Assembly (NCBI RefSeq): GCF_011303555.1
Contig: NZ_CP049868.1
Coordinates: 1,674,001 to 1,738,000, forward strand
DNA length: 64,000 nt
From: Pedobacter sp. HDW13
Lineage (GTDB): Bacteria > Bacteroidota > Bacteroidia > Sphingobacteriales > Sphingobacteriaceae
Direction: 5' to 3'
The notes beneath the pieces were generated by a model. It made no database searches. It was not told the origin of the DNA and saw only the letters and a list, made by a program, of their open reading frames with translations. Position numbers and translations under genes: made by a program. Of this stretch, positions 1-64,000 are shown piece after piece; the first letter of the stretch is position 1, and every line of letters begins with the position of its first letter.

Positions 1-15
1 ATCATTCAGAATCAG

Positions 16-630
16 ATGGAAACCAATATACTTACCGAAAAACAAAAAATGCTGGCTGGAAAAGCCTATCAGGCAGGCGACGCAGAACTGGCAAAAGAAA
101 GATTAAAAGCCAGGGAAATTGTTTTCGAATTTAACAACCTTGCCCCAAAATTCATCAAACAGCGTAAAGAACTGCTAAAAAGATTATTCGGTAAAACAGA
201 AAAGATGTTTTACCTAGAACCTCCTTTCCGTTGCGATTATGGTTATAATATTGAAATTGGTGATAACTTTTACGCCAACTTTAACCTAGTGATTTTAGAT
301 TGCGCCAAAGTAAGTATTGGCAACAACGTGTTTATAGCGCCAAACGTAGCCATTTATACCGCCGGGCACCCCATACATGCGCATTTGCGCGATCAGGAAT
401 ATGAATGGGCGCAGGAAATCACCATTGGCAATAGTGTTTGGATTGGCGGCAATGTGGTAATTAACCCGGGTGTAAAAATTGGTTCGAATGTGGTAATTGG
501 CTCAGGCAGTATTGTTACGAGAGATATCCCCGATAATGTTTTTGCAGCAGGCAATCCCTGCAGGGTTATCCGCCAGTTAACAGATGCCGACAAGGATTTC
601 TATTACAAAGATTTTAAACTAGGCGAATAA
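16..630 (+). CDS. Sugar O-acetyltransferase (maltose/galactoside acetyltransferase family)
   Basis: Left-handed beta-helix acetyltransferase that moves an acetyl group from acetyl-CoA to a sugar hydroxyl. Of 204 residues, about 1-60 form the helical Maa-type N-terminal domain and about 75-190 the hexapeptide repeats ([LIV]-G-x-x-x-x pattern, such as IGDNFYANF and IGNNVFIAP). The conserved catalytic His is His118 in the YTAGHP motif. Length matches Maa/LacA/NodL enzymes (about 185-205 aa). The natural acceptor sugar cannot be read from sequence. It stands alone and ends against a convergent gene with a hairpin between them. Confidence 0.9.
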   Translation: METNILTEKQKMLAGKAYQAGDAELAKERLKAREIVFEFNNLAPKFIKQRKELLKRLFGKTEKMFYLEPPFRCDYGYNIEIGDNFYANFNLVILDCAKVSIGNNVFIAPNVAIYTAGHPIHAHLRDQEYEWAQEITIGNSVWIGGNVVINPGVKIGSNVVIGSGSIVTRDIPDNVFAAGNPCRVIRQLTDADKDFYYKDFKLGE

Positions 631-645
631 ATAGAAATGAGTGAA

Positions 646-662
646 GGGCGATTCTATCGCCC
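646..662. terminator. Hairpin between convergent genes
   Basis: Perfect 7-bp inverted repeat GGGCGAT-tct-ATCGCCC, 15 bases after the acetyltransferase stop and before the end of the opposite-strand gene. There is no long T tract, so termination is inferred from position and structure. Confidence 0.5.
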
Positions 663-714
663 TAAATCAAATCACATCCCCCTCTTCCATCATACATCGT
701 CCATCTTCCATCCA

Positions 715-1140
715 TTAGCTGCTATGATCTGCAACAACCTTCCATTCTCCTTTTATCTTTTTAATGAGTAATGTAAAGTAACCTTTCAGTTCATCTTTTT
801 CGCGTTTCACATTCCAGCTACCTAATACAAAAGCCAAATCAGGTTTTAAAAAATCTACTTTTTTAATGCCGAATACCAAATACCCCATGGCTGATTTATC
901 GGGATAACCCTTTTTGTAATTATCGAGCGTTTTTTGCCAGCCATAGGTTGGCCCGCTTTTACCTACAAAGAGCAAGCTGTCAGACTTTTCGTAGCCTTCC
1001 ATAAAAGCTTCTACATCGCCTTTATTCCAATCGGTACGCTGTTTCTCCAGTAAATTAAGTATGGCCTGCTTATCTTTTGCATTTTGGGCAAAGCTTCCTA
1101 ACGAAATTAACAGCAGTACAGCAAAAAGTATTTTTTTCAT
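715..1140 (-). CDS. Secreted NTF2-like (DUF4440-type) protein
   Basis: A 141-aa protein with a signal peptide (MKKILFAVLLL, probable cleavage after the SFAQ region near residue 19). The rest resembles SnoaL/DUF4440 NTF2-fold proteins: an early helix with RTDWNKGDVEAFM, a beta strand with LFVG, and a C-terminal strand ending WKVVADHSS. Members of this fold in Bacteroidota are mostly periplasmic proteins of unknown ligand. No catalytic residues can be assigned. It is a single gene, convergent with the acetyltransferase and divergent from the sugar kinase. Confidence 0.75.
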   Translation of the reverse strand: MKKILFAVLLLISLGSFAQNAKDKQAILNLLEKQRTDWNKGDVEAFMEGYEKSDSLLFVGKSGPTYGWQKTLDNYKKGYPDKSAMGYLVFGIKKVDFLKPDLAFVLGSWNVKREKDELKGYFTLLIKKIKGEWKVVADHSS

Positions 1141-1234
1141 GTTTTAGGATAATTGGGTAAAACTTAAAGATAGGAAACAAATTATTTTGTTCCATCGCTA
1201 AAAATTGTTTCTTTACATTTTTATAAAATCACCT

Positions 1235-2113
1235 ATGCAAAATAAAGTAATTACAATTGGCGAAATACTTTGGGATGTTTTTCCAGAGGGAAAGAAAGCC
1301 GGCGGTTCGAGTATGAATGTTGCGCTTAACCTGCATAAACAAAATATAACAAGCAGTTTTATCAGCGCAGTTGGTAACGACGATAATGGCCGCGAATTAC
1401 TGGATTTTTTAAGCAGCAATCATTTTGCAACAAAACTGATTCAGGTAAATACCGAATTATCAACCAGTACCGTAGTGGTGCAGCTCGATGCCAACCACCA
1501 GGCCACCTACACCATCAAGCAACCTGTTGCCTGGGATGACATCCAACTAACCGACGACAATATTTCAGCAGTAAAACTGGCTGATGCGTTGGTATATTGC
1601 AGCCTAACCTGCCGTGATGAACGTTCTAAAAAAACCATCATGGGCTTATTAGAAAATGCTAAAACTAAGATTTTCGATATCAACCTGAGAAATCCCTTTT
1701 ACGAAAAAACTTTAATCGGCGACCTGTTAAACCATGCTGATATCTTAAAAATAAACGAAGACGAAATTGTTTGGGTAAAAGATACTTTCAGCTTAACTGG
1801 TAATACCGACGAACAGTTACTGAAACAATTGGCCAATCAATTTAATATTGATATTATCTGCCTAACCTTAGGCGATAAAGGCGCTTGTGTTTTAAAGGAT
1901 GGGAAGTTGTTTAAGCACGTAGGCTATAAGGTACAGGTGGCCGATACCGTTGGTGCCGGCGATGCTTTTCTGGCTACATTTATTGCCTGTTACCTCCAAG
2001 GCTACCCCATGGAAACTACGCTGGATAACGCCTGTAAAGTTGGGGCCTTTGTTGCTTCGCAGGTTGGAGCCAACCCCGACTATAATAAAAAGATTTACCA
2101 CATGGCGCTTTAA
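1235..2113 (+). CDS. PfkB-family carbohydrate kinase (fructokinase-like)
   Basis: Ribokinase-fold sugar kinase of about 292 aa. The N-terminal GEILWDVFPEG and GGSSMNVALNL motifs are typical of bacterial fructokinases, and the C-terminal PfkB signature is DTVGAGDAF with catalytic Asp243. Probable reaction is ATP-dependent phosphorylation of fructose or a related hexose. The reading frame is open from a TTG at 1205, but the ATG at 1235 gives the standard family N-terminus. A GH32 fructan hydrolase far away in this window would release fructose, but linkage between them is only inference. Confidence 0.88.
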   Translation: MQNKVITIGEILWDVFPEGKKAGGSSMNVALNLHKQNITSSFISAVGNDDNGRELLDFLSSNHFATKLIQVNTELSTSTVVVQLDANHQATYTIKQPVAWDDIQLTDDNISAVKLADALVYCSLTCRDERSKKTIMGLLENAKTKIFDINLRNPFYEKTLIGDLLNHADILKINEDEIVWVKDTFSLTGNTDEQLLKQLANQFNIDIICLTLGDKGACVLKDGKLFKHVGYKVQVADTVGAGDAFLATFIACYLQGYPMETTLDNACKVGAFVASQVGANPDYNKKIYHMAL

Positions 2114-2235
2114 GTTCTTTTTTATGACCTTATAGGTTTTAAAAGCTATAAGATCTGTGCCCCTCAAATATGACACCCCGCTTAAATTAATACAAAGCGA
2201 AACTTTTATCTTCGATAATCCGTTTATAAAAGCAC

Positions 2236-3333
2236 ATGAGAGGTTTTCGTTTTTCTGATTATAAGCCCGGCGATACGCCAAAAGGCGGTTTTGATGAGTT
2301 GCTAAAATTATTTAGCGAACTGCTGAATTATACCGCAGGTGATGCAGCCGAGGCCTTGAGCTGGTTAAATGAACTTGATAAGCAATATAAGCTCACCAAT
2401 AACGATTATGGTGTTGGTAATTTTATAGATGATTTGAAAGATAAAGGCTATCTGACCGAAGATAACCAATCGGGAGAATTTAAAATTACTGCCAAAACAG
2501 AACAAACCATTCGCAAATCGGCCCTTGATGAAATTTTCGGGAAACTGAAAAAAAGTGGTCGGGGTAACCACAACAGCAACCAATCGGGCATTGGCGAAGA
2601 AAAAAATGCCGACAGACGAGAATATAATTTTGGTGATAGTTTAGATCAGATCGATATGACTGCTTCTATTCAAAACGCACAAATTAACCATGGCATTAAC
2701 GATTTTACACTCACTGACCGCGATCTGGAAGTAGAAGAAAAAGATTTCAAAACCTTAACTTCTACCGTATTGATGATTGATATTTCGCACTCGATGATTT
2801 TGTACGGTGAAGACCGGATTACCCCGGCAAAAAAAGTAGCCATGGCCCTGGCCGAACTAATTAAAACGAAATACCCTAAAGATACTTTGGACATTGTTGT
2901 TTTTGGTAATGATGCCTGGCCAATTACCGTGAAAGATTTACCTTATTTACAGGTTGGCCCCTACCACACCAATACCTATGCCGGTTTAGAACTCGCAGCA
3001 GATTTACTCCGTAGAAGGAAAACGCACAACAAACAGATTTTCATGATTACCGATGGTAAACCTACCTGTTTGAAAGAAAATGGCAAGTACTATAAAAACA
3101 GCATGGGTCTGGATAGAAAGGTGATTAACAAAACATTAAATATGGCCGCGCAGTGCAAGCGCTTAAGAATCCCTATTACCACTTTTATGATTGCCAAAGA
3201 CCCTTACCTACAGCAGTTTGTACGTCAGTTTACCGAAATAAATGGCGGCCGGGCTTTTTACAGCTCATTAAATGGCTTAGGTGAATACATTTTTGAAGAT
3301 TACATTAAAAATAGAAGAAAAACAGTGAAATAG
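2236..3333 (+). CDS. VWA domain-containing protein (CoxE/BatA-like), partner of MoxR-type ATPase
   Basis: A 365-aa protein with no signal peptide. Residues about 1-130 are a charged helical region, and about 175-350 form a von Willebrand factor A domain with the MIDAS metal motif D-I-S-H-S starting at Asp182 and the later ITDGKPT strand. VWA proteins of this class work with MoxR AAA+ ATPases, which insert or remodel metal centres and other complexes. The next gene on the same strand is such an ATPase, so the two probably form one chaperone pair. The substrate is unknown. Confidence 0.85.
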   Translation: MRGFRFSDYKPGDTPKGGFDELLKLFSELLNYTAGDAAEALSWLNELDKQYKLTNNDYGVGNFIDDLKDKGYLTEDNQSGEFKITAKTEQTIRKSALDEIFGKLKKSGRGNHNSNQSGIGEEKNADRREYNFGDSLDQIDMTASIQNAQINHGINDFTLTDRDLEVEEKDFKTLTSTVLMIDISHSMILYGEDRITPAKKVAMALAELIKTKYPKDTLDIVVFGNDAWPITVKDLPYLQVGPYHTNTYAGLELAADLLRRRKTHNKQIFMITDGKPTCLKENGKYYKNSMGLDRKVINKTLNMAAQCKRLRIPITTFMIAKDPYLQQFVRQFTEINGGRAFYSSLNGLGEYIFEDYIKNRRKTVK

Positions 3334-3555
3334 TTTGGAGTCCGAAGTCTTTAGTCTGGAGTCGGAAGATTATTTACTAAAATTAGAAGTTTAAACAATA
3401 AGGTTGATGGTAAAAGGCGAAAGATAAAACCCATAGCAATCCTACTTAAATCAACCATAAAAACATAAAAAAGGAATAGATTTATGGAATTGGTTTGTGC
3501 ATTTTGCAAACCTTACACCTTAACCCCTATGTCTTAAACCCATTTAAACCAAGAA

Positions 3556-5043
3556 ATGCAAAACACTACATTAGGTCAGTTAAAGGCTACCAGTTATAAA
3601 TCAAGAAGCGTTAAGGAAGAATTAAGGGAAAACCTGATTAAGTTTCTTCGTGATAAGAAAACCGAATTTGAAGGCATTATTGGGTATGATGAAACGGTAA
3701 TTCCTGAGTTACAAACCGCCATTCTATCGCGCCACAACATTTTGCTTTTGGGCTTACGCGGACAAGCCAAAACACGCATTGCCCGTTTAATGGTTAACTT
3801 ATTGGATGAGTATGTGCCCTACGTAGCCGGAAGCGAAATTTTCGACGATCCGCTGAACCCGATTTCATGGTATGCAAAAAACGAAATTGCCATCAACGGT
3901 GATGCAACTGAAATTGCCTGGTTACACCGCAGCGAGCGTTATACCGAAAAATTGGCTACCCCTGATGTTACCGTAGCCGATTTAATTGGCGATATTGACC
4001 CTATAAAGGCAGCCACACTGAAACTAACGTACAATGATGAAAGGGTTATCCACTTTGGTTTAATTCCACGCGCACACCGCAGCATTTTCGTCATTAACGA
4101 ACTTCCTGATTTACAGGCACGTATCCAGGTGGCATTATTTAACATGCTGCAGGAAAAAGATATTCAGATTCGCGGTTTTAAATTGCGTTTGCCGCTGGAT
4201 ATCCAGTTTGTATTTACTGCAAACCCCGAAGATTACACCAACCGCGGAAGCATTGTTACCCCTTTGAAAGACAGGATAGAAAGTCAGATTTTAACCCACT
4301 ACCCAAAAAGCATTGAAATTTCGCGCAAAATTACTTTCCAGGAAGCCAAATTAACTGCCGAACAAAAAGCCAGTATAGAGGCCGATGGTTTGCTAAAAGA
4401 TTTGATTGAGCAAATTGCTTTCGAAGCACGTAAAAGTGAGTATATCGACCAGAAATCGGGGGTATCGGCCAGATTAACCATTTCGGCTTATGAAAATTTA
4501 ATCAGCACAGCCGAAAGAAGGATGTTGATCTCAGGCGAAAAAAATACTTTTGTACGTTTATCAGATTTAGCGGGCATTATCCCGGCCATAACCGGTAAAA
4601 TAGAGCTGGTTTACGAAGGCGAGCTTGAAGGACCGGCACATGTGGCCACTACCTTAATCGGCAAAGCAGTTAAAACTTTATTTGCACGTTATTTCCCCGA
4701 TCCTGAAAAAGCTAAAAAAAGCAAAACAGCCAATCCTTACACCGAAATAACCGAATGGTTTACCGAAGGCAATAATGTTGATTTAACTGACCTTTTAACC
4801 AGCGTACAATATAAAAAAGCATTGATGCTGGTACCAGGCCTATATGACACAGTTAAAAAGTTTCACCCCAAGTTAAGCGAAAACCAAACTTTATTGTTGA
4901 TGGAGTTTGTATTGCATGGCTTGGCCGAATACTCGCAGCTGAGTAAAAATTACTTAACCGGCGGCTTTGGCTTTAGCGATATGTTTGGCAGTTTATTTAA
5001 CGCCGAATTTGACGAGGAAGAAGATGAAGACGATTTCAGATAA
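3556..5043 (+). CDS. AAA+ ATPase, MoxR/magnesium-chelatase-like
   Basis: A 495-aa cytoplasmic AAA+ protein. Walker A is GLRGQAKT at residues 66-73, an unusual variant of the GxPGxGKT seen in typical MoxR. The Walker B region reads IFVINELPD, followed by sensor 1 in FVFTANPEDY. The C-terminus ends in a very acidic tail (EFDEEEDEDD). It lies 222 bp after the VWA gene on the same strand, the usual MoxR-VWA pairing. A hairpin with T tract follows at 5069-5093, so this is the end of the transcription unit. Confidence 0.87.
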   Translation: MQNTTLGQLKATSYKSRSVKEELRENLIKFLRDKKTEFEGIIGYDETVIPELQTAILSRHNILLLGLRGQAKTRIARLMVNLLDEYVPYVAGSEIFDDPLNPISWYAKNEIAINGDATEIAWLHRSERYTEKLATPDVTVADLIGDIDPIKAATLKLTYNDERVIHFGLIPRAHRSIFVINELPDLQARIQVALFNMLQEKDIQIRGFKLRLPLDIQFVFTANPEDYTNRGSIVTPLKDRIESQILTHYPKSIEISRKITFQEAKLTAEQKASIEADGLLKDLIEQIAFEARKSEYIDQKSGVSARLTISAYENLISTAERRMLISGEKNTFVRLSDLAGIIPAITGKIELVYEGELEGPAHVATTLIGKAVKTLFARYFPDPEKAKKSKTANPYTEITEWFTEGNNVDLTDLLTSVQYKKALMLVPGLYDTVKKFHPKLSENQTLLLMEFVLHGLAEYSQLSKNYLTGGFGFSDMFGSLFNAEFDEEEDEDDFR

Positions 5044-5068
5044 TAAAACATTATAATTTCTTTAATTT

Positions 5069-5093
5069 AGGCAGGCGAAATTCCTGCCTTTTT
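5069..5093 (+). terminator. Rho-independent terminator after the MoxR-like gene
   Basis: Perfect 7-bp stem AGGCAGG / CCTGCCT with a 7-base loop followed by TTTTT. It covers the in-frame TTG at 5092, which argues that the next gene starts at the ATG at 5122. Confidence 0.88.
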
Positions 5094-5121
5094 GTTTAAT
5101 AAATTACTCAACTCACCAGAA

Positions 5122-6378
5122 ATGGGAAGATTACCTTTTATCATTGCCGCCTGCATTTTTATTATCGCTTTTGATATCTATTGTTTCAAAGCCATTATCT
5201 CGGTTTTTAAGAAATGGAAAACTAATACTAAAAAAGTATTTGCCATTGCATACTGGGGTTATAGTGCCTTATTGATTTTTGGCGTTTTCTGTGGCATTTA
5301 CCTCAATTTGTTTCTTACGCTACGTGCCATCATTCTGGTTTCTTTCTTTTTAACTGTGGCTTGCAAACTAGCCATGCTGCCATTCCTCGTGCTGGATGAT
5401 TTGCGCAGATTATGGATTAAACTAAGTAGAAAAAAAGTGAGCAGCGCCATGCCTGCCTCAGCTACAAGCCCCCATGAAGACGATAAAATTTCGCGTTCAG
5501 CATTTTTGGTTAAGGCTGGACTGGTTACTGCTGCCGTTCCCTTAACGTCGTTAAGCTGGGGTATTATTTCTGGCGCATACGATTATCAGGTAAGAAGGGT
5601 AAACTTAATATTACCCAACCTACCCAAAGCTTTCGATGGCATTACTATGGGCCAGATTTCAGATATCCATTCGGGAAGTTTCTATAATAAAACTGCTGTA
5701 AAAGGCGGTGTAGAAATGCTGTTGGGCGAAAAACCTGATTTCATCTTTTTCACAGGCGATTTGGTAAACAACCTAACCAACGAAGTACGCGATTATCAGG
5801 ATATTTTCTCGAAAGTAAAAGCACCGCTGGGTGTTTATTCATCGCTCGGAAACCACGATTATGGCGACTATTTTTTTGGCAAGGAATCATCGCCAGCCAA
5901 GGTAAAAAACCTGAAAGACATGGTTGATGTGCACAAGATTATGGGTTACGACCTGTTGATGAACGATAACCGCAGGTTAAAGGTTGATGGCGAAGAAATC
6001 GGGATATTAGGTGTTGAAAACTGGGGAATGGGCCGTTTTCCGAAATATGGTAAGATGGAACTCGCCGTTAAAAACACCGATGATTTACCTGTGAAATTAT
6101 TACTGAGTCACGATCCATCACACTGGCGGGGCGAGGTACTGCAAAAATACCCGCAAATTGATGCGATGTTTAGCGGTCATACCCACGGCATGCAGTTTGG
6201 CTTAAGGTTTAAAGAAATTCAATGGAGCCCTATACAATACATTTATAAAGAATGGGCCGGCTTATACAAGGAACAACACCAACAGCTGTATGTTAACGTA
6301 GGCTATGGATTTTTAGGATATCCCGGCAGAGTTGGAATATTGCCTGAGATTACCATATTTACTTTAAAAAGAGCCTAA
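5122..6378 (+). CDS. Membrane-anchored metallophosphoesterase (YaeI/YkuE-like)
   Basis: About 418 aa. The N-terminal 110 residues contain three hydrophobic segments (IIAACIFIIAFDIY, then two more near residues 45-65 and 75-95). A further segment near residues 140-160 precedes the calcineurin-like phosphoesterase domain. Metal-binding motifs are all present: ISDIHSG, FTGDLVN, GNHDYG, LSHDP and SGHTHG. Homologues such as YkuE and YaeI are metal-dependent phosphoesterases, some acting on UDP-diacylglucosamine-type lipids; the substrate here is unknown. The ATG at 5122 is preferred because the upstream TTG sits inside a terminator. Confidence 0.87.
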   Translation: MGRLPFIIAACIFIIAFDIYCFKAIISVFKKWKTNTKKVFAIAYWGYSALLIFGVFCGIYLNLFLTLRAIILVSFFLTVACKLAMLPFLVLDDLRRLWIKLSRKKVSSAMPASATSPHEDDKISRSAFLVKAGLVTAAVPLTSLSWGIISGAYDYQVRRVNLILPNLPKAFDGITMGQISDIHSGSFYNKTAVKGGVEMLLGEKPDFIFFTGDLVNNLTNEVRDYQDIFSKVKAPLGVYSSLGNHDYGDYFFGKESSPAKVKNLKDMVDVHKIMGYDLLMNDNRRLKVDGEEIGILGVENWGMGRFPKYGKMELAVKNTDDLPVKLLLSHDPSHWRGEVLQKYPQIDAMFSGHTHGMQFGLRFKEIQWSPIQYIYKEWAGLYKEQHQQLYVNVGYGFLGYPGRVGILPEITIFTLKRA

Positions 6379-6395
6379 ACTAATTATAGAATTTT

Positions 6396-6437
6396 GAATG
6401 ATTGAATGGGCGTTATGCCTAAAACATTCAATCATTC
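6396..6437. terminator. Inverted repeat between convergent genes
   Basis: Perfect 13-bp repeat GAATGATTGAATG / CATTCAATCATTC with a 16-base loop, between the 3' ends of the phosphoesterase and the response regulator. A related sequence lies at 14241-14277 in an equivalent setting, suggesting a bidirectional terminator family. Confidence 0.6.
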
Positions 6438-6463
6438 GAAATTCATTCATTCAATAATTACTC

Positions 6464-7153
6464 CTACCCCGCATTAAACCTGTAACCTACTCCCCTTACG
6501 GTTTGCAATAACTGTGGATTATCGGGATTCAATTCTATTTTCTTACGCAAGCGCACAATGTGCATATCAAGTGTTCTGGTATTAACATCAGAGTTATAAC
6601 CCCAAACTACCAGCATCAGCTCGTCGCGGTTAATTACCTTACCCGGATTGCGTAAGAAGTACAATAAAATACGGTTCTCTAATATGGTTAATTCTATTTT
6701 CTTACCATCTCTAAACAAGGTGTGAATATTCGGATGGTGTTCCATATTACCGAAACGGTGAATTTCTGCTGTATCTTTATTCACAATAAATTTCACCTTG
6801 CTCTCTAGCATGGCTACCAAAACATCCATATTAAAAGGTTTGGTAATGTAATCAGATGCACCAAAATTATAGGCGTCAATCTTATCTACATCCTGCGCTT
6901 TGGCAGTCATCATAATGATCAGGTTTTCGAAACCTTGTTTACGCACGTGCTCGCAAACTTCGGCTCCTTGTTTACCCGGCATCATCCAGTCCAATAAAAC
7001 AATATCAGGCTGATCAGCCAAAATCATCCTTTCACCTGCATCGCCATCATTTGCCTCTAGCACCGTATATCCCTCGGCCTTTAAGCGATGGGCTACAAGA
7101 AAGCGAAGATTTTCATCATCTTCTACGATTAATATTTTTACTTCTTTAGACAT
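6464..7153 (-). CDS. OmpR/PhoB-family response regulator (RprY-like)
   Basis: A 229-aa two-domain response regulator. The receiver domain (about 1-120) has the acidic pair Glu11-Asp12-Asp13, phosphoacceptor Asp55 in VLLDWMMPG, and the conserved Lys in DYITKPF. The winged-helix DNA-binding domain (about 130-228) ends in VRGVGYRFN, the standard OmpR-class signature. The sensor kinase gene lies just upstream on the same strand, so they form a two-component pair resembling RprX/RprY of Bacteroides. A 157-bp gap separates the two genes. Confidence 0.92.
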   Translation of the reverse strand: MSKEVKILIVEDDENLRFLVAHRLKAEGYTVLEANDGDAGERMILADQPDIVLLDWMMPGKQGAEVCEHVRKQGFENLIIMMTAKAQDVDKIDAYNFGASDYITKPFNMDVLVAMLESKVKFIVNKDTAEIHRFGNMEHHPNIHTLFRDGKKIELTILENRILLYFLRNPGKVINRDELMLVVWGYNSDVNTRTLDMHIVRLRKKIELNPDNPQLLQTVRGVGYRFNAG

Positions 7154-7310
7154 TTATATATGTGTTTACATTGTATGTTGAAAGGCTACCACGTTGAAAT
7201 GTTTCAGCGTTACCACCTTTAACTTTTTACTTATTGTTTTATCTGTTGTTTTAATGTTGGAAGGTTAACTCAACATTCCAACTTTTCAACTTCCAACATT
7301 CCAACCTTCT

Positions 7311-8984
7311 CTAACTATTAAAAGGCAGCACAATTTTAAATTCTGTACCACTGCCCACTTTGCTTTTTACAGAAATATCTCCTTCCATAAAGTTAACCAG
7401 TTCTTTGCAAAATGCCAAACCCAGGCCTACACTACCCATTTGGTTATATTCGTTCTGGATTCGGAAAAATTTCTTAAATATATTGTTTAATTCTGATGCC
7501 GCTATCCCAATTCCTTTATCGGTAAACCTGAAAACCAGCACACCTTTAATCAATTTAGCACTAATATGAAGTTTCTTCTGATCAGGCTTAGAGTATTTGT
7601 AAGCATTCTCGGCCAGGTTATCGAACAAACTCCCTAACAACACCGGATCGGTAATAAAGGTTTTAAAGCCCATTACTTCATAGGTGATCTTAAAATCAGG
7701 ATGTTTAAGCGTGTGCGATTCTATTGTGCTTTCAATAAAATCGACAATATTAACTTCCTCCTGGTTTAATTTTATTGCCTTATTCTCAATCTGGGTAAAA
7801 GCCAGCAGTTTATTCATTAAACCGTTCAGCTTATCCGCCTCTTCATCCAGAATTTTGCCGTAAAGCTGTTGCTCACGCTGACTTAAAGCTGTAGCGCTTT
7901 TAATGTTGTTACCTGCAATCTTGATCACACTTACCGGCGTTTTAAACTCGTGCGTAAGGTTATTCACAAAATCGTACTGCAATTTAAACATTTTGCTATT
8001 GATGTTGAGGTTACGGTAAATTAAGAAGGCAACCAGCAGCAGTACACCATACACCAATAAAAGCACCAGGGCAATTGGCATAAAATAAATAAAAATCTCC
8101 TTTTTGATGTAAGATTTTGAAGAAACAAAGTACAGTTTAAAATCAGAAAATGCCCCTGGTAAGGCAATTTCGGTATGCATATTTTCATCCGAATTATCAA
8201 TCGGATCGTATGTTAAGGGCTCAATACTAATATGTTGATACAATAAAGGCCGCGTATTTACAATTTTAACCTGATGCGGGTCGAGCTTAAAAACGAGTAC
8301 ATCTTGCGGGTAAACCGGCGAGGGATTTAGCTTCCGCTTCATCATCTCTTTATATGTTTTCAGGTCTTCGCGGCGCGGAATATTTAAATAGGTAATCTTA
8401 TTCTCACTCGAATTAACCACCGAAAAATTGGTAAAAAGCTCTTCTTGTGTGGGTACAGCAGCGGTATCTAACCGATCGACAAATGTAGCCAGCTTATAGG
8501 CCATTGCATTAAAATCATCGCCAACATTGAAAGAGGTGGGATCTTCTTCTGAGTAAACTTTTACCGAATCGGGGCTGATTCCTTTTCCGAACTGATAAAT
8601 TGATTTTGGACCTATACCCAGATAGTTGGCATTAATACCATCTCTTACTGGTGCCACTTTTACCTCTGTATCGTAAAAAGTAACCCTCGAAATAAAAGGA
8701 TACTTTAACATTACCGTATCTACAAATTTCGAAGCCGTAGAGGAATCTAAATAGCCACTATAATATGAGATTTCTGGCATTTTGTTCTGAAAGAAATCGT
8801 TATAGGGCTTAATGCTCTGTTCCAGTACATTTACCTTCTCCGAAACAAAATCATTTTCTATCGATTTCTTGCTGTAGTTAAAGGCCAGAAAGAGCGATAA
8901 AATAAAGAGGATTGAAATGAGTACAATAAAGGTTACACCAAGAGAAAAGTTTTTACGGTAACCGCTTTTTTTATCTAAAGCCAT
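7311..8984 (-). CDS. Membrane sensor histidine kinase (RprX-like)
   Basis: A 557-aa sensor kinase. The first membrane segment is at about 17-36, a large extracytoplasmic domain covers about 38-300, and the second membrane segment is at about 300-322 (MPIALVLLLVYGVLLL). HisKA follows with phosphoacceptor His345 in LTHEFKTP, then HATPase_c with an N box in DNLAENAYKY, and G boxes FTDKGIGI and GSVGLGLA. The start codon is only 3 bases after the stop of the upstream S9-like lipoprotein gene, so the two are cotranscribed and probably work together. Confidence 0.93.
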   Translation of the reverse strand: MALDKKSGYRKNFSLGVTFIVLISILFILSLFLAFNYSKKSIENDFVSEKVNVLEQSIKPYNDFFQNKMPEISYYSGYLDSSTASKFVDTVMLKYPFISRVTFYDTEVKVAPVRDGINANYLGIGPKSIYQFGKGISPDSVKVYSEEDPTSFNVGDDFNAMAYKLATFVDRLDTAAVPTQEELFTNFSVVNSSENKITYLNIPRREDLKTYKEMMKRKLNPSPVYPQDVLVFKLDPHQVKIVNTRPLLYQHISIEPLTYDPIDNSDENMHTEIALPGAFSDFKLYFVSSKSYIKKEIFIYFMPIALVLLLVYGVLLLVAFLIYRNLNINSKMFKLQYDFVNNLTHEFKTPVSVIKIAGNNIKSATALSQREQQLYGKILDEEADKLNGLMNKLLAFTQIENKAIKLNQEEVNIVDFIESTIESHTLKHPDFKITYEVMGFKTFITDPVLLGSLFDNLAENAYKYSKPDQKKLHISAKLIKGVLVFRFTDKGIGIAASELNNIFKKFFRIQNEYNQMGSVGLGLAFCKELVNFMEGDISVKSKVGSGTEFKIVLPFNS

Positions 8985-8987
8985 AAC

Positions 8988-10871
8988 CTATTTCTTACCC
9001 AGGTTTTCTTGTAAAAACTCTTCTAAAGCCTTATACAAAGCCGTTCTTCCCTGCTGGCGTATTACCGGGTTAGGGCCTTCTTCTTTTTCGATGTAAGTAA
9101 CCTGAACATTGCGTTTTTTAAGTTCTTTAATAAACTGTACCCCTTCGGCTACGTTTACGCTTGGATCTTTAGGGTTTTGCGCAATAAAAATAGGCGATTT
9201 AAACCGATCAGCATGAAAAACAGGCGAAGCAAAGCGCATGTAATCTGTTTCGGTTACCGGATTGCCTACAATTTCGTAATACATCTGCAATTTAGCTTTT
9301 AAAAACGGCGGGAAGGTTTTCAGGTAACTAAACAGGTTAATTACGCCAGAATTCGATCCACCACATTTATAAAGATTGGGATTTTTATACAAACAATTTA
9401 AGGCAATATAGCCTCCAAAACCATTACCATAAATAGCAATCCGCTTCGGGTTGGCAATTTTCTGTGCAATTAGCCACCTGGCTCCATCATTCACATCATT
9501 TTGTATTTTATCGCCCCACTCTTTAAAGCCTGCTGCGTAAAATGATTTACCGTAACCGGTAGATCCACGGTAGTTTACCTGTAAAACAGCGTAGCCGCGG
9601 TTGGCTAAAAACTGTACCTCAGCATTATAACCCCAGCTATTTCTAGCTTTAGGCCCGTTATGCGGAAAAACTACAACCGGCAAATTAACTGCTTTTTTAT
9701 CTTTTGGCAGGGTTAAATAGCCGTTAATGGTTAAACCGTCGCTGCTCCTAAAACTAATGGGCTTCATGGTGCTCATGTCCTCTGGTTTAATAGCAGGACT
9801 CACATCAGTTAGTTTTTTTAGCTTATTATCTGCAGCGGTATATAAATAGTATGAACCAGGGTTTTTATCGGTAAAAGTGCGTATTATAAATACTTTATCG
9901 GTTCTATCTTTATCTGCAATTATCCACTCGGTACCTGGCAAAAGCTGATCTATTTTTGAATAAGCCAGTTTTGTACTGTCATCAAGATAATATTTCTCTC
10001 TTTTCCAGGTTTCGTAAGTTGCAAAAAGCATTTTTTTCCTGAACCGCGAGTAAGTGGCATCAACTACGTTTGAGGTATCGCCTGTAAAAAGCACCCGTTT
10101 TTCCTTTCCGGTAAGTAAATCGAGTTCTACCAGCGCATTTTTATCGCGGTTAACACTAGAAATGGCATAGAGACCATGCAATTTGGTTTCTGAAAAGGCA
10201 ACAGGCTGTAAAGTGGTTTCAAAGTTATTGGTAATTACCGGTTTGAACTCCTTGCCTGCATTTTCGCGGTACATTAAGGTTTCATTTACTCCATCACTGG
10301 CAATGGCTAACATCAGTTCACCTTTACAATCAGTCATCCACCGACTGAAATTACCCGGATTTTGGGCCAGCATATCCATGGCGCCGTTACGTACATTTAA
10401 GCGGTAAACGTCAAAAAGGGTCGAATCGCGTTTATTTGAAGAAACGATAATGTATTTATTATCAATCAACTGATCTTCAATTACCCTCAACCTGCTTTTT
10501 TCATTCGTATACAGCTGTACCTGTTTGCTACCATCTTTATTGATGACAAAAATATCAGATCTGCGCTCTTTCGATTCATCTTCGGTATAGTAGATCAATT
10601 CGTTGTTGCTTGTCCAAAAATGAAAGCTAATGCTCTTATCGTTCAGGTCGGTAAGCTGCACACTCTTCCCACTAGCCAGGTCTTCGGCAAAAAGTTCCAG
10701 CTTCTTGTTCTGTAGCTTTAAATACGAAAGGCTTTTCCCATCGGGCGAAATGCGGTAATAGGCTTTATCCTGCGTTTTAAAAAAATCATCTACAGGTATA
10801 GCACTATCATTCTTCCCTTTACAGGCAAAAATAAATACGACCATTAACAATAGAAAAATCCTTTTTAGCAT
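8988..10871 (-). CDS. S9-family (prolyl oligopeptidase-like) lipoprotein lacking catalytic Ser and His
   Basis: A 627-aa protein with a lipoprotein signal (MLKRIFLLLMVVFIFAC, Cys17), a WD40-like beta-propeller at about 25-350, and an alpha/beta-hydrolase domain at about 370-625 of the S9B/S9C type. Where the family has G-x-S-x-G-G, this protein reads GNGFGG, so residue 484 is Gly (codon GGT) instead of the nucleophile Ser. Where the catalytic His of GHG is expected, near residue 600, it reads EGPNP. The Asp-containing PKDPSV motif is kept. I infer a pseudo-enzyme, possibly a binding or sensing partner of the kinase encoded 3 bases downstream. Confidence 0.85.
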   Translation of the reverse strand: MLKRIFLLLMVVFIFACKGKNDSAIPVDDFFKTQDKAYYRISPDGKSLSYLKLQNKKLELFAEDLASGKSVQLTDLNDKSISFHFWTSNNELIYYTEDESKERRSDIFVINKDGSKQVQLYTNEKSRLRVIEDQLIDNKYIIVSSNKRDSTLFDVYRLNVRNGAMDMLAQNPGNFSRWMTDCKGELMLAIASDGVNETLMYRENAGKEFKPVITNNFETTLQPVAFSETKLHGLYAISSVNRDKNALVELDLLTGKEKRVLFTGDTSNVVDATYSRFRKKMLFATYETWKREKYYLDDSTKLAYSKIDQLLPGTEWIIADKDRTDKVFIIRTFTDKNPGSYYLYTAADNKLKKLTDVSPAIKPEDMSTMKPISFRSSDGLTINGYLTLPKDKKAVNLPVVVFPHNGPKARNSWGYNAEVQFLANRGYAVLQVNYRGSTGYGKSFYAAGFKEWGDKIQNDVNDGARWLIAQKIANPKRIAIYGNGFGGYIALNCLYKNPNLYKCGGSNSGVINLFSYLKTFPPFLKAKLQMYYEIVGNPVTETDYMRFASPVFHADRFKSPIFIAQNPKDPSVNVAEGVQFIKELKKRNVQVTYIEKEEGPNPVIRQQGRTALYKALEEFLQENLGKK

Positions 10872-10893
10872 AAATAAATCCTCAACGGGACAA

Positions 10894-10901
10894 CAAAAAT
10901 A
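10894..10901 (-). promoter_or_regulatory. Bacteroidota -7 promoter element (TATTTTTG)
   Basis: The minus strand reads TATTTTTG, matching the TAnnTTTG -7 consensus, 22 bases upstream of the S9-like gene. It is the probable promoter of the S9/kinase/regulator operon. A -33 element is not obvious. Confidence 0.5.
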
Positions 10902-11099
10902 ACTATCACAACAACTTAACCACGATTTACACCAACAATGTTACCTATGCAACCAATAATAAGTAGTGGTTCAATTTAGTATTTATAACATATACACAAA
11001 ATAAAATACAGGTAACATTTAAAATACGTTTTATATAAGATAGTGGTTTAGCTAAACCTTTATTAAAATGTTACATTTAAAACTTATAATTTAGGCTTT

Positions 11100-12922
11100 A
11101 TGAACCGTTTGCTTTTCATCATATTCTTAACGCTTACGCTGGGGGCCAATGCTCAGATTTTTCTCCCTGGCCAATCAATAGCGCCAGACGAAAGCACTTT
11201 AGCCATACAATATTATCAGGATGGAGATTATGAAAAAGCACTTGTTTTGCTAGAAAAACTTTATGCCATCCCCAACAACGAAGCCTATTTTGACATCTAT
11301 TTTAACACCTTAATAAAGCTAAAGCGATATGATGTAGCCGAAAAGGTAGTTAAACGTGAGATTAAGAAAAATCCACAGAGCGATATGTACCCCATTGCTT
11401 TGGGCAAATTGTACCAGGAAAAAGGCGATGTACAGGCGGCGAATAAAATTTTTACTGATGTAATTTCTAAACTCCCGAAAGATGAATTTAAGATCAGGAA
11501 TTTAGCCAATAACTTTTACCGTTTCGAAAATTACGATTTTGCGGTACAAACGTTTAAACAGGGCCGGAGAATATTAGGCAATGAGCAGCTATTTACTTTC
11601 GAACTGCTAAATATCTACAGGTTTAAAAAGGATAAGCCCATGCTGATGCAGGAATATCTGGATGCATTTGCTACAATGCCACAGCTTTTACCACAGGCAG
11701 AAGCTGTACTTTCGGCTGTTTTTGAAGATAAAAACGATTACCAGCTTTTTCAGGGGCAATTTTGAAAAAGATACAGAAAGAGCCCGATGCCGAAATTTAT
11801 ATCCAGTTGCTTACCTGGAATTACATACAACAACAGGAATTTGATATGGCCCTGCGCCAGCTCATTGCTTTTGATAAACGTACTAAAGCAGATGGAGGAA
11901 CCTTATTTAATGCCATTTATACTTTTGTAGATAACAATGCATACGAAACCGCTATAAAAGCATACGAATACCTTTTAACCAAAGGAAAGGATAACCAGTA
12001 TTATCTGCCATCAAAAATCGAAATGCTAAACACCCGTTACAACCTGCGTACCAGCGGGAAATATACAGTTGCTGAACTTGATTTACTGGCCAAAGATTAC
12101 GAGGCTTTACTGGCCGAAAACGGCAAAAACCGCAATACCCTTTTTGCCATTAAAAAACTGGCTAATTTACAGGCTTACTATCTCAATAAACCCGCATTGG
12201 CCGAAAAAGAACTGGAAGAAGCCATAAAAATGCCGGGCGTTAACGACCAAGAAGTAGGCCAGCTGAAACTTGATTTAGGCGATATTTACATTTTAACCAA
12301 CGAACCCTGGGAGGCATTTTTGGTTTACGAACAGGTAAGCAAGCAATTTGAAGGGCAGCCTATTGGCAACGAAGCACGTTTCCGCAGCGCTAAGCTTTCT
12401 TTTTATCAGGGTAATTTCGAATACAGTAACGGCCAATGCCTGGTTTTAAAAGCCGCCACCTCGCAATTAATTGCAAACGATGCCCTGAACTTAAGTTTAT
12501 TGATTAACGACAACATTCAAACGCCTGCAGATAGCAACGCGTTAAAAATGTACGCCGATGCAGAGATGCTTTTATTTAGGAACCTGCCTGAACGTGCCAT
12601 CAAAAAAATGGACAGTATTGCCATTGCTTTTCCGCAAAACAGCCTTACCGATGCCATTATGATGAGTAAAGCGAGGATTTTGATTAAAGCAAACGATTTT
12701 CAAAAAGCAGCCGATATCCTTAAAAAAGTAACCGATGATTTTAAAGATGGCATATGGACGGATGATGCCCTTTTTACCCTTGGCGATTTATACGAGAAAA
12801 AACTAAACGATATTGCTCAGGCAAAAATTTATTTCCAAAAACTGATTACCGATTATCCCGGCAGTATGTTTAGCGCCGAAGCCAGGAAAAGGTTTAGGAA
12901 TTTACGCGGAGATGGGGTTTAG
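11100..12922 (+). pseudogene. Tetratricopeptide-repeat secreted protein, split by a one-base frameshift
   Basis: Two frames together encode one TPR protein of about 607 aa. The first part (11100-11765) begins with a signal peptide (MNRLLFIIFLTLTLGANAQ) and TPR units such as YYQDGDYEKALVLLEKLY. It stops at TGA 11763-11765. The second part is open from 11762 in the -1 frame and continues TPR-like helices to 12922 (for example ADILKKVTDDFKDG and DDALFTLGDLYEKKL). Adding one T in the T run at 11760-11763 would join them. The protein is probably a periplasmic scaffold. It may be intact in the living cell if the missing T is a sequencing error. Confidence 0.8.
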
Positions 12923-12961
12923 TTAATTGGTTGACTGTTTAAATCGGTTAATTGTTACAAA

Positions 12962-12989
12962 CTCAATTTATCAAATTAGATAAATTGAG
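12962..12989. terminator. Hairpin between convergent genes
   Basis: Perfect 11-bp stem CTCAATTTATC / GATAAATTGAG with a 6-base loop, between the convergent TPR gene and the DUF2007-like gene. It is probably a bidirectional terminator. Confidence 0.6.
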
Positions 12990-12995
12990 CCTTGT

Positions 12996-13646
12996 TTAAA
13001 TGTAATTTCTAAATTGAAGAAAAGCAGAAACCATAATCCCTAAAATCCCCAATATTAAAATACGTTCGCCATGTACCCTATCTCCATGCACATAACCAAC
13101 AATCCTTTCGCCATTGGGCAAAGTTTTTTTGTGGTTTCTTAAGTATAATCCAATTACCACGGCAAAGAGTCCTCCAAGAACTGCTGTAACATAGCCTGCA
13201 ACGATAAGTCCTTGTGGAGCTTTATCTGGTTCGGCCAACACATCTATTCTTTTTGCCTTAAGCAACTCAATCTGATCATCGTTTATCTCAATTCCCCGTT
13301 CCTTTAATATTTTTTTGGCCAGTAAAAAATCTAAACTGCTCCATTCATCCTGTTTTACTACAATCTCCTTTAGTTCCTCATTGCTGAAATCAAAAATGTA
13401 ATAATCAGGTTCTATATATGCTAAATCATTCTCTGCCAATTGCTGTAACAAAGTATTGGCCCGTTCAAAGTCTGCCGATTTCAACTTAACCCTAAAATCC
13501 TTATCAATTTCGTTATTGGCGAACGAAACATCAAAATCTGCAGAAACATCCTCCAATTCAACCTCAATCCCATTTTCCTTTAATGTTTCTGTTAGTACCA
13601 ATGCAGCAGCTTTATCATTAAATCGTTGAAAGGTTACAAAATCCAT
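12996..13646 (-). CDS. DUF2007-like protein with two C-terminal membrane segments
   Basis: A 216-aa protein. Residues 1-75 resemble a DUF2007-type signal-transducing domain (beta strand FVTFQRFND, a helix, then RVKLKSADFERANTLL). A middle acidic region of about 70 residues follows, and two hydrophobic helices at about 145-166 (IVAGYVTAVLGGLFAVVIGL) and 195-212 anchor it in the inner membrane. No enzymatic motif is visible, and the function is unknown. It is a single gene, convergent with the TPR protein and divergent from the DUF4286 gene. Confidence 0.7.
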   Translation of the reverse strand: MDFVTFQRFNDKAAALVLTETLKENGIEVELEDVSADFDVSFANNEIDKDFRVKLKSADFERANTLLQQLAENDLAYIEPDYYIFDFSNEELKEIVVKQDEWSSLDFLLAKKILKERGIEINDDQIELLKAKRIDVLAEPDKAPQGLIVAGYVTAVLGGLFAVVIGLYLRNHKKTLPNGERIVGYVHGDRVHGERILILGILGIMVSAFLQFRNYI

Positions 13647-13901
13647 GGTTATTATAACTATTTAGGTGCGAATAAAGATATATATTAAAATGTTTCTGGT
13701 AATTTCTTTTATGTAGAAGTTGGCCACCATTGTTACTCAGTTAGCTTACTGGTAAAAGAATCATTTTATAATAAAAAACCAGTTATAAATGCAATAATTG
13801 AGTTAATCTACTTTGAAACCTTCCTGCAGTGTGCAGCAGCAAATCAAAGTAAAAATAGAGGTGAAAGGCTTGTTCCAATTTTTTAGCCATGATATATTAT
13901 T

Positions 13902-13909
13902 TATCTTTG
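13902..13909 (+). promoter_or_regulatory. -7 promoter element (TATCTTTG) four bases before a start codon
   Basis: TATCTTTG fits the TAnnTTTG consensus. It ends only 4 bases before the ATG at 13914, so transcription would begin at or within a few bases of the start codon (leaderless or nearly so). Confidence 0.65.
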
Positions 13910-13913
13910 CAGT

Positions 13914-14216
13914 ATGTACTTATACAATGTTACGCTCATTTTAGAAGATGCTGCAGCCCAGGAATGGTTGCAGTGGATGCAGGAAACCCATATTCCACAG
14001 GTAATGGCTACTGGCATGTTTGTGTCTAACCGTTTGTTAAAGGTGGTAGATTCGCCAAATGAAGGCGTAACCTATTGCGCACAATACGTAGTAGATAGTT
14101 TAGAAAACTACAACCAATATCAGGAAGTTTTCGCACCACCTTTACAGACCGAATTAAACGAAAGATACAAAAACCGTTTTGTAGCCTACCGCAGCTTGAT
14201 GGAGTTTATCGGTTAA
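13914..14216 (+). CDS. DUF4286 family protein
   Basis: A 100-aa cytoplasmic protein with the pattern of DUF4286: an N-terminal strand MYLYNVTLILEDAA, a W-L-Q-W-M helix, a central Y-C-A-Q-Y-V strand and a C-terminal RFVAYRSLMEF. Homologues are widespread in Bacteroidota, and the fold resembles a dimeric alpha/beta barrel (ferredoxin-like). No catalytic residues are recognised. Its strong promoter element almost touches the ATG. Confidence 0.85.
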   Translation: MYLYNVTLILEDAAAQEWLQWMQETHIPQVMATGMFVSNRLLKVVDSPNEGVTYCAQYVVDSLENYNQYQEVFAPPLQTELNERYKNRFVAYRSLMEFIG

Positions 14217-14240
14217 GTTTAAAAGGATTAAATTTTGAAT

Positions 14241-14277
14241 GAGTGAATTGAATGTAAACAACATCATTCAATCACTC
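14241..14277. terminator. Inverted repeat between convergent genes
   Basis: GAGTGAATTGAATG pairs with CATTCAATCACTC (13 bp with one bulged A, 10-base loop). It is placed between convergent DUF4286 and MazG-like genes and related to the repeat at 6396-6437. Confidence 0.55.
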
Positions 14278-14298
14278 AACCATTAATGCATTCCATAA

Positions 14299-14625
14299 TT
14301 ACTTTAGCTTCTCATTATTCTTGTGCCGGTCGACATCACGGATACTTTTCTTTTCGAGGTTTTTCGCTAAAGCTTCGGTTAAGTTAATGCCGGTTTGGTT
14401 GGCCAGGCAAATTAGAACAAACATCACGTCGGCCATTTCATCAGCCAGATTTACATCCTCGTCGCTTTTTTTAAACGATTGCTCACCGTATTTACGGGCC
14501 ATAATGCGGGCTACTTCGCCAACCTCTTCCATTAAAATGGCGGTATTGGTTAACTCGTTAAAATAACGGATACCTGTTGTTTTAATCCAACGGTCTACTG
14601 TTTCCTGTGCTTCGTTAATGGTCAT
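14299..14625 (-). CDS. MazG-like nucleotide pyrophosphohydrolase
   Basis: A 108-aa all-alpha NTP pyrophosphohydrolase of the MazG/dUTPase-like superfamily. The metal-binding signature is present: LMEEVGEVARIM (E-x-x-E) followed by LADEMADVMFVLICLANQ (E-x-x-D). Such single-domain enzymes hydrolyse non-canonical NTPs to the monophosphate and pyrophosphate. Its start overlaps the end of the upstream glycosyltransferase gene by 11 bases, so translation is probably coupled. It is the last gene of a dtd-glycosyltransferase-mazG operon. Confidence 0.88.
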   Translation of the reverse strand: MTINEAQETVDRWIKTTGIRYFNELTNTAILMEEVGEVARIMARKYGEQSFKKSDEDVNLADEMADVMFVLICLANQTGINLTEALAKNLEKKSIRDVDRHKNNEKLK

Positions 14626-16177
14626 GTTTTTCTTCTTCTATTTCTGATTGTATCCTGCTGTTAATATCAATGGTAGCATCCTCCAGTAAAAAAACTGCTG
14701 CGCCCTTTTCTCTGGCATAAGGCGTAGTTACCTCTCCTATTTTGGTTATTTTCTTAAAAAATGGCTGCTCTTTTTTTCGTTGTGGATCTTCCTCGTTCGG
14801 TTCCCTGATCAGAATTAAATGTTTAATTGGTTTATCCATTTTAAACCAGTACAAATAATCAGCATTGTAAGTTACCGTATTTATATTTTTAAATTTCGAA
14901 TAGTAGTTTATTGCGCCTGCCTCACCGTAATTATCGGCACGTACCAATAAGGCCGATTTATCTTTAACTCGGGCATATGCCGAATCTGTTAACCTGGCCA
15001 TTTCTTTCCAACCTTGCATATCAGCAAAATCCTGCGGTAAATCGTGCTGTAGTCCATCCTCCCAACGCAAAGACCCTACCCTGGCAAATTTATTGTGTTT
15101 AGCAACAATTTGTTGTGGACTTAAAATCGGGTAGGCATATTTTACAGTGATACTAAACAATGCAAGAGGTAAAATTATCATTAAAACCCTGAGGTATTTT
15201 TTCCACCGCTGGTTAAACAACAAGGCCAAATAAGTGCAGCCAGCAGCTATAACAACAGGATATAAACCTGCCGCATAATAAGCTTTGGCCCTAAACCAGG
15301 TAAACAAGCCCAGCGAAATCACAAAACCAATCACAATCCACCGGTAAGGGGCAAAGGTTTTACTAAAAAGCAAAGCCCATAAACCGGCCAAAACAATAAA
15401 AATGATATTGAAATAATACAAAAGCTGATCCTTTAAAAAATCGGCTCTGTTAATTTTATCGAGTTGCGTTCTGGCCAGTTCTTTCATGTGGCCAACAACC
15501 GGAAAATGATGGTGGTATTGCCAAAGTAAATTGGGGAGCATAACCAGCAAAGCAACAAGCCCAGCAAAATACAGGTGGTTATTTTTATAAATTTTGCGCT
15601 GGTTAGAGATCAGTAAGGCAGGCAGTAAACCCGCGGCCAAAAAGCAAATACTGTATTTGTTTAAGAAACCAATACCAAGGGCTAAAGCCATAAAATACAA
15701 GTATCGGTTTTCTTTGGTATTGATATACCTAATCAGGAAAAAGTAAATGGCAGTCCAGCTTAAGAGATCAAATGCATTCGGTTGGAAAAGTAAATCCAGG
15801 CGGCCAACCGCGCAGCATATTAAAGCAATAGCAGAAAGCACTTTTGCATAGAGGCCTCCTCTAAACTCGGCTACAATTTTCCAGGTAAAAATTAAAGTTG
15901 CCGCGCCAATGCTTGCCGTAACCAACCGAACAGCTGCCTCGCTTTTTCCTAAAAACTGAATTAAAAGTGCAAAAATCGAAGTAACCGGTGGTACCGACTG
16001 AAAGCCCCAGGCAAGGTGATTGGCCTGATCCAGATGTAAAAACTCATCGCGATGTAGGCTATAGGCGGCATTAACAAAAAAGAAGGGCAAAATGAGTTTT
16101 ACAATAACAAATCCACAAAGCACTGCTAAATCCACCTGTGGGGATTTCGACGTTCTAAAGTTGATATCATTTTGCAT
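14615..16177 (-). CDS. Family 39-type membrane glycosyltransferase (ArnT/PMT-like)
   Basis: A 520-aa polytopic protein with about 10-12 membrane helices. The first periplasmic loop carries the H-R-D-E motif (SLHRDEFLHLD) that supplies the acidic residue of GT-C polyprenyl-phosphate-sugar transferases. The C-terminal 150 residues form a soluble domain. The family transfers sugars from polyprenyl-phosphate donors to lipids or proteins at the outer face of the inner membrane; the acceptor is unknown. It lies 17 bases after dtd and overlaps the MazG-like gene. Confidence 0.85.
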   Translation of the reverse strand: MQNDINFRTSKSPQVDLAVLCGFVIVKLILPFFFVNAAYSLHRDEFLHLDQANHLAWGFQSVPPVTSIFALLIQFLGKSEAAVRLVTASIGAATLIFTWKIVAEFRGGLYAKVLSAIALICCAVGRLDLLFQPNAFDLLSWTAIYFFLIRYINTKENRYLYFMALALGIGFLNKYSICFLAAGLLPALLISNQRKIYKNNHLYFAGLVALLVMLPNLLWQYHHHFPVVGHMKELARTQLDKINRADFLKDQLLYYFNIIFIVLAGLWALLFSKTFAPYRWIVIGFVISLGLFTWFRAKAYYAAGLYPVVIAAGCTYLALLFNQRWKKYLRVLMIILPLALFSITVKYAYPILSPQQIVAKHNKFARVGSLRWEDGLQHDLPQDFADMQGWKEMARLTDSAYARVKDKSALLVRADNYGEAGAINYYSKFKNINTVTYNADYLYWFKMDKPIKHLILIREPNEEDPQRKKEQPFFKKITKIGEVTTPYAREKGAAVFLLEDATIDINSRIQSEIEEEKHDH

Positions 16178-16194
16178 ATATACCTGTTTGGAGT

Positions 16195-16647
16195 TTATTC
16201 CTTATCCTTCGTATCGATTAATATGGTAACCGGCCCGTCGTTAAGTAAAGCTATTTTCATATCCGCACCAAAAATCCCTGTTTTTACTCGCTTACCAAGC
16301 AAGGCCGACAATTTTTCAATCATTTTTTCATAAAGCGGTACCGCAACATCAGGTTTTGCCGCACGGGTAAATCCCGGTCGGTTACCCTTTTTGGTCGAAG
16401 CAAATAAAGTAAACTGACTAATTAAAAGAATATTTCCGTCTACATCGGCAAGAGCTTTGTTCATCAAGCCATTTTCATCGCCGAAAACCCGCATGCCTAC
16501 AATTTTCTGTGCCAGCCAATCTAAATCTTCGTTCGTATCAGCATCTTCAATTCCCAGCAGCACTAAAAAACCGGTTTCAATTTGTCCGGTAATCTCGCCC
16601 TCAACTGTGCAACTTGCCTGTGTAACTCTTTGTAAAACTGCCCGCAT
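16195..16647 (-). CDS. dtd: D-aminoacyl-tRNA deacylase
   Basis: A 150-aa homodimeric proofreading enzyme that hydrolyses D-amino acids (and mischarged glycine) from tRNA. The start MRAVLQRVTQASCTV is canonical. Both active-site signatures are seen: the S-Q-F-T motif in LLISQFTLFA, and the Gly-cis-Pro motif in the region NRPGFTRAA. The length fits DTD (about 145-150 aa). It is the first gene of a minus-strand operon, divergent from the lipoprotein gene at 16678. Confidence 0.96.
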   Translation of the reverse strand: MRAVLQRVTQASCTVEGEITGQIETGFLVLLGIEDADTNEDLDWLAQKIVGMRVFGDENGLMNKALADVDGNILLISQFTLFASTKKGNRPGFTRAAKPDVAVPLYEKMIEKLSALLGKRVKTGIFGADMKIALLNDGPVTILIDTKDKE

Positions 16648-16654
16648 TTTATAT

Positions 16655-16662
16655 TACTTTTG
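16655..16662 (+). promoter_or_regulatory. -7 promoter element (TACTTTTG)
   Basis: TACTTTTG matches TAnnTTTG and lies 15 bases upstream of the ATG at 16678. It also supports that ATG over the earlier in-frame ATG at 16660, which would lie within the promoter. Confidence 0.55.
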
Positions 16663-16677
16663 ATCGATAAAATTGAT

Positions 16678-17703
16678 ATGCGCAAGATAAGTATTTTAGT
16701 GATTTTTGCCTTTTTCTTATTCGGCTGTAAGCAAAAATCGGTTATTCACCCTACTTTTTATTACTGGAAAACCGATTACCGCAATAAACCAGCAGAAACT
16801 ACTTACCTCAATCAGTTTAAATCAAAATCGCTCTACGTGCGCATAATGGATGTAGATTTTAATCCGGATATACAGCAGCCCGCTCCTGTTTCGCCCATTA
16901 AATTTTCTGATTCTTTGCCTGACGGGCTGAACATTATTCCGGTTGTATTTATTGTGAACAACGTTTTCAATAAAATCGATTCGCAGCAAACAGCCGTTTT
17001 AGCCAGCCGCATAGCCAAATTTGTAGATGATAAGGTGAAACAATCGGGAAAGCGAAATTATGCCGAACTGCAGATCGATTGCGACTGGACCAAAACCACC
17101 AAAGTTGCCTACTTTAAATTTCTTGAACAATTAAAAGCAACCCCACTTTTGAAGGGCAAAGCCATTTCGGTAACCTTACGCCTGCACCAGGTTAAAAACA
17201 TTGTATCGAGCGGAATTCCACCGGTAGAAAGGGCAATTTTAATGTGCTACAATATGGGTAACCTGCGCAAATACGGCGAACAGAACTCTATTTTAAATCA
17301 GCACGAAATGGATCTTTACCTCAAAGATTATCTGGCGCAATACCCGCTGGCACTTGATGTGGCTTTACCCATTTTTGAGTGGGCTGTGGTGTTCAGAAAT
17401 CAGGAGTATGCAGGTATTTCCAAACACATCAGTAAAGTACAACTAGAGGACCCAAAACTTTTTAAACAGCGCAAAAATTCCATTTTATACGATTTACTTG
17501 TTGATTACCCCGATGCAGGCTTAAAAAGTGGCGATGTAGTACGCTGGGAAGAAATTTCGGCACAAGATTTATCTTCTACTGCTAAATTTTTATCCCGATA
17601 TTTAAAGCCTGAAGAACGAAACCTTGTTTTCTACCATTTAGACACCGACCTGTTAAAACATTTTACCCATGATGACTTTCAAAAAATTATCGCTGATCTC
17701 TAG
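16678..17703 (+). CDS. Lipoprotein of unknown function
   Basis: About 341 aa, with a type II signal MRKISILVIFAFFLFGC. The body has features of a TIM-barrel-like domain (LQIDCDWTKTTKVAYFKFLEQLK, VTLRLHQVK, ILMCYNMGNL, LDVALPIFEWAVV), reminiscent of glycoside-hydrolase-like putative lipoproteins. Catalytic residues cannot be assigned with confidence. The ATG at 16678 is preferred over 16660 because it begins directly with the charged n-region and leaves the promoter free. The next gene overlaps by 35 bases, so the two are coupled. Confidence 0.75.
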   Translation: MRKISILVIFAFFLFGCKQKSVIHPTFYYWKTDYRNKPAETTYLNQFKSKSLYVRIMDVDFNPDIQQPAPVSPIKFSDSLPDGLNIIPVVFIVNNVFNKIDSQQTAVLASRIAKFVDDKVKQSGKRNYAELQIDCDWTKTTKVAYFKFLEQLKATPLLKGKAISVTLRLHQVKNIVSSGIPPVERAILMCYNMGNLRKYGEQNSILNQHEMDLYLKDYLAQYPLALDVALPIFEWAVVFRNQEYAGISKHISKVQLEDPKLFKQRKNSILYDLLVDYPDAGLKSGDVVRWEEISAQDLSSTAKFLSRYLKPEERNLVFYHLDTDLLKHFTHDDFQKIIADL

Positions 17704-20125
17704 TGTATTTCTCCTCACCTTTTTCGGTGAAATAGCCGTAAACATTGCCTGTGGCGGCGAGATAGACCCCTACGATTATTACATTTCCTATTTCCATAAC
17801 AACATTGAAGGCGATGAATATGCCCCTTTTGCTTATAACGAAATGGTGTATTTAAACAGTGAAGATGATGTAGAAAACGAGCCTGATATCAACAGCCGCG
17901 AATGGGCTAAATACCTCAACGTTAAAAAAGAGGATGTATTGAAAGTAATGTATAAAACCGACAGCGCAACCAGTGCCAAACTTGCCAATTTTGACGGAAG
18001 CTTATCGCAATTGCCCGATAGCTTGCAGCAGAATACCTTTATCCAGGCATTGAGCAAACGTAAAGCACCATTAAAATATTATTTATTTGCCAAAAGCTGC
18101 GAGCCGTTAGCCAATGTAGAATTTAGCCTGTGGGATGCGAAACCACGCGATACCACAGCCATGGCTGAAAAAGCAAACGAAGGTTTAAAGCTTACCGCTG
18201 ATGAAAAGGATGTTTTCCTGAAATTGCGGTATGCCTACCAATCGGCTCGTATGTTTCATTTTGGTGGCTTCCACGCCGAAAGTAAATCGACTTACGAGAA
18301 ATACATTAAAACAAGCAAGCTAAACAGTGCCGTTAAAGGCTGGGGACTGGCACTTTATGCCGGATCGACCCGCAGGTTAGGTAATCCGGAAGAATCGGCC
18401 TTTTTATTCTCAAAGGTTTTTGCCAGTAATCCCGAACGCAGGGTACAAGCCTATAAAAACTATTATTATAACAGTACACCTGTAAACGGCGCATTAAAAT
18501 ACGCTAAAACCGATAACGAAAAGGCCAATATCTGGGCCATTAACGGCTTTGGTGATGCCGATTCGGGTATAGAAAGTTTGCAGAAAGTTTACCAGTACGA
18601 GCCTAAAAGCCAGCTTAACGGAACCTTATTGGTACGTGAGGTAAACAAATTAGAACAAAATCTGATCGAAGCCAATGATATTGCCAAAATAGCTTACAAT
18701 TACTACTTTTCGGATAATGGTGGTTCGAAATATAAAGACAGTTTAAAAGCAGTTAACCTTAAACACCTGAACGAAATCAGGAATTTTGCGGTAAAACTGG
18801 CAACAGAAAAAAAATACCCTCAGCCTGAACTGGGTACTTTAACTGCGGCCTATTTATCGTGGATGGAAAACAAAGATTTTATGGCCTCAAACTACCTTGC
18901 CATCTTAAAATCTGATAAATTACCTGAAAGGCTGCGCGATCAATACCGGATTGTTGATTTATTGATTAAAGCGAAAAACATTAAAAAAGGTAATCCATTT
19001 AACGAAAACGATTTATTGCCGACCTTGAAATGGCTGGATGAAAAACGGTTTGCAGAAAATAAAACTCAACCCAACGAACAATATTATTACGACACCAATC
19101 GGGCCGAAAAGCGCTTTAGCAGAACCACGCGAAATTTTTACCAGCAGATATTGGCTCCAGCCTATTTAAGTATGGGCGATACAGCAAAAGCAGCTCTCGC
19201 TATGGTTAAAGGCGATCTGGAATATAAAACATTAAAACAAAATTCGCTTTTTCAGAATATGAGCTACCAGAGTATAGCTTTTTGGCAAAAAAATCTGAGT
19301 CCGAAAAGCATGCAGGGTTTGGCCGTTTATAAAACCAAAGCCGCCGGCAACGATGTTACCGCTTTGTTGGCTTCGGCATTAAATCAGCTTAAAAACGATG
19401 ATTTTTATGAGCTATATGGCACCACTTATCTGCGCACCCACCAGTACGATAAGGCTGTTCAGATGTTTGCAAAGGTTTCGGCAGATTATAAATATTTTGC
19501 TCCCGAAAACTGGTACGGCGGGGAATCTAATTCGAAACTTTATGCCAATCCTTTTATCGAAACCACTAACGATTATCCTAAAAAATATGTAACGGCTAAA
19601 GCATCGGTTACCAAAAAGGCTTTTGCAGCCGAAATGCTTCGTTTACAGAAATTACTGGTGAGCGATAAAAAAAATGCAGCCACCTATTATTACAAAATGG
19701 CCAACGCAGTTTACCAAACAGGTTATTATGGCAATAGCTGGTTTTTAATCAGCTACGACTGGTCATCGTACGATAATAGTGCCCCTGCCAAATTTGTTTA
19801 CGATGGTGATTATAAAAAGGCACAGACCGCCAAGGCCTGGTATTTAAAAGCGAGGTCGTTAAGTAGCAATCCCGATTTTAAAGCCAAATGCACTTTTATG
19901 CTCGCCAAATGCCTGCAGAAACAAATTATCATGAATGCACATCCGCTATCTTTCTCATATTACGATAAAACTGATGTGAAATGGAGAAACTTTATCAAGG
20001 CCAATTACAACAATCCTTATTTTATAGAATTAAGGCTTAATTATAACAAAACTCCTTTTTATCAGGTTGCGGCGGGCGATTGCAGTTATTTAAGGGATTT
20101 TATAGCCGCTAAAAGTAAAAAATAA
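17669..20125 (+). CDS. Large exported protein of unknown function, TPR-like helices
   Basis: An 818-aa protein with a signal peptide (MTFKKLSLISSVFLLTFFGEIAVNIAC), followed by a helical, Tyr/Lys/Asn-rich body with weakly repeating helix pairs that could be TPR- or Sel1-like. One such stretch is KGWGLALYAGSTRRLGNPEE and another is RTHQYDKAVQMFAKVSADY. No catalytic motif was found. It overlaps the preceding lipoprotein gene by 35 bases in another frame, so the two products are probably made together and may form an envelope complex. ATG codons at 17669 and 17672 are both possible starts. Confidence 0.72.
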   Translation: MMTFKKLSLISSVFLLTFFGEIAVNIACGGEIDPYDYYISYFHNNIEGDEYAPFAYNEMVYLNSEDDVENEPDINSREWAKYLNVKKEDVLKVMYKTDSATSAKLANFDGSLSQLPDSLQQNTFIQALSKRKAPLKYYLFAKSCEPLANVEFSLWDAKPRDTTAMAEKANEGLKLTADEKDVFLKLRYAYQSARMFHFGGFHAESKSTYEKYIKTSKLNSAVKGWGLALYAGSTRRLGNPEESAFLFSKVFASNPERRVQAYKNYYYNSTPVNGALKYAKTDNEKANIWAINGFGDADSGIESLQKVYQYEPKSQLNGTLLVREVNKLEQNLIEANDIAKIAYNYYFSDNGGSKYKDSLKAVNLKHLNEIRNFAVKLATEKKYPQPELGTLTAAYLSWMENKDFMASNYLAILKSDKLPERLRDQYRIVDLLIKAKNIKKGNPFNENDLLPTLKWLDEKRFAENKTQPNEQYYYDTNRAEKRFSRTTRNFYQQILAPAYLSMGDTAKAALAMVKGDLEYKTLKQNSLFQNMSYQSIAFWQKNLSPKSMQGLAVYKTKAAGNDVTALLASALNQLKNDDFYELYGTTYLRTHQYDKAVQMFAKVSADYKYFAPENWYGGESNSKLYANPFIETTNDYPKKYVTAKASVTKKAFAAEMLRLQKLLVSDKKNAATYYYKMANAVYQTGYYGNSWFLISYDWSSYDNSAPAKFVYDGDYKKAQTAKAWYLKARSLSSNPDFKAKCTFMLAKCLQKQIIMNAHPLSFSYYDKTDVKWRNFIKANYNNPYFIELRLNYNKTPFYQVAAGDCSYLRDFIAAKSKK

Positions 20126-20147
20126 CATGCCGCGTTACTACTAAAGA

Positions 20148-20219
20148 TTGTCATCCTGTGCCTATCGAAGGACCTGCCCTAACGCTATATGGGGCGTTTC
20201 GACAGGCTCAACGTGACAA
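20148..20219. repeat. Dispersed intergenic inverted repeat (TTGTCA...TGACAA type)
   Basis: A block bounded by TTGTCA and TGACAA containing TATCGAAGG and TTTCGACAGGCTCAACG segments, between convergent genes. Similar TGACG- or TGTCA-bounded blocks occur at 22541-22572, 24831-24860 and 54481-54565 in this window. Confidence 0.55.
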
Positions 20220-20251
20220 ACTTCCAGTGAACCTATTTTAATCCTTAAAAA

Positions 20252-21298
20252 CTACCACCTGATTAAAGCACTTGCCCAGGTAAAGCCCGAACCGAAGGCA
20301 GCAAGGCAAACCAAATCGCCATCTTTAATTTTACCAGCTTCCCAGGCTTCGCACAAAGCAATCGGAACGGAAGCGGCTGTGGTATTGCCATATTTTTGAA
20401 TATTATTAAACACCTGATCGTCGTTTAAGCCCAACAACTGCTGTACATACTGGCTGATACGTAAATTAGCCTGATGCGGCACCAGCATATCAATATCTTT
20501 TTCGGTTAAATTATTCGCAGCTAAAGCCTCTTTTATTACTTCAGGAAATTTTACAACGGCTTTTTTAAAAACTGCGGGGCCATCCATATAAGGTAGAGCT
20601 GCACCACTTTCTAAAATCTCAGGCGTCATAAACAAACCTCCCAACTCCTGTTCAGGGTAGGCCGGTTTATCTTTTAACCATTTATTGGCATGTGATCCGG
20701 GATAATACATGGCCAGAATTTCGGCATCGGCACCATCGCTGTGTAAGTGCGTACTCAAAATCCCCTTGCCAGCCCCATCTGTCGGCTGCAGCACCACTGC
20801 ACCTGCACCATCACCAAAAATTACCGATACATTACGGCTACGGGTTTCGAAATCCATAGCAAAAGAATGTTTCTCGCTTCCTACAACCAGCACGTTCTTA
20901 TACATGCCTGTTTTTACAAACTGATCGGCAACAGAAAGTGCATATACAAAACCCGAGCACTGATTGCGGATATCTAAAGCACCGATTTCGCCCATACCCA
21001 TTTCGCGCTGTAGCAAAACACCACAACCCGGAAAATAGTAATCGGGACTTAGCGTAGCAAAAACGATAAAGTCAACATCTTTTGCCGTAATACCAGCGCG
21101 TTCGATAGCAATTTTAGCAGCCTCAATACCCATTGTAGTGGTAGTTTCCTCGTTACGATCGGCAAAACGGCGTTCCTTAATACCGGTACGTTCCTGTATC
21201 CACTCATCGCTGGTTTCCATGAAACGACTTAAATCGGTATTGGTATAAATATTTTTCGGAACATAGTAGCCAATTCCGGCAATTTTAGATTGATGCAT
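20252..21298 (-). CDS. Beta-ketoacyl-ACP synthase III family protein (FabH paralogue)
   Basis: About 348 aa, thiolase fold. The catalytic triad is complete: Cys in RNQCSGFVYA, His in VPHQANLR, Asn in YGNTTAAS. The family condenses acetyl-CoA or another acyl-CoA with malonyl-ACP. A second FabH at 28825 sits in the fatty acid cluster and is probably the housekeeping copy, so this stand-alone one may use another acyl starter. The ATG at 21298 (MHQSKIAGIGYYVP) fits family N-termini better than the upstream in-frame ATG at 21325. Confidence 0.9.
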   Translation of the reverse strand: MHQSKIAGIGYYVPKNIYTNTDLSRFMETSDEWIQERTGIKERRFADRNEETTTTMGIEAAKIAIERAGITAKDVDFIVFATLSPDYYFPGCGVLLQREMGMGEIGALDIRNQCSGFVYALSVADQFVKTGMYKNVLVVGSEKHSFAMDFETRSRNVSVIFGDGAGAVVLQPTDGAGKGILSTHLHSDGADAEILAMYYPGSHANKWLKDKPAYPEQELGGLFMTPEILESGAALPYMDGPAVFKKAVVKFPEVIKEALAANNLTEKDIDMLVPHQANLRISQYVQQLLGLNDDQVFNNIQKYGNTTAASVPIALCEAWEAGKIKDGDLVCLAAFGSGFTWASALIRW

Positions 21299-21322
21299 CC
21301 TGTTATTTATATTTTGGTTAAA

Positions 21323-21330
21323 CAAAGTTA
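21323..21330 (-). promoter_or_regulatory. -7 promoter element (TAACTTTG)
   Basis: The minus strand reads TAACTTTG, a full match to TAnnTTTG, 24 bases upstream of the ATG at 21298. It overlaps the longer open frame beginning at 21325, which supports the shorter start. Confidence 0.5.
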
Positions 21331-21438
21331 ATCAATAAAAAAGATATGAGAAGCGTGATTTGAGTAGTGAGATTTCAGCGTAATCACCTAAAATCTAATA
21401 TCTCAGGTCTAATATCTCAAATCTTCTAAATTATTGTT

Positions 21439-21446
21439 TATTTTTG
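21439..21446 (+). promoter_or_regulatory. -7 promoter element (TATTTTTG) next to the clpS start
   Basis: TATTTTTG ends 4 bases before the clpS ATG, so the mRNA is predicted to be leaderless or to have only a few leader bases. Confidence 0.6.
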
Positions 21447-21450
21447 CGCC

Positions 21451-21732
21451 ATGTCTACAGAAACCAAAGAAGAGACCTTTACACTCGAAGAAATTTTAAC
21501 TTCCCTTAAAACCGTACATCGCCTTATTTTGTGGAATGACGACATCAATACTTTCGATCATGTAATTTACTGCATGATGAAATATTTAGATTACAGCGAA
21601 TCGCAGGCAGAGAAAATTGCCTGGAAAGTGCATAATGAAGGCAAGTGCCCCGTGCTTGAAGGCTCTTTTACAGAGATGGAAGTTTACCGCAAAATTTTAC
21701 AACAGGAAGGTTTAACCGTTTCGGTTGATTAA
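21451..21732 (+). CDS. clpS: ATP-dependent Clp protease adaptor ClpS
   Basis: A 93-aa adaptor that hands N-degron substrates to ClpAP. The signature LILWNDDINTFDHV carries the Asn/Asp-Asp residues that bind the N-terminal amino group of the substrate. The following helix (VIYCMMKYL) and the pattern A-x-x-I-A-W-K-V-H-x-E-G-K-C-P are typical. The length matches ClpS (about 90-105 aa). It is a single gene. Confidence 0.95.
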   Translation: MSTETKEETFTLEEILTSLKTVHRLILWNDDINTFDHVIYCMMKYLDYSESQAEKIAWKVHNEGKCPVLEGSFTEMEVYRKILQQEGLTVSVD

Positions 21733-21811
21733 TTACTGGATTTACTCTATTTCTTATAACGAGAAATCCTGAAACAAATCAGATAGTTATTGGATCAGGA
21801 TTACTGACCCG

Positions 21812-22414
21812 TTATTCCAACCCGCTCAACAACTCCGCTAATTCTGCCTGTGTAGTTTGCGTTTTATCTTTTGCGTACCAGCTATGTAATTTCTCGGCTG
21901 TAGCCATCGGATCGGTATTTTCCTGTTTCCATCCTTTTAACAGGCTTTGCAAAACCTGTGGACGCGGTGCCCAGCTTTTTAGAACCTGTTCTCCTTTTTC
22001 ATCTAACACCAGCAAAACCGGTATAGCCCTGCCCCCATTGGTTAAATGTGCATCGATAAGTGGTAGATTTTTATCGCGCAATACAAACTTCAGGTCAAAC
22101 TTATCGGGAGCAGCTTCAGCTATTTTATTAAAAACCGGAACAATCTGTGCAGCATCGCCACACCAACCTTCAGTAATTACCCATAATTTATAGTTTCCTT
22201 TTAAATCGTTAATTGCAGCAGTTAGTGCTTCGTTTAAACTAATCGTTTTATCAACCCTGTTCATACGTTGCACATTCATTTTACTATAGTGCAGCATGGC
22301 TTCAGAGTTATCCGGACCGGTAGTTTGTCCGGCAGCTAAAAGCTTGTCAACCAATTGACGGTAAGTGGCATAGTCCATTCCCTGTTCGTCAAAAATTTCG
22401 CGATAATTAACCAT
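21812..22414 (-). CDS. Thioredoxin-family protein without the CxxC pair
   Basis: About 200 aa. The thioredoxin-like core includes LWVITEGWCGDAAQIVPVF, where the usual W-C-x-x-C reads W-C-G-D-A, so only the first Cys remains. The cis-Pro loop is GRAIPVLLVLD. This matches a Bacteroidota group of YbbN/BrxB-like thioredoxin-fold proteins in which a single Cys may be reactive. The ATG at 22414 (MVNYREIFDEQ) is preferred; the longer frame to 22486 adds an unlikely hydrophobic extension. Confidence 0.82.
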   Translation of the reverse strand: MVNYREIFDEQGMDYATYRQLVDKLLAAGQTTGPDNSEAMLHYSKMNVQRMNRVDKTISLNEALTAAINDLKGNYKLWVITEGWCGDAAQIVPVFNKIAEAAPDKFDLKFVLRDKNLPLIDAHLTNGGRAIPVLLVLDEKGEQVLKSWAPRPQVLQSLLKGWKQENTDPMATAEKLHSWYAKDKTQTTQAELAELLSGLE

Positions 22415-22540
22415 GATGTTTATAATTATGAGGCAAAGAAAAGGAGAAATTAGCTGAAAATAATCATGATTTTGCAAGAATCGCAAGCGGGTGATTGTAC
22501 CGATTTTGAGATGACACAGATTTTAAATTTTCTCTATCAT

Positions 22541-22572
22541 ACTGTCATTCTGAACGCAGTGAAGAATCTCTA
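22541..22572. repeat. Dispersed intergenic repeat fragment
   Basis: The segment ACTGTCATTCTGAACGC with AGTGAAGAATCTCT is a common Bacteroidota intergenic repeat type and resembles the longer element at 54481-54565. It lies in the 236-bp gap between the thioredoxin-like gene and rsmA. Confidence 0.5.
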
Positions 22573-22650
22573 AAGACAGCAAAAATCTAATCATGAGGAT
22601 TAATAACCGGGGTTTATACCGCAATACTGGTTTAAAAAATATACTAATGA

Positions 22651-23436
22651 TTAAACCGCCATTAATTGACTTACATGCTGGGTTAAGGCCACAAAATCGG
22701 CAACGGTTAACTGCTCGGCACGTTTTTCAAAATAAATGTGATTGTCCATTTTATCTTTAGGCATTACTGAAGAAACAGCATTACGCAAGGTTTTTCTACG
22801 CTGATTGAAGCCAGCCTTAACCACGCGCCAGAATAATTTTTCGTCGCAATCTAAAGTCTCCACTTCGTTTCGGGTTAAGCGGATTACTGCCGAGTGCACC
22901 TTTGGCGGTGGATTAAAAGTGCCTGGCTTAACTGTAATCAGATATTCAATTTTATAGTAAGCCTGCAGAAATACACTTAAAATACCATACTCTTTGCTAC
23001 CTGCCGGAGCCGCACAACGTTGGGCAACTTCTTTTTGGAACATGCCCACCATCTCAACAACTTTATGGCGGTTATCTAAAATCTTAAATAAAATTTGAGA
23101 GGAGATATTGTAAGGGAAATTACCAATAATGGCAAATTGACCTGGGAAAATAGCATCAAAATCGAGTTTCAGAAAGTCGCCATTAATTAAACGATCGCCC
23201 AATTGCGGGTACTTTTCGTTCAAGAAGTGAAACGATTCCGTATCGATGTCAATCAGGTAGGTTTCTAAATCCTGGCGCTGCAACAAAAAATCAGACAAGA
23301 TTCCCATCCCGGGGCCCACCTCTAAAACTTGGTGGTACTTATCGGTATTTACCAACGCTTCTACAATGCGGCTGGCAATGCCTTTATCGGTTAAAAAATG
23401 TTGACCTAAATGTTTTTTTGCTTTTACTAAACTCAT
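22651..23436 (-). CDS. rsmA: 16S rRNA (adenine(1518)-N(6)/adenine(1519)-N(6))-dimethyltransferase
   Basis: A 261-aa SAM-dependent enzyme (KsgA) that dimethylates two adjacent adenines near the 3' end of 16S rRNA during 30S maturation. Motifs: KHLGQHFLTD at the N-terminus, the SAM-binding VGPGMGILSD, the acidic YLIDIDTESF, and catalytic NFPYNISSQI (N-x-P-Y). The length fits the family. It is divergent from pdxA, as in many Bacteroidota. Confidence 0.96.
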   Translation of the reverse strand: MSLVKAKKHLGQHFLTDKGIASRIVEALVNTDKYHQVLEVGPGMGILSDFLLQRQDLETYLIDIDTESFHFLNEKYPQLGDRLINGDFLKLDFDAIFPGQFAIIGNFPYNISSQILFKILDNRHKVVEMVGMFQKEVAQRCAAPAGSKEYGILSVFLQAYYKIEYLITVKPGTFNPPPKVHSAVIRLTRNEVETLDCDEKLFWRVVKAGFNQRRKTLRNAVSSVMPKDKMDNHIYFEKRAEQLTVADFVALTQHVSQLMAV

Positions 23437-23619
23437 CTTTGCGCATTATTTTGCCACGGAGGCACGGAACCCACAGAAAATTGTGCACTTACCTGCCTAT
23501 CATCCGTATAGATCGCATCTTCGCGTTCACTATATTTTATTACAAAATAACTAATTTTTATCGGGTAAGCACCTCTTTAATCGAAAATCAGTAATTTGCG
23601 CTAAAATTTTTCAGTAATT

Positions 23620-24699
23620 ATGAGCAATAAACTTAAAATAGGTATCAGTATAGGCGATGTGAACGGCATAGGTTTAGAGGTGATTATTAAAACATTATCC
23701 AACCCTGCTATTTTAAATTACTGCACACCAATAGTTTATGGCCACACCAAGGTTTCATCATTTCATAGGAAGGCAAACAATCTTGGCGATTTCAGTTTTA
23801 ACGTGATTAACCAGGCCAACCAGGCACAGGCAAAAAGGGCAAACATGATTAATTGCTGGGAAGAAGATGTAAAAATAGAACTTGGCCAGGTTACCCCAAC
23901 TGGCGGTAAATATGCTCTTTTATCGCTGGAGCGTGCCACTGCCGATCTGGTAAATGGCGATATCGATGCCTTGGTTACTGCTCCGATTAACAAACACAAT
24001 ATCCAGTCTGAAACATTCGCCTTTCCGGGCCACACAGAATACCTGCAGGAAAAAAGTGGCAGTAAAGACGTGTTGATGTTCCTGATTAGCGAAGGCCTGC
24101 GCGTAGGTGTAGTTACGGGACATATTCCGGTAAAAGATGTACCGGCAGCAATTACCAAAGAAAAAATTACCAGCAAATTAAAGCTGATTAACGATAGTTT
24201 AAAGAAAGATTTCTGGATTGAAAAACCGAAAATCGCTGTTTTGGGTCTAAACCCGCATGCCAGTGATAACGGTTTATTAGGCACAGAAGAGGCAGAAATT
24301 ATAAGTCCGGCCATTCAGGAAGCTTACGATAAAGGCATGATGGTTTTCGGACCATACCCTGCCGATGGTTTCTTTGGCAATGGCAGCTACAAACAGTTTG
24401 ATGCCGTACTGGCCATGTATCACGATCAGGGGCTTATTCCTTTTAAAACACTGGCTTTCCACAATGGTGTAAATTATACGGCAGGTTTAAATTTTGTACG
24501 TACCTCTCCCGATCATGGAACGGGTTATGATATTGCAGGTAAAGATCTGGCCGATCCTACTTCGTTTACCGAGGCCTTGTTTTCGGCTATCCACATTGTA
24601 AAAAAACGTAGAGAACAGGAAGAAATGCTGGGCAACCAGTTACGTACCGGCGGTAAAGTAGTAGAAACACAGTTCGACATTAAAGATGATGCTTCTTAA
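23620..24699 (+). CDS. pdxA: 4-hydroxythreonine-4-phosphate dehydrogenase
   Basis: A 359-aa NAD-dependent enzyme of DXP-dependent pyridoxal 5'-phosphate synthesis. It oxidises 4-phosphohydroxy-L-threonine. Signatures: ISIGDVNGIGLEVI at the N-terminus, metal-binding His in FPGHTEYL, and YHDQGLIPFKTLAF with a second metal His. FVRTSPDHGTGYDIAGK completes the PdxA pattern. The length is slightly above E. coli PdxA (329 aa). PLP synthesis supports the aminotransferases elsewhere in the window, though no linkage is implied. Confidence 0.96.
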   Translation: MSNKLKIGISIGDVNGIGLEVIIKTLSNPAILNYCTPIVYGHTKVSSFHRKANNLGDFSFNVINQANQAQAKRANMINCWEEDVKIELGQVTPTGGKYALLSLERATADLVNGDIDALVTAPINKHNIQSETFAFPGHTEYLQEKSGSKDVLMFLISEGLRVGVVTGHIPVKDVPAAITKEKITSKLKLINDSLKKDFWIEKPKIAVLGLNPHASDNGLLGTEEAEIISPAIQEAYDKGMMVFGPYPADGFFGNGSYKQFDAVLAMYHDQGLIPFKTLAFHNGVNYTAGLNFVRTSPDHGTGYDIAGKDLADPTSFTEALFSAIHIVKKRREQEEMLGNQLRTGGKVVETQFDIKDDAS

Positions 24700-24830
24700 G
24701 GGAAGGCTAAAGTTTAAAGACTAAAGCTAAAAGCTTAAATGCCCTTAAATGTCTTAGGCGGTAAAAAGACCGAAATCAAAAAATCAGGGGTCCGAGGACT
24801 AAATACTTTAAGACAAAGCCTCAAGCGGAA

Positions 24831-24860
24831 CCGTCGTTTCGACCGTAGTGGAGAAATCTG
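24831..24860. repeat. Dispersed intergenic repeat fragment
   Basis: A CGTCGTTTCGACCGTAGTGG segment followed by AGAAATCTG, related to the inverted repeat at 54481-54565. It sits in the 192-bp gap between pdxA and the MFS gene, next to A/G-rich TTTAAAGACTAAAG runs also found in inverted form near 60530. Confidence 0.4.
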
Positions 24861-24891
24861 TTTGCAAGAATAAAACTGAAAGTTTTAACAA

Positions 24892-26073
24892 ATGAAAGCC
24901 CCTAAAGCTGCTGGCATCTTGCCCATTATTGTTATCTCACAATTTTTGTGCACTTCTTTATGGTTTGCGGACAATGCTGTACTCCCTGATATTGTTAAAA
25001 ATTTCCCCCTTGAGCATAACCTTTTAGCCAATCTTACCAGTATGGTGCAGTTTGGCTTTATCACCGGCACACTGCTATTTGCTTTCTTTGCCATTTCCGA
25101 CCTGTTCTCACCTTCAAAAGTCTTTTTTGCGTGTGGGATTGCAGCAGCACTGTTTAACGTTGCCATCTGTCTCGAAATAACCGATGTAAGACTATTACTT
25201 TTATTCCGTTTTTTAACCGGCTTTATGTTAGCAGGCATTTATCCCGTTGGGATGAAAATAGCCTCCGATTATTTTAAAGATGGTTTAGGCAAATCGCTGG
25301 GCTTTTTGGTAGGTGCTCTAGTTTTAGGCACCGCTTTTCCCCATCTTTTGAAAACATTTACAGCAGATTTCCCATGGAAATACGTGATTTATGCAACCTC
25401 AACTTTGTCGGTAATTGGTGCCTGCAGTATCCTTTTCTTTGTTGCCGATGGACCATTTAGAAAACCCGGGCAAAAATTTGATTTTCGTTCCTGTTTAAGC
25501 GGATTTAAAAACCCAGGTTTCCGCTCAGCGGCTTTTGGCTACTTTGGCCACATGTGGGAGCTATACACCTTTTGGGCATTTTTACCGGCAATGCTGCTCC
25601 ATTACAACGGTACGCACCCAGCCGCTGAGTTAAATACTCCCTTATTTTCGTTTTTAGTAATCGGATCTGGTGGATTATCCTGTATGGTAGGCGGGTTGCT
25701 ATCTCAAAAATTTGACGCCAAACGCATTGCGATGATTGCCCTGGCCATATCTGGCTCATGCTGTTTACTCTCCCCTATTTTTCTCTTTGCAGATTCAGTG
25801 TATACCTTGCTATTTTTCTTATTTATCTGGGGATTATCAGGTACTGCAGATTCTCCGCTATTCTCTTCATTAATTGCTAAAAACGCACCCGAAAGTTTAA
25901 GGGGAACTTCGTTAACCTTGGTAAATTGTATCGGTTTTGCCATCACCATTATTAGCATTCAGGTAATTAATCTATTGGCGAAAGAGACGAATTCGCACTA
26001 TCTTTATATGGTCTTAGCTATTGGGCCTGTTTTGGGACTTTTGGCATTATTAAAAAACAATCATGAGTATTAA
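24892..26073 (+). CDS. Major facilitator superfamily transporter
   Basis: A 393-aa inner membrane protein with about 12 hydrophobic helices and a conserved MFS loop (RFLTGFMLAGIYPVGMKIASD). This pattern resembles the YbjJ/NarK-like and cyanate-type MFS groups. The substrate cannot be told. Its last 11 bases overlap the start of the sulfurtransferase gene, so the two are translationally coupled and may share a physiological role, perhaps export of a sulfur compound (inference). Confidence 0.85.
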   Translation: MKAPKAAGILPIIVISQFLCTSLWFADNAVLPDIVKNFPLEHNLLANLTSMVQFGFITGTLLFAFFAISDLFSPSKVFFACGIAAALFNVAICLEITDVRLLLLFRFLTGFMLAGIYPVGMKIASDYFKDGLGKSLGFLVGALVLGTAFPHLLKTFTADFPWKYVIYATSTLSVIGACSILFFVADGPFRKPGQKFDFRSCLSGFKNPGFRSAAFGYFGHMWELYTFWAFLPAMLLHYNGTHPAAELNTPLFSFLVIGSGGLSCMVGGLLSQKFDAKRIAMIALAISGSCCLLSPIFLFADSVYTLLFFLFIWGLSGTADSPLFSSLIAKNAPESLRGTSLTLVNCIGFAITIISIQVINLLAKETNSHYLYMVLAIGPVLGLLALLKNNHEY

Positions 26074-26904
26074 ACTATCACCCATCATAAAACCAGCAGA
26101 ATTAACCTGGTTAAACCAAGACGAAGAAATCGTAATTATCGATGCCAGTGCAGGCTCAAAAGAAAGATATGATGAACAGCATTTAGCCGGAGCACTTTTC
26201 GCAGATGTAAACAATGATTTAGCCAATATTGTAGATTTTGCTGTAGGTGGCCGCCATCCACTACCTACTTTGGAGCAATTTACACTGGTTTTGCAAAGGT
26301 TTGGAATTACAAAAGATACCCATGTAATTGTTTACGACGATAAAAATGGCGGTAATGCAGCTGCGAGGCTCTGGTGGATGTTAAAAGCAATAGGCCATGA
26401 AAAAGTACAGGTAATTGACGGGGCTTTCAAGCGGCCGTTAAAGCCGGTTTCCCAACAACAAATAAAATTGAAATTCCAAAGGCTGTTGAAAAATACGAAA
26501 TCACAGCCTGGAACCTACCCCTATCCGATATAAACGAAGTAGAAAAAGTAGCAAAAACAGACGATTACATTGTGATAGATGTGCGCGATGCCAACCGGTT
26601 TGCAGGTTTAACAGAGCCTATTGATTTAATTGCGGGCCATATACCTGGAGCAACCAATATTCCCTTCACCGAAAATTTAGATGCAACAGGCGCTTTCCTT
26701 GCACCCGAAATATTGAAAGAAAAATATGCAGCAGCCTTATTGCACGTCCTTCCTGAAAATGTAATTGTGCATTGTGGTTCAGGTATTACGGCTTGTCATA
26801 CCCTTTTGGCTATGGATTATGCAGGCTTACCTATCCCTAAGTTGTATGTTGGCTCGTGGAGCGAATGGAGCAGAAATAATAAGGAAATGGTACTGGCTGG
26901 CTAG
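26063..26904 (+). pseudogene. Thiosulfate/3-mercaptopyruvate sulfurtransferase (two rhodanese domains), frameshifted
   Basis: Tandem rhodanese protein of about 280 aa. The first domain (from 26063) reads VIIDASAGSKERYDEQHLAG and then HVIVYDDKNGG. The second domain carries the active-site loop CGSGITA, with the sulfur-carrying Cys in VHCGSG. The frame breaks at 26420-26423: after VQVIDG the frame goes to an unrelated tail ending at 26533, while the next frame continues with FQAAVKAGF and on to 26904. One extra G in the GGGG run restores a complete protein. It may be intact in the cell if the missing G is an assembly error. Confidence 0.85.
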
Positions 26905-27007
26905 TCTTACACAGACCTTACAGATTTTAAAAACCTGTAAGGTCTAAAAATCAAGAGTTAACATCAACAATTTTTAAAAAACATTTTTAATCTAATTATT
27001 TTATCCC

Positions 27008-27015
27008 TACATTTG
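27008..27015 (+). promoter_or_regulatory. -7 promoter element (TACATTTG) of the YceD-rpmF-plsX-fabH operon
   Basis: A full match to TAnnTTTG, 22 bases upstream of the TTG start of the DUF177 gene. It is the probable promoter of the fatty acid/ribosomal protein operon. Confidence 0.6.
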
Positions 27016-27037
27016 CAGGCTAAAATTTTACAGTACT

Positions 27038-27568
27038 TTGAACCCACTAAAACAATTTTCATTACCGTTTACCGGATTAAAATTGGGAACTCATCAGTTT
27101 GATTATGAGCTTGATGACCGCTTTTTTAATGCTTTTGAGTATTCGTTAATTAAAAGTGGGGATTTGAAAGTTGACCTGGAACTTGATAAACAAGAAACCA
27201 TGTTGATACTAAAATTCAAAGTTATTGGTACTGTAAATTTAGATTGCGATAAATGTTTATCCGAATTTGCTTATCCGGTAAATCTTTACGAAAGGCAGAT
27301 TGTAAAATTTGCTGAAGATGAACTGGAGAGCAACGATGAAGAGATTATTACGCTAAGCCGCAAAGATTCTGAGATTGATATATCAGGGCCTTTATACGAG
27401 ATGATTAACGTAGCGGTACCTTATATCAAAAACTGCGAGCAGGCAAACAAAGATTGCGATCAGGAGATGATTGATCGCCTGGAGCAATTAACAATTGCCA
27501 AACAAGCAGAAGAAAATGAACAAACAAGCGACCCACGTTGGGAAGCCCTTAATAAGTTAAAAAAATAA
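27038..27568 (+). CDS. YceD/DUF177 family protein
   Basis: A 176-aa protein of the DUF177 family, normally encoded before rpmF and linked in plants and E. coli to 23S rRNA accumulation. The conserved core LDCDKCLSEF with paired Cys residues, and a second pair in NCEQANKDCDQ, could bind metal. The start codon is TTG at 27038 (protein begins NPLKQFSLPFTGLKLG), since no ATG is available between the promoter and the conserved region. It is followed 15 bases later by rpmF. Confidence 0.9.
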   Translation: MNPLKQFSLPFTGLKLGTHQFDYELDDRFFNAFEYSLIKSGDLKVDLELDKQETMLILKFKVIGTVNLDCDKCLSEFAYPVNLYERQIVKFAEDELESNDEEIITLSRKDSEIDISGPLYEMINVAVPYIKNCEQANKDCDQEMIDRLEQLTIAKQAEENEQTSDPRWEALNKLKK

Positions 27569-27583
27569 TTAGATTATACACCA

Positions 27584-27775
27584 ATGGCACATCCAAAACG
27601 GAAAATCTCGAAACAGAGAAAAAATAAAAGAAGAACACACTACAAAGCAGTTACTCCTTCTTTAGCAACATGCTCGGCAACAGGTGCTATCCACGTACCT
27701 CACCGTGCTTACAACGTTGATGGTAACTTATACTACAACGGTAAACTGGTTATCGAAAATACTCAGATTGGGTAA
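27584..27775 (+). CDS. rpmF: 50S ribosomal protein L32
   Basis: A 63-aa basic protein with the canonical start AHPKRKISKQRKNKRRTHYK. The Cys-containing segment (TPSLATCSATGAIHVPHRA) retains one Cys and an HVPHR motif, so zinc binding is partial or absent. Placement between DUF177 and plsX is the standard bacterial order and couples ribosome synthesis with lipid synthesis. Confidence 0.97.
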   Translation: MAHPKRKISKQRKNKRRTHYKAVTPSLATCSATGAIHVPHRAYNVDGNLYYNGKLVIENTQIG

Positions 27776-27876
27776 TTTTCTTAAAAAATTGTTTGTGTTT
27801 TCAGCGGCTTTAGTCATACCTTAGTCAACTGAAAAATTCAGGATTACACCTGACTTAACACAAACAGATTTTTTCT

Positions 27877-28815
27877 ATGAAAATAGGCCTCGACATAATG
27901 GGCGGAGACTATGCTCCCAAAGCAATTGTTTTGGGAGCAATAGCTGCTCATCAATCGCTTAACGCCGGAGAACACCTTGTTCTTATTGGCGATACCGAAC
28001 AGATTAAACCCATTCTTGCAGAAGAAGGCTTTAATCCAGATCATTTTGAATACGTTCATACTGATGAAGTAATTGGTATGGGCGAACATCCTACCAAAGC
28101 AATTGTTCAGAAACCTAACTCAAGCATCGCAGTTGGTTTTAACCTTTTAAAAGAAGGTAAAATCGATTCGTTTGCAAGTGCAGGTAATTCTGGAGCCATG
28201 CTGGTTGGCGCTGTATTTAGCGTTAAAACCATTCCGGGCATCATTCGCCCTTGTTTATGTACAATCCTTCCTAAAATTAAAGGCGGCACTGGCCTGCTTT
28301 TAGATGTTGGCGCAAATGCCGACTGTAAACCAGATATTTTACTACAATTTGGTGTACTGGGTAGTTTATATGCAGAAAATCTTTTGCAGATAGAAAACCC
28401 TAAAGTAGCGCTAATGAATATTGGTGAAGAAGATGAAAAAGGAAACATGCTAAGCATGGCCACTTTTCCGTTGATGAAAGACACCAACTTGTTTAACTTT
28501 GTAGGCAATGTTGAAGGCAGAGATTTATTTAATGACAAGGCTGATGTGATTGTTTGTGATGGTTTTACCGGGAATGTAATGCTAAAGCTGGCAGAATCGT
28601 TCTACGTACTCACCATTAAGAAAGGATTAAAAGATGAGTTTTTCGATCGTTTCAATTACGAACAATACGGTGGAAGCCCGGTACTAGGTGTTAACGCTCC
28701 CGTAGTTATCGGACATGGAATTTCCAGTCCTTTAGCTGTTAAAAATATGGTTCTCCAATCCAGGGAAATGATTACTACCGGATTGGTAGAAAAAATTAGA
28801 ATGGCATTTAAATAA
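27877..28815 (+). CDS. plsX: Phosphate acyltransferase PlsX
   Basis: A 312-aa enzyme that makes acyl-phosphate from acyl-ACP for phospholipid synthesis with PlsY. The start MKIGLDIMGGDYAP is canonical for PlsX. LLDVGANADCKP and VCDGFTGNVMLK are both family signatures. It lies in the rpmF-plsX-fabH operon, with fabH starting 10 bases after its stop codon. Confidence 0.96.
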   Translation: MKIGLDIMGGDYAPKAIVLGAIAAHQSLNAGEHLVLIGDTEQIKPILAEEGFNPDHFEYVHTDEVIGMGEHPTKAIVQKPNSSIAVGFNLLKEGKIDSFASAGNSGAMLVGAVFSVKTIPGIIRPCLCTILPKIKGGTGLLLDVGANADCKPDILLQFGVLGSLYAENLLQIENPKVALMNIGEEDEKGNMLSMATFPLMKDTNLFNFVGNVEGRDLFNDKADVIVCDGFTGNVMLKLAESFYVLTIKKGLKDEFFDRFNYEQYGGSPVLGVNAPVVIGHGISSPLAVKNMVLQSREMITTGLVEKIRMAFK

Positions 28816-28824
28816 TTTATTAAA

Positions 28825-29823
28825 ATGAGTAAAATTCACGCTGCTATTACAGCAGTAAATGGTTACGTCCCCGACTATGTGCTTACAAACGCAGAGTTAG
28901 AAACCATTGTTGACACTTCGGATGAATGGATTACAAGCAGAACGGGGATTAAAGAACGTAGAATTTTAAAGGGAGAAGGTTTAGGTACTTCTGATATGGC
29001 TGTTCACGCTGTAAACGGTTTACTTAAAAAAAGAGGAATTGATGCAAAAGAAATTGAACTGATTATCTTTTGCACCACTACTCCTGATTTTACTTTCCCT
29101 GCAACAGCAAACGTTTTAGCAGATAAAGTTGGTGCAACCAACGCATGGGGTTACGATTTACAAGCCGCTTGTTCTGGCTTTATTTTCGGCCTTTCTACAG
29201 GTGCATCATTTATCGAATCGGGCAGGCACAAAAAGGTATTGGTAGTTGGTGGCGATAAAATGTCATCGATTATTAATTACGAAGACCGTACCACCTGTAT
29301 TATTTTTGGTGATGGTTGCGGTTGCGCTTTATTAGAGCCAAATGAAGAAGGTTTGGGAATTCAGGATTCGATTTTAAGAACCGACGGCGCCGGAAGAGAT
29401 TTCTTAGGCATGAAAGCTGGTGGTTCTGTTAAACCGGCTACCCACGAAACCATTGATGCCAGAGAGCATTTTGCACACCAGGAAGGCCCTACAGTATTTA
29501 AATTTGCTGTAACCAATATGGCTGATGTTGCTGCAGAAATTATGGAACGCAACAGCTTAACCGCTGATGATGTAGCCTGGTTAGTACCTCACCAAGCCAA
29601 CAAACGTATTATCGATGCTACTGCAAACCGCATGGGCGTTACCACCGATAAGGTGATGATTAACATCGAACGTTACGGAAATACTACCAACGGTACCATT
29701 CCATTGTGTTTATGGGAATGGGAAAGCCGGTTAAAAAAAGGCGATAACATTGTGTTAGCGGCCTTTGGCGGTGGTTTTACCTGGGGTTCTGTTTATCTGA
29801 AATGGGCATATGACTCTAACTAG
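28825..29823 (+). CDS. fabH: 3-oxoacyl-ACP synthase III (FabH)
   Basis: A 332-aa initiating ketosynthase of type II fatty acid synthesis. It condenses an acyl-CoA with malonyl-ACP. Catalytic residues: Cys in [11 protein letters not shown], His in VPHQANKRI, Asn in [10 protein letters not shown]. The active-site pattern [14 protein letters not shown] is typical. It follows plsX by 10 bases and precedes a hairpin, then accB and accC. This is probably the main FabH of the cell, with a paralogue at 20252-21298. Confidence 0.95.
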
Positions 29824-29955
29824 GTTAAAGTCTATAGTACAATGGCTCCATAGTTAATGGACATTAGTTGATAGTATTTAGCTATTAACCATCAACCAAA
29901 AAACCATTAACGCAAAGAGTAGCCGTAGCACCCCGCAATAATTAAAATTTAAAAC

Positions 29956-29997
29956 AAAAAAAGTATAACTTAGTTAATTCATTTATACACTTTTTTT
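29956..29997 (+). terminator. A/T-flanked hairpin between fabH and accB
   Basis: AAAAAAAGTATAA pairs with TTATACACTTTTTTT (two bulged bases, 14-base loop) and ends in a 7-T tract. It could terminate fabH transcription or attenuate into accB, whose ATG lies 20 bases later. Confidence 0.6.
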
Positions 29998-30017
29998 CAC
30001 ATAACAAGGATTAAAAA

Positions 30018-30494
30018 ATGGATATCAAACAAATACAGGAACTGATCAAATTTGTTTCTCGTTCTGGAGTAAACGAAGTTGCCATTGAGCAAGAGGACTT
30101 CAAAATCACGATCAAAACAAACCAAGCACCTACAGTTGTGCATGCAACCATCCCGCAAGCTCCGCTTGTACAGGCTGCTGCTCCAGTTGCTACAGCTCCT
30201 ACTGCCCCAGTTGCAGCAACACCTGCTGTACCCGCTGCAGAAGACACTTCGAAATACTTAACCATTAAATCTCCAATGATCGGTACTTTCTACCGTTCTG
30301 CCAGCCCGGAGAAACCAATGTTTGTAAATGTTGGCGATGAAATCGGTGCAGGTAAAGTAGTTTGTATTATTGAGGCAATGAAACTTTTCAACGAGATTGA
30401 AAGCGAGATTTCAGGCCGTATCGTTAAAATCCTGGTTGATAATGCATCACCGGTTGAGTACGACCAACCATTATTTTTGGTAGAACCTATTTAG
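30018..30494 (+). CDS. accB: Biotin carboxyl carrier protein of acetyl-CoA carboxylase
   Basis: A 158-aa protein. Residues 1-35 form the N-terminal domain, then comes an Ala/Pro/Thr-rich flexible linker at about 42-75, and the biotinyl domain is at about 80-158. The biotin attachment site is Lys122 in the EAMK motif. A purine-rich AAGGA lies 10 bases before the ATG, one of the few Shine-Dalgarno-like sequences here. It is followed by accC, with which it forms the first half of acetyl-CoA carboxylase. Confidence 0.96.
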   Translation: MDIKQIQELIKFVSRSGVNEVAIEQEDFKITIKTNQAPTVVHATIPQAPLVQAAAPVATAPTAPVAATPAVPAAEDTSKYLTIKSPMIGTFYRSASPEKPMFVNVGDEIGAGKVVCIIEAMKLFNEIESEISGRIVKILVDNASPVEYDQPLFLVEPI

Positions 30495-30591
30495 AATCTG
30501 ATTTCACAGATTAATTTGATTTCACAGGTTTCAATTATGCCGTTAATTCGGCGTAATCTTTTAAATCTGTGCAATCCTAAATTAAAAAATT

Positions 30592-31932
30592 ATGTTTAAA
30601 AAAATACTAATTGCCAACAGGGGAGAAATCGCTTTGCGTATTATCCGTACCTGTAAGGAAATGGGCATCAAAACGGTTGCTGTTTATTCTACCGCCGATC
30701 GCGAAAGTTTACACGTACGTTTTGCTGATGAGGCTGTTTGTATTGGCCCCCCACCTAGTAAAGATTCTTATTTAAATATCCCAAATATTATCTCGGCTGC
30801 CGAATTAACGAATGCCGACGCAATACACCCAGGTTATGGGTTCTTGTCAGAAAACGCTAAGTTTTCTAACATTTGCAGAGAGTACAACATCAAATTTATT
30901 GGTGCTACGCCAGAGCAGATTAATGGTATGGGCGATAAAGCCTCTGCCAAAGAAACCATGAAAAAAGCTGGCGTTCCTACCATTCCAGGATCAGACGGTT
31001 TGCTTACCAGCGTTAAAGAAGGTATTGCAATTGCCAACGATATGGGCTATCCGGTTATCCTGAAAGCTACTGCCGGTGGTGGTGGCCGTGGTATGCGTGT
31101 AGTTTGGAAAGATGAAGATTTTGAGAATGCCTGGGATAGTGCCCGTCAGGAATCTGGCGCAGCATTTGGTAACGATGGTTTATATTTAGAGAAATATATC
31201 GAAGATCCACGCCACATTGAAATCCAGATTATTGGCGATCAGTTTGGCAAAGCCTGTCACTTATCAGAGCGTGATTGTTCAATTCAACGTCGTCACCAAA
31301 AATTAGTAGAAGAATCTCCTTCGCCGTTTATGACCGAAGAACTTCGCTTAAGAATGGGTGAGGCTGCTATTAAAGGTGCGATGGCTGTGAATTACGAAGG
31401 TGCAGGTACTATTGAGTTCCTCGTTGATAAACACCGTAACTTCTATTTCATGGAGATGAATACCCGTATCCAGGTAGAGCATCCGGTTACAGAAGAGGTA
31501 ATCAACTTCGACTTAATTAAAGAACAGATTAAAGTTGCTGCCGGAATTCCAATTTCAGGTAAAAACTATACTCCGGAAATGCACGCAATTGAGTGCCGTA
31601 TCAATGCCGAAGATCCGGCAAACAACTTCCGCCCATCACCAGGAAGAATTACGAATTTCCATTCGCCAGGTGGTCATGGTGTTCGTGTTGATACGCATGT
31701 TTACGCTGGATATTCTATTCCTTCGAACTACGATTCGATGATTGCAAAATTAATCTGCGTAGCACAAACCCGCGAAGAAGCCATTTGCACCATGGAGCGT
31801 GCTTTGAGCGAATTTGTAATTGAAGGTATTAAAACTACCATTCCTTTCCATTTGCAGTTAATGAAAGACCCTAACTTCAGGGCCGGAAACTTCACTACAA
31901 AATTCATGGAAACATTTGAATTTTCAGAATAA
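30592..31932 (+). CDS. accC: Biotin carboxylase subunit of acetyl-CoA carboxylase
   Basis: A 446-aa ATP-grasp enzyme that carboxylates biotin on AccB using ATP and bicarbonate. It opens with [17 protein letters not shown]. The ATP-binding glycine-rich loop is [14 protein letters not shown], and [14 protein letters not shown] carries the catalytic Glu/Arg. The length matches E. coli AccC (449 aa). The 97-bp gap after accB holds no clear terminator, so the genes are cotranscribed. A strong terminator follows at 31963. Confidence 0.97.
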
Positions 31933-31962
31933 TATAGTCTAAACTTATATTTAGTACCCATT

Positions 31963-32000
31963 GAGGCTGTTCCAAAAATAACTGGACAGCCTCTTTTTTT
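31963..32000 (+). terminator. Rho-independent terminator after accC
   Basis: GAGGCTGT pairs with ACAGCCTC (8 bp, plus 3 further bp after a bulge) followed by seven T residues. Confidence 0.92.
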
Positions 32001-32145
32001 GGGATTCGAATAACATCTGGTTGTTTCACCAATTTAAAAAGAGTTACTGACTTAAGATGTTAGTGATTATCTGAAAAAAAACATTAACGAACTATTATGT
32101 AGCGTTTTAGTAGTGGCTTTCGTTTGTACGTAAAACCACCAAATC

Positions 32146-33348
32146 ATGAAAAAAATTCTATTTAACAGCTTGCTATTGCTATTTACTGTAGCAATACTAT
32201 CTCAATGCAAGAAAAATAACAGTGACGAATTTGAGGTAATACAAATTGCCAAACCAATCACTATTCAGGCCATGAGGGCATTACCTGTAGGCATTACCAA
32301 ACCTGTACGGGCAAAAAAAACCGGAAAGATATACATCTACAAAGATCTGCTGTTTATTAATGAACCCAATAAAGGCATCCATATCTACAATAACGCTAAT
32401 CCGGGTGCCCCTGTAAACATTGCTTTTTTACAAATACCGGGAAATGCAGATCTTGCAATTAACAATAATATTCTATATGCCGACAGCTATGTAGATTTAC
32501 TTGCCTTTGATATTTCAGTGATTACCAATATCAAACAAGTAAAAAGATTAAACGATGTATTTAACCAATTTTATACTGCCGGCGCTCAAAAATATGTGGT
32601 AACCTATAAAGACACCGTAGTAAACAAGAGTACGCATTACAAATCAGATTTGATGTATGCCAATTCGAGCTATGGTGGTACTTCAGGTCAGGGCGGATCG
32701 ATGGCAAGGTTTACCTTACTAAGCGATTATTTATATGCGGTAGGCAGTAACGAGCTGAATCTCTTTGATGTGAAAACAGCATCAAATCCAACTTTTCTAA
32801 AAAATATTAATTTAGGCTGGGGAGTAGAAACTATTTTCCCATACGAAAATAAGTTGTTTATAGGCACCAATAGGGGAATGCATATTTTTAGCGCTGCCGA
32901 CCCCTCTAATCCTGTAAAACTATCTACTTACAGCCATATTTTTGCTTGCGATCCTGTGGTTGTGCAAGGGCAATATGCCTACGTTACCCTACGTACGGGG
33001 AACATGTGCTGGCAAGCAAGCAATCAACTGGAAGTTGTTGATATTGAAGACCCGACAAAACCAAAACAGCTTGCGGTTTATCCGATGCAAAATCCACATG
33101 GTTTAAGCGTAAGTGCCAATAATTTATTTCTTTGCGAAGGCGCTTTTGGAATAAAGAGCTTTAATATCGCCGATAAAAATAAAATAGGGAACAACATGCT
33201 ACAGCATTTAAGTAAAATTAAAAGCTTTGATGTTATTGCAGGCCCTAAATCATTAATTGTAACCGGTGAAGATGGCATTTATCAATTTGACTACAGCAAT
33301 GCTGCAAATTTAAGGCAGCTGAGTTTGATTAGGGTACAAAGTTACTAA
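32146..33348 (+). CDS. LVIVD-repeat lipoprotein
   Basis: A 400-aa protein with a lipoprotein signal peptide (MKKILFNSLLLLFTVAILSQC, Cys at about 21). The body is a beta-propeller of LVIVD-type repeats, seen as recurring hydrophobic-D/E motifs (LFINEPNKGIHIYN, LLAFDISVITNIK, LNLFDVKTASNP, LEVVDIEDPTKP, IKSFNIADKN). Such proteins are surface or periplasmic in Bacteroidota and have no known enzymatic role. It is a single gene ended by the hairpin at 33471. Confidence 0.85.
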   Translation: MKKILFNSLLLLFTVAILSQCKKNNSDEFEVIQIAKPITIQAMRALPVGITKPVRAKKTGKIYIYKDLLFINEPNKGIHIYNNANPGAPVNIAFLQIPGNADLAINNNILYADSYVDLLAFDISVITNIKQVKRLNDVFNQFYTAGAQKYVVTYKDTVVNKSTHYKSDLMYANSSYGGTSGQGGSMARFTLLSDYLYAVGSNELNLFDVKTASNPTFLKNINLGWGVETIFPYENKLFIGTNRGMHIFSAADPSNPVKLSTYSHIFACDPVVVQGQYAYVTLRTGNMCWQASNQLEVVDIEDPTKPKQLAVYPMQNPHGLSVSANNLFLCEGAFGIKSFNIADKNKIGNNMLQHLSKIKSFDVIAGPKSLIVTGEDGIYQFDYSNAANLRQLSLIRVQSY

Positions 33349-33470
33349 CCAGATCCCGCTAATAGCTGCAGTACTTTTTAAGTGGTAAATTTTATTTTTT
33401 AATTGTAGTATTCTATTTTTACAGGCAATTCTCAGAATAAGATAAACTATTTCTATATTTAACACGTAAA

Positions 33471-33501
33471 TACCATTCTATTCAAATAGAATGGTATTTT
33501 T
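33471..33501 (+). terminator. Terminator hairpin immediately upstream of tatC
   Basis: TACCATTCTATT pairs with AATAGAATGGTA over about 11 bp with a minimal loop, followed by TTTTT. Only 9 bases separate it from the tatC ATG, so it terminates the LVIVD gene or acts as an attenuator of tatC. Confidence 0.85.
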
Positions 33502-33510
33502 GTTTTCAAC

Positions 33511-34395
33511 ATGAGCGACACTAACGAAAAAAGATCACTAACAAAAGCGATCGGAAAAAAAAGCACAACATTAGAGGCAGAAATGTCTTTTTTTGATCAT
33601 CTCGATGTACTCCGCAAACACTTAATCAGAGCAGTAATTGCCATTGCCGTATTTACAGGTATCGCCTTTTATTTCAATGAAGAAATTTTAGACAAAATCA
33701 TTTTTGGTCCAAAGAAACCAGACTTCTGGACCTACCGCATGATGTGTAAACTGGTAGAACACTTTCCATCACTTGGTAAGGATATGTGTATCACCAAAAT
33801 CAATGGCGAAATTATCAATACCGAAATGGCAGGTCAGTTTAACCTGCAATTAAATGTTTGTGTAATGTGTGGTATTGTACTTGGTTTTCCATATTTACTA
33901 TGGGAAATCTGGCGTTTTATTAAACCCGCATTGCATGAGAATGAACGTAAATCGGCCAGTGGTTTTGTATTCTTCGCTTCTGTTCTTTTTATCATTGGGA
34001 TTATTTTCGGATATTTTATTATTTGCGCACTATCAATTAACTTTTTAACGGGTTATACTGTTAGTACTGAAATTAAAAATACTTTCACAATAGACTCATA
34101 TGTTTCTTCGATCGCAACACTAACATTAGGAACCGGAATTATTTTTGAACTCCCAATTATTATTTTTATTCTATCGAAACTGGGTTTAATGACGCCTAAG
34201 CTGATGCGGGCGAGCAGAAGATATGCGACAGTTATTATTCTAATTATTGCTGCAATTGTAACGCCAACCCCCGATATATTGACGATGTTAACTGTAGCTG
34301 CTCCATTATTTCTACTGTATGAAGCCAGTATTTTTGTTTCGGCATATATCGAAAGAAAGAAGAAAAAAGCCGAAGCTGCTTTCTACGCTAACTAA
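33511..34395 (+). CDS. tatC: Twin-arginine translocase subunit TatC
   Basis: A 294-aa inner membrane protein that recognises twin-arginine signal peptides. The cytoplasmic N-terminus contains FFDHLDVLRKHLIRA, the conserved TatC signature (family: FxxHLxELRxRL). Six membrane helices are visible, and conserved Phe/Glu residues lie in TLGTGIIFELPIIIF. It is slightly longer than E. coli TatC (258 aa), with a charged N-terminal extension and a Lys-rich tail. No tatA gene is nearby in this window. Confidence 0.95.
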   Translation: MSDTNEKRSLTKAIGKKSTTLEAEMSFFDHLDVLRKHLIRAVIAIAVFTGIAFYFNEEILDKIIFGPKKPDFWTYRMMCKLVEHFPSLGKDMCITKINGEIINTEMAGQFNLQLNVCVMCGIVLGFPYLLWEIWRFIKPALHENERKSASGFVFFASVLFIIGIIFGYFIICALSINFLTGYTVSTEIKNTFTIDSYVSSIATLTLGTGIIFELPIIIFILSKLGLMTPKLMRASRRYATVIILIIAAIVTPTPDILTMLTVAAPLFLLYEASIFVSAYIERKKKKAEAAFYAN

Positions 34396-34440
34396 CAAAA
34401 ACATTACGAACAGAATTCATAATTCTCTATAAATTTGACA

Positions 34441-34878
34441 ATGTCTGATACAAAAATTAAAATTGCTATTGGCGCGGATCATGCCGGATTCGAATACAAA
34501 GAAATATTAAAAGATTTTTTACAGGATTACGAAGTAAAAGATTTTGGCCCTTATGCTGCAGATTCAGTTGATTACCCTGATTTTGCACATCCTGTTGCTT
34601 CGGCTGTTGAAAACGGGGAATTTACCTACGGTATTTTACTTTGCGGTTCGGCAAACGGTGTGGCTATAACAGCAAACAAACATCAGGGCATTAGAGCAGG
34701 TCTATGCTGGGAAAACGAAGTCGCATCACTGGTACGTCAGCACAATAACGCTAATGTACTTTGCATTCCGGCCCGTTTTGTTTCAGAAGATGAAGCAAAA
34801 AAAATTACCGAAACCTTTTTAACTACGGCATTTGAAGGCGGTCGCCACCAAAACCGGGTCGAAAAAATTTCGTGCTAA
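34441..34878 (+). CDS. rpiB: Ribose 5-phosphate isomerase B
   Basis: About 145 aa. RpiB interconverts ribose 5-phosphate and ribulose 5-phosphate. Motifs: IGADHAGFEYK at the N-terminus, DYPDFAHPVA in the middle, and LLCGSANGVAITANK with the catalytic Cys. The ATG at 34441 is preferred to the TTG six bases earlier. It follows tatC by 45 bases and precedes the M28 peptidase by 27, so a short operon is likely. Confidence 0.95.
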   Translation: MSDTKIKIAIGADHAGFEYKEILKDFLQDYEVKDFGPYAADSVDYPDFAHPVASAVENGEFTYGILLCGSANGVAITANKHQGIRAGLCWENEVASLVRQHNNANVLCIPARFVSEDEAKKITETFLTTAFEGGRHQNRVEKISC

Positions 34879-34905
34879 CAAGAAACTCAACTAACTATTA
34901 TCATA

Positions 34906-36540
34906 ATGAACAAAAAGTTTTTAACCCTTGGTTTGGTTACGCTTGTTACAGCAAGTTGCTTTGGCCAGATCAAACCGCTCCCGGCCAATAAAGACGCGAT
35001 TAAATTTAGCAAAGCCATTAACCCGGATAATGCCTATAAACACCTGTCTGTTTTGGCATCTGATGAATACGAAGGTCGCGAAACAGGAACCAAAGGTGCC
35101 TGGATGGCTGCAGATTATATCCGCGATTATTTTAAATCTATCGGACTAAAAGGCCCTGTTGATGGCAGCTATTTTCAGAAAATTAATCTGGTAAATGTTA
35201 CGTTAAAAGAAAGCCATGTAACCGTTAATGGTCAACCGAAAGAATATCAGAAAGATTATATCGTTTCACCTAGTTTAATCAGCGATAACGGTTTCACTTT
35301 TTCTACCGATCAGATTGTATTTATCGGTTACGGGATCAAGAAAGATAACTACAACGACTTTGCCGGAACCGACATTAAAGGAAAGGTAGTAATGATGTTT
35401 AATGGTGGTGACCCTACAGTTAAACAAGGTACCAGAATTGACAGGGCAGCTTACCGCGCCATGTTAGATAGCAGGGCAAAATATTTTGCAGAGAATAATG
35501 TTAAAGCCATTATACTGATCGATCCAAGTGTTGATAGAATTACCGAAAATAGCAAGCAAGCCCAAAATAAAGGCAGGGTAATGGTGAAAACCAATGCTGC
35601 TATCGAGGCACAAAAGCAAAACGAAATTCCGCGTATTTCAATCTCTGTGGCATTGGCAAACGACCTGTTAAAGGCAAACAATACTACGGTAGCAGATTTA
35701 CAAAAGAAAATTACGGAAAGCGTTACGCCTGCTTCGCAAATAGTAAATGTTCCATTCTCTGCAAGTGCAGCCAAAAATGAAGCATCAGTTAGGTGCGAAA
35801 ATGTTTTGGGTTACTTAGAAGGTTCTGATCCGGTACTTAAAAAAGAAGTATTGATTTTAACAGGCCACTATGATCACATTGGTTTAGAAACTGATCCAAA
35901 CGCGAAAGATAAAGTAAACAACGGTGCCGATGATGATGGATCGGGTACTACAGGTGTTTTATTGATGGCAAAAGCCTTTACGGATGCAAAAAAAGCAGGC
36001 AAAGGTCCTAAACGCAGCATTTTATTTATGACAGTGGTCGGTGAGGAAAAAGGCCTTTGGGGTTCTGAATGGTACTCTGAGCACCCTGTTTTCCCTGTAG
36101 CCAATACCATTGCCGATTTAAATACCGATATGATTGGCCGTACAGGTGAAGAATATTTGGGCAAACCAGATTCTGCTAACTACATTTACTCAGTAGGCTC
36201 GAGAATGTTGAGCAGCGATTTGGCTAATTTAAGCGAGCAGGTAAATGCTACCTATACCAAAATGAAACTGGATTACAAATATGATGATCCAAAAGACCCT
36301 GAGCAAATTTATTACCGTTCAGACCACTACAACTTTGCCAAATTAGGTATTCCGATTATTTTCTATTATGATGGAATGTTACAACAGGATTACCACAAAC
36401 CAGGCGATGAAGTAAGTAAAATCAACTTCCCGCTACTAGCAAAAAGAGCCAAGTTAACCTACTATACTGCATGGGAACTGGCTAACAGAGCTAAACGTCC
36501 GGTAGTAGACATGGATGGAAAAGGTAATCCGAAGAAATAA
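34906..36540 (+). CDS. Secreted M28-family zinc peptidase
   Basis: A 544-aa protein with a signal peptide (MNKKFLTLGLVTLVTASCFGQ). A PA-like insert domain lies at about 90-280, followed by the M28 catalytic domain. The two-zinc site is intact: His and Asp in LTGHYDHIG and NNGADDDGSGTTG, Glu-Glu in VVGEEKGLWGSEW, Asp in LNTDMIGR, and His in RSDHYNF. It probably acts as an aminopeptidase in the periplasm or outside the cell. A terminator follows at 36555. Confidence 0.92.
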   Translation: MNKKFLTLGLVTLVTASCFGQIKPLPANKDAIKFSKAINPDNAYKHLSVLASDEYEGRETGTKGAWMAADYIRDYFKSIGLKGPVDGSYFQKINLVNVTLKESHVTVNGQPKEYQKDYIVSPSLISDNGFTFSTDQIVFIGYGIKKDNYNDFAGTDIKGKVVMMFNGGDPTVKQGTRIDRAAYRAMLDSRAKYFAENNVKAIILIDPSVDRITENSKQAQNKGRVMVKTNAAIEAQKQNEIPRISISVALANDLLKANNTTVADLQKKITESVTPASQIVNVPFSASAAKNEASVRCENVLGYLEGSDPVLKKEVLILTGHYDHIGLETDPNAKDKVNNGADDDGSGTTGVLLMAKAFTDAKKAGKGPKRSILFMTVVGEEKGLWGSEWYSEHPVFPVANTIADLNTDMIGRTGEEYLGKPDSANYIYSVGSRMLSSDLANLSEQVNATYTKMKLDYKYDDPKDPEQIYYRSDHYNFAKLGIPIIFYYDGMLQQDYHKPGDEVSKINFPLLAKRAKLTYYTAWELANRAKRPVVDMDGKGNPKK

Positions 36541-36554
36541 TAATTCAAAAGACT

Positions 36555-36584
36555 AAGCCTCAGCGAAATGTTGGGGCTTTTTTT
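36555..36584 (+). terminator. Rho-independent terminator after the M28 peptidase
   Basis: AAGCCTCA pairs with TTGGGGCTT (8 bp including one G-T pair), followed by seven T residues. Confidence 0.85.
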
Positions 36585-36694
36585 GTGCACATTACTTTTG
36601 GTGCCTGTATAAATTCATATCTTTGGTTTTTAACGGAGTAGCTAAAAACTAAAAGTAGCTATTCTTCGTTACCCCTGTAATAAAATTGCCATTG

Positions 36695-38080
36695 ATGAAA
36701 ACTGCCGAGGAATTTTTAGAGAAGTCTGATGAGAAAGCTTTCGATTTACCACATCGTAAAACCATAAATTACAATATTGGTAAATACAATGCAGCAGTTG
36801 AACGCGGCTTGTCAAAGTTCGAAAACCTCGAGGCGTCTAAAAAAAAGGCACACGTAGTAAAATGGCGGGTAATGGAAAATCTTGATAAGTTCCTGCCCGA
36901 GTTCGAATCGAACTTTCAGCGCCGAGGCGGTAAGGTTATATGGGCAAACGATGCGGCAGAAGCCCAGCAGGAAATCCTCAATATCATTAAAAGAAACAAT
37001 GGCAAAACCGTCATCAAATCCAAATCGATGACGACGGAGGAAATCCACCTGAACGACTTTTTGGAGCAAAACAATATCGAATCGCTGGAAAGTGATCTTG
37101 GTGAATATATCGTTCAGTTATTGGGCCAGGCACCTTACCACATTGTTACCCCGGCCATGCACTTAAGTGCAACCGATATTGCGCAATTATTTCACGATAA
37201 ATTTGGCACCCCTATCGATGCTACGCCACCACAACTGGTGCAAAAAGCTAGGGAGCTGCTCAGAGAAAAATATTTAAATGCTGATATTGGTATTAGCGGA
37301 GGAAATTTCCTGATTGCCGATACCGGAAGTATTGCCATCACCGAAAACGAAGGTAATGCGCGTTTAAGTACTACATTTCCTAAAATCCATATAGCCATTG
37401 TTGGTATCGAAAAGGTAATCCCTTCTATGGCCGATCTGGATTTGTTCTGGCCTTTACTGGCTTCGCACGGAACCGGGCAAAATTTAACGGTTTACAACAG
37501 CATTCTAAGCGGTCCCCGTCAGCCAAATGAAACGGATGGCCCCGAAGAAATGTATGTAATCTTGTTAGATAACGGCCGCACCAATTTACTGGCACAAAAA
37601 GATCAGCGGCAAGGCTTATACTGTATCCGTTGCGGGGCCTGCTTAAATGCCTGCCCGGTATATAAAAATATTGGTGGGCATACCTACAACACCACCTATA
37701 GCGGACCAATTGGTTCGGTTATTACGCCGCACTTAAAAGGCATGGAGGAGTTTAAGCATTTAAGCTATGCTTCCAGTCTCTGCGGAAAATGCTCGGAGGT
37801 TTGTCCGGTAAAAATCGATATCCATAAAATGCTGTTGCTAAACCGACGAGATGCAGCAGCCGGACACGAGAACGGCAAAAAGGAAGAAATGGGCTGGAGC
37901 ATGTTCAACAAAATGATGCAAAAACGCAAGTGGATGGATTTCTTTGGTGGAAAGTTTAAAAATTTTATGCTCAAAACCTTCTTTAAAAAGAGTTGGGGCA
38001 AATACCGCGAAATGCCAAAAGTTGCAGATAAATCTTTCGCAAAACAGTTTGAGGAGATGAAAAAGAACCGGGAATCCTAG
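36695..38080 (+). CDS. LutB/YkgF-like iron-sulfur protein (lactate utilisation type)
   Basis: About 461 aa. The LUD domain covers about 60-290 (contains ISGGNFLIADTGSIAITENEGN). Two [4Fe-4S] ferredoxin-type Cys clusters follow: YCIRCGACLNACPVYK and SSLCGKCSEVCPVKID. LutB works with LutA and LutC in L-lactate oxidation, but neither partner is in the immediate neighbourhood. The frame starts at TTG 36686; the ATG at 36695 is preferred. The next gene (E1) starts 29 bases after its stop. Confidence 0.9.
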   Translation: MKTAEEFLEKSDEKAFDLPHRKTINYNIGKYNAAVERGLSKFENLEASKKKAHVVKWRVMENLDKFLPEFESNFQRRGGKVIWANDAAEAQQEILNIIKRNNGKTVIKSKSMTTEEIHLNDFLEQNNIESLESDLGEYIVQLLGQAPYHIVTPAMHLSATDIAQLFHDKFGTPIDATPPQLVQKARELLREKYLNADIGISGGNFLIADTGSIAITENEGNARLSTTFPKIHIAIVGIEKVIPSMADLDLFWPLLASHGTGQNLTVYNSILSGPRQPNETDGPEEMYVILLDNGRTNLLAQKDQRQGLYCIRCGACLNACPVYKNIGGHTYNTTYSGPIGSVITPHLKGMEEFKHLSYASSLCGKCSEVCPVKIDIHKMLLLNRRDAAAGHENGKKEEMGWSMFNKMMQKRKWMDFFGGKFKNFMLKTFFKKSWGKYREMPKVADKSFAKQFEEMKKNRES

Positions 38081-38109
38081 TCAGAAACCATTAGCCAAAA
38101 CAACCAAAT

Positions 38110-40086
38110 ATGCATTTTAACCGAAGAGATAAAGACGACGAATTCTTACTGAATTTATATAAAAAGCTCCTTTATCCCCGGATGGTGGAGGATAAAATGC
38201 TCAAATTATTGCGCCAGGGACGCATAGGTAAATGGTTTTCAGGTATTGGGCAGGAAGCCATTGCAGTTGGCAGTACTTTGGCCATGCAGCACGAAGAATA
38301 CATTTTGCCCATGCACCGCAATTTAGGGGTTTTTACTTCCCGTAATATTCCTTTAAAAAAGTTAATGGCCCAATGGCAGGGCAAGTTAACAGGCTTTACC
38401 AAAGGCCGCGACCGCTCATTTCATTTCGGTACACAAAACTATAAAATTGTAGGGATGATTTCCCATTTAGGCCCACAAATGGCCTTGGCAGATGGCATTG
38501 CATTGGCCGACCTTCTGGCTAATAAACAGCATGCTACTTTAGTTTATACCGGCGAGGGTGCAACCAGTGAAGGCGATTTTCACGAAGCGTTAAATGTTGC
38601 TGCTGTTTGGGGACTTCCTGTTATCTTTTTGATTGAGAATAATGGCTATGGACTTTCTACGCCAAAATCAGAGCAATTTAGATGTAAAAACCTGGTTGAT
38701 AAAGCCATTGGCTACGGCATTGAAGGGCGGCAAATTGACGGAAATAACATTCTTGAAGTGTACGATACCATTAACCAGCTGGCTATGGAGATCAGAAAAG
38801 ATCCCAGACCTATTTTGGTAGAATGCATGACCTTCAGAATGCGTGGACACGAAGAAGCATCAGGAACCAAATATGTTCCGCAGGAGTTATTTGATCAATG
38901 GGAAAAGAAAGATCCACTGAGCAATTTTGAGGCTTATTTAATTGAGCAGGGGGTGTTAACATCTGCTTCGGTTATTGATATAAAAATTGAAGTAAAAAAG
39001 AACATTGAATTAGAAGTTGAATCAGCTTTTAATGAGCCCGAACCCATTGCCGATGCCCTTCAGGAAGAACAAGACATGTACTTCCCTTTTGAACAGGAAG
39101 TCGTTCAATCAGGCCAATCTTCAACCGAAAAAAGATATTTAGATGCCATTAGCGATGCGCTCGATTTAGCTATGGAAAAATACCCCAACCTGGTTCTAAT
39201 GGGACAGGACATTGCCGAATATGGCGGGGCTTTTAAAATTACGGATGGTTTTACCGCCAAATATGGTAAAGCTAGGGTTCGCAATACTCCTATTTGCGAA
39301 TCGGCTATTGTTGGGGCAGGTTTAGGCCTATCCATTAATGGTTATAAAGCTGTTGTAGAAATGCAGTTTGCTGATTTTGTAACTGTAGGTTTTAACCAAA
39401 TTGTGAATAATCTGGCAAAAACACATTACCGCTGGGGAGAAAAAGCCGATGTGGTAGTACGCATGCCTACTGGCGCCGGAACAGGTGCAGGACCTTTTCA
39501 TTCGCAAAGCAACGAGGCCTGGTTTACCAAAACACCCGGTCTAAAAATTGTTTACCCGGCATTCCCCGAAGACGCCAAGGGTTTGCTTTTGGCAGCAATT
39601 GCCGATCCTAATCCAGTGATCTATTTTGAACATAAATACCTGTACAGAAGTTTAAGCGCACCGGTGCCCGATGGCTATTATACCACCGAAATTGGCAAAG
39701 CAGTTACTTTAAAAACTGGTAAGCAGCTCTCCATCATCACCTATGGTTTGGGTATACACTGGGCATTGGAGTATTTAAATGACCATCCTGAGCAAGAAGC
39801 AACCCTGATTGATTTACGTACGCTCCAACCCTGGGATAAGGAAACCGTCGAAGAGGCTGTTAAAGCTACAGGACGGGTATTGATTTTGCATGAAGATACA
39901 CTGACTAATGGTTTTGGTGCTGAAATTTCGGCCTGGATTGGAGAGCATCTCTTCCACCACCTCGATGCACCTGTAATGCGTTGTGCAAGTTTAGATACTG
40001 CCATTCCAATGAGTAAGGTACTCGAAGATAATTTTTTAGCTAAAGCCAGATTAGCCGAAACGATTGATAAATTATTAAAATACTAA
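38110..40086 (+). CDS. 2-oxoacid dehydrogenase E1, alpha and beta subunits fused
   Basis: A 658-aa thiamine diphosphate enzyme. Residues about 1-330 form the alpha part, with the ThDP/Mg motif GEGATSEGDFHEALN...IENNGYG. About 345-658 form the beta part (LVLMGQDIAEYGGAFKIT, RVRNTPICESAIVGAGLG). It decarboxylates a 2-oxoacid and passes the acyl group to lipoyl E2. Branched-chain acids or pyruvate/acetoin are possible substrates. The fused form is common in Bacteroidota. No E2 or E3 gene is seen in the window. Confidence 0.92.
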   Translation: MHFNRRDKDDEFLLNLYKKLLYPRMVEDKMLKLLRQGRIGKWFSGIGQEAIAVGSTLAMQHEEYILPMHRNLGVFTSRNIPLKKLMAQWQGKLTGFTKGRDRSFHFGTQNYKIVGMISHLGPQMALADGIALADLLANKQHATLVYTGEGATSEGDFHEALNVAAVWGLPVIFLIENNGYGLSTPKSEQFRCKNLVDKAIGYGIEGRQIDGNNILEVYDTINQLAMEIRKDPRPILVECMTFRMRGHEEASGTKYVPQELFDQWEKKDPLSNFEAYLIEQGVLTSASVIDIKIEVKKNIELEVESAFNEPEPIADALQEEQDMYFPFEQEVVQSGQSSTEKRYLDAISDALDLAMEKYPNLVLMGQDIAEYGGAFKITDGFTAKYGKARVRNTPICESAIVGAGLGLSINGYKAVVEMQFADFVTVGFNQIVNNLAKTHYRWGEKADVVVRMPTGAGTGAGPFHSQSNEAWFTKTPGLKIVYPAFPEDAKGLLLAAIADPNPVIYFEHKYLYRSLSAPVPDGYYTTEIGKAVTLKTGKQLSIITYGLGIHWALEYLNDHPEQEATLIDLRTLQPWDKETVEEAVKATGRVLILHEDTLTNGFGAEISAWIGEHLFHHLDAPVMRCASLDTAIPMSKVLEDNFLAKARLAETIDKLLKY

Positions 40087-40093
40087 CCTTTAT

Positions 40094-40154
40094 CGTCAGG
40101 CTGAATTTATTTCAGCACCTCTAATTGAGCCCCTGAAATGAATTCAGGGTGACG
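40094..40154. repeat. Inverted repeat upstream of the adenine deaminase gene
   Basis: Ends read CGTCAGGCTGAATT and AATTCAGGGTGACG, with internal ATTTCAG / CTGAAAT also complementary, giving a stem of about 20 bp with few mismatches. It overlaps an upstream in-frame GTG (40149), so the deaminase start is the ATG at 40176. Confidence 0.65.
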
Positions 40155-40175
40155 AGGATTAAACATCAAATTGCA

Positions 40176-41812
40176 ATGAGCACTTTCAAAGTCAGCGGAA
40201 ACATAGTTAATATCACTAAGCGAAATATTTTCTTTGGCGAAATAGAGGTTGAAGCCGGAAAGATAAAATCTATTACTAAAATTTCGGAAGAACAGCCTGG
40301 CAGCCAGTTTATCACTCCTGGCTTTATCGATAGCCATGTGCACATCGAAAGCAGCATGTTAATTCCAAGTGAATTTGCCCGGCTAGCCGTTGTACATGGC
40401 ACCGTAGCGACCATTAGCGATCCGCACGAGATTGCCAATGTATGTGGCATGGAAGGCGTAGAATTTATGATTGAAAATGGGAATACCGTGCCATTTAAAT
40501 TCAATTTCGGTGCGCCAAGTTGTGTTCCTGCCACCGCTTTCGAAACGGCTGGTGCTGAGTTAAACCACGATGATGTTAAAGCACTTTTAGAACGTCCTGA
40601 AATTAAATACCTCAGCGAGATGATGAATTTTCCAGGAGTATTGTACAAAGATGAGGAAGTTTTAAAAAAGATTGCAGCTGCCCACCACTTGGGTAAACCG
40701 GTTGATGGACATGCTCCGGGTTTACGTGGCGATGCAGCTCAAAAATATATCGATGCAGGTATTTCTACCGACCACGAATGTTTTACCGCCGAGGAAGCAC
40801 TGGATAAACTACAACGTGGCATGAAAATCCTGATTCGCGAAGGCAGTGCCGCTAAAAATTTTGAGGCACTAATCCATTTGCTTCACGATTGGTCGGAAAT
40901 GATGATGTTTTGCAGCGATGATAAGCACCCTGATAGTTTAGTGGAAAACCACATCAACGAAATTTGTGCAAGAGCTGTAGCTAAAGGGATTGATGTTTTT
41001 AAAGTGCTCCGTGCAGCCTGTATTAACCCGATATTGCATTATAAACTGGATGTTGGTGCTTTACAGGTAAATGATGATGCAGATTTTATTGTAATTGAAG
41101 ACCTGATCAGTTTCCAAGTTAAACAAACCTATGTAAATGGGCTTTTGCTGGCAGAAAATGGCAGAATGGTGGGTAATTGGATCAATCATGTTGCGAGCAA
41201 AGAATCGATTAACCATTTTGATTGCAGCCCGAAAAAAGAAGCAGATTTTATTTTACCATACAAAAATCAGCTCGAAATTCCGGTTATTGAAGCTTTAGAC
41301 GGTCAGTTGATCACCAATAAGTTACTTGTTACACCAAAGGTAGAAAACGGAGACATAGTGAGTGATGTAGCCAATGATGTATTAAAAATGGTAGTGGTTA
41401 ACCGTTACCACGATGCGCCCATCGCCATTTCCTTTGTTAAAAATTTTGGTTTAAAACAGGGGCAATTGCATCAAGTGTTGCGCACGACAGCCATAATATT
41501 ATTGCCTTGGGTGTTGATGATAAAAGTATTTGTGAGGCGGTAAACCTGGTGATTAAGGAAACCGGTGGCGTTGTAGCCCTAGGTAATGGAAAAGAAGAAG
41601 TGCTGCCCCTACCAGTTGCTGGTTTAATGAGTAACCACAATGGTTATGAGGTTGCCACATGTTATACTGCTATCGATCAATTTGCTAAAGATTTGGGATC
41701 AACCCTCCTCGCTCCATTTATGACACTTTCCTTCATGGCACTTTTGGTTATACCACACCTGAAACTAAGCGATAAAGGTTTATTTGATGGGGATGAGTTT
41801 AAGTTGGTGTAA
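40176..41812 (+). pseudogene. ade: Adenine deaminase, frameshifted near the C-terminus
   Basis: Amidohydrolase converting adenine to hypoxanthine plus ammonia in purine salvage; total about 545 aa when joined. Metal-binding motif [15 protein letters not shown], later DGHAPGL and CSDDKHPD are all visible. The frame breaks at the GGGG run 41459-41462: the first frame ends at 41544, while the next frame continues [17 protein letters not shown], a required C-terminal motif of Ade, and ends at 41812. One added G joins them. It is likely functional if the missing G is a sequencing error. Confidence 0.87.
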
Positions 41813-41828
41813 AATCATTTCGTATTTT

Positions 41829-42215
41829 ATGAAATTAGATTTTATTGAAAACCTAAGCGATAGTGGGAAATTTAAGCAAGTAGTATCAGAAAATATAGTT
41901 AGATTATATGATTTTGACGAAACTCAAACAGCAAAGTTGATTAATCTAATCAAAGTGCTTGTTACTAACGGCCTTGATATTGAAATAACAAAATATGTTA
42001 AATCCGTAAATTGTAAATTAATATTAAAACTTTCCTCAATTGACAATGGGGTACTAAAAACATCAGAAGCATCAACATTTATTTGCGAATTAACTACAGC
42101 ATCATACCTAGAAGCAATTGATCTTATGATAAATGTTTCAACTGGATACAATTGGTTATGTAAAACTTCAAAAGATAATATTGATTTTCTATATTCTGCT
42201 GATGGAAATTGGTAG
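41829..42215 (+). CDS. Small hypothetical protein, AT-rich
   Basis: About 128 aa, start ATG at 41829 (an open frame extends to 41784 but overlaps the end of ade). The sequence is mostly helical and acidic (KLDFIENLSDSGKFKQVV, TAKLINLIKVLVTNGLDIE) and has no signal peptide or membrane segment. I recognise no family. Its codons favour A/T much more than the neighbours, suggesting later acquisition. It lies 16 bases after ade and is convergent with the SprT-like gene. Confidence 0.5.
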   Translation: MKLDFIENLSDSGKFKQVVSENIVRLYDFDETQTAKLINLIKVLVTNGLDIEITKYVKSVNCKLILKLSSIDNGVLKTSEASTFICELTTASYLEAIDLMINVSTGYNWLCKTSKDNIDFLYSADGNW

Positions 42216-42225
42216 GATTAATTTT

Positions 42226-42834
42226 TTAATCTAATAAAATCACCTCCGCTAGTGGATTAAACAGGTAAACGCGTTTATCATCTAAACACACACAGCGGTA
42301 ACGTTTTCTGATGCGCTCGCCTTTGGTAAAACGGCGGCCATCTTTAATTTTGAAATTTGCATTAGCAGGTAATTGCTCTACATGCAAGATATCTGTTGTA
42401 TCAGCATCGTATTTTTTTAGTGCACGCGATAAATGTAAATCTGAACAGCTCGAGGCCGCAGGGTTCGACATGTAATTATCTATCGCTTTATGGATATCAT
42501 CCGGAAAAATATTCATGTCAAAAAAGGGGACCATCATGCGCTGGAAGTTTTTCTTCCATTCGGTACCATGCGGTTTTACCTTATTCTTAAAGTCGTTCCA
42601 GGTTAACAAATGGGCAAATTCGTGTACGGTAGTAACCAGGAAAGCATAATGGTTCAGGTTAAAATTTACAGAAATACGGTGGCCTTTATCACGGAAAGGA
42701 TGGCGGTAGTCGCCCAGTTTGGTAGAACGGGTTTTGGCGATCTTAAATTCGCACTGAAAATAATCAATCCACTTGGCAATTAGCGGTGCTGCCTCTGCAG
42801 GCATATATTGCGCTAAAACTTTTACCTTTTCCAC
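42226..42834 (-). CDS. SprT-like zinc metalloprotease domain protein
   Basis: A 202-aa protein with the zincin motif HEFAH in TVHEFAHLLTW and a possible third ligand in KPHGTEWKK. The C-terminus contains beta strands with GRRFTKGERIRKRYRCV, resembling the SprT zinc-ribbon domain but with few Cys residues. SprT/Spartan proteins are linked to DNA-protein crosslink repair in eukaryotes; the bacterial role is unclear. It is a single gene near a helicase gene on the same strand, with a 287-bp gap between them. Confidence 0.85.
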   Translation of the reverse strand: MEKVKVLAQYMPAEAAPLIAKWIDYFQCEFKIAKTRSTKLGDYRHPFRDKGHRISVNFNLNHYAFLVTTVHEFAHLLTWNDFKNKVKPHGTEWKKNFQRMMVPFFDMNIFPDDIHKAIDNYMSNPAASSCSDLHLSRALKKYDADTTDILHVEQLPANANFKIKDGRRFTKGERIRKRYRCVCLDDKRVYLFNPLAEVILLD

Positions 42835-43121
42835 AGATGCTAAGATAAATATTTTTAAGTTTTAACCACTAAAGCCTCAAAGTTTTACAATGAAAAAACA
42901 GAATGATTATAGTTTTTAAACACAGAGAACATTGAGTTTATACAGAGAAAACAGAGTAGTTTTTGTGATATTCGCCCGGACCAAGAGCGGTATGAACATC
43001 CATCTCCAACCCAATAATGGTTCTTGTTAATAAATCTTCTTTCATAAAGCTCTTTGTGCTCTATATTTTAGCTCTGTTTTCACTGTGGTAAAAATCTTGT
43101 GCAATTTGCGGTAAAAGCATG

Positions 43122-45392
43122 TTATTCTTCCGTTGGAAACAACGATGCCAACACCATTTTTATCTCGCCGAAAGAATAATCCTTACCCAAAAACTCTCTT
43201 ATAGTGGCCATCGATTTTGTTTTCTGGCTGTCAACTGCATCGGTAATATTTCTGATTTTATTGGGTTTAACCAGTTTCGCTACATCCAATTGTTGGGTAG
43301 AAACATAGTAAGCCAAATGGCCCTCAATGGTACCCAAAGATAAACCTCGTTCCCTCGCAATTTCAGCTAAGTTTTTGCCTTCGTTGTACAATTCAAAACT
43401 TAAAAGTTTAGTATCGGGTTTCGGCTCTTTCTTTTTCTTCTCAGCAGCAGACCTCACTTTTAGTGCCGTTCCTTTAAGGGTAATCGCCTTCTTTAACTGA
43501 GCCTCTCTTTCAACTGTATTCAAAAGGGCCTCGGTATCAGCCTTGCTGAATTCTTTTCCATCAATAATGGCCTCAAGCAGGGCTTTACTTTTATGTATTT
43601 TTTTCAGCTGTTCGTAAATCACAATTTCCAGCTCAAGCAGTTCGGTTAAATAAGTTTTAATCTGTTTTTCTTCCTTTATGACTTCAATCTGGATTAAGAA
43701 TTTATCTGATACCTCTTTAATTAAAGGACTAAAATACTTCACCGCAGCCTGAACCCTTTTCGATACATTAAACAAAGTATGCTCGGTTTGCTGGGCAAAA
43801 AGGTTTTTAAGCTGGTGGATAAAAGTATCGGCTGTTGCCGTAATTTTCTGAAAATCCTTGTATAAATCCATCGTCCAATCATCGTAGCGCTGCTTGGTTG
43901 ATTTGGCTTCGCTCTTATCAAAAGTTTGCATATGCTCTTTAAAATAATAGCGTACTATATTCAGATCGAAAGCCGATAACAAATAAGTTCTGATAAAATC
44001 GTGGCTCTCTGCACTAATCTGCTGATCTAGCACTTCTGCCGGCTGTTTGGTTTTAGAAAAATAATGGATGTTTTGGTCTTGTTGTAAACCACTATCGCGC
44101 AAATGCGAAGTTAATACCAATCCTTTGAGTGAGCGCAGGCGCGAAAGTGCAACATAAGCCTGTCCGGGAGCAAAAGCATCACCGATATCGATAATCGCTT
44201 TATCAAATGTTAAACCCTGACTTTTATGCACCGTAATAGCCCAGGCCAGTTTTATTGGATATTGAACAAAAGAACCCGCTACATTTTCTTCAATTTCGTT
44301 GGTGGCCTCGTTAAGTTTGTATTTTACATTCTCCCAGGTGTAAGGCGAAATCTGGATGACCGTTTTATCCTCAGGTAGTTCTATTTCTACCACACCTTTT
44401 TCGATATGGTGCACAACGCCTATTTTACCATTGTAATAGCGTTTTTCGGCAGTCATGTCGTTTTTAATAAACATAATCTGTGCACCAACCTTAAGCTCCA
44501 GACTTTTATCATTCGGATAAGCATGCTCGCTAAACTCACCGCTAACCTTAGCTTCAAAGAAGTACGATTTGCTGGTCAGCTGTGTTAAGCGTTCACGGTT
44601 TATCGCATCAGCTTTATTGTTGTGTGTGGTTAAGGTAATGTAATTCTCATCTGCGGCAGGTTTAAAATCGCGGATAAAATGTTGTTGCAGTAATATAGTA
44701 TCCTGAGCGGTAATCTGATTGTTGCGCAGGTTATTTAGCAAATCAATAAAAACCGAATCATCCTGGCGGTAAATTTTATCAAGTTCAATATATACCGGTG
44801 GATTATTTTGCAGCGCCAGTGCATCAAAGAAATAAATACTCTTATAAAAGCCGGCCATTACCCGCCATTCATCGTTTTTAACTACGGGAGGCAACTGGTG
44901 CAAATCGCCGATAAATAATAACTGTACTCCACCAAAAGGCACATTTTTATTCCTGCGGATATAGCGTAACGAAAAATCAATAGCATCCAGCATATCGGCC
45001 CGCAACATACTTACCTCATCAATCACCAATAGCTCGAGTTCCTGAATCATCCGCCTTTTATTTCCCTGCATATTTAAATGCTTAACCATAGTACGTGGTG
45101 TATTAAAGTTAAAGGTGATGTTCTGATTGATGATATTTCCTGCAGCATCGGGAAAAAAAGCACCAAAAGGTAGCTGAAAAAGTGAATGGATGGTAACACC
45201 TGCTGCATTAATGGCCGCAATACCTGTGGGCGCACAAATCATCGCTTTTTTATGCGTAAGCTGAATTAATTTCCGCAAAAAAGTAGTTTTACCCGTTCCT
45301 GCTTTCCCTGTCAAGAAAACATGTTTTGAGGTGTAATTCACAAATTTAGCCGCAATTTCAGCGGGCATAGAACTTTCTTCTAATGTAGGCAT
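43122..45392 (-). CDS. PIF1/RecD-like helicase with C-terminal HTH domain
   Basis: About 756 aa. Walker A GKAGTGKTTFLRKL lies near residue 35, and Walker B is LVIDEVSMLRADML. The UvrD-like C-terminal helicase motif is TVHKSQGLTFDKA, with later YVALSRLRSL. A C-terminal region after about 650 contains an HTH_40-type domain (LAEIARERGLSLGTIEGHL). It is a putative 5'-3' DNA helicase for replication or recombination. The start is the ATG at 45392 rather than the TTG at 45398. Upstream lies a 310-bp gap without genes. Confidence 0.9.
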   Translation of the reverse strand: MPTLEESSMPAEIAAKFVNYTSKHVFLTGKAGTGKTTFLRKLIQLTHKKAMICAPTGIAAINAAGVTIHSLFQLPFGAFFPDAAGNIINQNITFNFNTPRTMVKHLNMQGNKRRMIQELELLVIDEVSMLRADMLDAIDFSLRYIRRNKNVPFGGVQLLFIGDLHQLPPVVKNDEWRVMAGFYKSIYFFDALALQNNPPVYIELDKIYRQDDSVFIDLLNNLRNNQITAQDTILLQQHFIRDFKPAADENYITLTTHNNKADAINRERLTQLTSKSYFFEAKVSGEFSEHAYPNDKSLELKVGAQIMFIKNDMTAEKRYYNGKIGVVHHIEKGVVEIELPEDKTVIQISPYTWENVKYKLNEATNEIEENVAGSFVQYPIKLAWAITVHKSQGLTFDKAIIDIGDAFAPGQAYVALSRLRSLKGLVLTSHLRDSGLQQDQNIHYFSKTKQPAEVLDQQISAESHDFIRTYLLSAFDLNIVRYYFKEHMQTFDKSEAKSTKQRYDDWTMDLYKDFQKITATADTFIHQLKNLFAQQTEHTLFNVSKRVQAAVKYFSPLIKEVSDKFLIQIEVIKEEKQIKTYLTELLELEIVIYEQLKKIHKSKALLEAIIDGKEFSKADTEALLNTVEREAQLKKAITLKGTALKVRSAAEKKKKEPKPDTKLLSFELYNEGKNLAEIARERGLSLGTIEGHLAYYVSTQQLDVAKLVKPNKIRNITDAVDSQKTKSMATIREFLGKDYSFGEIKMVLASLFPTEE

Positions 45393-45506
45393 CAGCAATA
45401 AAATTTTAGTTTGCTAAAACAGGGAGGATAAATAAAGCTAAACATTTTAGCACAAAAATAGACATGATTTATAGAATTTCAGGATTATTTTGTTTTTTAT
45501 CTGAAT

Positions 45507-45566
45507 CTATCGCCTGGGTTTAAACCCACCTCTCGAAATCGCCCAGGGCTTAACCCCAGGCGATAG
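45507..45566. repeat. Large imperfect hairpin in the helicase-prfC intergenic region
   Basis: CTATCGCCTGGG (45507-45518) pairs with CCCAGGCGATAG (45555-45566), extended inward by near-complementary TTTAAACCC and GGGCTTAA. It lies in a 310-bp gene-free stretch between divergent genes; the rest of that gap holds only the prfC promoter. Confidence 0.65.
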
Positions 45567-45609
45567 CAATTATAACTTTCGCGCAATTAAACAATTAGCC
45601 AGTTTTTCG

Positions 45610-45617
45610 TATCTTTG
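45610..45617 (+). promoter_or_regulatory. -7 promoter element (TATCTTTG) of prfC
   Basis: A full TAnnTTTG match about 86 bases upstream of the prfC ATG. TTTTTCG directly precedes it; no clear -33 element is seen. Confidence 0.6.
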
Positions 45618-45702
45618 CAGCCTCATGGAGCAAAAATCTAAAATTCTTCTTTTAGCAAGATTTCTTTAACGCTTCCACCTATCTTATAATTTCCTATTTA
45701 TT

Positions 45703-47286
45703 ATGCTTAACCCTGAAATAGAAAAACGTAAAACCTTTGCCATTATTAGCCACCCCGATGCGGGTAAAACCACACTTACAGAAAAATTTCTGCTGTTTGG
45801 AGGTGCCATCAACACGGCTGGTGCGGTAAAAAGAAACAAGGCCAACCAAAGCAATACTTCCGATTTTATGGAGATTGAAAAACAACGTGGCATTTCTGTT
45901 GCTACCTCGGTAATGGGTTTCGAATACAGCGGTAAACGCATTAATATCCTGGATACACCTGGTCACAAAGATTTCGCCGAAGATACTTACCGTACATTAT
46001 CGGCGGTAGATAGTGTAATTTTGGTAGTCGACTGTGTAAAGGGTGTGGAGGAACAAACCGAAAAACTCATGTCGGTTTGCCGCATGCGGAACACCCCTGT
46101 TATTATCTTCATTAACAAAATGGACAGAGAAGGTAAAGAAGCTTACGATTTACTGGATGAGATTGAAGAAAAACTGAATATCAGTTTATGCCCACTTTCT
46201 TGGCCAATTGGACAAGGACATACCTTTAAGGGAGTGTATAGTATTTATAACAAGCACTTAAATTTATTCAATTCTGATAAAACCAAGGTTACCGACTCGG
46301 TAGTTGCCGCAAACGATTTAAATGATCCTTCGCTTTTAGATTATCTGAAAGATTCGGAAATTAAGTCTTTAAAAGACGATGTAGAACTGGTTGACGGGAT
46401 TTATGGCAAGGTTGATAAAGATTTATATACCGAAGGATTACTGGCCCCCGTGTTTTTTGGAAGTGCCATCAACAACTTTGGTATTAAAGAGCTTTTAGAT
46501 ACTTTTATTGATATTGCGCCAAGCCCGAAACACCGAGAGGCCGAGGAGCGTGATGTGTTGGTAGAAGAGAAAAATTTTAGTGGTTTTGTATTTAAAATCC
46601 ACGCCAACTTAGACCCTAAACACCGCGATAGGATTGCTTTTTTAAGGATCTGTTCTGGTAAATTTGAACGCAACAAATTTTATTACCATACCCGCCAGGA
46701 TAAAAAACTGAAATTCTCTAACCCGATGGATTTCATGGCCAATGAGAAAAGTATTGTTGAAGAAGCCTGGCCAGGTGATGTGGTTGGTTTGTACGATAGT
46801 GGTAACTTCAAAATTGGTGATACTTTAACCGAAGGTGAAAAACTACAGTTTAAAGGGATTCCGAGCTTCTCACCTTCTATTTTTAAAGAAGTAGAAAACA
46901 TGGACCCCATGCGCACCAAACAACTGGAAAAAGGAATTGAACAGTTAACTGATGAGGGTGTGGCACAATTATTTGTAATGCAGCCAGGAAACCGCAAAGT
47001 AATCGGTGCTGTGGGCGAACTTCAGTTTGAGGTAATTAATTTCCGTTTAGAGCACGAGTATGGTGCAAAATGTCGTTTCCGTACGCTAAGTTATACCCGT
47101 TCGAGCTGGGTAACTTCAGAAGATAAAAAGAAACTGGATGAGTTTGTAAAACGCAAGCAGCAACACATCGGTTTTGATAAAGAGGCTAACCCGGTTTATC
47201 TGGCAGATAGCGAGTACATGATTAACTTAACCAAACAAGATTATGCTGATATCGATTTCCATAAAACAAGCGAGTTTAAAAGCTAG
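45703..47286 (+). CDS. prfC: Peptide chain release factor 3
   Basis: A 527-aa translational GTPase that recycles RF1/RF2 from the ribosome after termination. G1 is [14 protein letters not shown], switch I contains the effector Thr region ([12 protein letters not shown]), G3 is DTPGHKDF and G4 is FINKMDRE. The length equals E. coli RF3 (529 aa). It is a single gene, convergent with GH32 and separated by a bidirectional terminator. A role in the adjacent RNA repair locus is not implied. Confidence 0.97.
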
Positions 47287-47306
47287 TCGGGAGTCCAAAA
47301 CGCATC

Positions 47307-47344
47307 AAAAAACCTCGCCAGATTTAAATCCAGCGAGGTTTTTT
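47307..47344. terminator. Bidirectional terminator between prfC and GH32
   Basis: AAAAAACCTCGC pairs perfectly with GCGAGGTTTTTT, with an A tract on one side and a T tract on the other. It serves both convergent genes. Confidence 0.93.
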
Positions 47345-47375
47345 GTATAAGATATTCCTGAAAATTACGGCTTAA

Positions 47376-48892
47376 TTATTTACTGCTCAAATCCCAAATC
47401 TTTAAACTGCTTAAAGTGCTTTTGCCATCTTTTGAAAAAGCAGTAATTCCGATTGCTTTTTCATCTGGAAAAATCATGGTCGAGATAACCTTTTCACCAC
47501 TATTACCAAAAACTTCCAGCGATGATTTATCAATCAGGATCTGAATTTTAACTTTACTGCCAACAGGATTTATTTTAGCAGTTTGAATAATATTCTTGTC
47601 GTTTTTAATCCCTTTTTCTGAACGCGAGCAATCTACATAAAGCTCATTTCTATCGGCCTGGTAACCAACTTCAATTTCTTTGATCACCCGTCCTTCCCCA
47701 TCTTTTAATTGTGCTAGTTTGATACCTGCGTTTTTCGAATTACTTAAATCAAATTCAGCTTCAATCCAATTTGCATTGCTAATATCATCGAGTTTCAGCT
47801 CTCCCTCAACAAGCAGATGTTGTTTGGAAACGACCCGGTTTTGGGCAAGTTTTTTAAGGTTACCTGCAATAACCGAACTCGGCTGCTGAAACAACCTTAC
47901 CCCATCAGCAGTAGTTTTTAAAGCTAAATCTCTGGGGATAGACATTTGTCCTTTCCATGGGAAGGTTTCTTTGCCTCCGGGCTGCAACCAGCCTAAAAAA
48001 ATGCGTTTATCATTTGGCGCATTGTTCCAGGGAATGGCCGCATAAAACGAATCGCCATCGTCTACCAGCAAAGTTAACTGGCCATCATTGTCATTTTTAA
48101 AAGTTTTGCCATCAAAATCACCCACAAAGTACTGCATGGTTGGCCCTTTTGGCCCAAATAGCGAAATCATTAATACCCATTTCGTATTATCCTTATTTCC
48201 ATCTACTGCGAGTGGAATCATAAAAGGGCATTCCCAACCACTGCCCTGATTGCCTTGCTTTCCAAAATCGCTGAGCATGCTCCAGTCTTTCAGGTTTTTT
48301 GATCCGTAAAACCGTGCCTGGTGTTCATCAACCATAGCAACCGTCATAATCCATTGTTTAGAAGCCTCATGCCACCACACATTCGGGTCTCGAAAATCTT
48401 TTTTATTTAAATCGATGATGGGATTTTTCGCGTAGTTGGTAAAAGTTAACCCTCCATCATTACTATAAGCCATATACTGCGATTCGTTACGTTGCTTAGG
48501 CAAATCGGCCGTATAAAAAGCCAGAATTGGCGCTTTGCCCTTTCCCAATCCGCTTACATTCTGCTTATCTAAAACAGCCGATCCCGAAAAAATCATGGTA
48601 GTAGTATCTTTGGTAATCTTCTCGGGGATGGCAACAGACAGGTTTTCCCAGCGTACCAGATCTTTACTTTTGGCATGCCCCCAGCTCATGTGCCCCCATT
48701 TATTTTCGAATGGATTATACTGATAATACAGATGGTATTCACCATTCAGGTAAATCAATCCGTTTGGATCGTTAAGCCAGTTTGCAGGTGCAGTGAAGTG
48801 ATAATTTGGCCGCCATTGCGGGTAGCCTGCTGTGCGAAGGTGTTCATCGCGCAAGCGATAACAAGTAATAGGATATATTTGGTTCTGCTCAT
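47376..48892 (-). CDS. Glycoside hydrolase family 32 (levanase/fructan hydrolase), one-base frameshift after the signal peptide
   Basis: Fructan beta-fructosidase, about 505 aa. Catalytic residues are present: nucleophile Asp in NWLNDPNG, the RDP motif in FRDPNVW, acid/base Glu in WECPF. The C-terminal beta-sandwich follows. The long frame opens at 48932 with an unlikely N-terminus; a second frame from ATG 48892 encodes a good signal peptide (MSRTKYILLLVIACAMNTFAQ). Both join if one base is added to the GGG at 48820-48822 (CCC on the coding strand), giving QQATPQWRPNYHFT. The true start is therefore probably 48892. Confidence 0.87.
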
Positions 48893-48948
48893 AATTGGTT
48901 TTTGAGCCTTCAAAATACAAATAAGAATCCAATTACTAAAACGTTTAA

Positions 48949-50004
48949 CTAAGCCAAGATATTTTGAGCAATGACTTTTTCCGTTTTTTGAATAGTTTCG
49001 TATTGCTCATAAGTTTGGGCTAGTCTCTTTTTAATTTTAGAAATCAAAAATCGTGGAGATAGGACTTTAACACATTCTCCAAAGCCCAGAATCTCCCGTT
49101 CCAATTCGTAGTTCAATACCACATCGATTCTAAAAATTGTTGTTTTATCGTTTTTTGACAATATCATCTGTGATGAATGCAGTGGTTTGGTCACAACATA
49201 TGGCGCATGATAGTTGGCAAATTCTAAGATTACCTTCTGTGCCCGGTCTTTCTCGTTTTTGCTCACGCCAATCAAATCTTCATAGTAGCGATCAAAATCT
49301 ACCCCTTCATAAGCCAAAAATTCTTCGTTTGGCAGTTCCTGAAATTCGACAATACGATCTAAAGCCAGATTTAAGATCCCAGGACGTTTCTTTGCTTTGC
49401 AAATCAAAAACCAGCGGTTTCTGTATTCCTTTAACAGGTATGGATAATAAATTCCCTGTTGCGCCTGCTGTGCCTTAAACGATTTATATTCAATCAGCAA
49501 CGAACGCTTATTTAACACGGCCTGGTAAAGTGAAGGGATGCACTCCAGTCCTTTTACCAACTTATTGCTTTCTAACTGGATGTTATTGCCACTTTGCTTG
49601 GTCGATTTGTAAAGGTTGTTCTCCAGACGGGCAATCATATCGCTCATTTCGTCGAAATAATTAAAAGCGTTAAACTGTTTCAATACACCAACAATTTCTT
49701 TCATTTTATCTACATCGGCATGGTTAATCTGCGCTTTTGTTATGCTAAAACCTGGATCTTCATAAGCATAAAACCGCTTATCTTTTACCACAATCGGTGC
49801 ATTATAGCCGAGTTTATCACTCCTCATCAATTGGATGTCGGCTTGTATGGTACGTTTACTTACGCCACTGGTTATGCCTTCCAACTCGTAAAGGGTTTCG
49901 GCAACCTTTTCAATAATATCGTCGAGTGTCCATTTACGGAAACGGTTTTTCAAACAATCGTCGATGGTTTTATAACGGATGAGGGCTAATTTATTAATGG
50001 CCAT
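48949..50004 (-). CDS. WYL-domain transcriptional regulator, divergent from the RtcB operon
   Basis: A 351-aa protein. Residues about 1-70 form a DNA-binding HTH (WTLDDIIEKVAETL, VSKRTIQADIQLM). The WYL domain at about 165-240 contains the core YYPYLLKEYRNRWFLI, and a WCX-type C-terminal extension follows. WYL domains bind nucleic acids or nucleotides and act as sensors in DNA-damage and defence regulators. Its gene is divergent from the SPFH-HEPN-rtcB genes across a 1,028-bp gap that holds two operator-like palindromes, so it is the likely regulator of that operon. GH32 lies 57 bases downstream and may be cotranscribed. Confidence 0.88.
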   Translation of the reverse strand: MAINKLALIRYKTIDDCLKNRFRKWTLDDIIEKVAETLYELEGITSGVSKRTIQADIQLMRSDKLGYNAPIVVKDKRFYAYEDPGFSITKAQINHADVDKMKEIVGVLKQFNAFNYFDEMSDMIARLENNLYKSTKQSGNNIQLESNKLVKGLECIPSLYQAVLNKRSLLIEYKSFKAQQAQQGIYYPYLLKEYRNRWFLICKAKKRPGILNLALDRIVEFQELPNEEFLAYEGVDFDRYYEDLIGVSKNEKDRAQKVILEFANYHAPYVVTKPLHSSQMILSKNDKTTIFRIDVVLNYELEREILGFGECVKVLSPRFLISKIKKRLAQTYEQYETIQKTEKVIAQNILA

Positions 50005-50030
50005 TTTAGAGCAGTTTTAGGTTTCTGTTA

Positions 50031-50038
50031 AAAATCTA
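50031..50038 (-). promoter_or_regulatory. Possible -7 promoter element (TAGATTTT) of the WYL gene
   Basis: The minus strand reads TAGATTTT, 7 of 8 matches to TAnnTTTG, 26 bases upstream of the WYL start. TTTCG (minus strand) lies about 23 bases further upstream, at -33. Confidence 0.35.
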
Positions 50039-50077
50039 GTGATTTCGTTAATCTAAATATACGAAAGCGCTTCACAT

Positions 50078-50098
50078 CTACGCAATACAATTGCGCAG
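50078..50098. promoter_or_regulatory. Operator-like palindrome, copy 1
   Basis: Sequence begins CTACGCAAT and ends GCGCAG over 21 bases, with inner CGCAAT / ATTGCG perfectly inverted. A second copy with the same ends and spacing occurs at 50190-50210. This copy is nearer the WYL gene. Confidence 0.65.
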
Positions 50099-50189
50099 AT
50101 CACGATAAAAAGAAACATTTTTCAGGAAGAATAAAATTCATTCAATTAATTATCAGATACATAAAAAAATAATCATAAAATATTTTCAA

Positions 50190-50210
50190 CTACGCAATTC
50201 CTCCGCGCAG
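50190..50210. promoter_or_regulatory. Operator-like palindrome, copy 2
   Basis: Same layout as 50078-50098: CTACGCAAT, six variable bases, GCGCAG; starts are 112 bp apart. It lies 9 bases upstream of the possible -7 element at 50220, overlapping the -33 region, which suits a repressor or a closely contacting activator. Confidence 0.65.
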
Positions 50211-50219
50211 TGGTGCTGG

Positions 50220-50227
50220 CATCTTTG
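50220..50227 (+). promoter_or_regulatory. Possible -7 promoter element (CATCTTTG) of the SPFH-HEPN-rtcB operon
   Basis: CATCTTTG matches 7 of 8 bases of TAnnTTTG. No -33 element is visible, but operator copy 2 takes its place. If used, the transcript begins near 50233 and has an 800-base leader before the SPFH gene. Confidence 0.4.
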
Positions 50228-50369
50228 TAATGTCGCCAGTCGATAATGAAGTTCTTTGAAAAACATCAACAATAAATTGCTGATTTACTACAAAAAATAA
50301 ACTGTTTCAATAATACGCGCTCTCAGCCATGTTGCTCATTTTTGAACAGCATCTTACAAACACGAAGCC

Positions 50370-50395
50370 CCCTGTTCCGAATATGCGGAACAGGG
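50370..50395 (+). other. Strong hairpin in the leader region
   Basis: Perfect 10-bp stem CCCTGTTCCG / CGGAACAGGG with a 6-base AATATG loop. There is no T tract after it, so it is more likely an RNA structural element than a terminator. Confidence 0.75.
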
Positions 50396-50442
50396 TTAAC
50401 AACAAAATAAACAGTTTAGGTAAATCAGTGCCATATAAAGAA

Positions 50443-50463
50443 ATTCCGGTGAATAACCGGAAT
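50443..50463 (+). other. Hairpin in the leader region
   Basis: Perfect 8-bp stem ATTCCGGT / ACCGGAAT with GAATA loop. Flanking GCC and GGC, and further out TCAGT and ACTGA, are also complementary, so a longer branched structure is possible. Confidence 0.65.
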
Positions 50464-50560
50464 GGCAATACTACGTAAAACTGATCCCAGTTGTGGGTTT
50501 CGGTATAGCCCCAAAGTATTCGTGCAATTGCATGGAATATGCTGATCAGGATTATGATAG

Positions 50561-50711
50561 TTTGTCTAAACACGTTGTGTGGGTGGGTTCGATTCCCGCT
50601 TCCGGAGAGATCCGGAATAACTCAGGGGTAGAGTAACAACCAAATATGCAGGTTCGAATCCTGCTTCCAAGAGTATTGGAATAGCTAATTGGTAAGCGTT
50701 TAGGACTCAAA
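50561..50711 (+). ncRNA. Tandem circularly permuted tRNA-like RNA
   Basis: Module 1 (50574-50640): GTTGT anticodon-stem-like strand, 4-base variable region, T stem GTGGG/CCCGC with loop TTCGATT (50583-50599), acceptor strand TTCCGGA, GAGA tetraloop, acceptor strand TCCGGAA (50600-50617, 7 bp), T-A linker, D arm ACTC/GAGT with loop AGGGGTA (50620-50634), one base, then ACAAC pairing with GTTGT. Module 2: T arm GCAGG/CCTGC with loop TTCGAAT (50648-50664), 6-bp acceptor hairpin TTCCAA/TTGGAA (50665-50681), T-A, D arm GCT/AGC with loop AATTGGTA, then TTTAG (50699-50703) pairing with CTAAA at 50566-50570, which encloses module 1. TTTG/CAAA adds an outer helix. Spacing in module 1 equals that of real tRNA. 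A normal tRNA gene is excluded because the 3' half precedes the 5' half. Confidence 0.75.
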
Positions 50712-50784
50712 ATCCAAAACAAAAAAGAAGAGTAACTTTTCAAAATGCTCAAAAAAACGCCTTGTAAAACCGCATTCTGCTTAA

Positions 50785-50882
50785 AGGTTCTTTTCTGTTC
50801 CTGATGGGCAAATTTGCTTTTGCTTAGAAAATAAAAAATGATGAACGCATTGATTTAAAAATCAGATTTACTTTAAGAACCT
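50785..50882 (+). other. Long-range paired region before the SPFH gene
   Basis: AGGTTCTT (50785-50792) is complementary to AAGAACCT (50875-50882), with a smaller TGATT/AATCA hairpin inside. It is a further possible structure in the long leader; between 50883 and 51032 nothing else was recognised. Confidence 0.4.
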
Positions 50883-51032
50883 GTTAAGTCTACAGCTTTA
50901 ACTAATCAAAGAGGAGATTTCATTTTAAAAACGGCAGCATCTGATTTATTTCCGCAAAAAACAGATGAATGCGCTTTTACATGGCTTTGTAACGAAACAA
51001 TTAAATAATTATAAATCTTAACATCAAAAAAC

Positions 51033-52130
51033 ATGAAAAGAGTAACCATTAGCACCAATTATGTTGGATTGGTGTTTAAAAGAGGAAAATTAAAAGACGC
51101 ATTAACTGAAGGAACTTACTGGTTAGGTTTCGGCGAAGAGATTACGCTATATGATATGGGAAAAGAATATTTTTTCACCCTTGCCGAATTAGAAGTATTG
51201 TTAACCAACACTTATTTTACCGATCTGGTGCACGTAGTAGATGTGGCCGATAACGAATTGGCACTGGTTTACCGTAACCAAAATTTTAAAAGTGTTTTAA
51301 CAGCAGGTAATCATGCCATTTGGAAAGGTTTATCGAGCTATACTTTCGAAAAGGTAAATATTAGTAACATGGAAATCGAAGCCAATATTGATCGAAATTT
51401 ACTGGAAAAAGCCCCACTGGTAAATTACATCAGAGCGTTTAAAGTGGAGTCGTATGAGCAAGCCTTATTGTTTATCGACGGTAAATTCGATAAAGTACTG
51501 GAGGCCGGAAATTACATGTACTGGAAAAACGCGACTACCATTAATGTAGTTAAAACCGATATGAGGCAATTGAACCTGGAAGTAGTGGGACAAGAAATCT
51601 TAACGAAAGATAAAGCCCAATTGCGAATTAACTTTAGCGTGCAATATAAAGTGGCCGATATCATTAAAGCCTTACTGGAGAACAAAGATTTCGATAAGCA
51701 ATTGTACGTTACCATGCAATTGGCATTAAGAGAATCTATCGGCTTAATGACTTTTGATGAGTTGATGGAAAGCAAAGAGAAAATTGCCGCACAGGTAATG
51801 GATTTAACCCTTACCAAAGCAGCAGATTTAGGTATAAAACTAACAAACTGCGGTGTTAAGGATATTATTTTGCCAGGCGATGTGAAAGAGATTATGAACC
51901 AGGTTTTAATTGCCGAGAAAAGGGCACAAGCCAATATCATTACCCGGAGAGAGGAAACGGCCTCGACCAGAAGTTTGTTAAATACAGCCAAATTAATGGA
52001 AGAAAATGCCATGCTGTATAAGTTGAAAGAGATGGAGTATGTGGAGAAAATCGCAGAAAAAATCAACAACATCAGCTTATCTGGAAGTGGTCAAATTGTA
52101 GACCAATTAAAGCAAATCTTCGTAAAATAA
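51033..52130 (+). CDS. SPFH-domain (slipin/band 7-like) protein with three N-terminal repeats
   Basis: A 365-aa protein. Three related beta-rich repeats occur at about 12-32 (VFKRGKLKDALTEGTYW), 76-98 (LVYRNQNFKSVLTAGNHAIW) and 144-165 (LFIDGKFDKVLEAGNYMYW). The SPFH/band 7 domain covers about 170-290 and is followed by a charged coiled coil (AEKRAQANIITRREETAS). Typical slipins begin with a membrane hairpin, but none is visible here. SPFH proteins form large oligomeric cages or scaffolds. It is the first gene of the operon with the HEPN protein and RtcB. Confidence 0.88.
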   Translation: MKRVTISTNYVGLVFKRGKLKDALTEGTYWLGFGEEITLYDMGKEYFFTLAELEVLLTNTYFTDLVHVVDVADNELALVYRNQNFKSVLTAGNHAIWKGLSSYTFEKVNISNMEIEANIDRNLLEKAPLVNYIRAFKVESYEQALLFIDGKFDKVLEAGNYMYWKNATTINVVKTDMRQLNLEVVGQEILTKDKAQLRINFSVQYKVADIIKALLENKDFDKQLYVTMQLALRESIGLMTFDELMESKEKIAAQVMDLTLTKAADLGIKLTNCGVKDIILPGDVKEIMNQVLIAEKRAQANIITRREETASTRSLLNTAKLMEENAMLYKLKEMEYVEKIAEKINNISLSGSGQIVDQLKQIFVK

Positions 52131-52144
52131 ATTAGATTTAGAAG

Positions 52145-52174
52145 CCCCGGCCAGGCGAATATTGCCTGCCGGGG
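52145..52174 (+). other. GC-rich hairpin between the SPFH and HEPN genes
   Basis: CCCCGGCCAGGC pairs with GCCTGCCGGGG (one bulged C, 7-base loop). There is no T tract; it may mark a processing or attenuation point. The AT-rich HEPN gene begins 15 bases later. Confidence 0.65.
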
Positions 52175-52188
52175 ATTAATTATATAAA

Positions 52189-53007
52189 ATGGAAACAGAA
52201 ATATTAAAGGCATTTAAGATATATAAAAGAATTGTATTTACTGCTGATACAGACTTAAGCTTTTGGAAGTCATTTTTAGAAAGAGCTATTGATGAGTATT
52301 GCATCAAAAACCCAAATAACATTGAATTGTTTACGTCTGTATTTTGTGCGTATAATTTCAATTTAGATAAAAATGAAGGATATTTGAAATCAAGTGATAA
52401 CATTCGATTAATTGAAAAAAACAATTTAAAAAAATGTGGTGATGACTTTTTTTCTTCCATTTCCCTTTTGTTAATCTTAAAGAATTACGTTGCAATTGAG
52501 ACATTCATTCTACAAGCTATTCATATAAAATATTTTTATTTACAAGGAAGCTTGCTTGGAAATAGAAAAGCAGCCAGTAGAATTAATAATGAAATAAAAG
52601 CTTATTTAAAAGAAATAAATATTAAGAGTGATAACAAAAATAATCGTCATATTATTGAGTTTTTAAAGTCAAAATCAACATCTATATCATCATTTTTATC
52701 TTCTAAAATTAGAGTGGACTTAGATACTTCGTGGGGAAATTTTTTTGAAATCATTTCAATACTACGTAATATAATTGCTCATCAAGACCAAGTTGTCACA
52801 TCAGATACAATAAATGAAATAAAGTCTAAAGGCAAAATCTTATTTAAGAATCACTTCATAACCAAAAAAAAAGAAGTGGATAAAGCAAACTTCACATTAA
52901 ATATTAAGAACACTTCAAATTTCCTAGCCTTTTTTAATGACTTTTCCTTAAACATAGTGAAGCTAATGTTTGAAGAAAAAGACTTAAAGTTTTTAGGAAT
53001 GAATTAA
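52189..53007 (+). CDS. HEPN-domain protein (putative ribonuclease), AT-rich
   Basis: A 272-aa helical protein. The motif R-N-I-I-A-H at residues 193-198 (Arg193, His198; RX4H) in FFEIISILRNIIAHQD fits the HEPN catalytic signature, and an earlier amphipathic helix with Glu (YVAIETFILQA, about 100-110) resembles the MAE_28990/DUF4145-like HEPN group. Many HEPN proteins are metal-independent RNases that cut tRNA or rRNA; some are inactive or binding-only. Codon use is clearly more AT-rich than in the genes around it, suggesting separate origin. Stop is 9 bases before rtcB, so it is in the same transcript. The nuclease role is inference. Confidence 0.65.
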   Translation: METEILKAFKIYKRIVFTADTDLSFWKSFLERAIDEYCIKNPNNIELFTSVFCAYNFNLDKNEGYLKSSDNIRLIEKNNLKKCGDDFFSSISLLLILKNYVAIETFILQAIHIKYFYLQGSLLGNRKAASRINNEIKAYLKEINIKSDNKNNRHIIEFLKSKSTSISSFLSSKIRVDLDTSWGNFFEIISILRNIIAHQDQVVTSDTINEIKSKGKILFKNHFITKKKEVDKANFTLNIKNTSNFLAFFNDFSLNIVKLMFEEKDLKFLGMN

Positions 53008-53016
53008 AACACTAAA

Positions 53017-54440
53017 ATGAAAAACAACATAGCAGGAAAAGACCTAATTGAAACAGGTTATACCGAAGGAAAAATACTGGGCCTGGCTTTGAATATCCTG
53101 AAAGCAAGCTTTGCAGATGCCGAAGAAAAAGAATTGCTGGCCATATTTAAAAAAGTAAAAGAATACCCGGAAAGTTTTTTGGATGATCCGGTTTTAAATA
53201 CGCTGGCTACAGCCATGATTGAAGAAATCAATGCACCAAAAGATGAAACTATTGAATTGGTAAGCGATGCGAAACCCTATGCAGTATTTGGCCCCGATTA
53301 CATTGAAGAAGGTGCGCGAAACCAAATGGATACTGCCATGAAACTGCCGGTAGCGGTAGCGGGCGCTTTAATGCCTGATGCGCACCAAGGTTATGGCCTG
53401 CCTATTGGTGGTGTATTGGCCACCAGAAACACCATTATTCCCTACGGAGTGGGCGTTGATATTGGCTGCCGAATGGCCCTTAGTATCTTTAATATCCCCG
53501 AGAAACATTATTTCGGTAAGGACGACATGTACAAACGCGAATTAATTGCCTTTACCAAATTTGGTGCAGGACAAAACTTCCGTGGGACAGAGAAAGCTGA
53601 TCACGACGTTTTAGAAAATGAAGCTTTTAACAGCACACCTTTCTTAAAAAACCTGCACGGAAAAGCCTGGGCGCAGTTGGGTACATCGGGTGGTGGTAAC
53701 CACTTTGTAGAATGGGGAATTATAGATTTTGCAGAACGAGATGAAGTTTTAAATATCGATAAAGGCCGTTATGTAGCTTTGCTAACCCATTCCGGTTCGC
53801 GTGGATTGGGCGCAACCATTGCTGATCATTATACCAAACTGGCGAAAGGCATTTGTAAACTACCTAAAGAGGCAGCAAATCTGGCCTATTTAGACCTTAA
53901 CACAGCTGAAGGGCAAGAATACTGGATTGCCATGAACTTAGCCGGCGATTATGCTTCGGCTTGCCATGAGGTGATCCATAAAAGGTTAACAAGGGCCATT
54001 GGTGCCAAGGTTTTAGCCAAAGTAGAAAATCACCATAATTTTGCCTGGAAAGAACTAATTAATGGCGAGGAAGTGATTGTTCACCGTAAAGGTGCCACAC
54101 CGGCTGGTAAAGGCGTAATGGGAATTATCCCGGAAGTATGACAGCTCCAGGATTCTTGGTAAGGGGAAAAGGTGAGATGAGTTCGATCAATTCAGCTTCG
54201 CATGGTGCGGGTAGACAAATGAGTAGAACGAAAGCGATCCAATCGATCACCAAATCGGATATGAAAGCCATTTTGAAAGACCATAACGTTACTCTAATTG
54301 GTGCCGGTTTAGACGAAGCCCCAATGGCTTATAAAGATATCCACAAAGTAATGGCTGCACAAACCGAATTGGTTGATGTGGTGGCTAAATTCGAACCTAA
54401 AATGGTGAGAATGGCTGATGACGGAAGTAGGGAGGATTAG
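53017..54440 (+). pseudogene. rtcB: RNA ligase RtcB, split by a one-base frameshift
   Basis: RtcB joins RNA 2',3'-cyclic phosphate (or 3'-phosphate) and 5'-OH ends using GTP and Mn2+. It repairs cleaved tRNA and rRNA. Motifs present: PDAHQGYGLPIGGV, GVDIGCRM with metal-binding Asp/Cys, GTSGGGNHFVEW, THSGSRGLG, ENHHNFAW and HRKGATPA. The frame stops at 54141 because one G is missing at 54132-54133; the next frame (54138-54440) continues SMTAPGFLVRGKG and contains the guanylated His in SASHGAGRQ. Joined length is about 475 aa. If the indel is real, the ligase would be inactive. Confidence 0.88.
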
Positions 54441-54480
54441 TTTTTTAGTCTTAAGTCTATAGCAAACCCAATAAAAAAGT

Positions 54481-54565
54481 CGTCATCTCGACCGGAACGC
54501 AGTGAAGCGGAGAGATTATCTCTAGGCAGATTTCTCGACTGCGTTGCACTCCAATCGAAATGACG
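54481..54565. repeat. Dispersed intergenic inverted repeat (CGTCA...TGACG)
   Basis: Bounded by CGTCATCTCGAC and TCGAAATGACG, with internal AACGCAG / CTGCGTT also complementary. It is the most complete copy of a repeat type also found at 22541, 24831 and, more distantly, at 20148. Confidence 0.65.
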
Positions 54566-54578
54566 CCCAAATAAACAA

Positions 54579-54610
54579 AAAGCCTCTTCAAAATTAATTG
54601 AAGAGGCTTT
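54579..54610. terminator. Bidirectional terminator between rtcB and the aminotransferase
   Basis: AAAGCCTCTTCAA pairs perfectly with TTGAAGAGGCTTT around a 6-base loop, between convergent genes. Confidence 0.88.
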
Positions 54611-54627
54611 CCTATCTATTTATAATC

Positions 54628-55881
54628 TTATTTCAACTTACTTAAAGCTGTTTTAATCCTTGGCAACATATCTTTAATATCCTGTAAGGTACAAGCCCCT
54701 ACTGATGCCCTGAACCACGGCATACTGTGCTCGTTTCCAAATGCCGAGAACGGTACCAGCGCAGCGCCGGCTTCTTTAATTAAGTAGAAGTTTACATCAG
54801 CACTATCTTTTAAAAGCTGACCATCTTCGGTTGTTTTACCAATGTAATCAATCTTAATCGTCAGGTAAATGGCACCCATCGGCTCAACTGCATCTACGTT
54901 AAAACCTTCAGCTTTTAATGCACTAAAACCATTATAAAGCGCATTTAAGCTGTCTTGTATCTGGCCTTTAAAGCTGGTTAAAAAAGCATCAACCTGTGGT
55001 TTATTGTTAAAGTAATCAGACATGGCTACCTGCTCTGCTTTTGGTGCCCAGGCGCCCATGTGCCCTACCAATGCTTTCATTCTGTTTACGATATCTTCGG
55101 GACCAAAACCCCAGCCCACACGTACACCAGTTGCTGCCAGGCATTTAGAACTACCATCTACAAAAACTGTAAACTCGCGCATTGCAGGGCGCAACGAAAC
55201 CGGATTTACATGCTCTTTATCAAAAGTTAAAAGCGAGTAAATCTGATCGTACATTAAATAAAGTGGCTTTTCATCTGCTCCACGGCGTGCATTTTCTTCC
55301 AAAACTGCATCGCAAATTTCAGCCAAAGCATCGGCATCGAACATGGTACCTGTAGGGTTTAATGGCGAACACAAAGCCAATAAAGTTGCGCCTTTTAAAT
55401 GCGGTTTTAATTGTGCTGCAGTAGGCATAAAATTATGGGCAGCATCGGTTTCTACCGCAATCGCATTTGCCGAAGTTAAATGACAGTAGTGGTTATTATT
55501 CCATGATGGTGCCGGAAATACTACTGTATCACCTGGGTCAATTAATGCCAGAAAAGTAGCATAAATTAAAGGGCGTGAACCTCCTGAAACCAGAATACTG
55601 TTGGTATTATAGTCTAAACCAAATCTGTCTTTTAGCAATTCAGAAACCGTTTCGCGCAATTGCAAAACACCATCGGCTGGTGGGTAATTGGTTTGATTGG
55701 TGTTGTAGGCCGCTACAATTCCTTCTTTTAATTCGGCCGGAATCGGGTAAATGTTCGAATCGAAGTCGCCAATGGTTAAATTAGCAATTGATGCGCCTTT
55801 GCGCTTCATTTCATTAACCTCGTTACCAATTTTTATAATTTCCGAGCCAATTAATGAATTGGCTATTACTGAAACTTTCAT
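54628..55881 (-). CDS. Pyridoxal phosphate-dependent aminotransferase (class I/II)
   Basis: A 417-aa fold-type I aminotransferase. The PLP-binding Lys lies in VDGSSKCLAATGVRVGWG, and Asn/Pro and Tyr contacts appear in SPLNPTGTM and LMYDQIY. Related proteins act on aspartate, aromatic or branched amino acids; the substrate is not defined. It follows the arginine genes on the same strand, after a small secreted protein, and is convergent with rtcB. Confidence 0.9.
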   Translation of the reverse strand: MKVSVIANSLIGSEIIKIGNEVNEMKRKGASIANLTIGDFDSNIYPIPAELKEGIVAAYNTNQTNYPPADGVLQLRETVSELLKDRFGLDYNTNSILVSGGSRPLIYATFLALIDPGDTVVFPAPSWNNNHYCHLTSANAIAVETDAAHNFMPTAAQLKPHLKGATLLALCSPLNPTGTMFDADALAEICDAVLEENARRGADEKPLYLMYDQIYSLLTFDKEHVNPVSLRPAMREFTVFVDGSSKCLAATGVRVGWGFGPEDIVNRMKALVGHMGAWAPKAEQVAMSDYFNNKPQVDAFLTSFKGQIQDSLNALYNGFSALKAEGFNVDAVEPMGAIYLTIKIDYIGKTTEDGQLLKDSADVNFYLIKEAGAALVPFSAFGNEHSMPWFRASVGACTLQDIKDMLPRIKTALSKLK

Positions 55882-55965
55882 ATGTTCTTTTTTATTCGCT
55901 TAGCTTTCTTTTATCCAGCTGTATCAATTATTTCAAGAAATAAAACCACTTAATTAAACGTTGAC

Positions 55966-56430
55966 CTACTTCTTCTTGTTGTTAAGGGTGACAATGTTGG
56001 TAAACAGTCTACCTGTCTGATCCTTACCAAATTCTACTTTCCTAATCATTGTTTTACTTGCTAGGAAATTCTCTAGAGTTTTTAACGCACTGCCATTAAC
56101 TTTAATTAGTTCTTGATTTTCAGCAGGAACTTCATAATATTTAAAGAAGGCCGTTGCATTCATTACCTCCGCATCTTCTTTCAATGAAATATCAACCCCT
56201 ATTGATTTGTCAATCTTTGGCTTTAACATATCTGTAGAACTAATGCCGGATAAGCCTACTGCTTTAAAATCTTTTGGGTCTACAAGTTGTCCTACCAAAA
56301 TATCACAGGCATTCCCATTAAATGAAGCTTTTGATATTGGATTAGGTTTTTCCTGGTGATTTGGCTTTTTTTGTGCATTAGCAATACTTACAGCGAACAG
56401 AAGTGCGAAGGTAGCTAGGTAAAATTTCAT
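55966..56430 (-). CDS. Small secreted hypothetical protein
   Basis: A 154-aa protein with a signal peptide (MKFYLATFALLFAVSIANAQ, cleavage near residue 20). The mature part has no recognisable domain. One stretch reads VGVDISLKEDAEVMNATAFF; no Cys pair or catalytic motif is visible beyond a single Cys in NGNACDIL. It lies between argH and the aminotransferase on the same strand, 52 bases from argH. The function is unknown. Confidence 0.7.
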   Translation of the reverse strand: MKFYLATFALLFAVSIANAQKKPNHQEKPNPISKASFNGNACDILVGQLVDPKDFKAVGLSGISSTDMLKPKIDKSIGVDISLKEDAEVMNATAFFKYYEVPAENQELIKVNGSALKTLENFLASKTMIRKVEFGKDQTGRLFTNIVTLNNKKK

Positions 56431-56481
56431 TTTTTTTAATTTATATTATTAAAATTTCAACAACTTGAGATTTAATAAAAG

Positions 56482-57813
56482 TTATTTAACCAAATCCCTT
56501 ATCGCTTTATTCACTTTTTCGAAACCAAATTGTGCTAAAACAGCGTTCATTGAAGCAGAAATTTGCTCGTTACAAAGGTTACCTATACTGCCTTCATGTG
56601 TATGATGTATTTGGCTTGATGGTGCAAAAGTACCACTTTCAATCTGTTCGCCAACTATTTTGTAGGCCTCTCTAAATGGAACACCTTGCAATGCCAAATC
56701 GTTTACCACTTCTACACTGAACAGGTAATCGTATTTTTTATCTTTTAAAATATCATCCTTTATCGTAATGTTCTGGAACATAAACGTAGCGATCTCTAAA
56801 CACTCATTTAATGAAGTAATTGCCGGGAAAAGGTTCTCTTTTAACAATTGTAAATCGCGGTGATAGCCTGATGGCAGATTGGTGATCATCATGGCAATTT
56901 CATTTGGCAGTGCCTGAATTTTATTGCAGCGCGAACGGATCAGTTCGAAAACATCAGGATTCTTTTTATGCGGCATAATGCTCGAACCTGTGGTAAGCTC
57001 AGGTGGAAAACTGATAAAGCCGAAATTCTGGTTGATAAACAGGCAAACATCCATAGCCATTTTTGCAAGAGTTGCGGCCACTGCACTCATGGCTTGCGCC
57101 AGGATTCTTTCGGTTTTACCACGGCCCATTTGTGCATAAACCACATTATAATTTAAGCTTTCAAAGCCAAGCAATTTAGTGGTTAAAGTTCTGTTTAACG
57201 GGAACGACGAGCCGTAACCTGCTGCAGAACCCAATGGATTTTTATTGGTGATTTTCCAGGCAGCCAACATCAGTTCCATATCATCAGCAAGACTTTCAGC
57301 GTAAGCCCCAAACCATAAACCAAACGATGAAGGCATAGCAATTTGCAAGTGCGTATAGCCCGGAAGTAATTTATCTTTGTGGGTATTGCTCAGTTCAATT
57401 AGCTGGTTAAATAAAGTTGCAGTTTGACCGACCATGTCTTCGATACAGGCGCGGAAAAACAGTTTTAAATCAACCAAAACCTGGTCGTTGCGCGAGCGGC
57501 CACTGTGGATTTTCTTACCCGCCTCGCCAATACGCTGCGTAAGCAACCACTCTACCTGCGAGTGTACATCTTCTACAGTATCTTCGATGGTAAAATTACC
57601 GGCTTCAATTTCGGCGTAAATATTTTTCAGTTCCTGCTGAACGGTTTTTAATTCATCAGCAGTAAGCAAATTAATAGTTTCCAACATTTCTGTGTGGGCC
57701 AAAGAACCCAAAACATCAAATTTTGCCATTTGCAGATCCAGTTCGCGGTCTTTACCAACGGTAAAGGTTTCTACAAATTTATTTACATCTATATTTTTTT
57801 GCCAGATTTTCAT
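56482..57813 (-). CDS. argH: Argininosuccinate lyase
   Basis: A 443-aa fumarase-superfamily enzyme that splits argininosuccinate into arginine and fumarate, the last step of arginine synthesis. The signature loop is GSSIMPHKKNPD with catalytic Ser. HSGRSRNDQV and YTHLQIAMP are also typical. It lies at the downstream end of the arginine operon, 6 bases after the sialate esterase-like gene. Confidence 0.95.
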   Translation of the reverse strand: MKIWQKNIDVNKFVETFTVGKDRELDLQMAKFDVLGSLAHTEMLETINLLTADELKTVQQELKNIYAEIEAGNFTIEDTVEDVHSQVEWLLTQRIGEAGKKIHSGRSRNDQVLVDLKLFFRACIEDMVGQTATLFNQLIELSNTHKDKLLPGYTHLQIAMPSSFGLWFGAYAESLADDMELMLAAWKITNKNPLGSAAGYGSSFPLNRTLTTKLLGFESLNYNVVYAQMGRGKTERILAQAMSAVAATLAKMAMDVCLFINQNFGFISFPPELTTGSSIMPHKKNPDVFELIRSRCNKIQALPNEIAMMITNLPSGYHRDLQLLKENLFPAITSLNECLEIATFMFQNITIKDDILKDKKYDYLFSVEVVNDLALQGVPFREAYKIVGEQIESGTFAPSSQIHHTHEGSIGNLCNEQISASMNAVLAQFGFEKVNKAIRDLVK

Positions 57814-57819
57814 GTCTAA

Positions 57820-59238
57820 TTATTTGATTTTCGTCTGCCCTATTTCCCAATTATCTGTTCTAAAAGGGGCTACTGGTAATCCTTCTTTATTTTTTAAATT
57901 TCCAATACCTGTATTACTGAATTGGTACCTTACCGCTTTAGGAGATTTAACCTGATTGCTACTTACTGTAATTATATTCTTTCCAATATTTGCCTTAGCA
58001 GGATAAAATATACCATCCTGGCCAGCGAGAAACAGCTCATCGATATTTTCACCCTGTAACTGAAGGCCTTTACTATCGCCAATATTAAAAGTTACCTGTG
58101 CCTTTGCCCCATTAAAGCTCACAGATTGATAAAGGGGACTGCCAGCACCTGGTATAATTTTTCCATAGGTTTTAGACAAAGCTAAATTGCCCAATCGGGT
58201 GCCTACATCTTTCTTATTTGTAGGGTGGATATTGGTTACATCGCCGGTAATGTCAGAAACTACAACCATACCGGCATTAGTATTCTGACCAAGAAATTTA
58301 GCCTGTTGCTCCTGCAATAGCGCAACCTCATTATCAATAGCCGATTTAAACGGTGCAATTTGTACAAAATAAAAGGGAAAATCTTTTTGCCATTTATTAC
58401 GCCATGCGTCCAACATTTTACCTAATAGCTTGCTATAGGTTGAAGGGAAATCGCGGTTGCTTTCGCCCTGGTACCAAATAACACCAGCAATATTAAAATT
58501 GGTTAAGGGAGCTATCATGCTATTATAAGCCAGGCCTGCGCTTACCGGCCACCAGGCAACCTGAGCTCGCTTTTCTGCAACCGTCTTTAAAGACGTATCT
58601 GCATTTACCAATTGCTCGGGTGTCCAAACTTCAGCAGGCGTACCACCCCAATTGCTCCCGATTAAGCCAATAGGTACATTTAAATTCTGATTTAATTTTT
58701 TGCCGAAATAGTACCCTATCGCACTAAATGCCTTTAAAGTATTACTATCACATACTTTCCAACTGGCCTGCAAATCGTCCTGCGGAGATTTAGAAGTGCT
58801 TTTAGGCACCTGGAAAAGCCTGATTTTTAAGCCACTAAGCTGCCCGAACTCCTCTTTAATACTTTTAATGGTTTGATTGTAACTCCATTCCATATTTGAT
58901 TGACCGCCACATACCCAAACTTCTCCAATCAGGATATCTTCCAATACCACTTTATTCTGCCCCTCAAAGGATATGGTATAAGGTCCACCGGCAGCGGGCG
59001 TTTGCACACTAGCTTGCCAATCGGCATTCCCTGTTGCGGTAACTTCAATTGTTTTATTGTCCCATGAAGTAGTAATTTTAATTTTCTCAGCAGGACTTGC
59101 CCAACCCCATAATTTTGTAGTCGATTTTTGTTGCAAAACCATATTACTGGCCAATACATTAGGAAGCCGGATATCCGCTTTCGCAACGAAAAAATTAAAT
59201 AATAGGATGGAGAATAAAAATGTGATATTTTTTTTCAT
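57820..59238 (-). CDS. Sialate O-acetylesterase-like secreted esterase
   Basis: A 472-aa protein with a signal peptide (MKKNITFLFSILLFNFFVAKA). The SGNH/SASA domain carries GGQSNMEWS with the nucleophile Ser, GLIGSNWGGTPAE, and GVIWYQGESN. In Bacteroidota such enzymes remove acetyl groups from sialic acid or plant polysaccharides. It is placed between argE-like and argH genes, 6 bases from argH, although it has no obvious arginine role. Confidence 0.87.
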   Translation of the reverse strand: MKKNITFLFSILLFNFFVAKADIRLPNVLASNMVLQQKSTTKLWGWASPAEKIKITTSWDNKTIEVTATGNADWQASVQTPAAGGPYTISFEGQNKVVLEDILIGEVWVCGGQSNMEWSYNQTIKSIKEEFGQLSGLKIRLFQVPKSTSKSPQDDLQASWKVCDSNTLKAFSAIGYYFGKKLNQNLNVPIGLIGSNWGGTPAEVWTPEQLVNADTSLKTVAEKRAQVAWWPVSAGLAYNSMIAPLTNFNIAGVIWYQGESNRDFPSTYSKLLGKMLDAWRNKWQKDFPFYFVQIAPFKSAIDNEVALLQEQQAKFLGQNTNAGMVVVSDITGDVTNIHPTNKKDVGTRLGNLALSKTYGKIIPGAGSPLYQSVSFNGAKAQVTFNIGDSKGLQLQGENIDELFLAGQDGIFYPAKANIGKNIITVSSNQVKSPKAVRYQFSNTGIGNLKNKEGLPVAPFRTDNWEIGQTKIK

Positions 59239-59339
59239 CTGCTTAGATTTGTTTCAGTAATAATGAAACTGACAGGCTATAATCATTTGATTTTTATAAA
59301 TCCTGGTCGTTTCATTTTGTCATTTCAAACCAACAACTG

Positions 59340-60407
59340 CTATAAACCTAATACAGGTTTTAACATATTAACATACCCTTCAACACCTTCAGCTACTTCC
59401 CTAACATACAAAAATTCATCGGCCATGTGCGAACGGCCTGAAAAACCCGGACCAACTTTTACTGATGGAATATCCAGTAGAGCCTGGTCAGAAGTTGTTG
59501 GCGAGCCATAGGTTGTTCTTCCCAAAGCAACTCCAGCCTGTACAAGTGGGTGGTTTTTATCAATAGACGAAGGTTTTAAGCGGATAGAACGTGGGGTAAC
59601 ATCACAATCAACATTGGCACGGATAATCTCCAAAACCTCTTCGTTGGTATAGGAATCTGTTACGCGTACATCAACTGTAAAAGTACAATTGGCCGGCACA
59701 ACATTATGCTGCGAACCTGCATTGATAATGGTCACCGTCATTTTTAACGGGCCGAAAACCTCTGATACTTTTGGGAAATGGTAGTTTCTGAACCACTCAA
59801 TATCTTTTAATGCTTTGTAAATGGCATTCTCGCCTTCTTCACGTGCAGCATGCCCGGCTTTACCGTGCGATACACAATCTAAGACCAGTAAACCACGCTC
59901 GGCGATGGCTAAATTCATTTCTGTAGGTTCACCTACAATACCAAATTCAAGCTCCCCTAAATCTGGCAGCACCAGTTCTAAACCATTATTGCCCGAAATT
60001 TCTTCCTCGGCAGTAGCAGCCAAACAGATATTATATTTTAAATTTTCCTGATCGTAGTAATACAGAAACGTTCCAATTAGCGAAACCAGACATCCTCCCG
60101 CATCGTTACTGCCCAAACCAAATAATTTATCACCTTCAATTGCTGCATCGTACGGATCACGGGTATAACCAGAATTTGGCTTAACCGTATCGTGGTGCGA
60201 GTTTAAAAGAAAGGTTGGCTTAGCGGCATCGAAATGCTTGTTGTAGGCCCAAACGTTGTTCATTTTACGCTGGGTCTTAATCCCTCTCTCTTCCAGAAAC
60301 TGAGCAATTAAATTCGCCGTTCTATCTTCTTCTTTGCTAAAAGACTGGATACGGATTAACTGCCGCAATAAGTCCAGACTTTCTTTTTGTATATTTTCTA
60401 ATGACAT
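59340..60407 (-). CDS. ArgE-like M20 deacylase of arginine synthesis
   Basis: A 355-aa di-zinc M20 metallo-hydrolase. His and Asp ligands lie in LNSHHDTVKP and GSNDAGGCLV; catalytic Glu pair in ATAEEEISG. By position between argB/proC and argH it probably removes the acyl group from N-acyl-citrulline (acetyl or succinyl), as in the Bacteroidota variant pathway that uses an acyl-ornithine carbamoyltransferase. Substrate choice depends on ArgF'. A 102-base stop-to-start distance to the next gene leaves it separate from the esterase. Confidence 0.88.
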   Translation of the reverse strand: MSLENIQKESLDLLRQLIRIQSFSKEEDRTANLIAQFLEERGIKTQRKMNNVWAYNKHFDAAKPTFLLNSHHDTVKPNSGYTRDPYDAAIEGDKLFGLGSNDAGGCLVSLIGTFLYYYDQENLKYNICLAATAEEEISGNNGLELVLPDLGELEFGIVGEPTEMNLAIAERGLLVLDCVSHGKAGHAAREEGENAIYKALKDIEWFRNYHFPKVSEVFGPLKMTVTIINAGSQHNVVPANCTFTVDVRVTDSYTNEEVLEIIRANVDCDVTPRSIRLKPSSIDKNHPLVQAGVALGRTTYGSPTTSDQALLDIPSVKVGPGFSGRSHMADEFLYVREVAEGVEGYVNMLKPVLGL

Positions 60408-60429
60408 AGTATCAAGTACTCTTTATCTG

Positions 60430-60484
60430 GTATCAAGTATTCAGTATCAGGATTAACCTGTTCGAGATACTGAATACTTGATAC
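60430..60484. repeat. Perfect 19-bp inverted repeat between proC and the argE-like gene
   Basis: GTATCAAGTATTCAGTATC (60430-60448) and its exact reverse complement (60466-60484) enclose a 17-base loop. A partial direct copy, GTATCAAGTACT, lies just before it at 60413. It could form a strong RNA hairpin within the operon. Confidence 0.85.
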
Positions 60485-60551
60485 CTGTTTTATTTTAGCT
60501 TTAAAAGTATAGGCATTGCACGTCCTTCTTTAAACTTTAGTCTTTAAGCTT

Positions 60552-61361
60552 TTAGCTCTCTTTAGTGTACAAGTTCCCGGCTTTTAAGGCCGAAAGTTTA
60601 ATACCTTTTATCAGCGAAGAACTATAACCATTGTGCTCCATTTCGTTTAACCCTGCAATGGTGCAACCTTTCGGCGAAGTTACCTTATCTATTTCTGATT
60701 CTGGGTGTGTTCCGTGTAATAAAAGTAAATCGGCCGCTCCTTTTGCAGTTTGTACGGCCATTTTCAAGGCTTCATCGGCATGGAAACCAATTTCTACCCC
60801 ACCTTGCGAAGCTGCCCTGATTCCCCTTAAAAAGAAGGCAATACCACAGGCACAGAGTGCAGTAGCCGAAGTCATTAAATCTTCGTTTATTTTAACTACC
60901 GAGCCTACCGTTTCAAACATGCGGGTTACATCTTCTAAATTTTGTGGCGAAGCATTGTCGCTTGCAATACAGGTCATGGATTGGCCTATCGCAATAGCTG
61001 TGTTGGGCATAGCCCTGATAATTTGAACATCGCTATCCAGTTTCTCGCGAACCGCAGCACAGCTTACGCCCGAGATTACTGAAATCACCAAATGTTTAGC
61101 AGGATTTATGGCCGATTGGATTTCCTCTAAAACCACATTTAACTGCTGAGGCAGCACAGCTAAAATAATCACATCTGCATCAGCTGCTGCATCAGCGTTA
61201 TTGGCAGTAACCTTGTAGCGCTCTTGTGCAAACTTATATAAATTGGCTGTGTTGCGCCTGGTTAAGGTAATGTTTTTGGTTGTGGTGTAGTTGGCTTTAA
61301 CCAATCCTTTTGCTAAAGATAAACCGATATTTCCGCTACCGATTATGGCGATTTTTTTCAT
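60552..61361 (-). CDS. proC: Pyrroline-5-carboxylate reductase
   Basis: A 269-aa NAD(P)H-dependent enzyme making proline from pyrroline-5-carboxylate. The Rossmann motif is IIGSGNIGLSLAKG. MPNTAIAIGQSMT and SPKGCTIAGL are the ProC signatures. Its placement within the arginine operon links proline and arginine synthesis, a common arrangement in Bacteroidota. Near 60530 the downstream spacer shows TTTAAACTTTAGTC runs that are complementary to a sequence near 24710. Confidence 0.94.
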   Translation of the reverse strand: MKKIAIIGSGNIGLSLAKGLVKANYTTTKNITLTRRNTANLYKFAQERYKVTANNADAAADADVIILAVLPQQLNVVLEEIQSAINPAKHLVISVISGVSCAAVREKLDSDVQIIRAMPNTAIAIGQSMTCIASDNASPQNLEDVTRMFETVGSVVKINEDLMTSATALCACGIAFFLRGIRAASQGGVEIGFHADEALKMAVQTAKGAADLLLLHGTHPESEIDKVTSPKGCTIAGLNEMEHNGYSSSLIKGIKLSALKAGNLYTKES

Positions 61362-61611
61362 TTTGTGGTTCGTTTTATTGTTTCTAGTTCGTTTGATTTC
61401 ACAGTTTATAAGATTGCACAGCTTTCTGTTTTATTCTGAAAAGCAATTTCATCATACTATTGATGTTCTGTCCTGCTATCCGCTTTACTCCGTTACACTC
61501 CGTGCCCGCTGCTATTAGTTTTATTAGGCAAAACCAGTACATTTCAGCCTTTTTCTGCAAAAGCCTATATAACAGATTAACCTTCCGCCCTCAACCTTTA
61601 AGCCTTCTACC

Positions 61612-62400
61612 TTACTTCAGCATTTTAGTGCCAAAAGTACCTGTTGCAAGTTCAGTCAGTTCATCTGCTTTACCAATATACACTGCCGAAACACCTTTTT
61701 TAATCGCCTCAAAAGCATTATGCAATTTCGGGATCATCCCACCTGCAACAGTCCCATCAGCCTTCAAACCTTCAAATTCATCTGCCCTAATTTCTCTCAC
61801 CACAGAGCCATCATCATTTACATCTTTCAGCACGCCCTTTTTCTCGAAGCAATATACCAAACGTGTTTCATATAAGCCCGACATCGCCACCGCCACCGAC
61901 GAGGCAATAGTATCGGCATTGGTATTTAACAATTGTGTTTCCCCATCATGGGTAATGGCACATAAAACAGGTACCAAACCTGCTTTCAGTAAATTATCTA
62001 AGGTTGTTGCAGATACTGAATTTTCATCCAAATCGCCAACAAACCCATAGTCGATTTCTTTTACAGGACGTTTTTTTGCCTGAATAATATTTCCGTCTGC
62101 ACCAGTTAAGCCAATTGCATTACTGCCTTTGGCCTGCAACTGTGCTACCATATTTTTATTAATCAATCCGGCGTAAACCATGGTTACAATCCGCAAAGTT
62201 TCAATATCGGTAATCCGGCGGCCTTCAACCATTTTAGCTTCAACGCCTAAACTTTCGCCCAGTTCGGTTGCAATTTTGCCGCCCCCGTGCACCAGAATTT
62301 TATCACCGGGCAAAGCCGTAAAATCCAATAAAAACCGGTGCAGGTTTTCAGAATTATCAATTACGTTTCCGCCAATTTTTATGATAGTGAGTTGTTTCAT
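61612..62400 (-). CDS. argB: Acylglutamate kinase
   Basis: A 262-aa amino acid kinase that phosphorylates N-acyl-L-glutamate (acetyl, or succinyl in some Bacteroidota). Motifs: KIGGNVIDN, VHGGGKIATELGE, GLINKNMVAQL, and NTNADTIASSVA. The length fits ArgB. It lies between argF' and proC on the same strand. Acyl specificity is uncertain for the same reason as in ArgF'. Confidence 0.93.
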   Translation of the reverse strand: MKQLTIIKIGGNVIDNSENLHRFLLDFTALPGDKILVHGGGKIATELGESLGVEAKMVEGRRITDIETLRIVTMVYAGLINKNMVAQLQAKGSNAIGLTGADGNIIQAKKRPVKEIDYGFVGDLDENSVSATTLDNLLKAGLVPVLCAITHDGETQLLNTNADTIASSVAVAMSGLYETRLVYCFEKKGVLKDVNDDGSVVREIRADEFEGLKADGTVAGGMIPKLHNAFEAIKKGVSAVYIGKADELTELATGTFGTKMLK

Positions 62401-62505
62401 AACTTATGCTTTCCTTGGTTCGTGCCTCCACGAACCACATTAATTGTTTTATTTCACCATATTAACAATTTCGGTTCGTGAAGACACGAGCCGGGGCTGA
62501 ACGTT

Positions 62506-63477
62506 TTACAATTCTTCCAGCATCGCTTTAATTACAGCTTGCGCAGCCCATAAACGGTTTCCCGCTTCGTGGATCACCAATGAGTTTGGTCCATCCAAAA
62601 TCTCTGATGATAATTCTAAATCGCGGCGAACCGGCAAGCAATGCATTACTTTTGCATCGTTGGTGATTTTTAACTTTTCGTTGTTCATCATCCAGCCGTC
62701 AGGATAGGTTAATACCTTACCATATTCTTTATAGCTGCTCCAGTTTTTTACATAAACATAGTCGGCACCGACAAGAGCTTCTTCTAAATTATATTCAATT
62801 TTAGCCCCTGGCGTAAAATCTTCTGCCAGCTCATAACCTTCAGGCTGCGCAATCGTAAAATCGATCATGCCCTCTTCCTGTGCCTTACACATCCATTCGG
62901 CAAAAGAATTTGGTACCGCCTGCGGTAAAGCTTTTACATGCGGCGCCCAGGCCAAAACTACCTTGGGTTTTGCTCCGTCAGGTTTCTTGGTCCATGTTTC
63001 ATGAATGGTAATGATATCGGCAAAACTCTGCAGGGGGTGACGTGTTGCACTCTCCAGGCTCACTACTGGTACCGCACAGTATTTTACAAACTTGTTAAAA
63101 AAATCTTCACTGTAATCCTCCTCACGGTTGTTTAGTTTCGGGAAAGACCGCAAGCCCAAAATATCGCAATACTGGCCCATAACAGCCGCAGCTTCACGGA
63201 TATGCTCTACTGTAGAACCATTCATCACTACCCCATCCTGGGTTTCCAAAGCCCAGCCTTCTTTATCCAGATTCATCACCATTACATTCATACCCAAATT
63301 TAAGGCTGCTTTCTGCGTGCTTAACCGGGTACGTAAGCTTGGGTTCATAAAAACCAAACCCAGGGTTTTGTTCTTACCTAAATCCTGATGTGCATAAGGA
63401 TTAGCCTTCAATGCCAATGCATCAGTTACAAATTGTTTGATGTTTGGAACATCGTGTACGGAAGTGAACAATTTCAT
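62506..63477 (-). CDS. N-acyl-L-ornithine carbamoyltransferase (ArgF')
   Basis: A 323-aa transcarbamylase. The carbamoyl-phosphate motif SLRTRLSTQ (S-x-R-T-R, residues about 47-55), RHPLQSFADIITI and MHCLPVRRDLEL match the N-acyl-ornithine branch rather than ordinary OTCase. Residue 90 in NGSTVEHIREA is Val. In the family, the equivalent residue is Pro90 in Bacteroides fragilis succinylornithine enzyme and Glu92 in Xanthomonas acetylornithine enzyme (from memory), so the acyl group used here is not decided. It is cotranscribed with argB and argD. Confidence 0.93.
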   Translation of the reverse strand: MKLFTSVHDVPNIKQFVTDALALKANPYAHQDLGKNKTLGLVFMNPSLRTRLSTQKAALNLGMNVMVMNLDKEGWALETQDGVVMNGSTVEHIREAAAVMGQYCDILGLRSFPKLNNREEDYSEDFFNKFVKYCAVPVVSLESATRHPLQSFADIITIHETWTKKPDGAKPKVVLAWAPHVKALPQAVPNSFAEWMCKAQEEGMIDFTIAQPEGYELAEDFTPGAKIEYNLEEALVGADYVYVKNWSSYKEYGKVLTYPDGWMMNNEKLKITNDAKVMHCLPVRRDLELSSEILDGPNSLVIHEAGNRLWAAQAVIKAMLEEL

Positions 63478-63645
63478 CTTTTTTATTAGGTTAAAGGTTG
63501 GAAGGTTGAGGGTTTGCTACACCTCAATCCTCCATCACTCAAAATTTACAATTGCGATTAATACCGCCTGATTTAATTTTTTAATTTACAATTCTTAGCC
63601 TTTTCATCCCAGGCCTTCCAGCCTTCTACCTTCCTGCCACCTACC

Positions 63646-64000
63646 TTATTTTACCAATTTACCAAACGCAGCCAAAAACTCATCAGCATGTGCTTTGGTT
63701 AAGTTTAACGCTGGCAGCAAACGGATTACATTTGGTTTTGCCTCGCCGGTAAAAATGAAGTGTTTAAATAAAAGCTCCTTTTTAACATGCGCCAGTTCTT
63801 CAGGCAATTCAATACCAATCATTAAACCACGACCACGAACTTCTTTTACCTGCTCAAATTTCTTCAGTTCGGCAATGAGGTAATTACCAACTTCTTCGGC
63901 ATTTTTCATCAGGTTATCCTGCTCCATAATTTCGAGCACCGCCAATGCAGCTGCACAAGCCAGGTGATTACCGCCAAAAGTGGTACCTAGTTCGCCATGC
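63646..64000 (-). CDS. argD: Acylornithine aminotransferase, C-terminal part (cut by window end)
   Basis: The C-terminal about 118 residues of a class III aminotransferase; the open frame runs through the window edge. GELGTTFGGNHLACAAALAVLE is the family signature after the PLP Lys. GRGLMIGIEL and VIRLLPALNLT are also typical. It is the last visible gene of the arginine cluster and the upstream end is not in the window. The apparent start at 63945 is a Leu codon inside the gene. Confidence 0.93.
   Translation of the reverse strand, partial: HGELGTTFGGNHLACAAALAVLEIMEQDNLMKNAEEVGNYLIAELKKFEQVKEVRGRGLMIGIELPEELAHVKKELLFKHFIFTGEAKPNVIRLLPALNLTKAHADEFLAAFGKLVK

Follow-up and report, generated by a model that had tools for sequence, protein, structure and literature searches.

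A predicted tandem tRNA-like RNA encoded upstream of an SPFH gene in Pedobacter and other Bacteroidota

What is encoded in the gap between the divergent WYL gene and the SPFH gene of Pedobacter sp. HDW13, and what could it do there? In the stretch of DNA that we analysed (64,000 nucleotides, referred to as the window), the initial annotation placed two circularly permuted tRNA-like modules at 50561..50711, upstream of an SPFH-HEPN-RtcB operon. Comparison with related loci indicates that a structured RNA is almost certainly encoded here, from about 50488 to about 50750, so that the proposed position stands but the proposed length falls short. The RNA is predicted to start with a two-hairpin 5' domain, to continue with two permuted tRNA modules, and to finish with an H-type pseudoknot on the 3' side (Table 1). 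A literature search, with the key Y RNA papers and Burroughs & Aravind 2016 outside its reach, returned no description of such an RNA.

Table 1. Features of the RNA locus, in window coordinates
Feature	Position	Strand	Basis
Divergent WYL/WCX protein, likely regulator	48949..50004	-	PF13280, PF25583
Palindromic operator-like site, TACGCA-type half-site followed by a CGCGCA-type one	50190..50210		pattern count
Predicted -7 promoter box CATCTTTG	50220..50227	+	rRNA genes of the genome have TACCTTTG
Conserved boxA-like motif GTTCTTTGA	50251..50259	+	pattern count
5' two-hairpin domain (model R1): first hairpin with conserved UUUCNGNAUAG, second with AGUNUU...AAUAUNCUGA	50488..50547	+	covariation
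Module 1, permuted tRNA with its opening in the anticodon loop (GTTGT/ACAAC stem, T arm, closed acceptor, D arm)	50574..50640	+	sequence and covariation
GTTGT/ACAAC stem	50574-50578 and 50636-50640	+	window sequence
T arm 1, GTGGG TTCGATT CCCGC	50583-50599	+	window sequence
Closed acceptor 1, 7 bp, GAGA loop	50600-50617	+	window sequence
TA and D arm of module 1	50618-50635	+	window sequence
Module 2, permuted tRNA with its opening in the variable loop	50648..50719	+	sequence and relatives
T arm 2, GCAGG TTCGAAT CCTGC	50648-50664	+	window sequence
Closed acceptor 2, 6 bp, GAGTA loop	50665-50681	+	window sequence
TA and D arm of module 2	50682-50698	+	window sequence
D arm of module 2	50684-50697	+	sequence comparison
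Anticodon-arm-like hairpin of module 2, CTCAAAA loop	50699-50719	+	supported in relatives
H-type pseudoknot: S1 AGAAG/CTTTT, S2 AGTA/TGCT, A-rich linker	50726..50750	+	permutation test
SPFH/Band 7 (slipin family) protein	51033..52130	+	PF01145, 1.7e-28
Slot gene with RNIIAH motif	52189..53007	+	no family match above cut-off
RtcB RNA ligase, two overlapping ORFs (53017-54141, 54138-54440)	53017..54440	+	PF01139 on both

Architecture and covariation of the RNA

All structural elements named in the initial annotation were found in place when the window sequence was read again. The acceptor strands of each module are joined through loops of 4-5 nt and there is no CCA end. The RNA does not follow the order of a tRNA gene, which runs from the 5' acceptor strand through the D, anticodon, and T arms to the 3' acceptor strand and leaves the acceptor open, and ARAGORN predicts no tRNA gene in the 64-kb window. 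Across Rfam 15, searched with the window and seven relatives, RF00005 is the sole family at cut-off, with a partial match at 50614-50668 (30.2 bits, cut-off 29). The chimeric pairing of acceptor 1 with acceptor 2 on which this match relies was rejected, being absent by eye in more distant relatives; both acceptors begin with TTCC in the Pedobacter group, where 4 bp of such pairing are possible. Thermodynamic folding of the single sequence is only mildly unusual (z -2.14), so the case for the RNA rests on comparison.

The modules of the family share a consensus: a T arm carrying UUCGA, an acceptor whose two strands are connected through a short loop, then two bases and a D arm. In an alignment of 20 homologous modules, 90.1% of the cells are paired in this structure, and 15 of the 21 pairs show double-sided changes. 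The covariation score of 0.476 compares with 0.225 in shuffled alignments and is reached by none of 500 shuffles, which ignore the relatedness of the sequences; one of the five measures, the number of further pair types, shows no difference from the shuffles (203/500). When the partner columns are slid by one to three positions, the pairing falls to 39-50%. The GTTGT/ACAAC helix, at the anticodon position, is 66% paired in the 20-module alignment, where it is partly misaligned. Tested separately on 66 other loci, drawn from the best 80 of 559, it scores above every one of 1000 permutations (mean of 11.64 vs. 8.61). The RNA block as a whole is conserved above the flanking DNA on both sides in six of six pairs.

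A further hairpin follows the D arm in 56 of the 72 parsed last modules and is missing from the other 16 (loci from the best 80 of 559); most last modules are thus tRNA mimics with all four arms and an opening in the variable loop. The hairpin has a 7-nt loop in 46 of the 72, of which 43 have U33 and 42 a purine at position 37, and shuffled sequences give a mean of 5.5 and a maximum of 11 of 72. The anticodon triplets vary, and among first modules such an anticodon arm is found in 9 of 66 (best 80 of 559). The parsing left 8 modules unparsed, and its 45 distinct stems are best complements, some of which arise by chance. In the window, the hairpin reads TTTAGGA CTCAAAA TCCAAAA with one mismatch; in two near relatives of the same type (L169 and L170), the parsing script did not score it as a hairpin.

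The closure of module 2 around module 1 by CTAAA/TTTAG, which the initial annotation had also proposed, finds no comparative support. The stem is foldable, but TTTAG overlaps the anticodon-arm-like hairpin, and an outer closing stem of this kind does no better than chance, with 584 of 1000 permutations reaching the observed value in 58 loci (out of 66 with at least two modules and an R1 match among the best 80 of 559; the other 8 were left out).

The 5' domain, described by our covariance model R1, spans 60 nt, ends 26 nt ahead of module 1, and is common to all 19 family loci. In these 19 sequences, 94.4% of the cells are paired, and the covariation score is 0.611 against 0.219 shuffled (0/500). 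An alignment of 75 named loci (best 80 of 559), which was fitted to the R1 model, gives 94.0% paired cells and 0.572 against 0.193 (0/500), with a weaker result for the count of pair types (47/500 shuffles). For the predicted pseudoknot, the S2 strands are complementary within genomes far above mismatched genomes, a value that none of 5000 permutations reaches; this test was anchored on S1 and used 26 of 30 RNAs, the near-duplicates G061, G053, G122, and G083 being left out. Splits set by hand in 30 of 33 RNAs were chosen to pair and serve as illustration only, and no pseudoknot was assigned in the other three (G087, G016, and G137). An unanchored search for the pseudoknot was noisy, often no better than shuffles, and was dropped.

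The stems of the modules are conserved and covary in related genomes with the same gene order, which decides in its favour the comparative refuting test that the initial annotation had set itself. Its view of a maintained structure is borne out by compensatory changes across the modules and by the covarying extra domains, and the covariation likewise supports the architecture of a tRNA mimic that has an elbow and lacks a CCA end.

Distribution, upstream signals, and neighbouring genes

In a sample of 151 genomes from the family, SPFH orthologs (more than 50% identity) occur in 19, Pedobacter sp. HDW13 included, and the window protein is 96% identical to its P. ghigonis homolog. All 19 loci carry one to three modules, with the first T loop 314-495 nt upstream of the SPFH gene. 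The R1 model matches 21 of the 151 genomes, comprising its 19 source genomes and two weak cases (G017 and G077), which were judged false by gene context only. Among 395 genomes of the class, R1 matches 22, three within the family and 19 outside; of the latter, 14 then carry modules, with the first T loop 88-105 nt from the start of R1, and the weak matches L125, L126, and L128-L130 have no module and were judged false. SPFH orthologs at E 1e-60 are present in 26 of the 395 class genomes, all with modules upstream. Sixteen of them are R1 matches with modules, and the other 10 have modules (best E per locus of 2.5e-9 or lower) and weak R1 matches, 8 of these below E 0.01 and the remaining two at 0.075 and 0.4. 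A draw of 395 genomes from the phylum gave three weak R1 matches outside the class, none with modules; the phylum matches L261-L264, which have no module, were rejected.

A wider set of named loci, the best 80 of 559, was chosen by SPFH alignment alone and covers Pedobacter, Sphingobacterium, relatives of Chitinophaga, Aquimarina, Kordia, Tenacibaculum, Roseivirga, Bacteroidales, and others. R1 lies upstream of the SPFH gene on the same strand in 75 of these 80, always with modules between the two: two modules in 60 loci, one in 9, and three in 6. Two further loci (L243 and L244) have modules without R1, bringing the RNA to 77 of 79 testable loci among the best 80 of 559; L237, with 62 nt upstream of SPFH, was not counted as testable. 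The two named loci with SPFH and no RNA are L214 and L215, and a lone module match at -58 in L215 (E 0.009) was discounted. At L214, a tRNA-Tyr gene (2887-2971) sits directly before SPFH, at the place expected for the RNA. The SPFH gene is thereby the most constant partner of the RNA, and we regard this sequence-based tie as nearly as firm as the RNA itself. One class genome, G404, carries the RNA without an SPFH ortholog at E 1e-60 and has a divergent RtcB, which implies that the partner need not be SPFH. In this genome (locus L139), the RNA precedes a 214-residue protein and the RtcB gene.

Several signals precede the RNA. The palindromic operator-like site resembles TACGCA-N7-TGCGTA, and its general form, NRCGCA-N3..10-YGCGYA, precedes the RNA in all 19 family loci (none in ten shuffles) and in 47 of 75 named loci from the best 80 of 559 (at most 2 in ten shuffles). 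The divergent WYL protein presumably binds this site. We read the CATCTTTG box as a promoter; a scan of the 320 nt 5' of the RNA gives the pattern [TC]AnnTTTG in 38 of 75 loci, compared with 13 of 75 in one shuffle (best 80 of 559). A boxA-like pattern is present in 49 of 75 of these loci, against 3 of 75 in one shuffle, and GTTCTTTGA is a single copy in the 64-kb window. Since the exact motif is missing from the four rRNA leaders of the genome, a role in antitermination is unproven. Between the promoter-like box and the RNA, the window also has a strong hairpin, CCCTGTTCC...GGAACAGGG, at 50370-50395; by eye, this stretch has left traces in G088 and G145 and is missing in G110, G102, and G105.

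The proposed link to an RNA-repair operon agrees with the neighbouring genes, among which RtcB and RlaP are frequent. Within the proposed SPFH-HEPN-RtcB operon itself, SPFH is the most constant member, RtcB is frequent but not constant, and the HEPN label is not supported. RtcB is found in 19 of 19 family loci, in 8 of 14 class loci (missing from 6), and in 55 of the best 80 of 559 loci, being missing from the flank in 25; these flanks extend up to 3 kb and are shorter at 10 loci with contig ends. It is a single ORF of 472-493 residues in 18 of 18 family relatives, and the split ORF of the window may be a lesion or a sequencing error. At the junction, blastn gives a length difference of 1 nt from L169. 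The slot gene between SPFH and RtcB, labelled HEPN in the initial annotation, has no match above cut-off in Pfam, NCBIfam, or PADLOC and retains the RNIIAH motif only. Its protein occurs in 2 of 19 family loci, G094 alone among the 18 family relatives, and in none of the best 80 of 559 loci. In the family, this slot otherwise holds two nucleotidyltransferases in 5 loci, a gene with a phosphoesterase match below cut-off in 1, and nothing in 11. Both nucleotidyltransferases of P. zeae match RlaP (PF10127), and paired RlaP-type genes are found in 15 of the best 80 of 559 loci.

WYL genes accompany 18 of 19 family loci, the window included, and 44 of the best 80 of 559. At 23 of 77 loci (best 80 of 559), the RNA is preceded by genuine tRNA genes on its own strand, 90 in total and up to 11 in one locus; none lies on the other strand, and 3 are downstream of SPFH. 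These upstream genes suggest that the modules probably derive from tRNAs and make processing of the RNA plausible. Arrays of 4-11 tRNA genes stand before the RNA-SPFH unit in L198, L208, L217, L218, L220, L234, L236, and L244. Some ARAGORN tRNA calls bridge modules inside the RNA (L228, L229, L233, and L234), four calls falling within RNAs in the count over the named loci, and public tRNA annotations that bridge these modules are likely artefacts.

Possible functions of the RNA

Comparison of sequences shows the architecture, the near-constant pairing with SPFH, the frequent RtcB, RlaP, WYL, and tRNA neighbours, and the rarity of Rsr; the function is read from context, namely, the tRNA arrays, RtcB, RlaP, and a precedent in Anabaena described in the accessible part of PMC10272220. 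The RNA likely helps cells cope with damaged tRNAs. Our first choice, to which we assign a probability of about 0.4, is a trans-acting role as an unchargeable tRNA mimic, within an SPFH-based ribonucleoprotein that would repair or survey tRNAs. The WYL regulator would leave the palindromic operator when translation is under stress, allowing synthesis of the RNA. Enzymes that recognise nicked tRNAs, such as RtcB and possibly nucleases or PNPase as with YrlA, could dock on the elbows and the anticodon loop of the RNA, and the closed acceptors would bar it from charging and from translation. Through its 5' domain or its pseudoknot, the RNA would be tethered to a ring of the neighbouring SPFH protein, which would hold it in the complex, taking the place that Rsr has for Y RNAs. 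Several observations speak against this reading: at nearly all loci the position of the RNA, in what is probably the SPFH operon leader, suits a cis element equally well; G404 has the RNA and no SPFH ortholog at E 1e-60; two of the best 80 of 559 loci have SPFH and no RNA; RtcB is missing from some flanks; and a few genomes have Rsr beside the RNA.

We rank second, as the main rival but a less likely reading, a cis-acting leader, in which the mimic stays in the SPFH-RtcB mRNA, binds an encoded protein or products of tRNA damage, and sets expression. A tRNA-like fold is used for regulation in the thrS leader/operator, where a product of the operon binds it and exerts feedback, and our RNA shares the leader position, lying 5' of SPFH on the same strand in 75 of 75 R1-positive loci (best 80 of 559) with promoter- and operator-like signals ahead of it; the two probably share one transcript. 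However, the RNA and the SPFH start codon lie about 280 nt apart, the stretch between them is the less conserved of the two in six of six pairs when set against the RNA, and the RNA stays where the downstream genes vary. The RNA of G404, which has no SPFH, and the same-strand tRNA genes upstream at 23 of 77 loci (best 80 of 559) also speak against a leader.

The initial annotation also considered a decoy, ligand, or sensor, and a decoy or damage sensor for anticodon nucleases seems improbable to us. The intact anticodon loop of the last module would here be the bait, and its cleavage would spare tRNAs or signal an attack. RtcB seals breaks in anticodon loops, and the varied triplets of the last-module hairpins (56 of 72, best 80 of 559) would suit such a bait. 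Against this, the hairpin is rare in first modules (9 of 66) and absent from 16 of 72 last modules (best 80 of 559), and no nuclease was found as a regular neighbour of the RNA. The Salmonella YrlA RNA, moreover, is not cut by its nuclease, as far as the available text of PMC7790460 describes it.

A bolder form of our preferred reading, to which we give little credence, is a vault-like particle, in which a soluble SPFH protein with repeats would form a ring or shell around the tandem mimic RNA, and the two would capture broken tRNAs for sealing by RtcB and RlaP under translation stress. SPFH would here replace the Ro scaffold, and the RNA, with its origin in tRNA arrays, would form a separate class. 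The protein has the SPFH/Band 7 domain characteristic of stomatin/slipin proteins, and stomatin is its match in the PDB (8e-18). In stomatin/slipin proteins, a membrane hairpin precedes this domain. The predicted model (pLDDT 80.7) has mostly beta strands ahead of it, with beta repeats at about residues 10-41, 75-109, and 142-176, the SPFH domain from about residue 180, and less confidently predicted helices at the C terminus. The major vault protein (MVP) is characterised by N-terminal beta repeats, an SPFH shoulder, and a cap helix. Alignment with stomatin-like chains begins at residue 112, whereas 6 of 10 MVP rows align from residue 2-4. For the N-terminal part alone (pLDDT 86.5), MVP is the top Foldseek match in the PDB, where no match is significant, and the best BFVD matches are viral SPFH proteins (E 7e-4). 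In VIA-align, MVP is a poorer fit for the first repeat than is the first SPFH subdomain in erlin, prohibitin, and HflK, and because it resembles this common subdomain, a vault-like shell remains a weak, model-based hypothesis.

A divergent Ro-binding Y RNA of the YrlA type, working with an unlinked Rsr, is very improbable. The permuted T arm, closed acceptor, and D arm are the same, and RF02553 (YrlA) matches 50547-50666 with an E-value of 3.9e-5, but its 32.4 bits lie far below the Rfam cut-off of 69. The alignment lacks a Ro-type basal stem, giving several non-standard basal pairs and forcing T arm 2 into the 3' strand. RF02553 was rejected as a family-wide detector because it also matches real tandem tRNA genes and the E. 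coli and B. subtilis controls, and we therefore built our own covariance models. TROVE is absent from the Pedobacter sp. HDW13 genome, from all 19 family carriers, and from 13 of the 14 other carriers in the class, the exception being G190. It is present in 9 other family genomes, 8 of them with an RF02553 match about 1 kb downstream. By eye at six loci, the Rsr-linked Y RNAs of the family combine modules with GGTGYCGTA...ACTTGTTGCC-type ends, and such ends were not seen in the SPFH-linked RNAs. Rsr lies near the RNA in 4 of the best 80 of 559 loci, and Rsr-like genes near it in G190, L186, and L203 are in favour of a Y RNA; in G190, however, Ro-type RNAs and the SPFH-linked RNA appear side by side as separate units. 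There, at L141, WYL, Rsr, and a run of Ro-type Y RNAs are followed by the SPFH-linked RNA and SPFH. In Kordia (L235 and L239), an Rsr-like gene lies downstream of SPFH, with more module matches about 3.9 kb past the SPFH start.

Finally, the reading as debris of a decaying tRNA array, to which the real tRNA genes upstream could point, is refuted by the compensatory changes throughout, by the two extra covarying domains that are not tRNA, and by the occurrence in many families.

If the trans-acting reading is true, one group of SPFH proteins gains an RNA partner, the tRNA-like module known from Y RNAs is seen to serve in the absence of Ro, and Bacteroidota possess a widespread RNA-repair locus of tRNA array, tRNA-mimic RNA, SPFH, RlaP, RtcB, and WYL. 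This locus could be tested in culturable Pedobacter and Sphingobacterium; as it is single-copy and described by covariance models, its expression, binding, and deletion could be assayed directly.

Comparison with known systems

The closest relative in structure is YrlA, which shares the tRNA-like module, likewise has no CCA end, and can also be linked to RNA-repair genes. By the two features tested on sequence, the basal stem and Rsr, the RNA is not a Y RNA. Unlike YrlA, it has two or three modules in 66 of 75 loci (best 80 of 559), usually an anticodon arm in the last module, a 3' pseudoknot, and a two-hairpin 5' domain in place of the Ro-binding basal stem; Rsr is usually absent, and SPFH is the partner. 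For YrlA, the part of PMC8394870 available to us describes a basal stem bound by Rsr and a tRNA-like domain bound by PNPase.

In red algae, permuted tRNA genes place the 3' half before the 5' half and mature to working tRNAs with CCA. Our RNA shares this order of halves and differs in that its acceptor strands are joined by short loops.

Two bacterial systems bring similar genes together. The Salmonella rsr-yrlBA-rtcBA operon, in the portion of PMC7790460 consulted, likewise has a tRNA-like RNA beside RtcB in a regulated RNA-repair operon. It has Rsr and RtcA and is controlled by RtcR (sigma54, as given in the consulted portion of PMC9879122), whereas the locus described here has SPFH, a WYL gene, an operator-like palindrome, and in some cases RlaP. 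In Anabaena, TrcR represses an operon of 26 tRNAs together with rtcB and a slipin gene, and under translation stress the trn operon and rtcB are freed from this repression (PMC10272220, accessible part). The likeness lies in a single repressor that governs a tRNA array along with rtcB and a slipin gene; in Anabaena, the genes are scattered, the regulator is of the RHH type, and the accessible part of the paper does not mention a tRNA-like RNA. The eukaryotic vault, composed of MVP, TEP1, vPARP, and vault RNA according to the consulted part of PMC13347060, is the system with which the shell hypothesis compares the locus. The tRNA arrays that precede some RNA-SPFH units resemble the stress-induced trn operon of Anabaena, as portrayed in the same part of PMC10272220.
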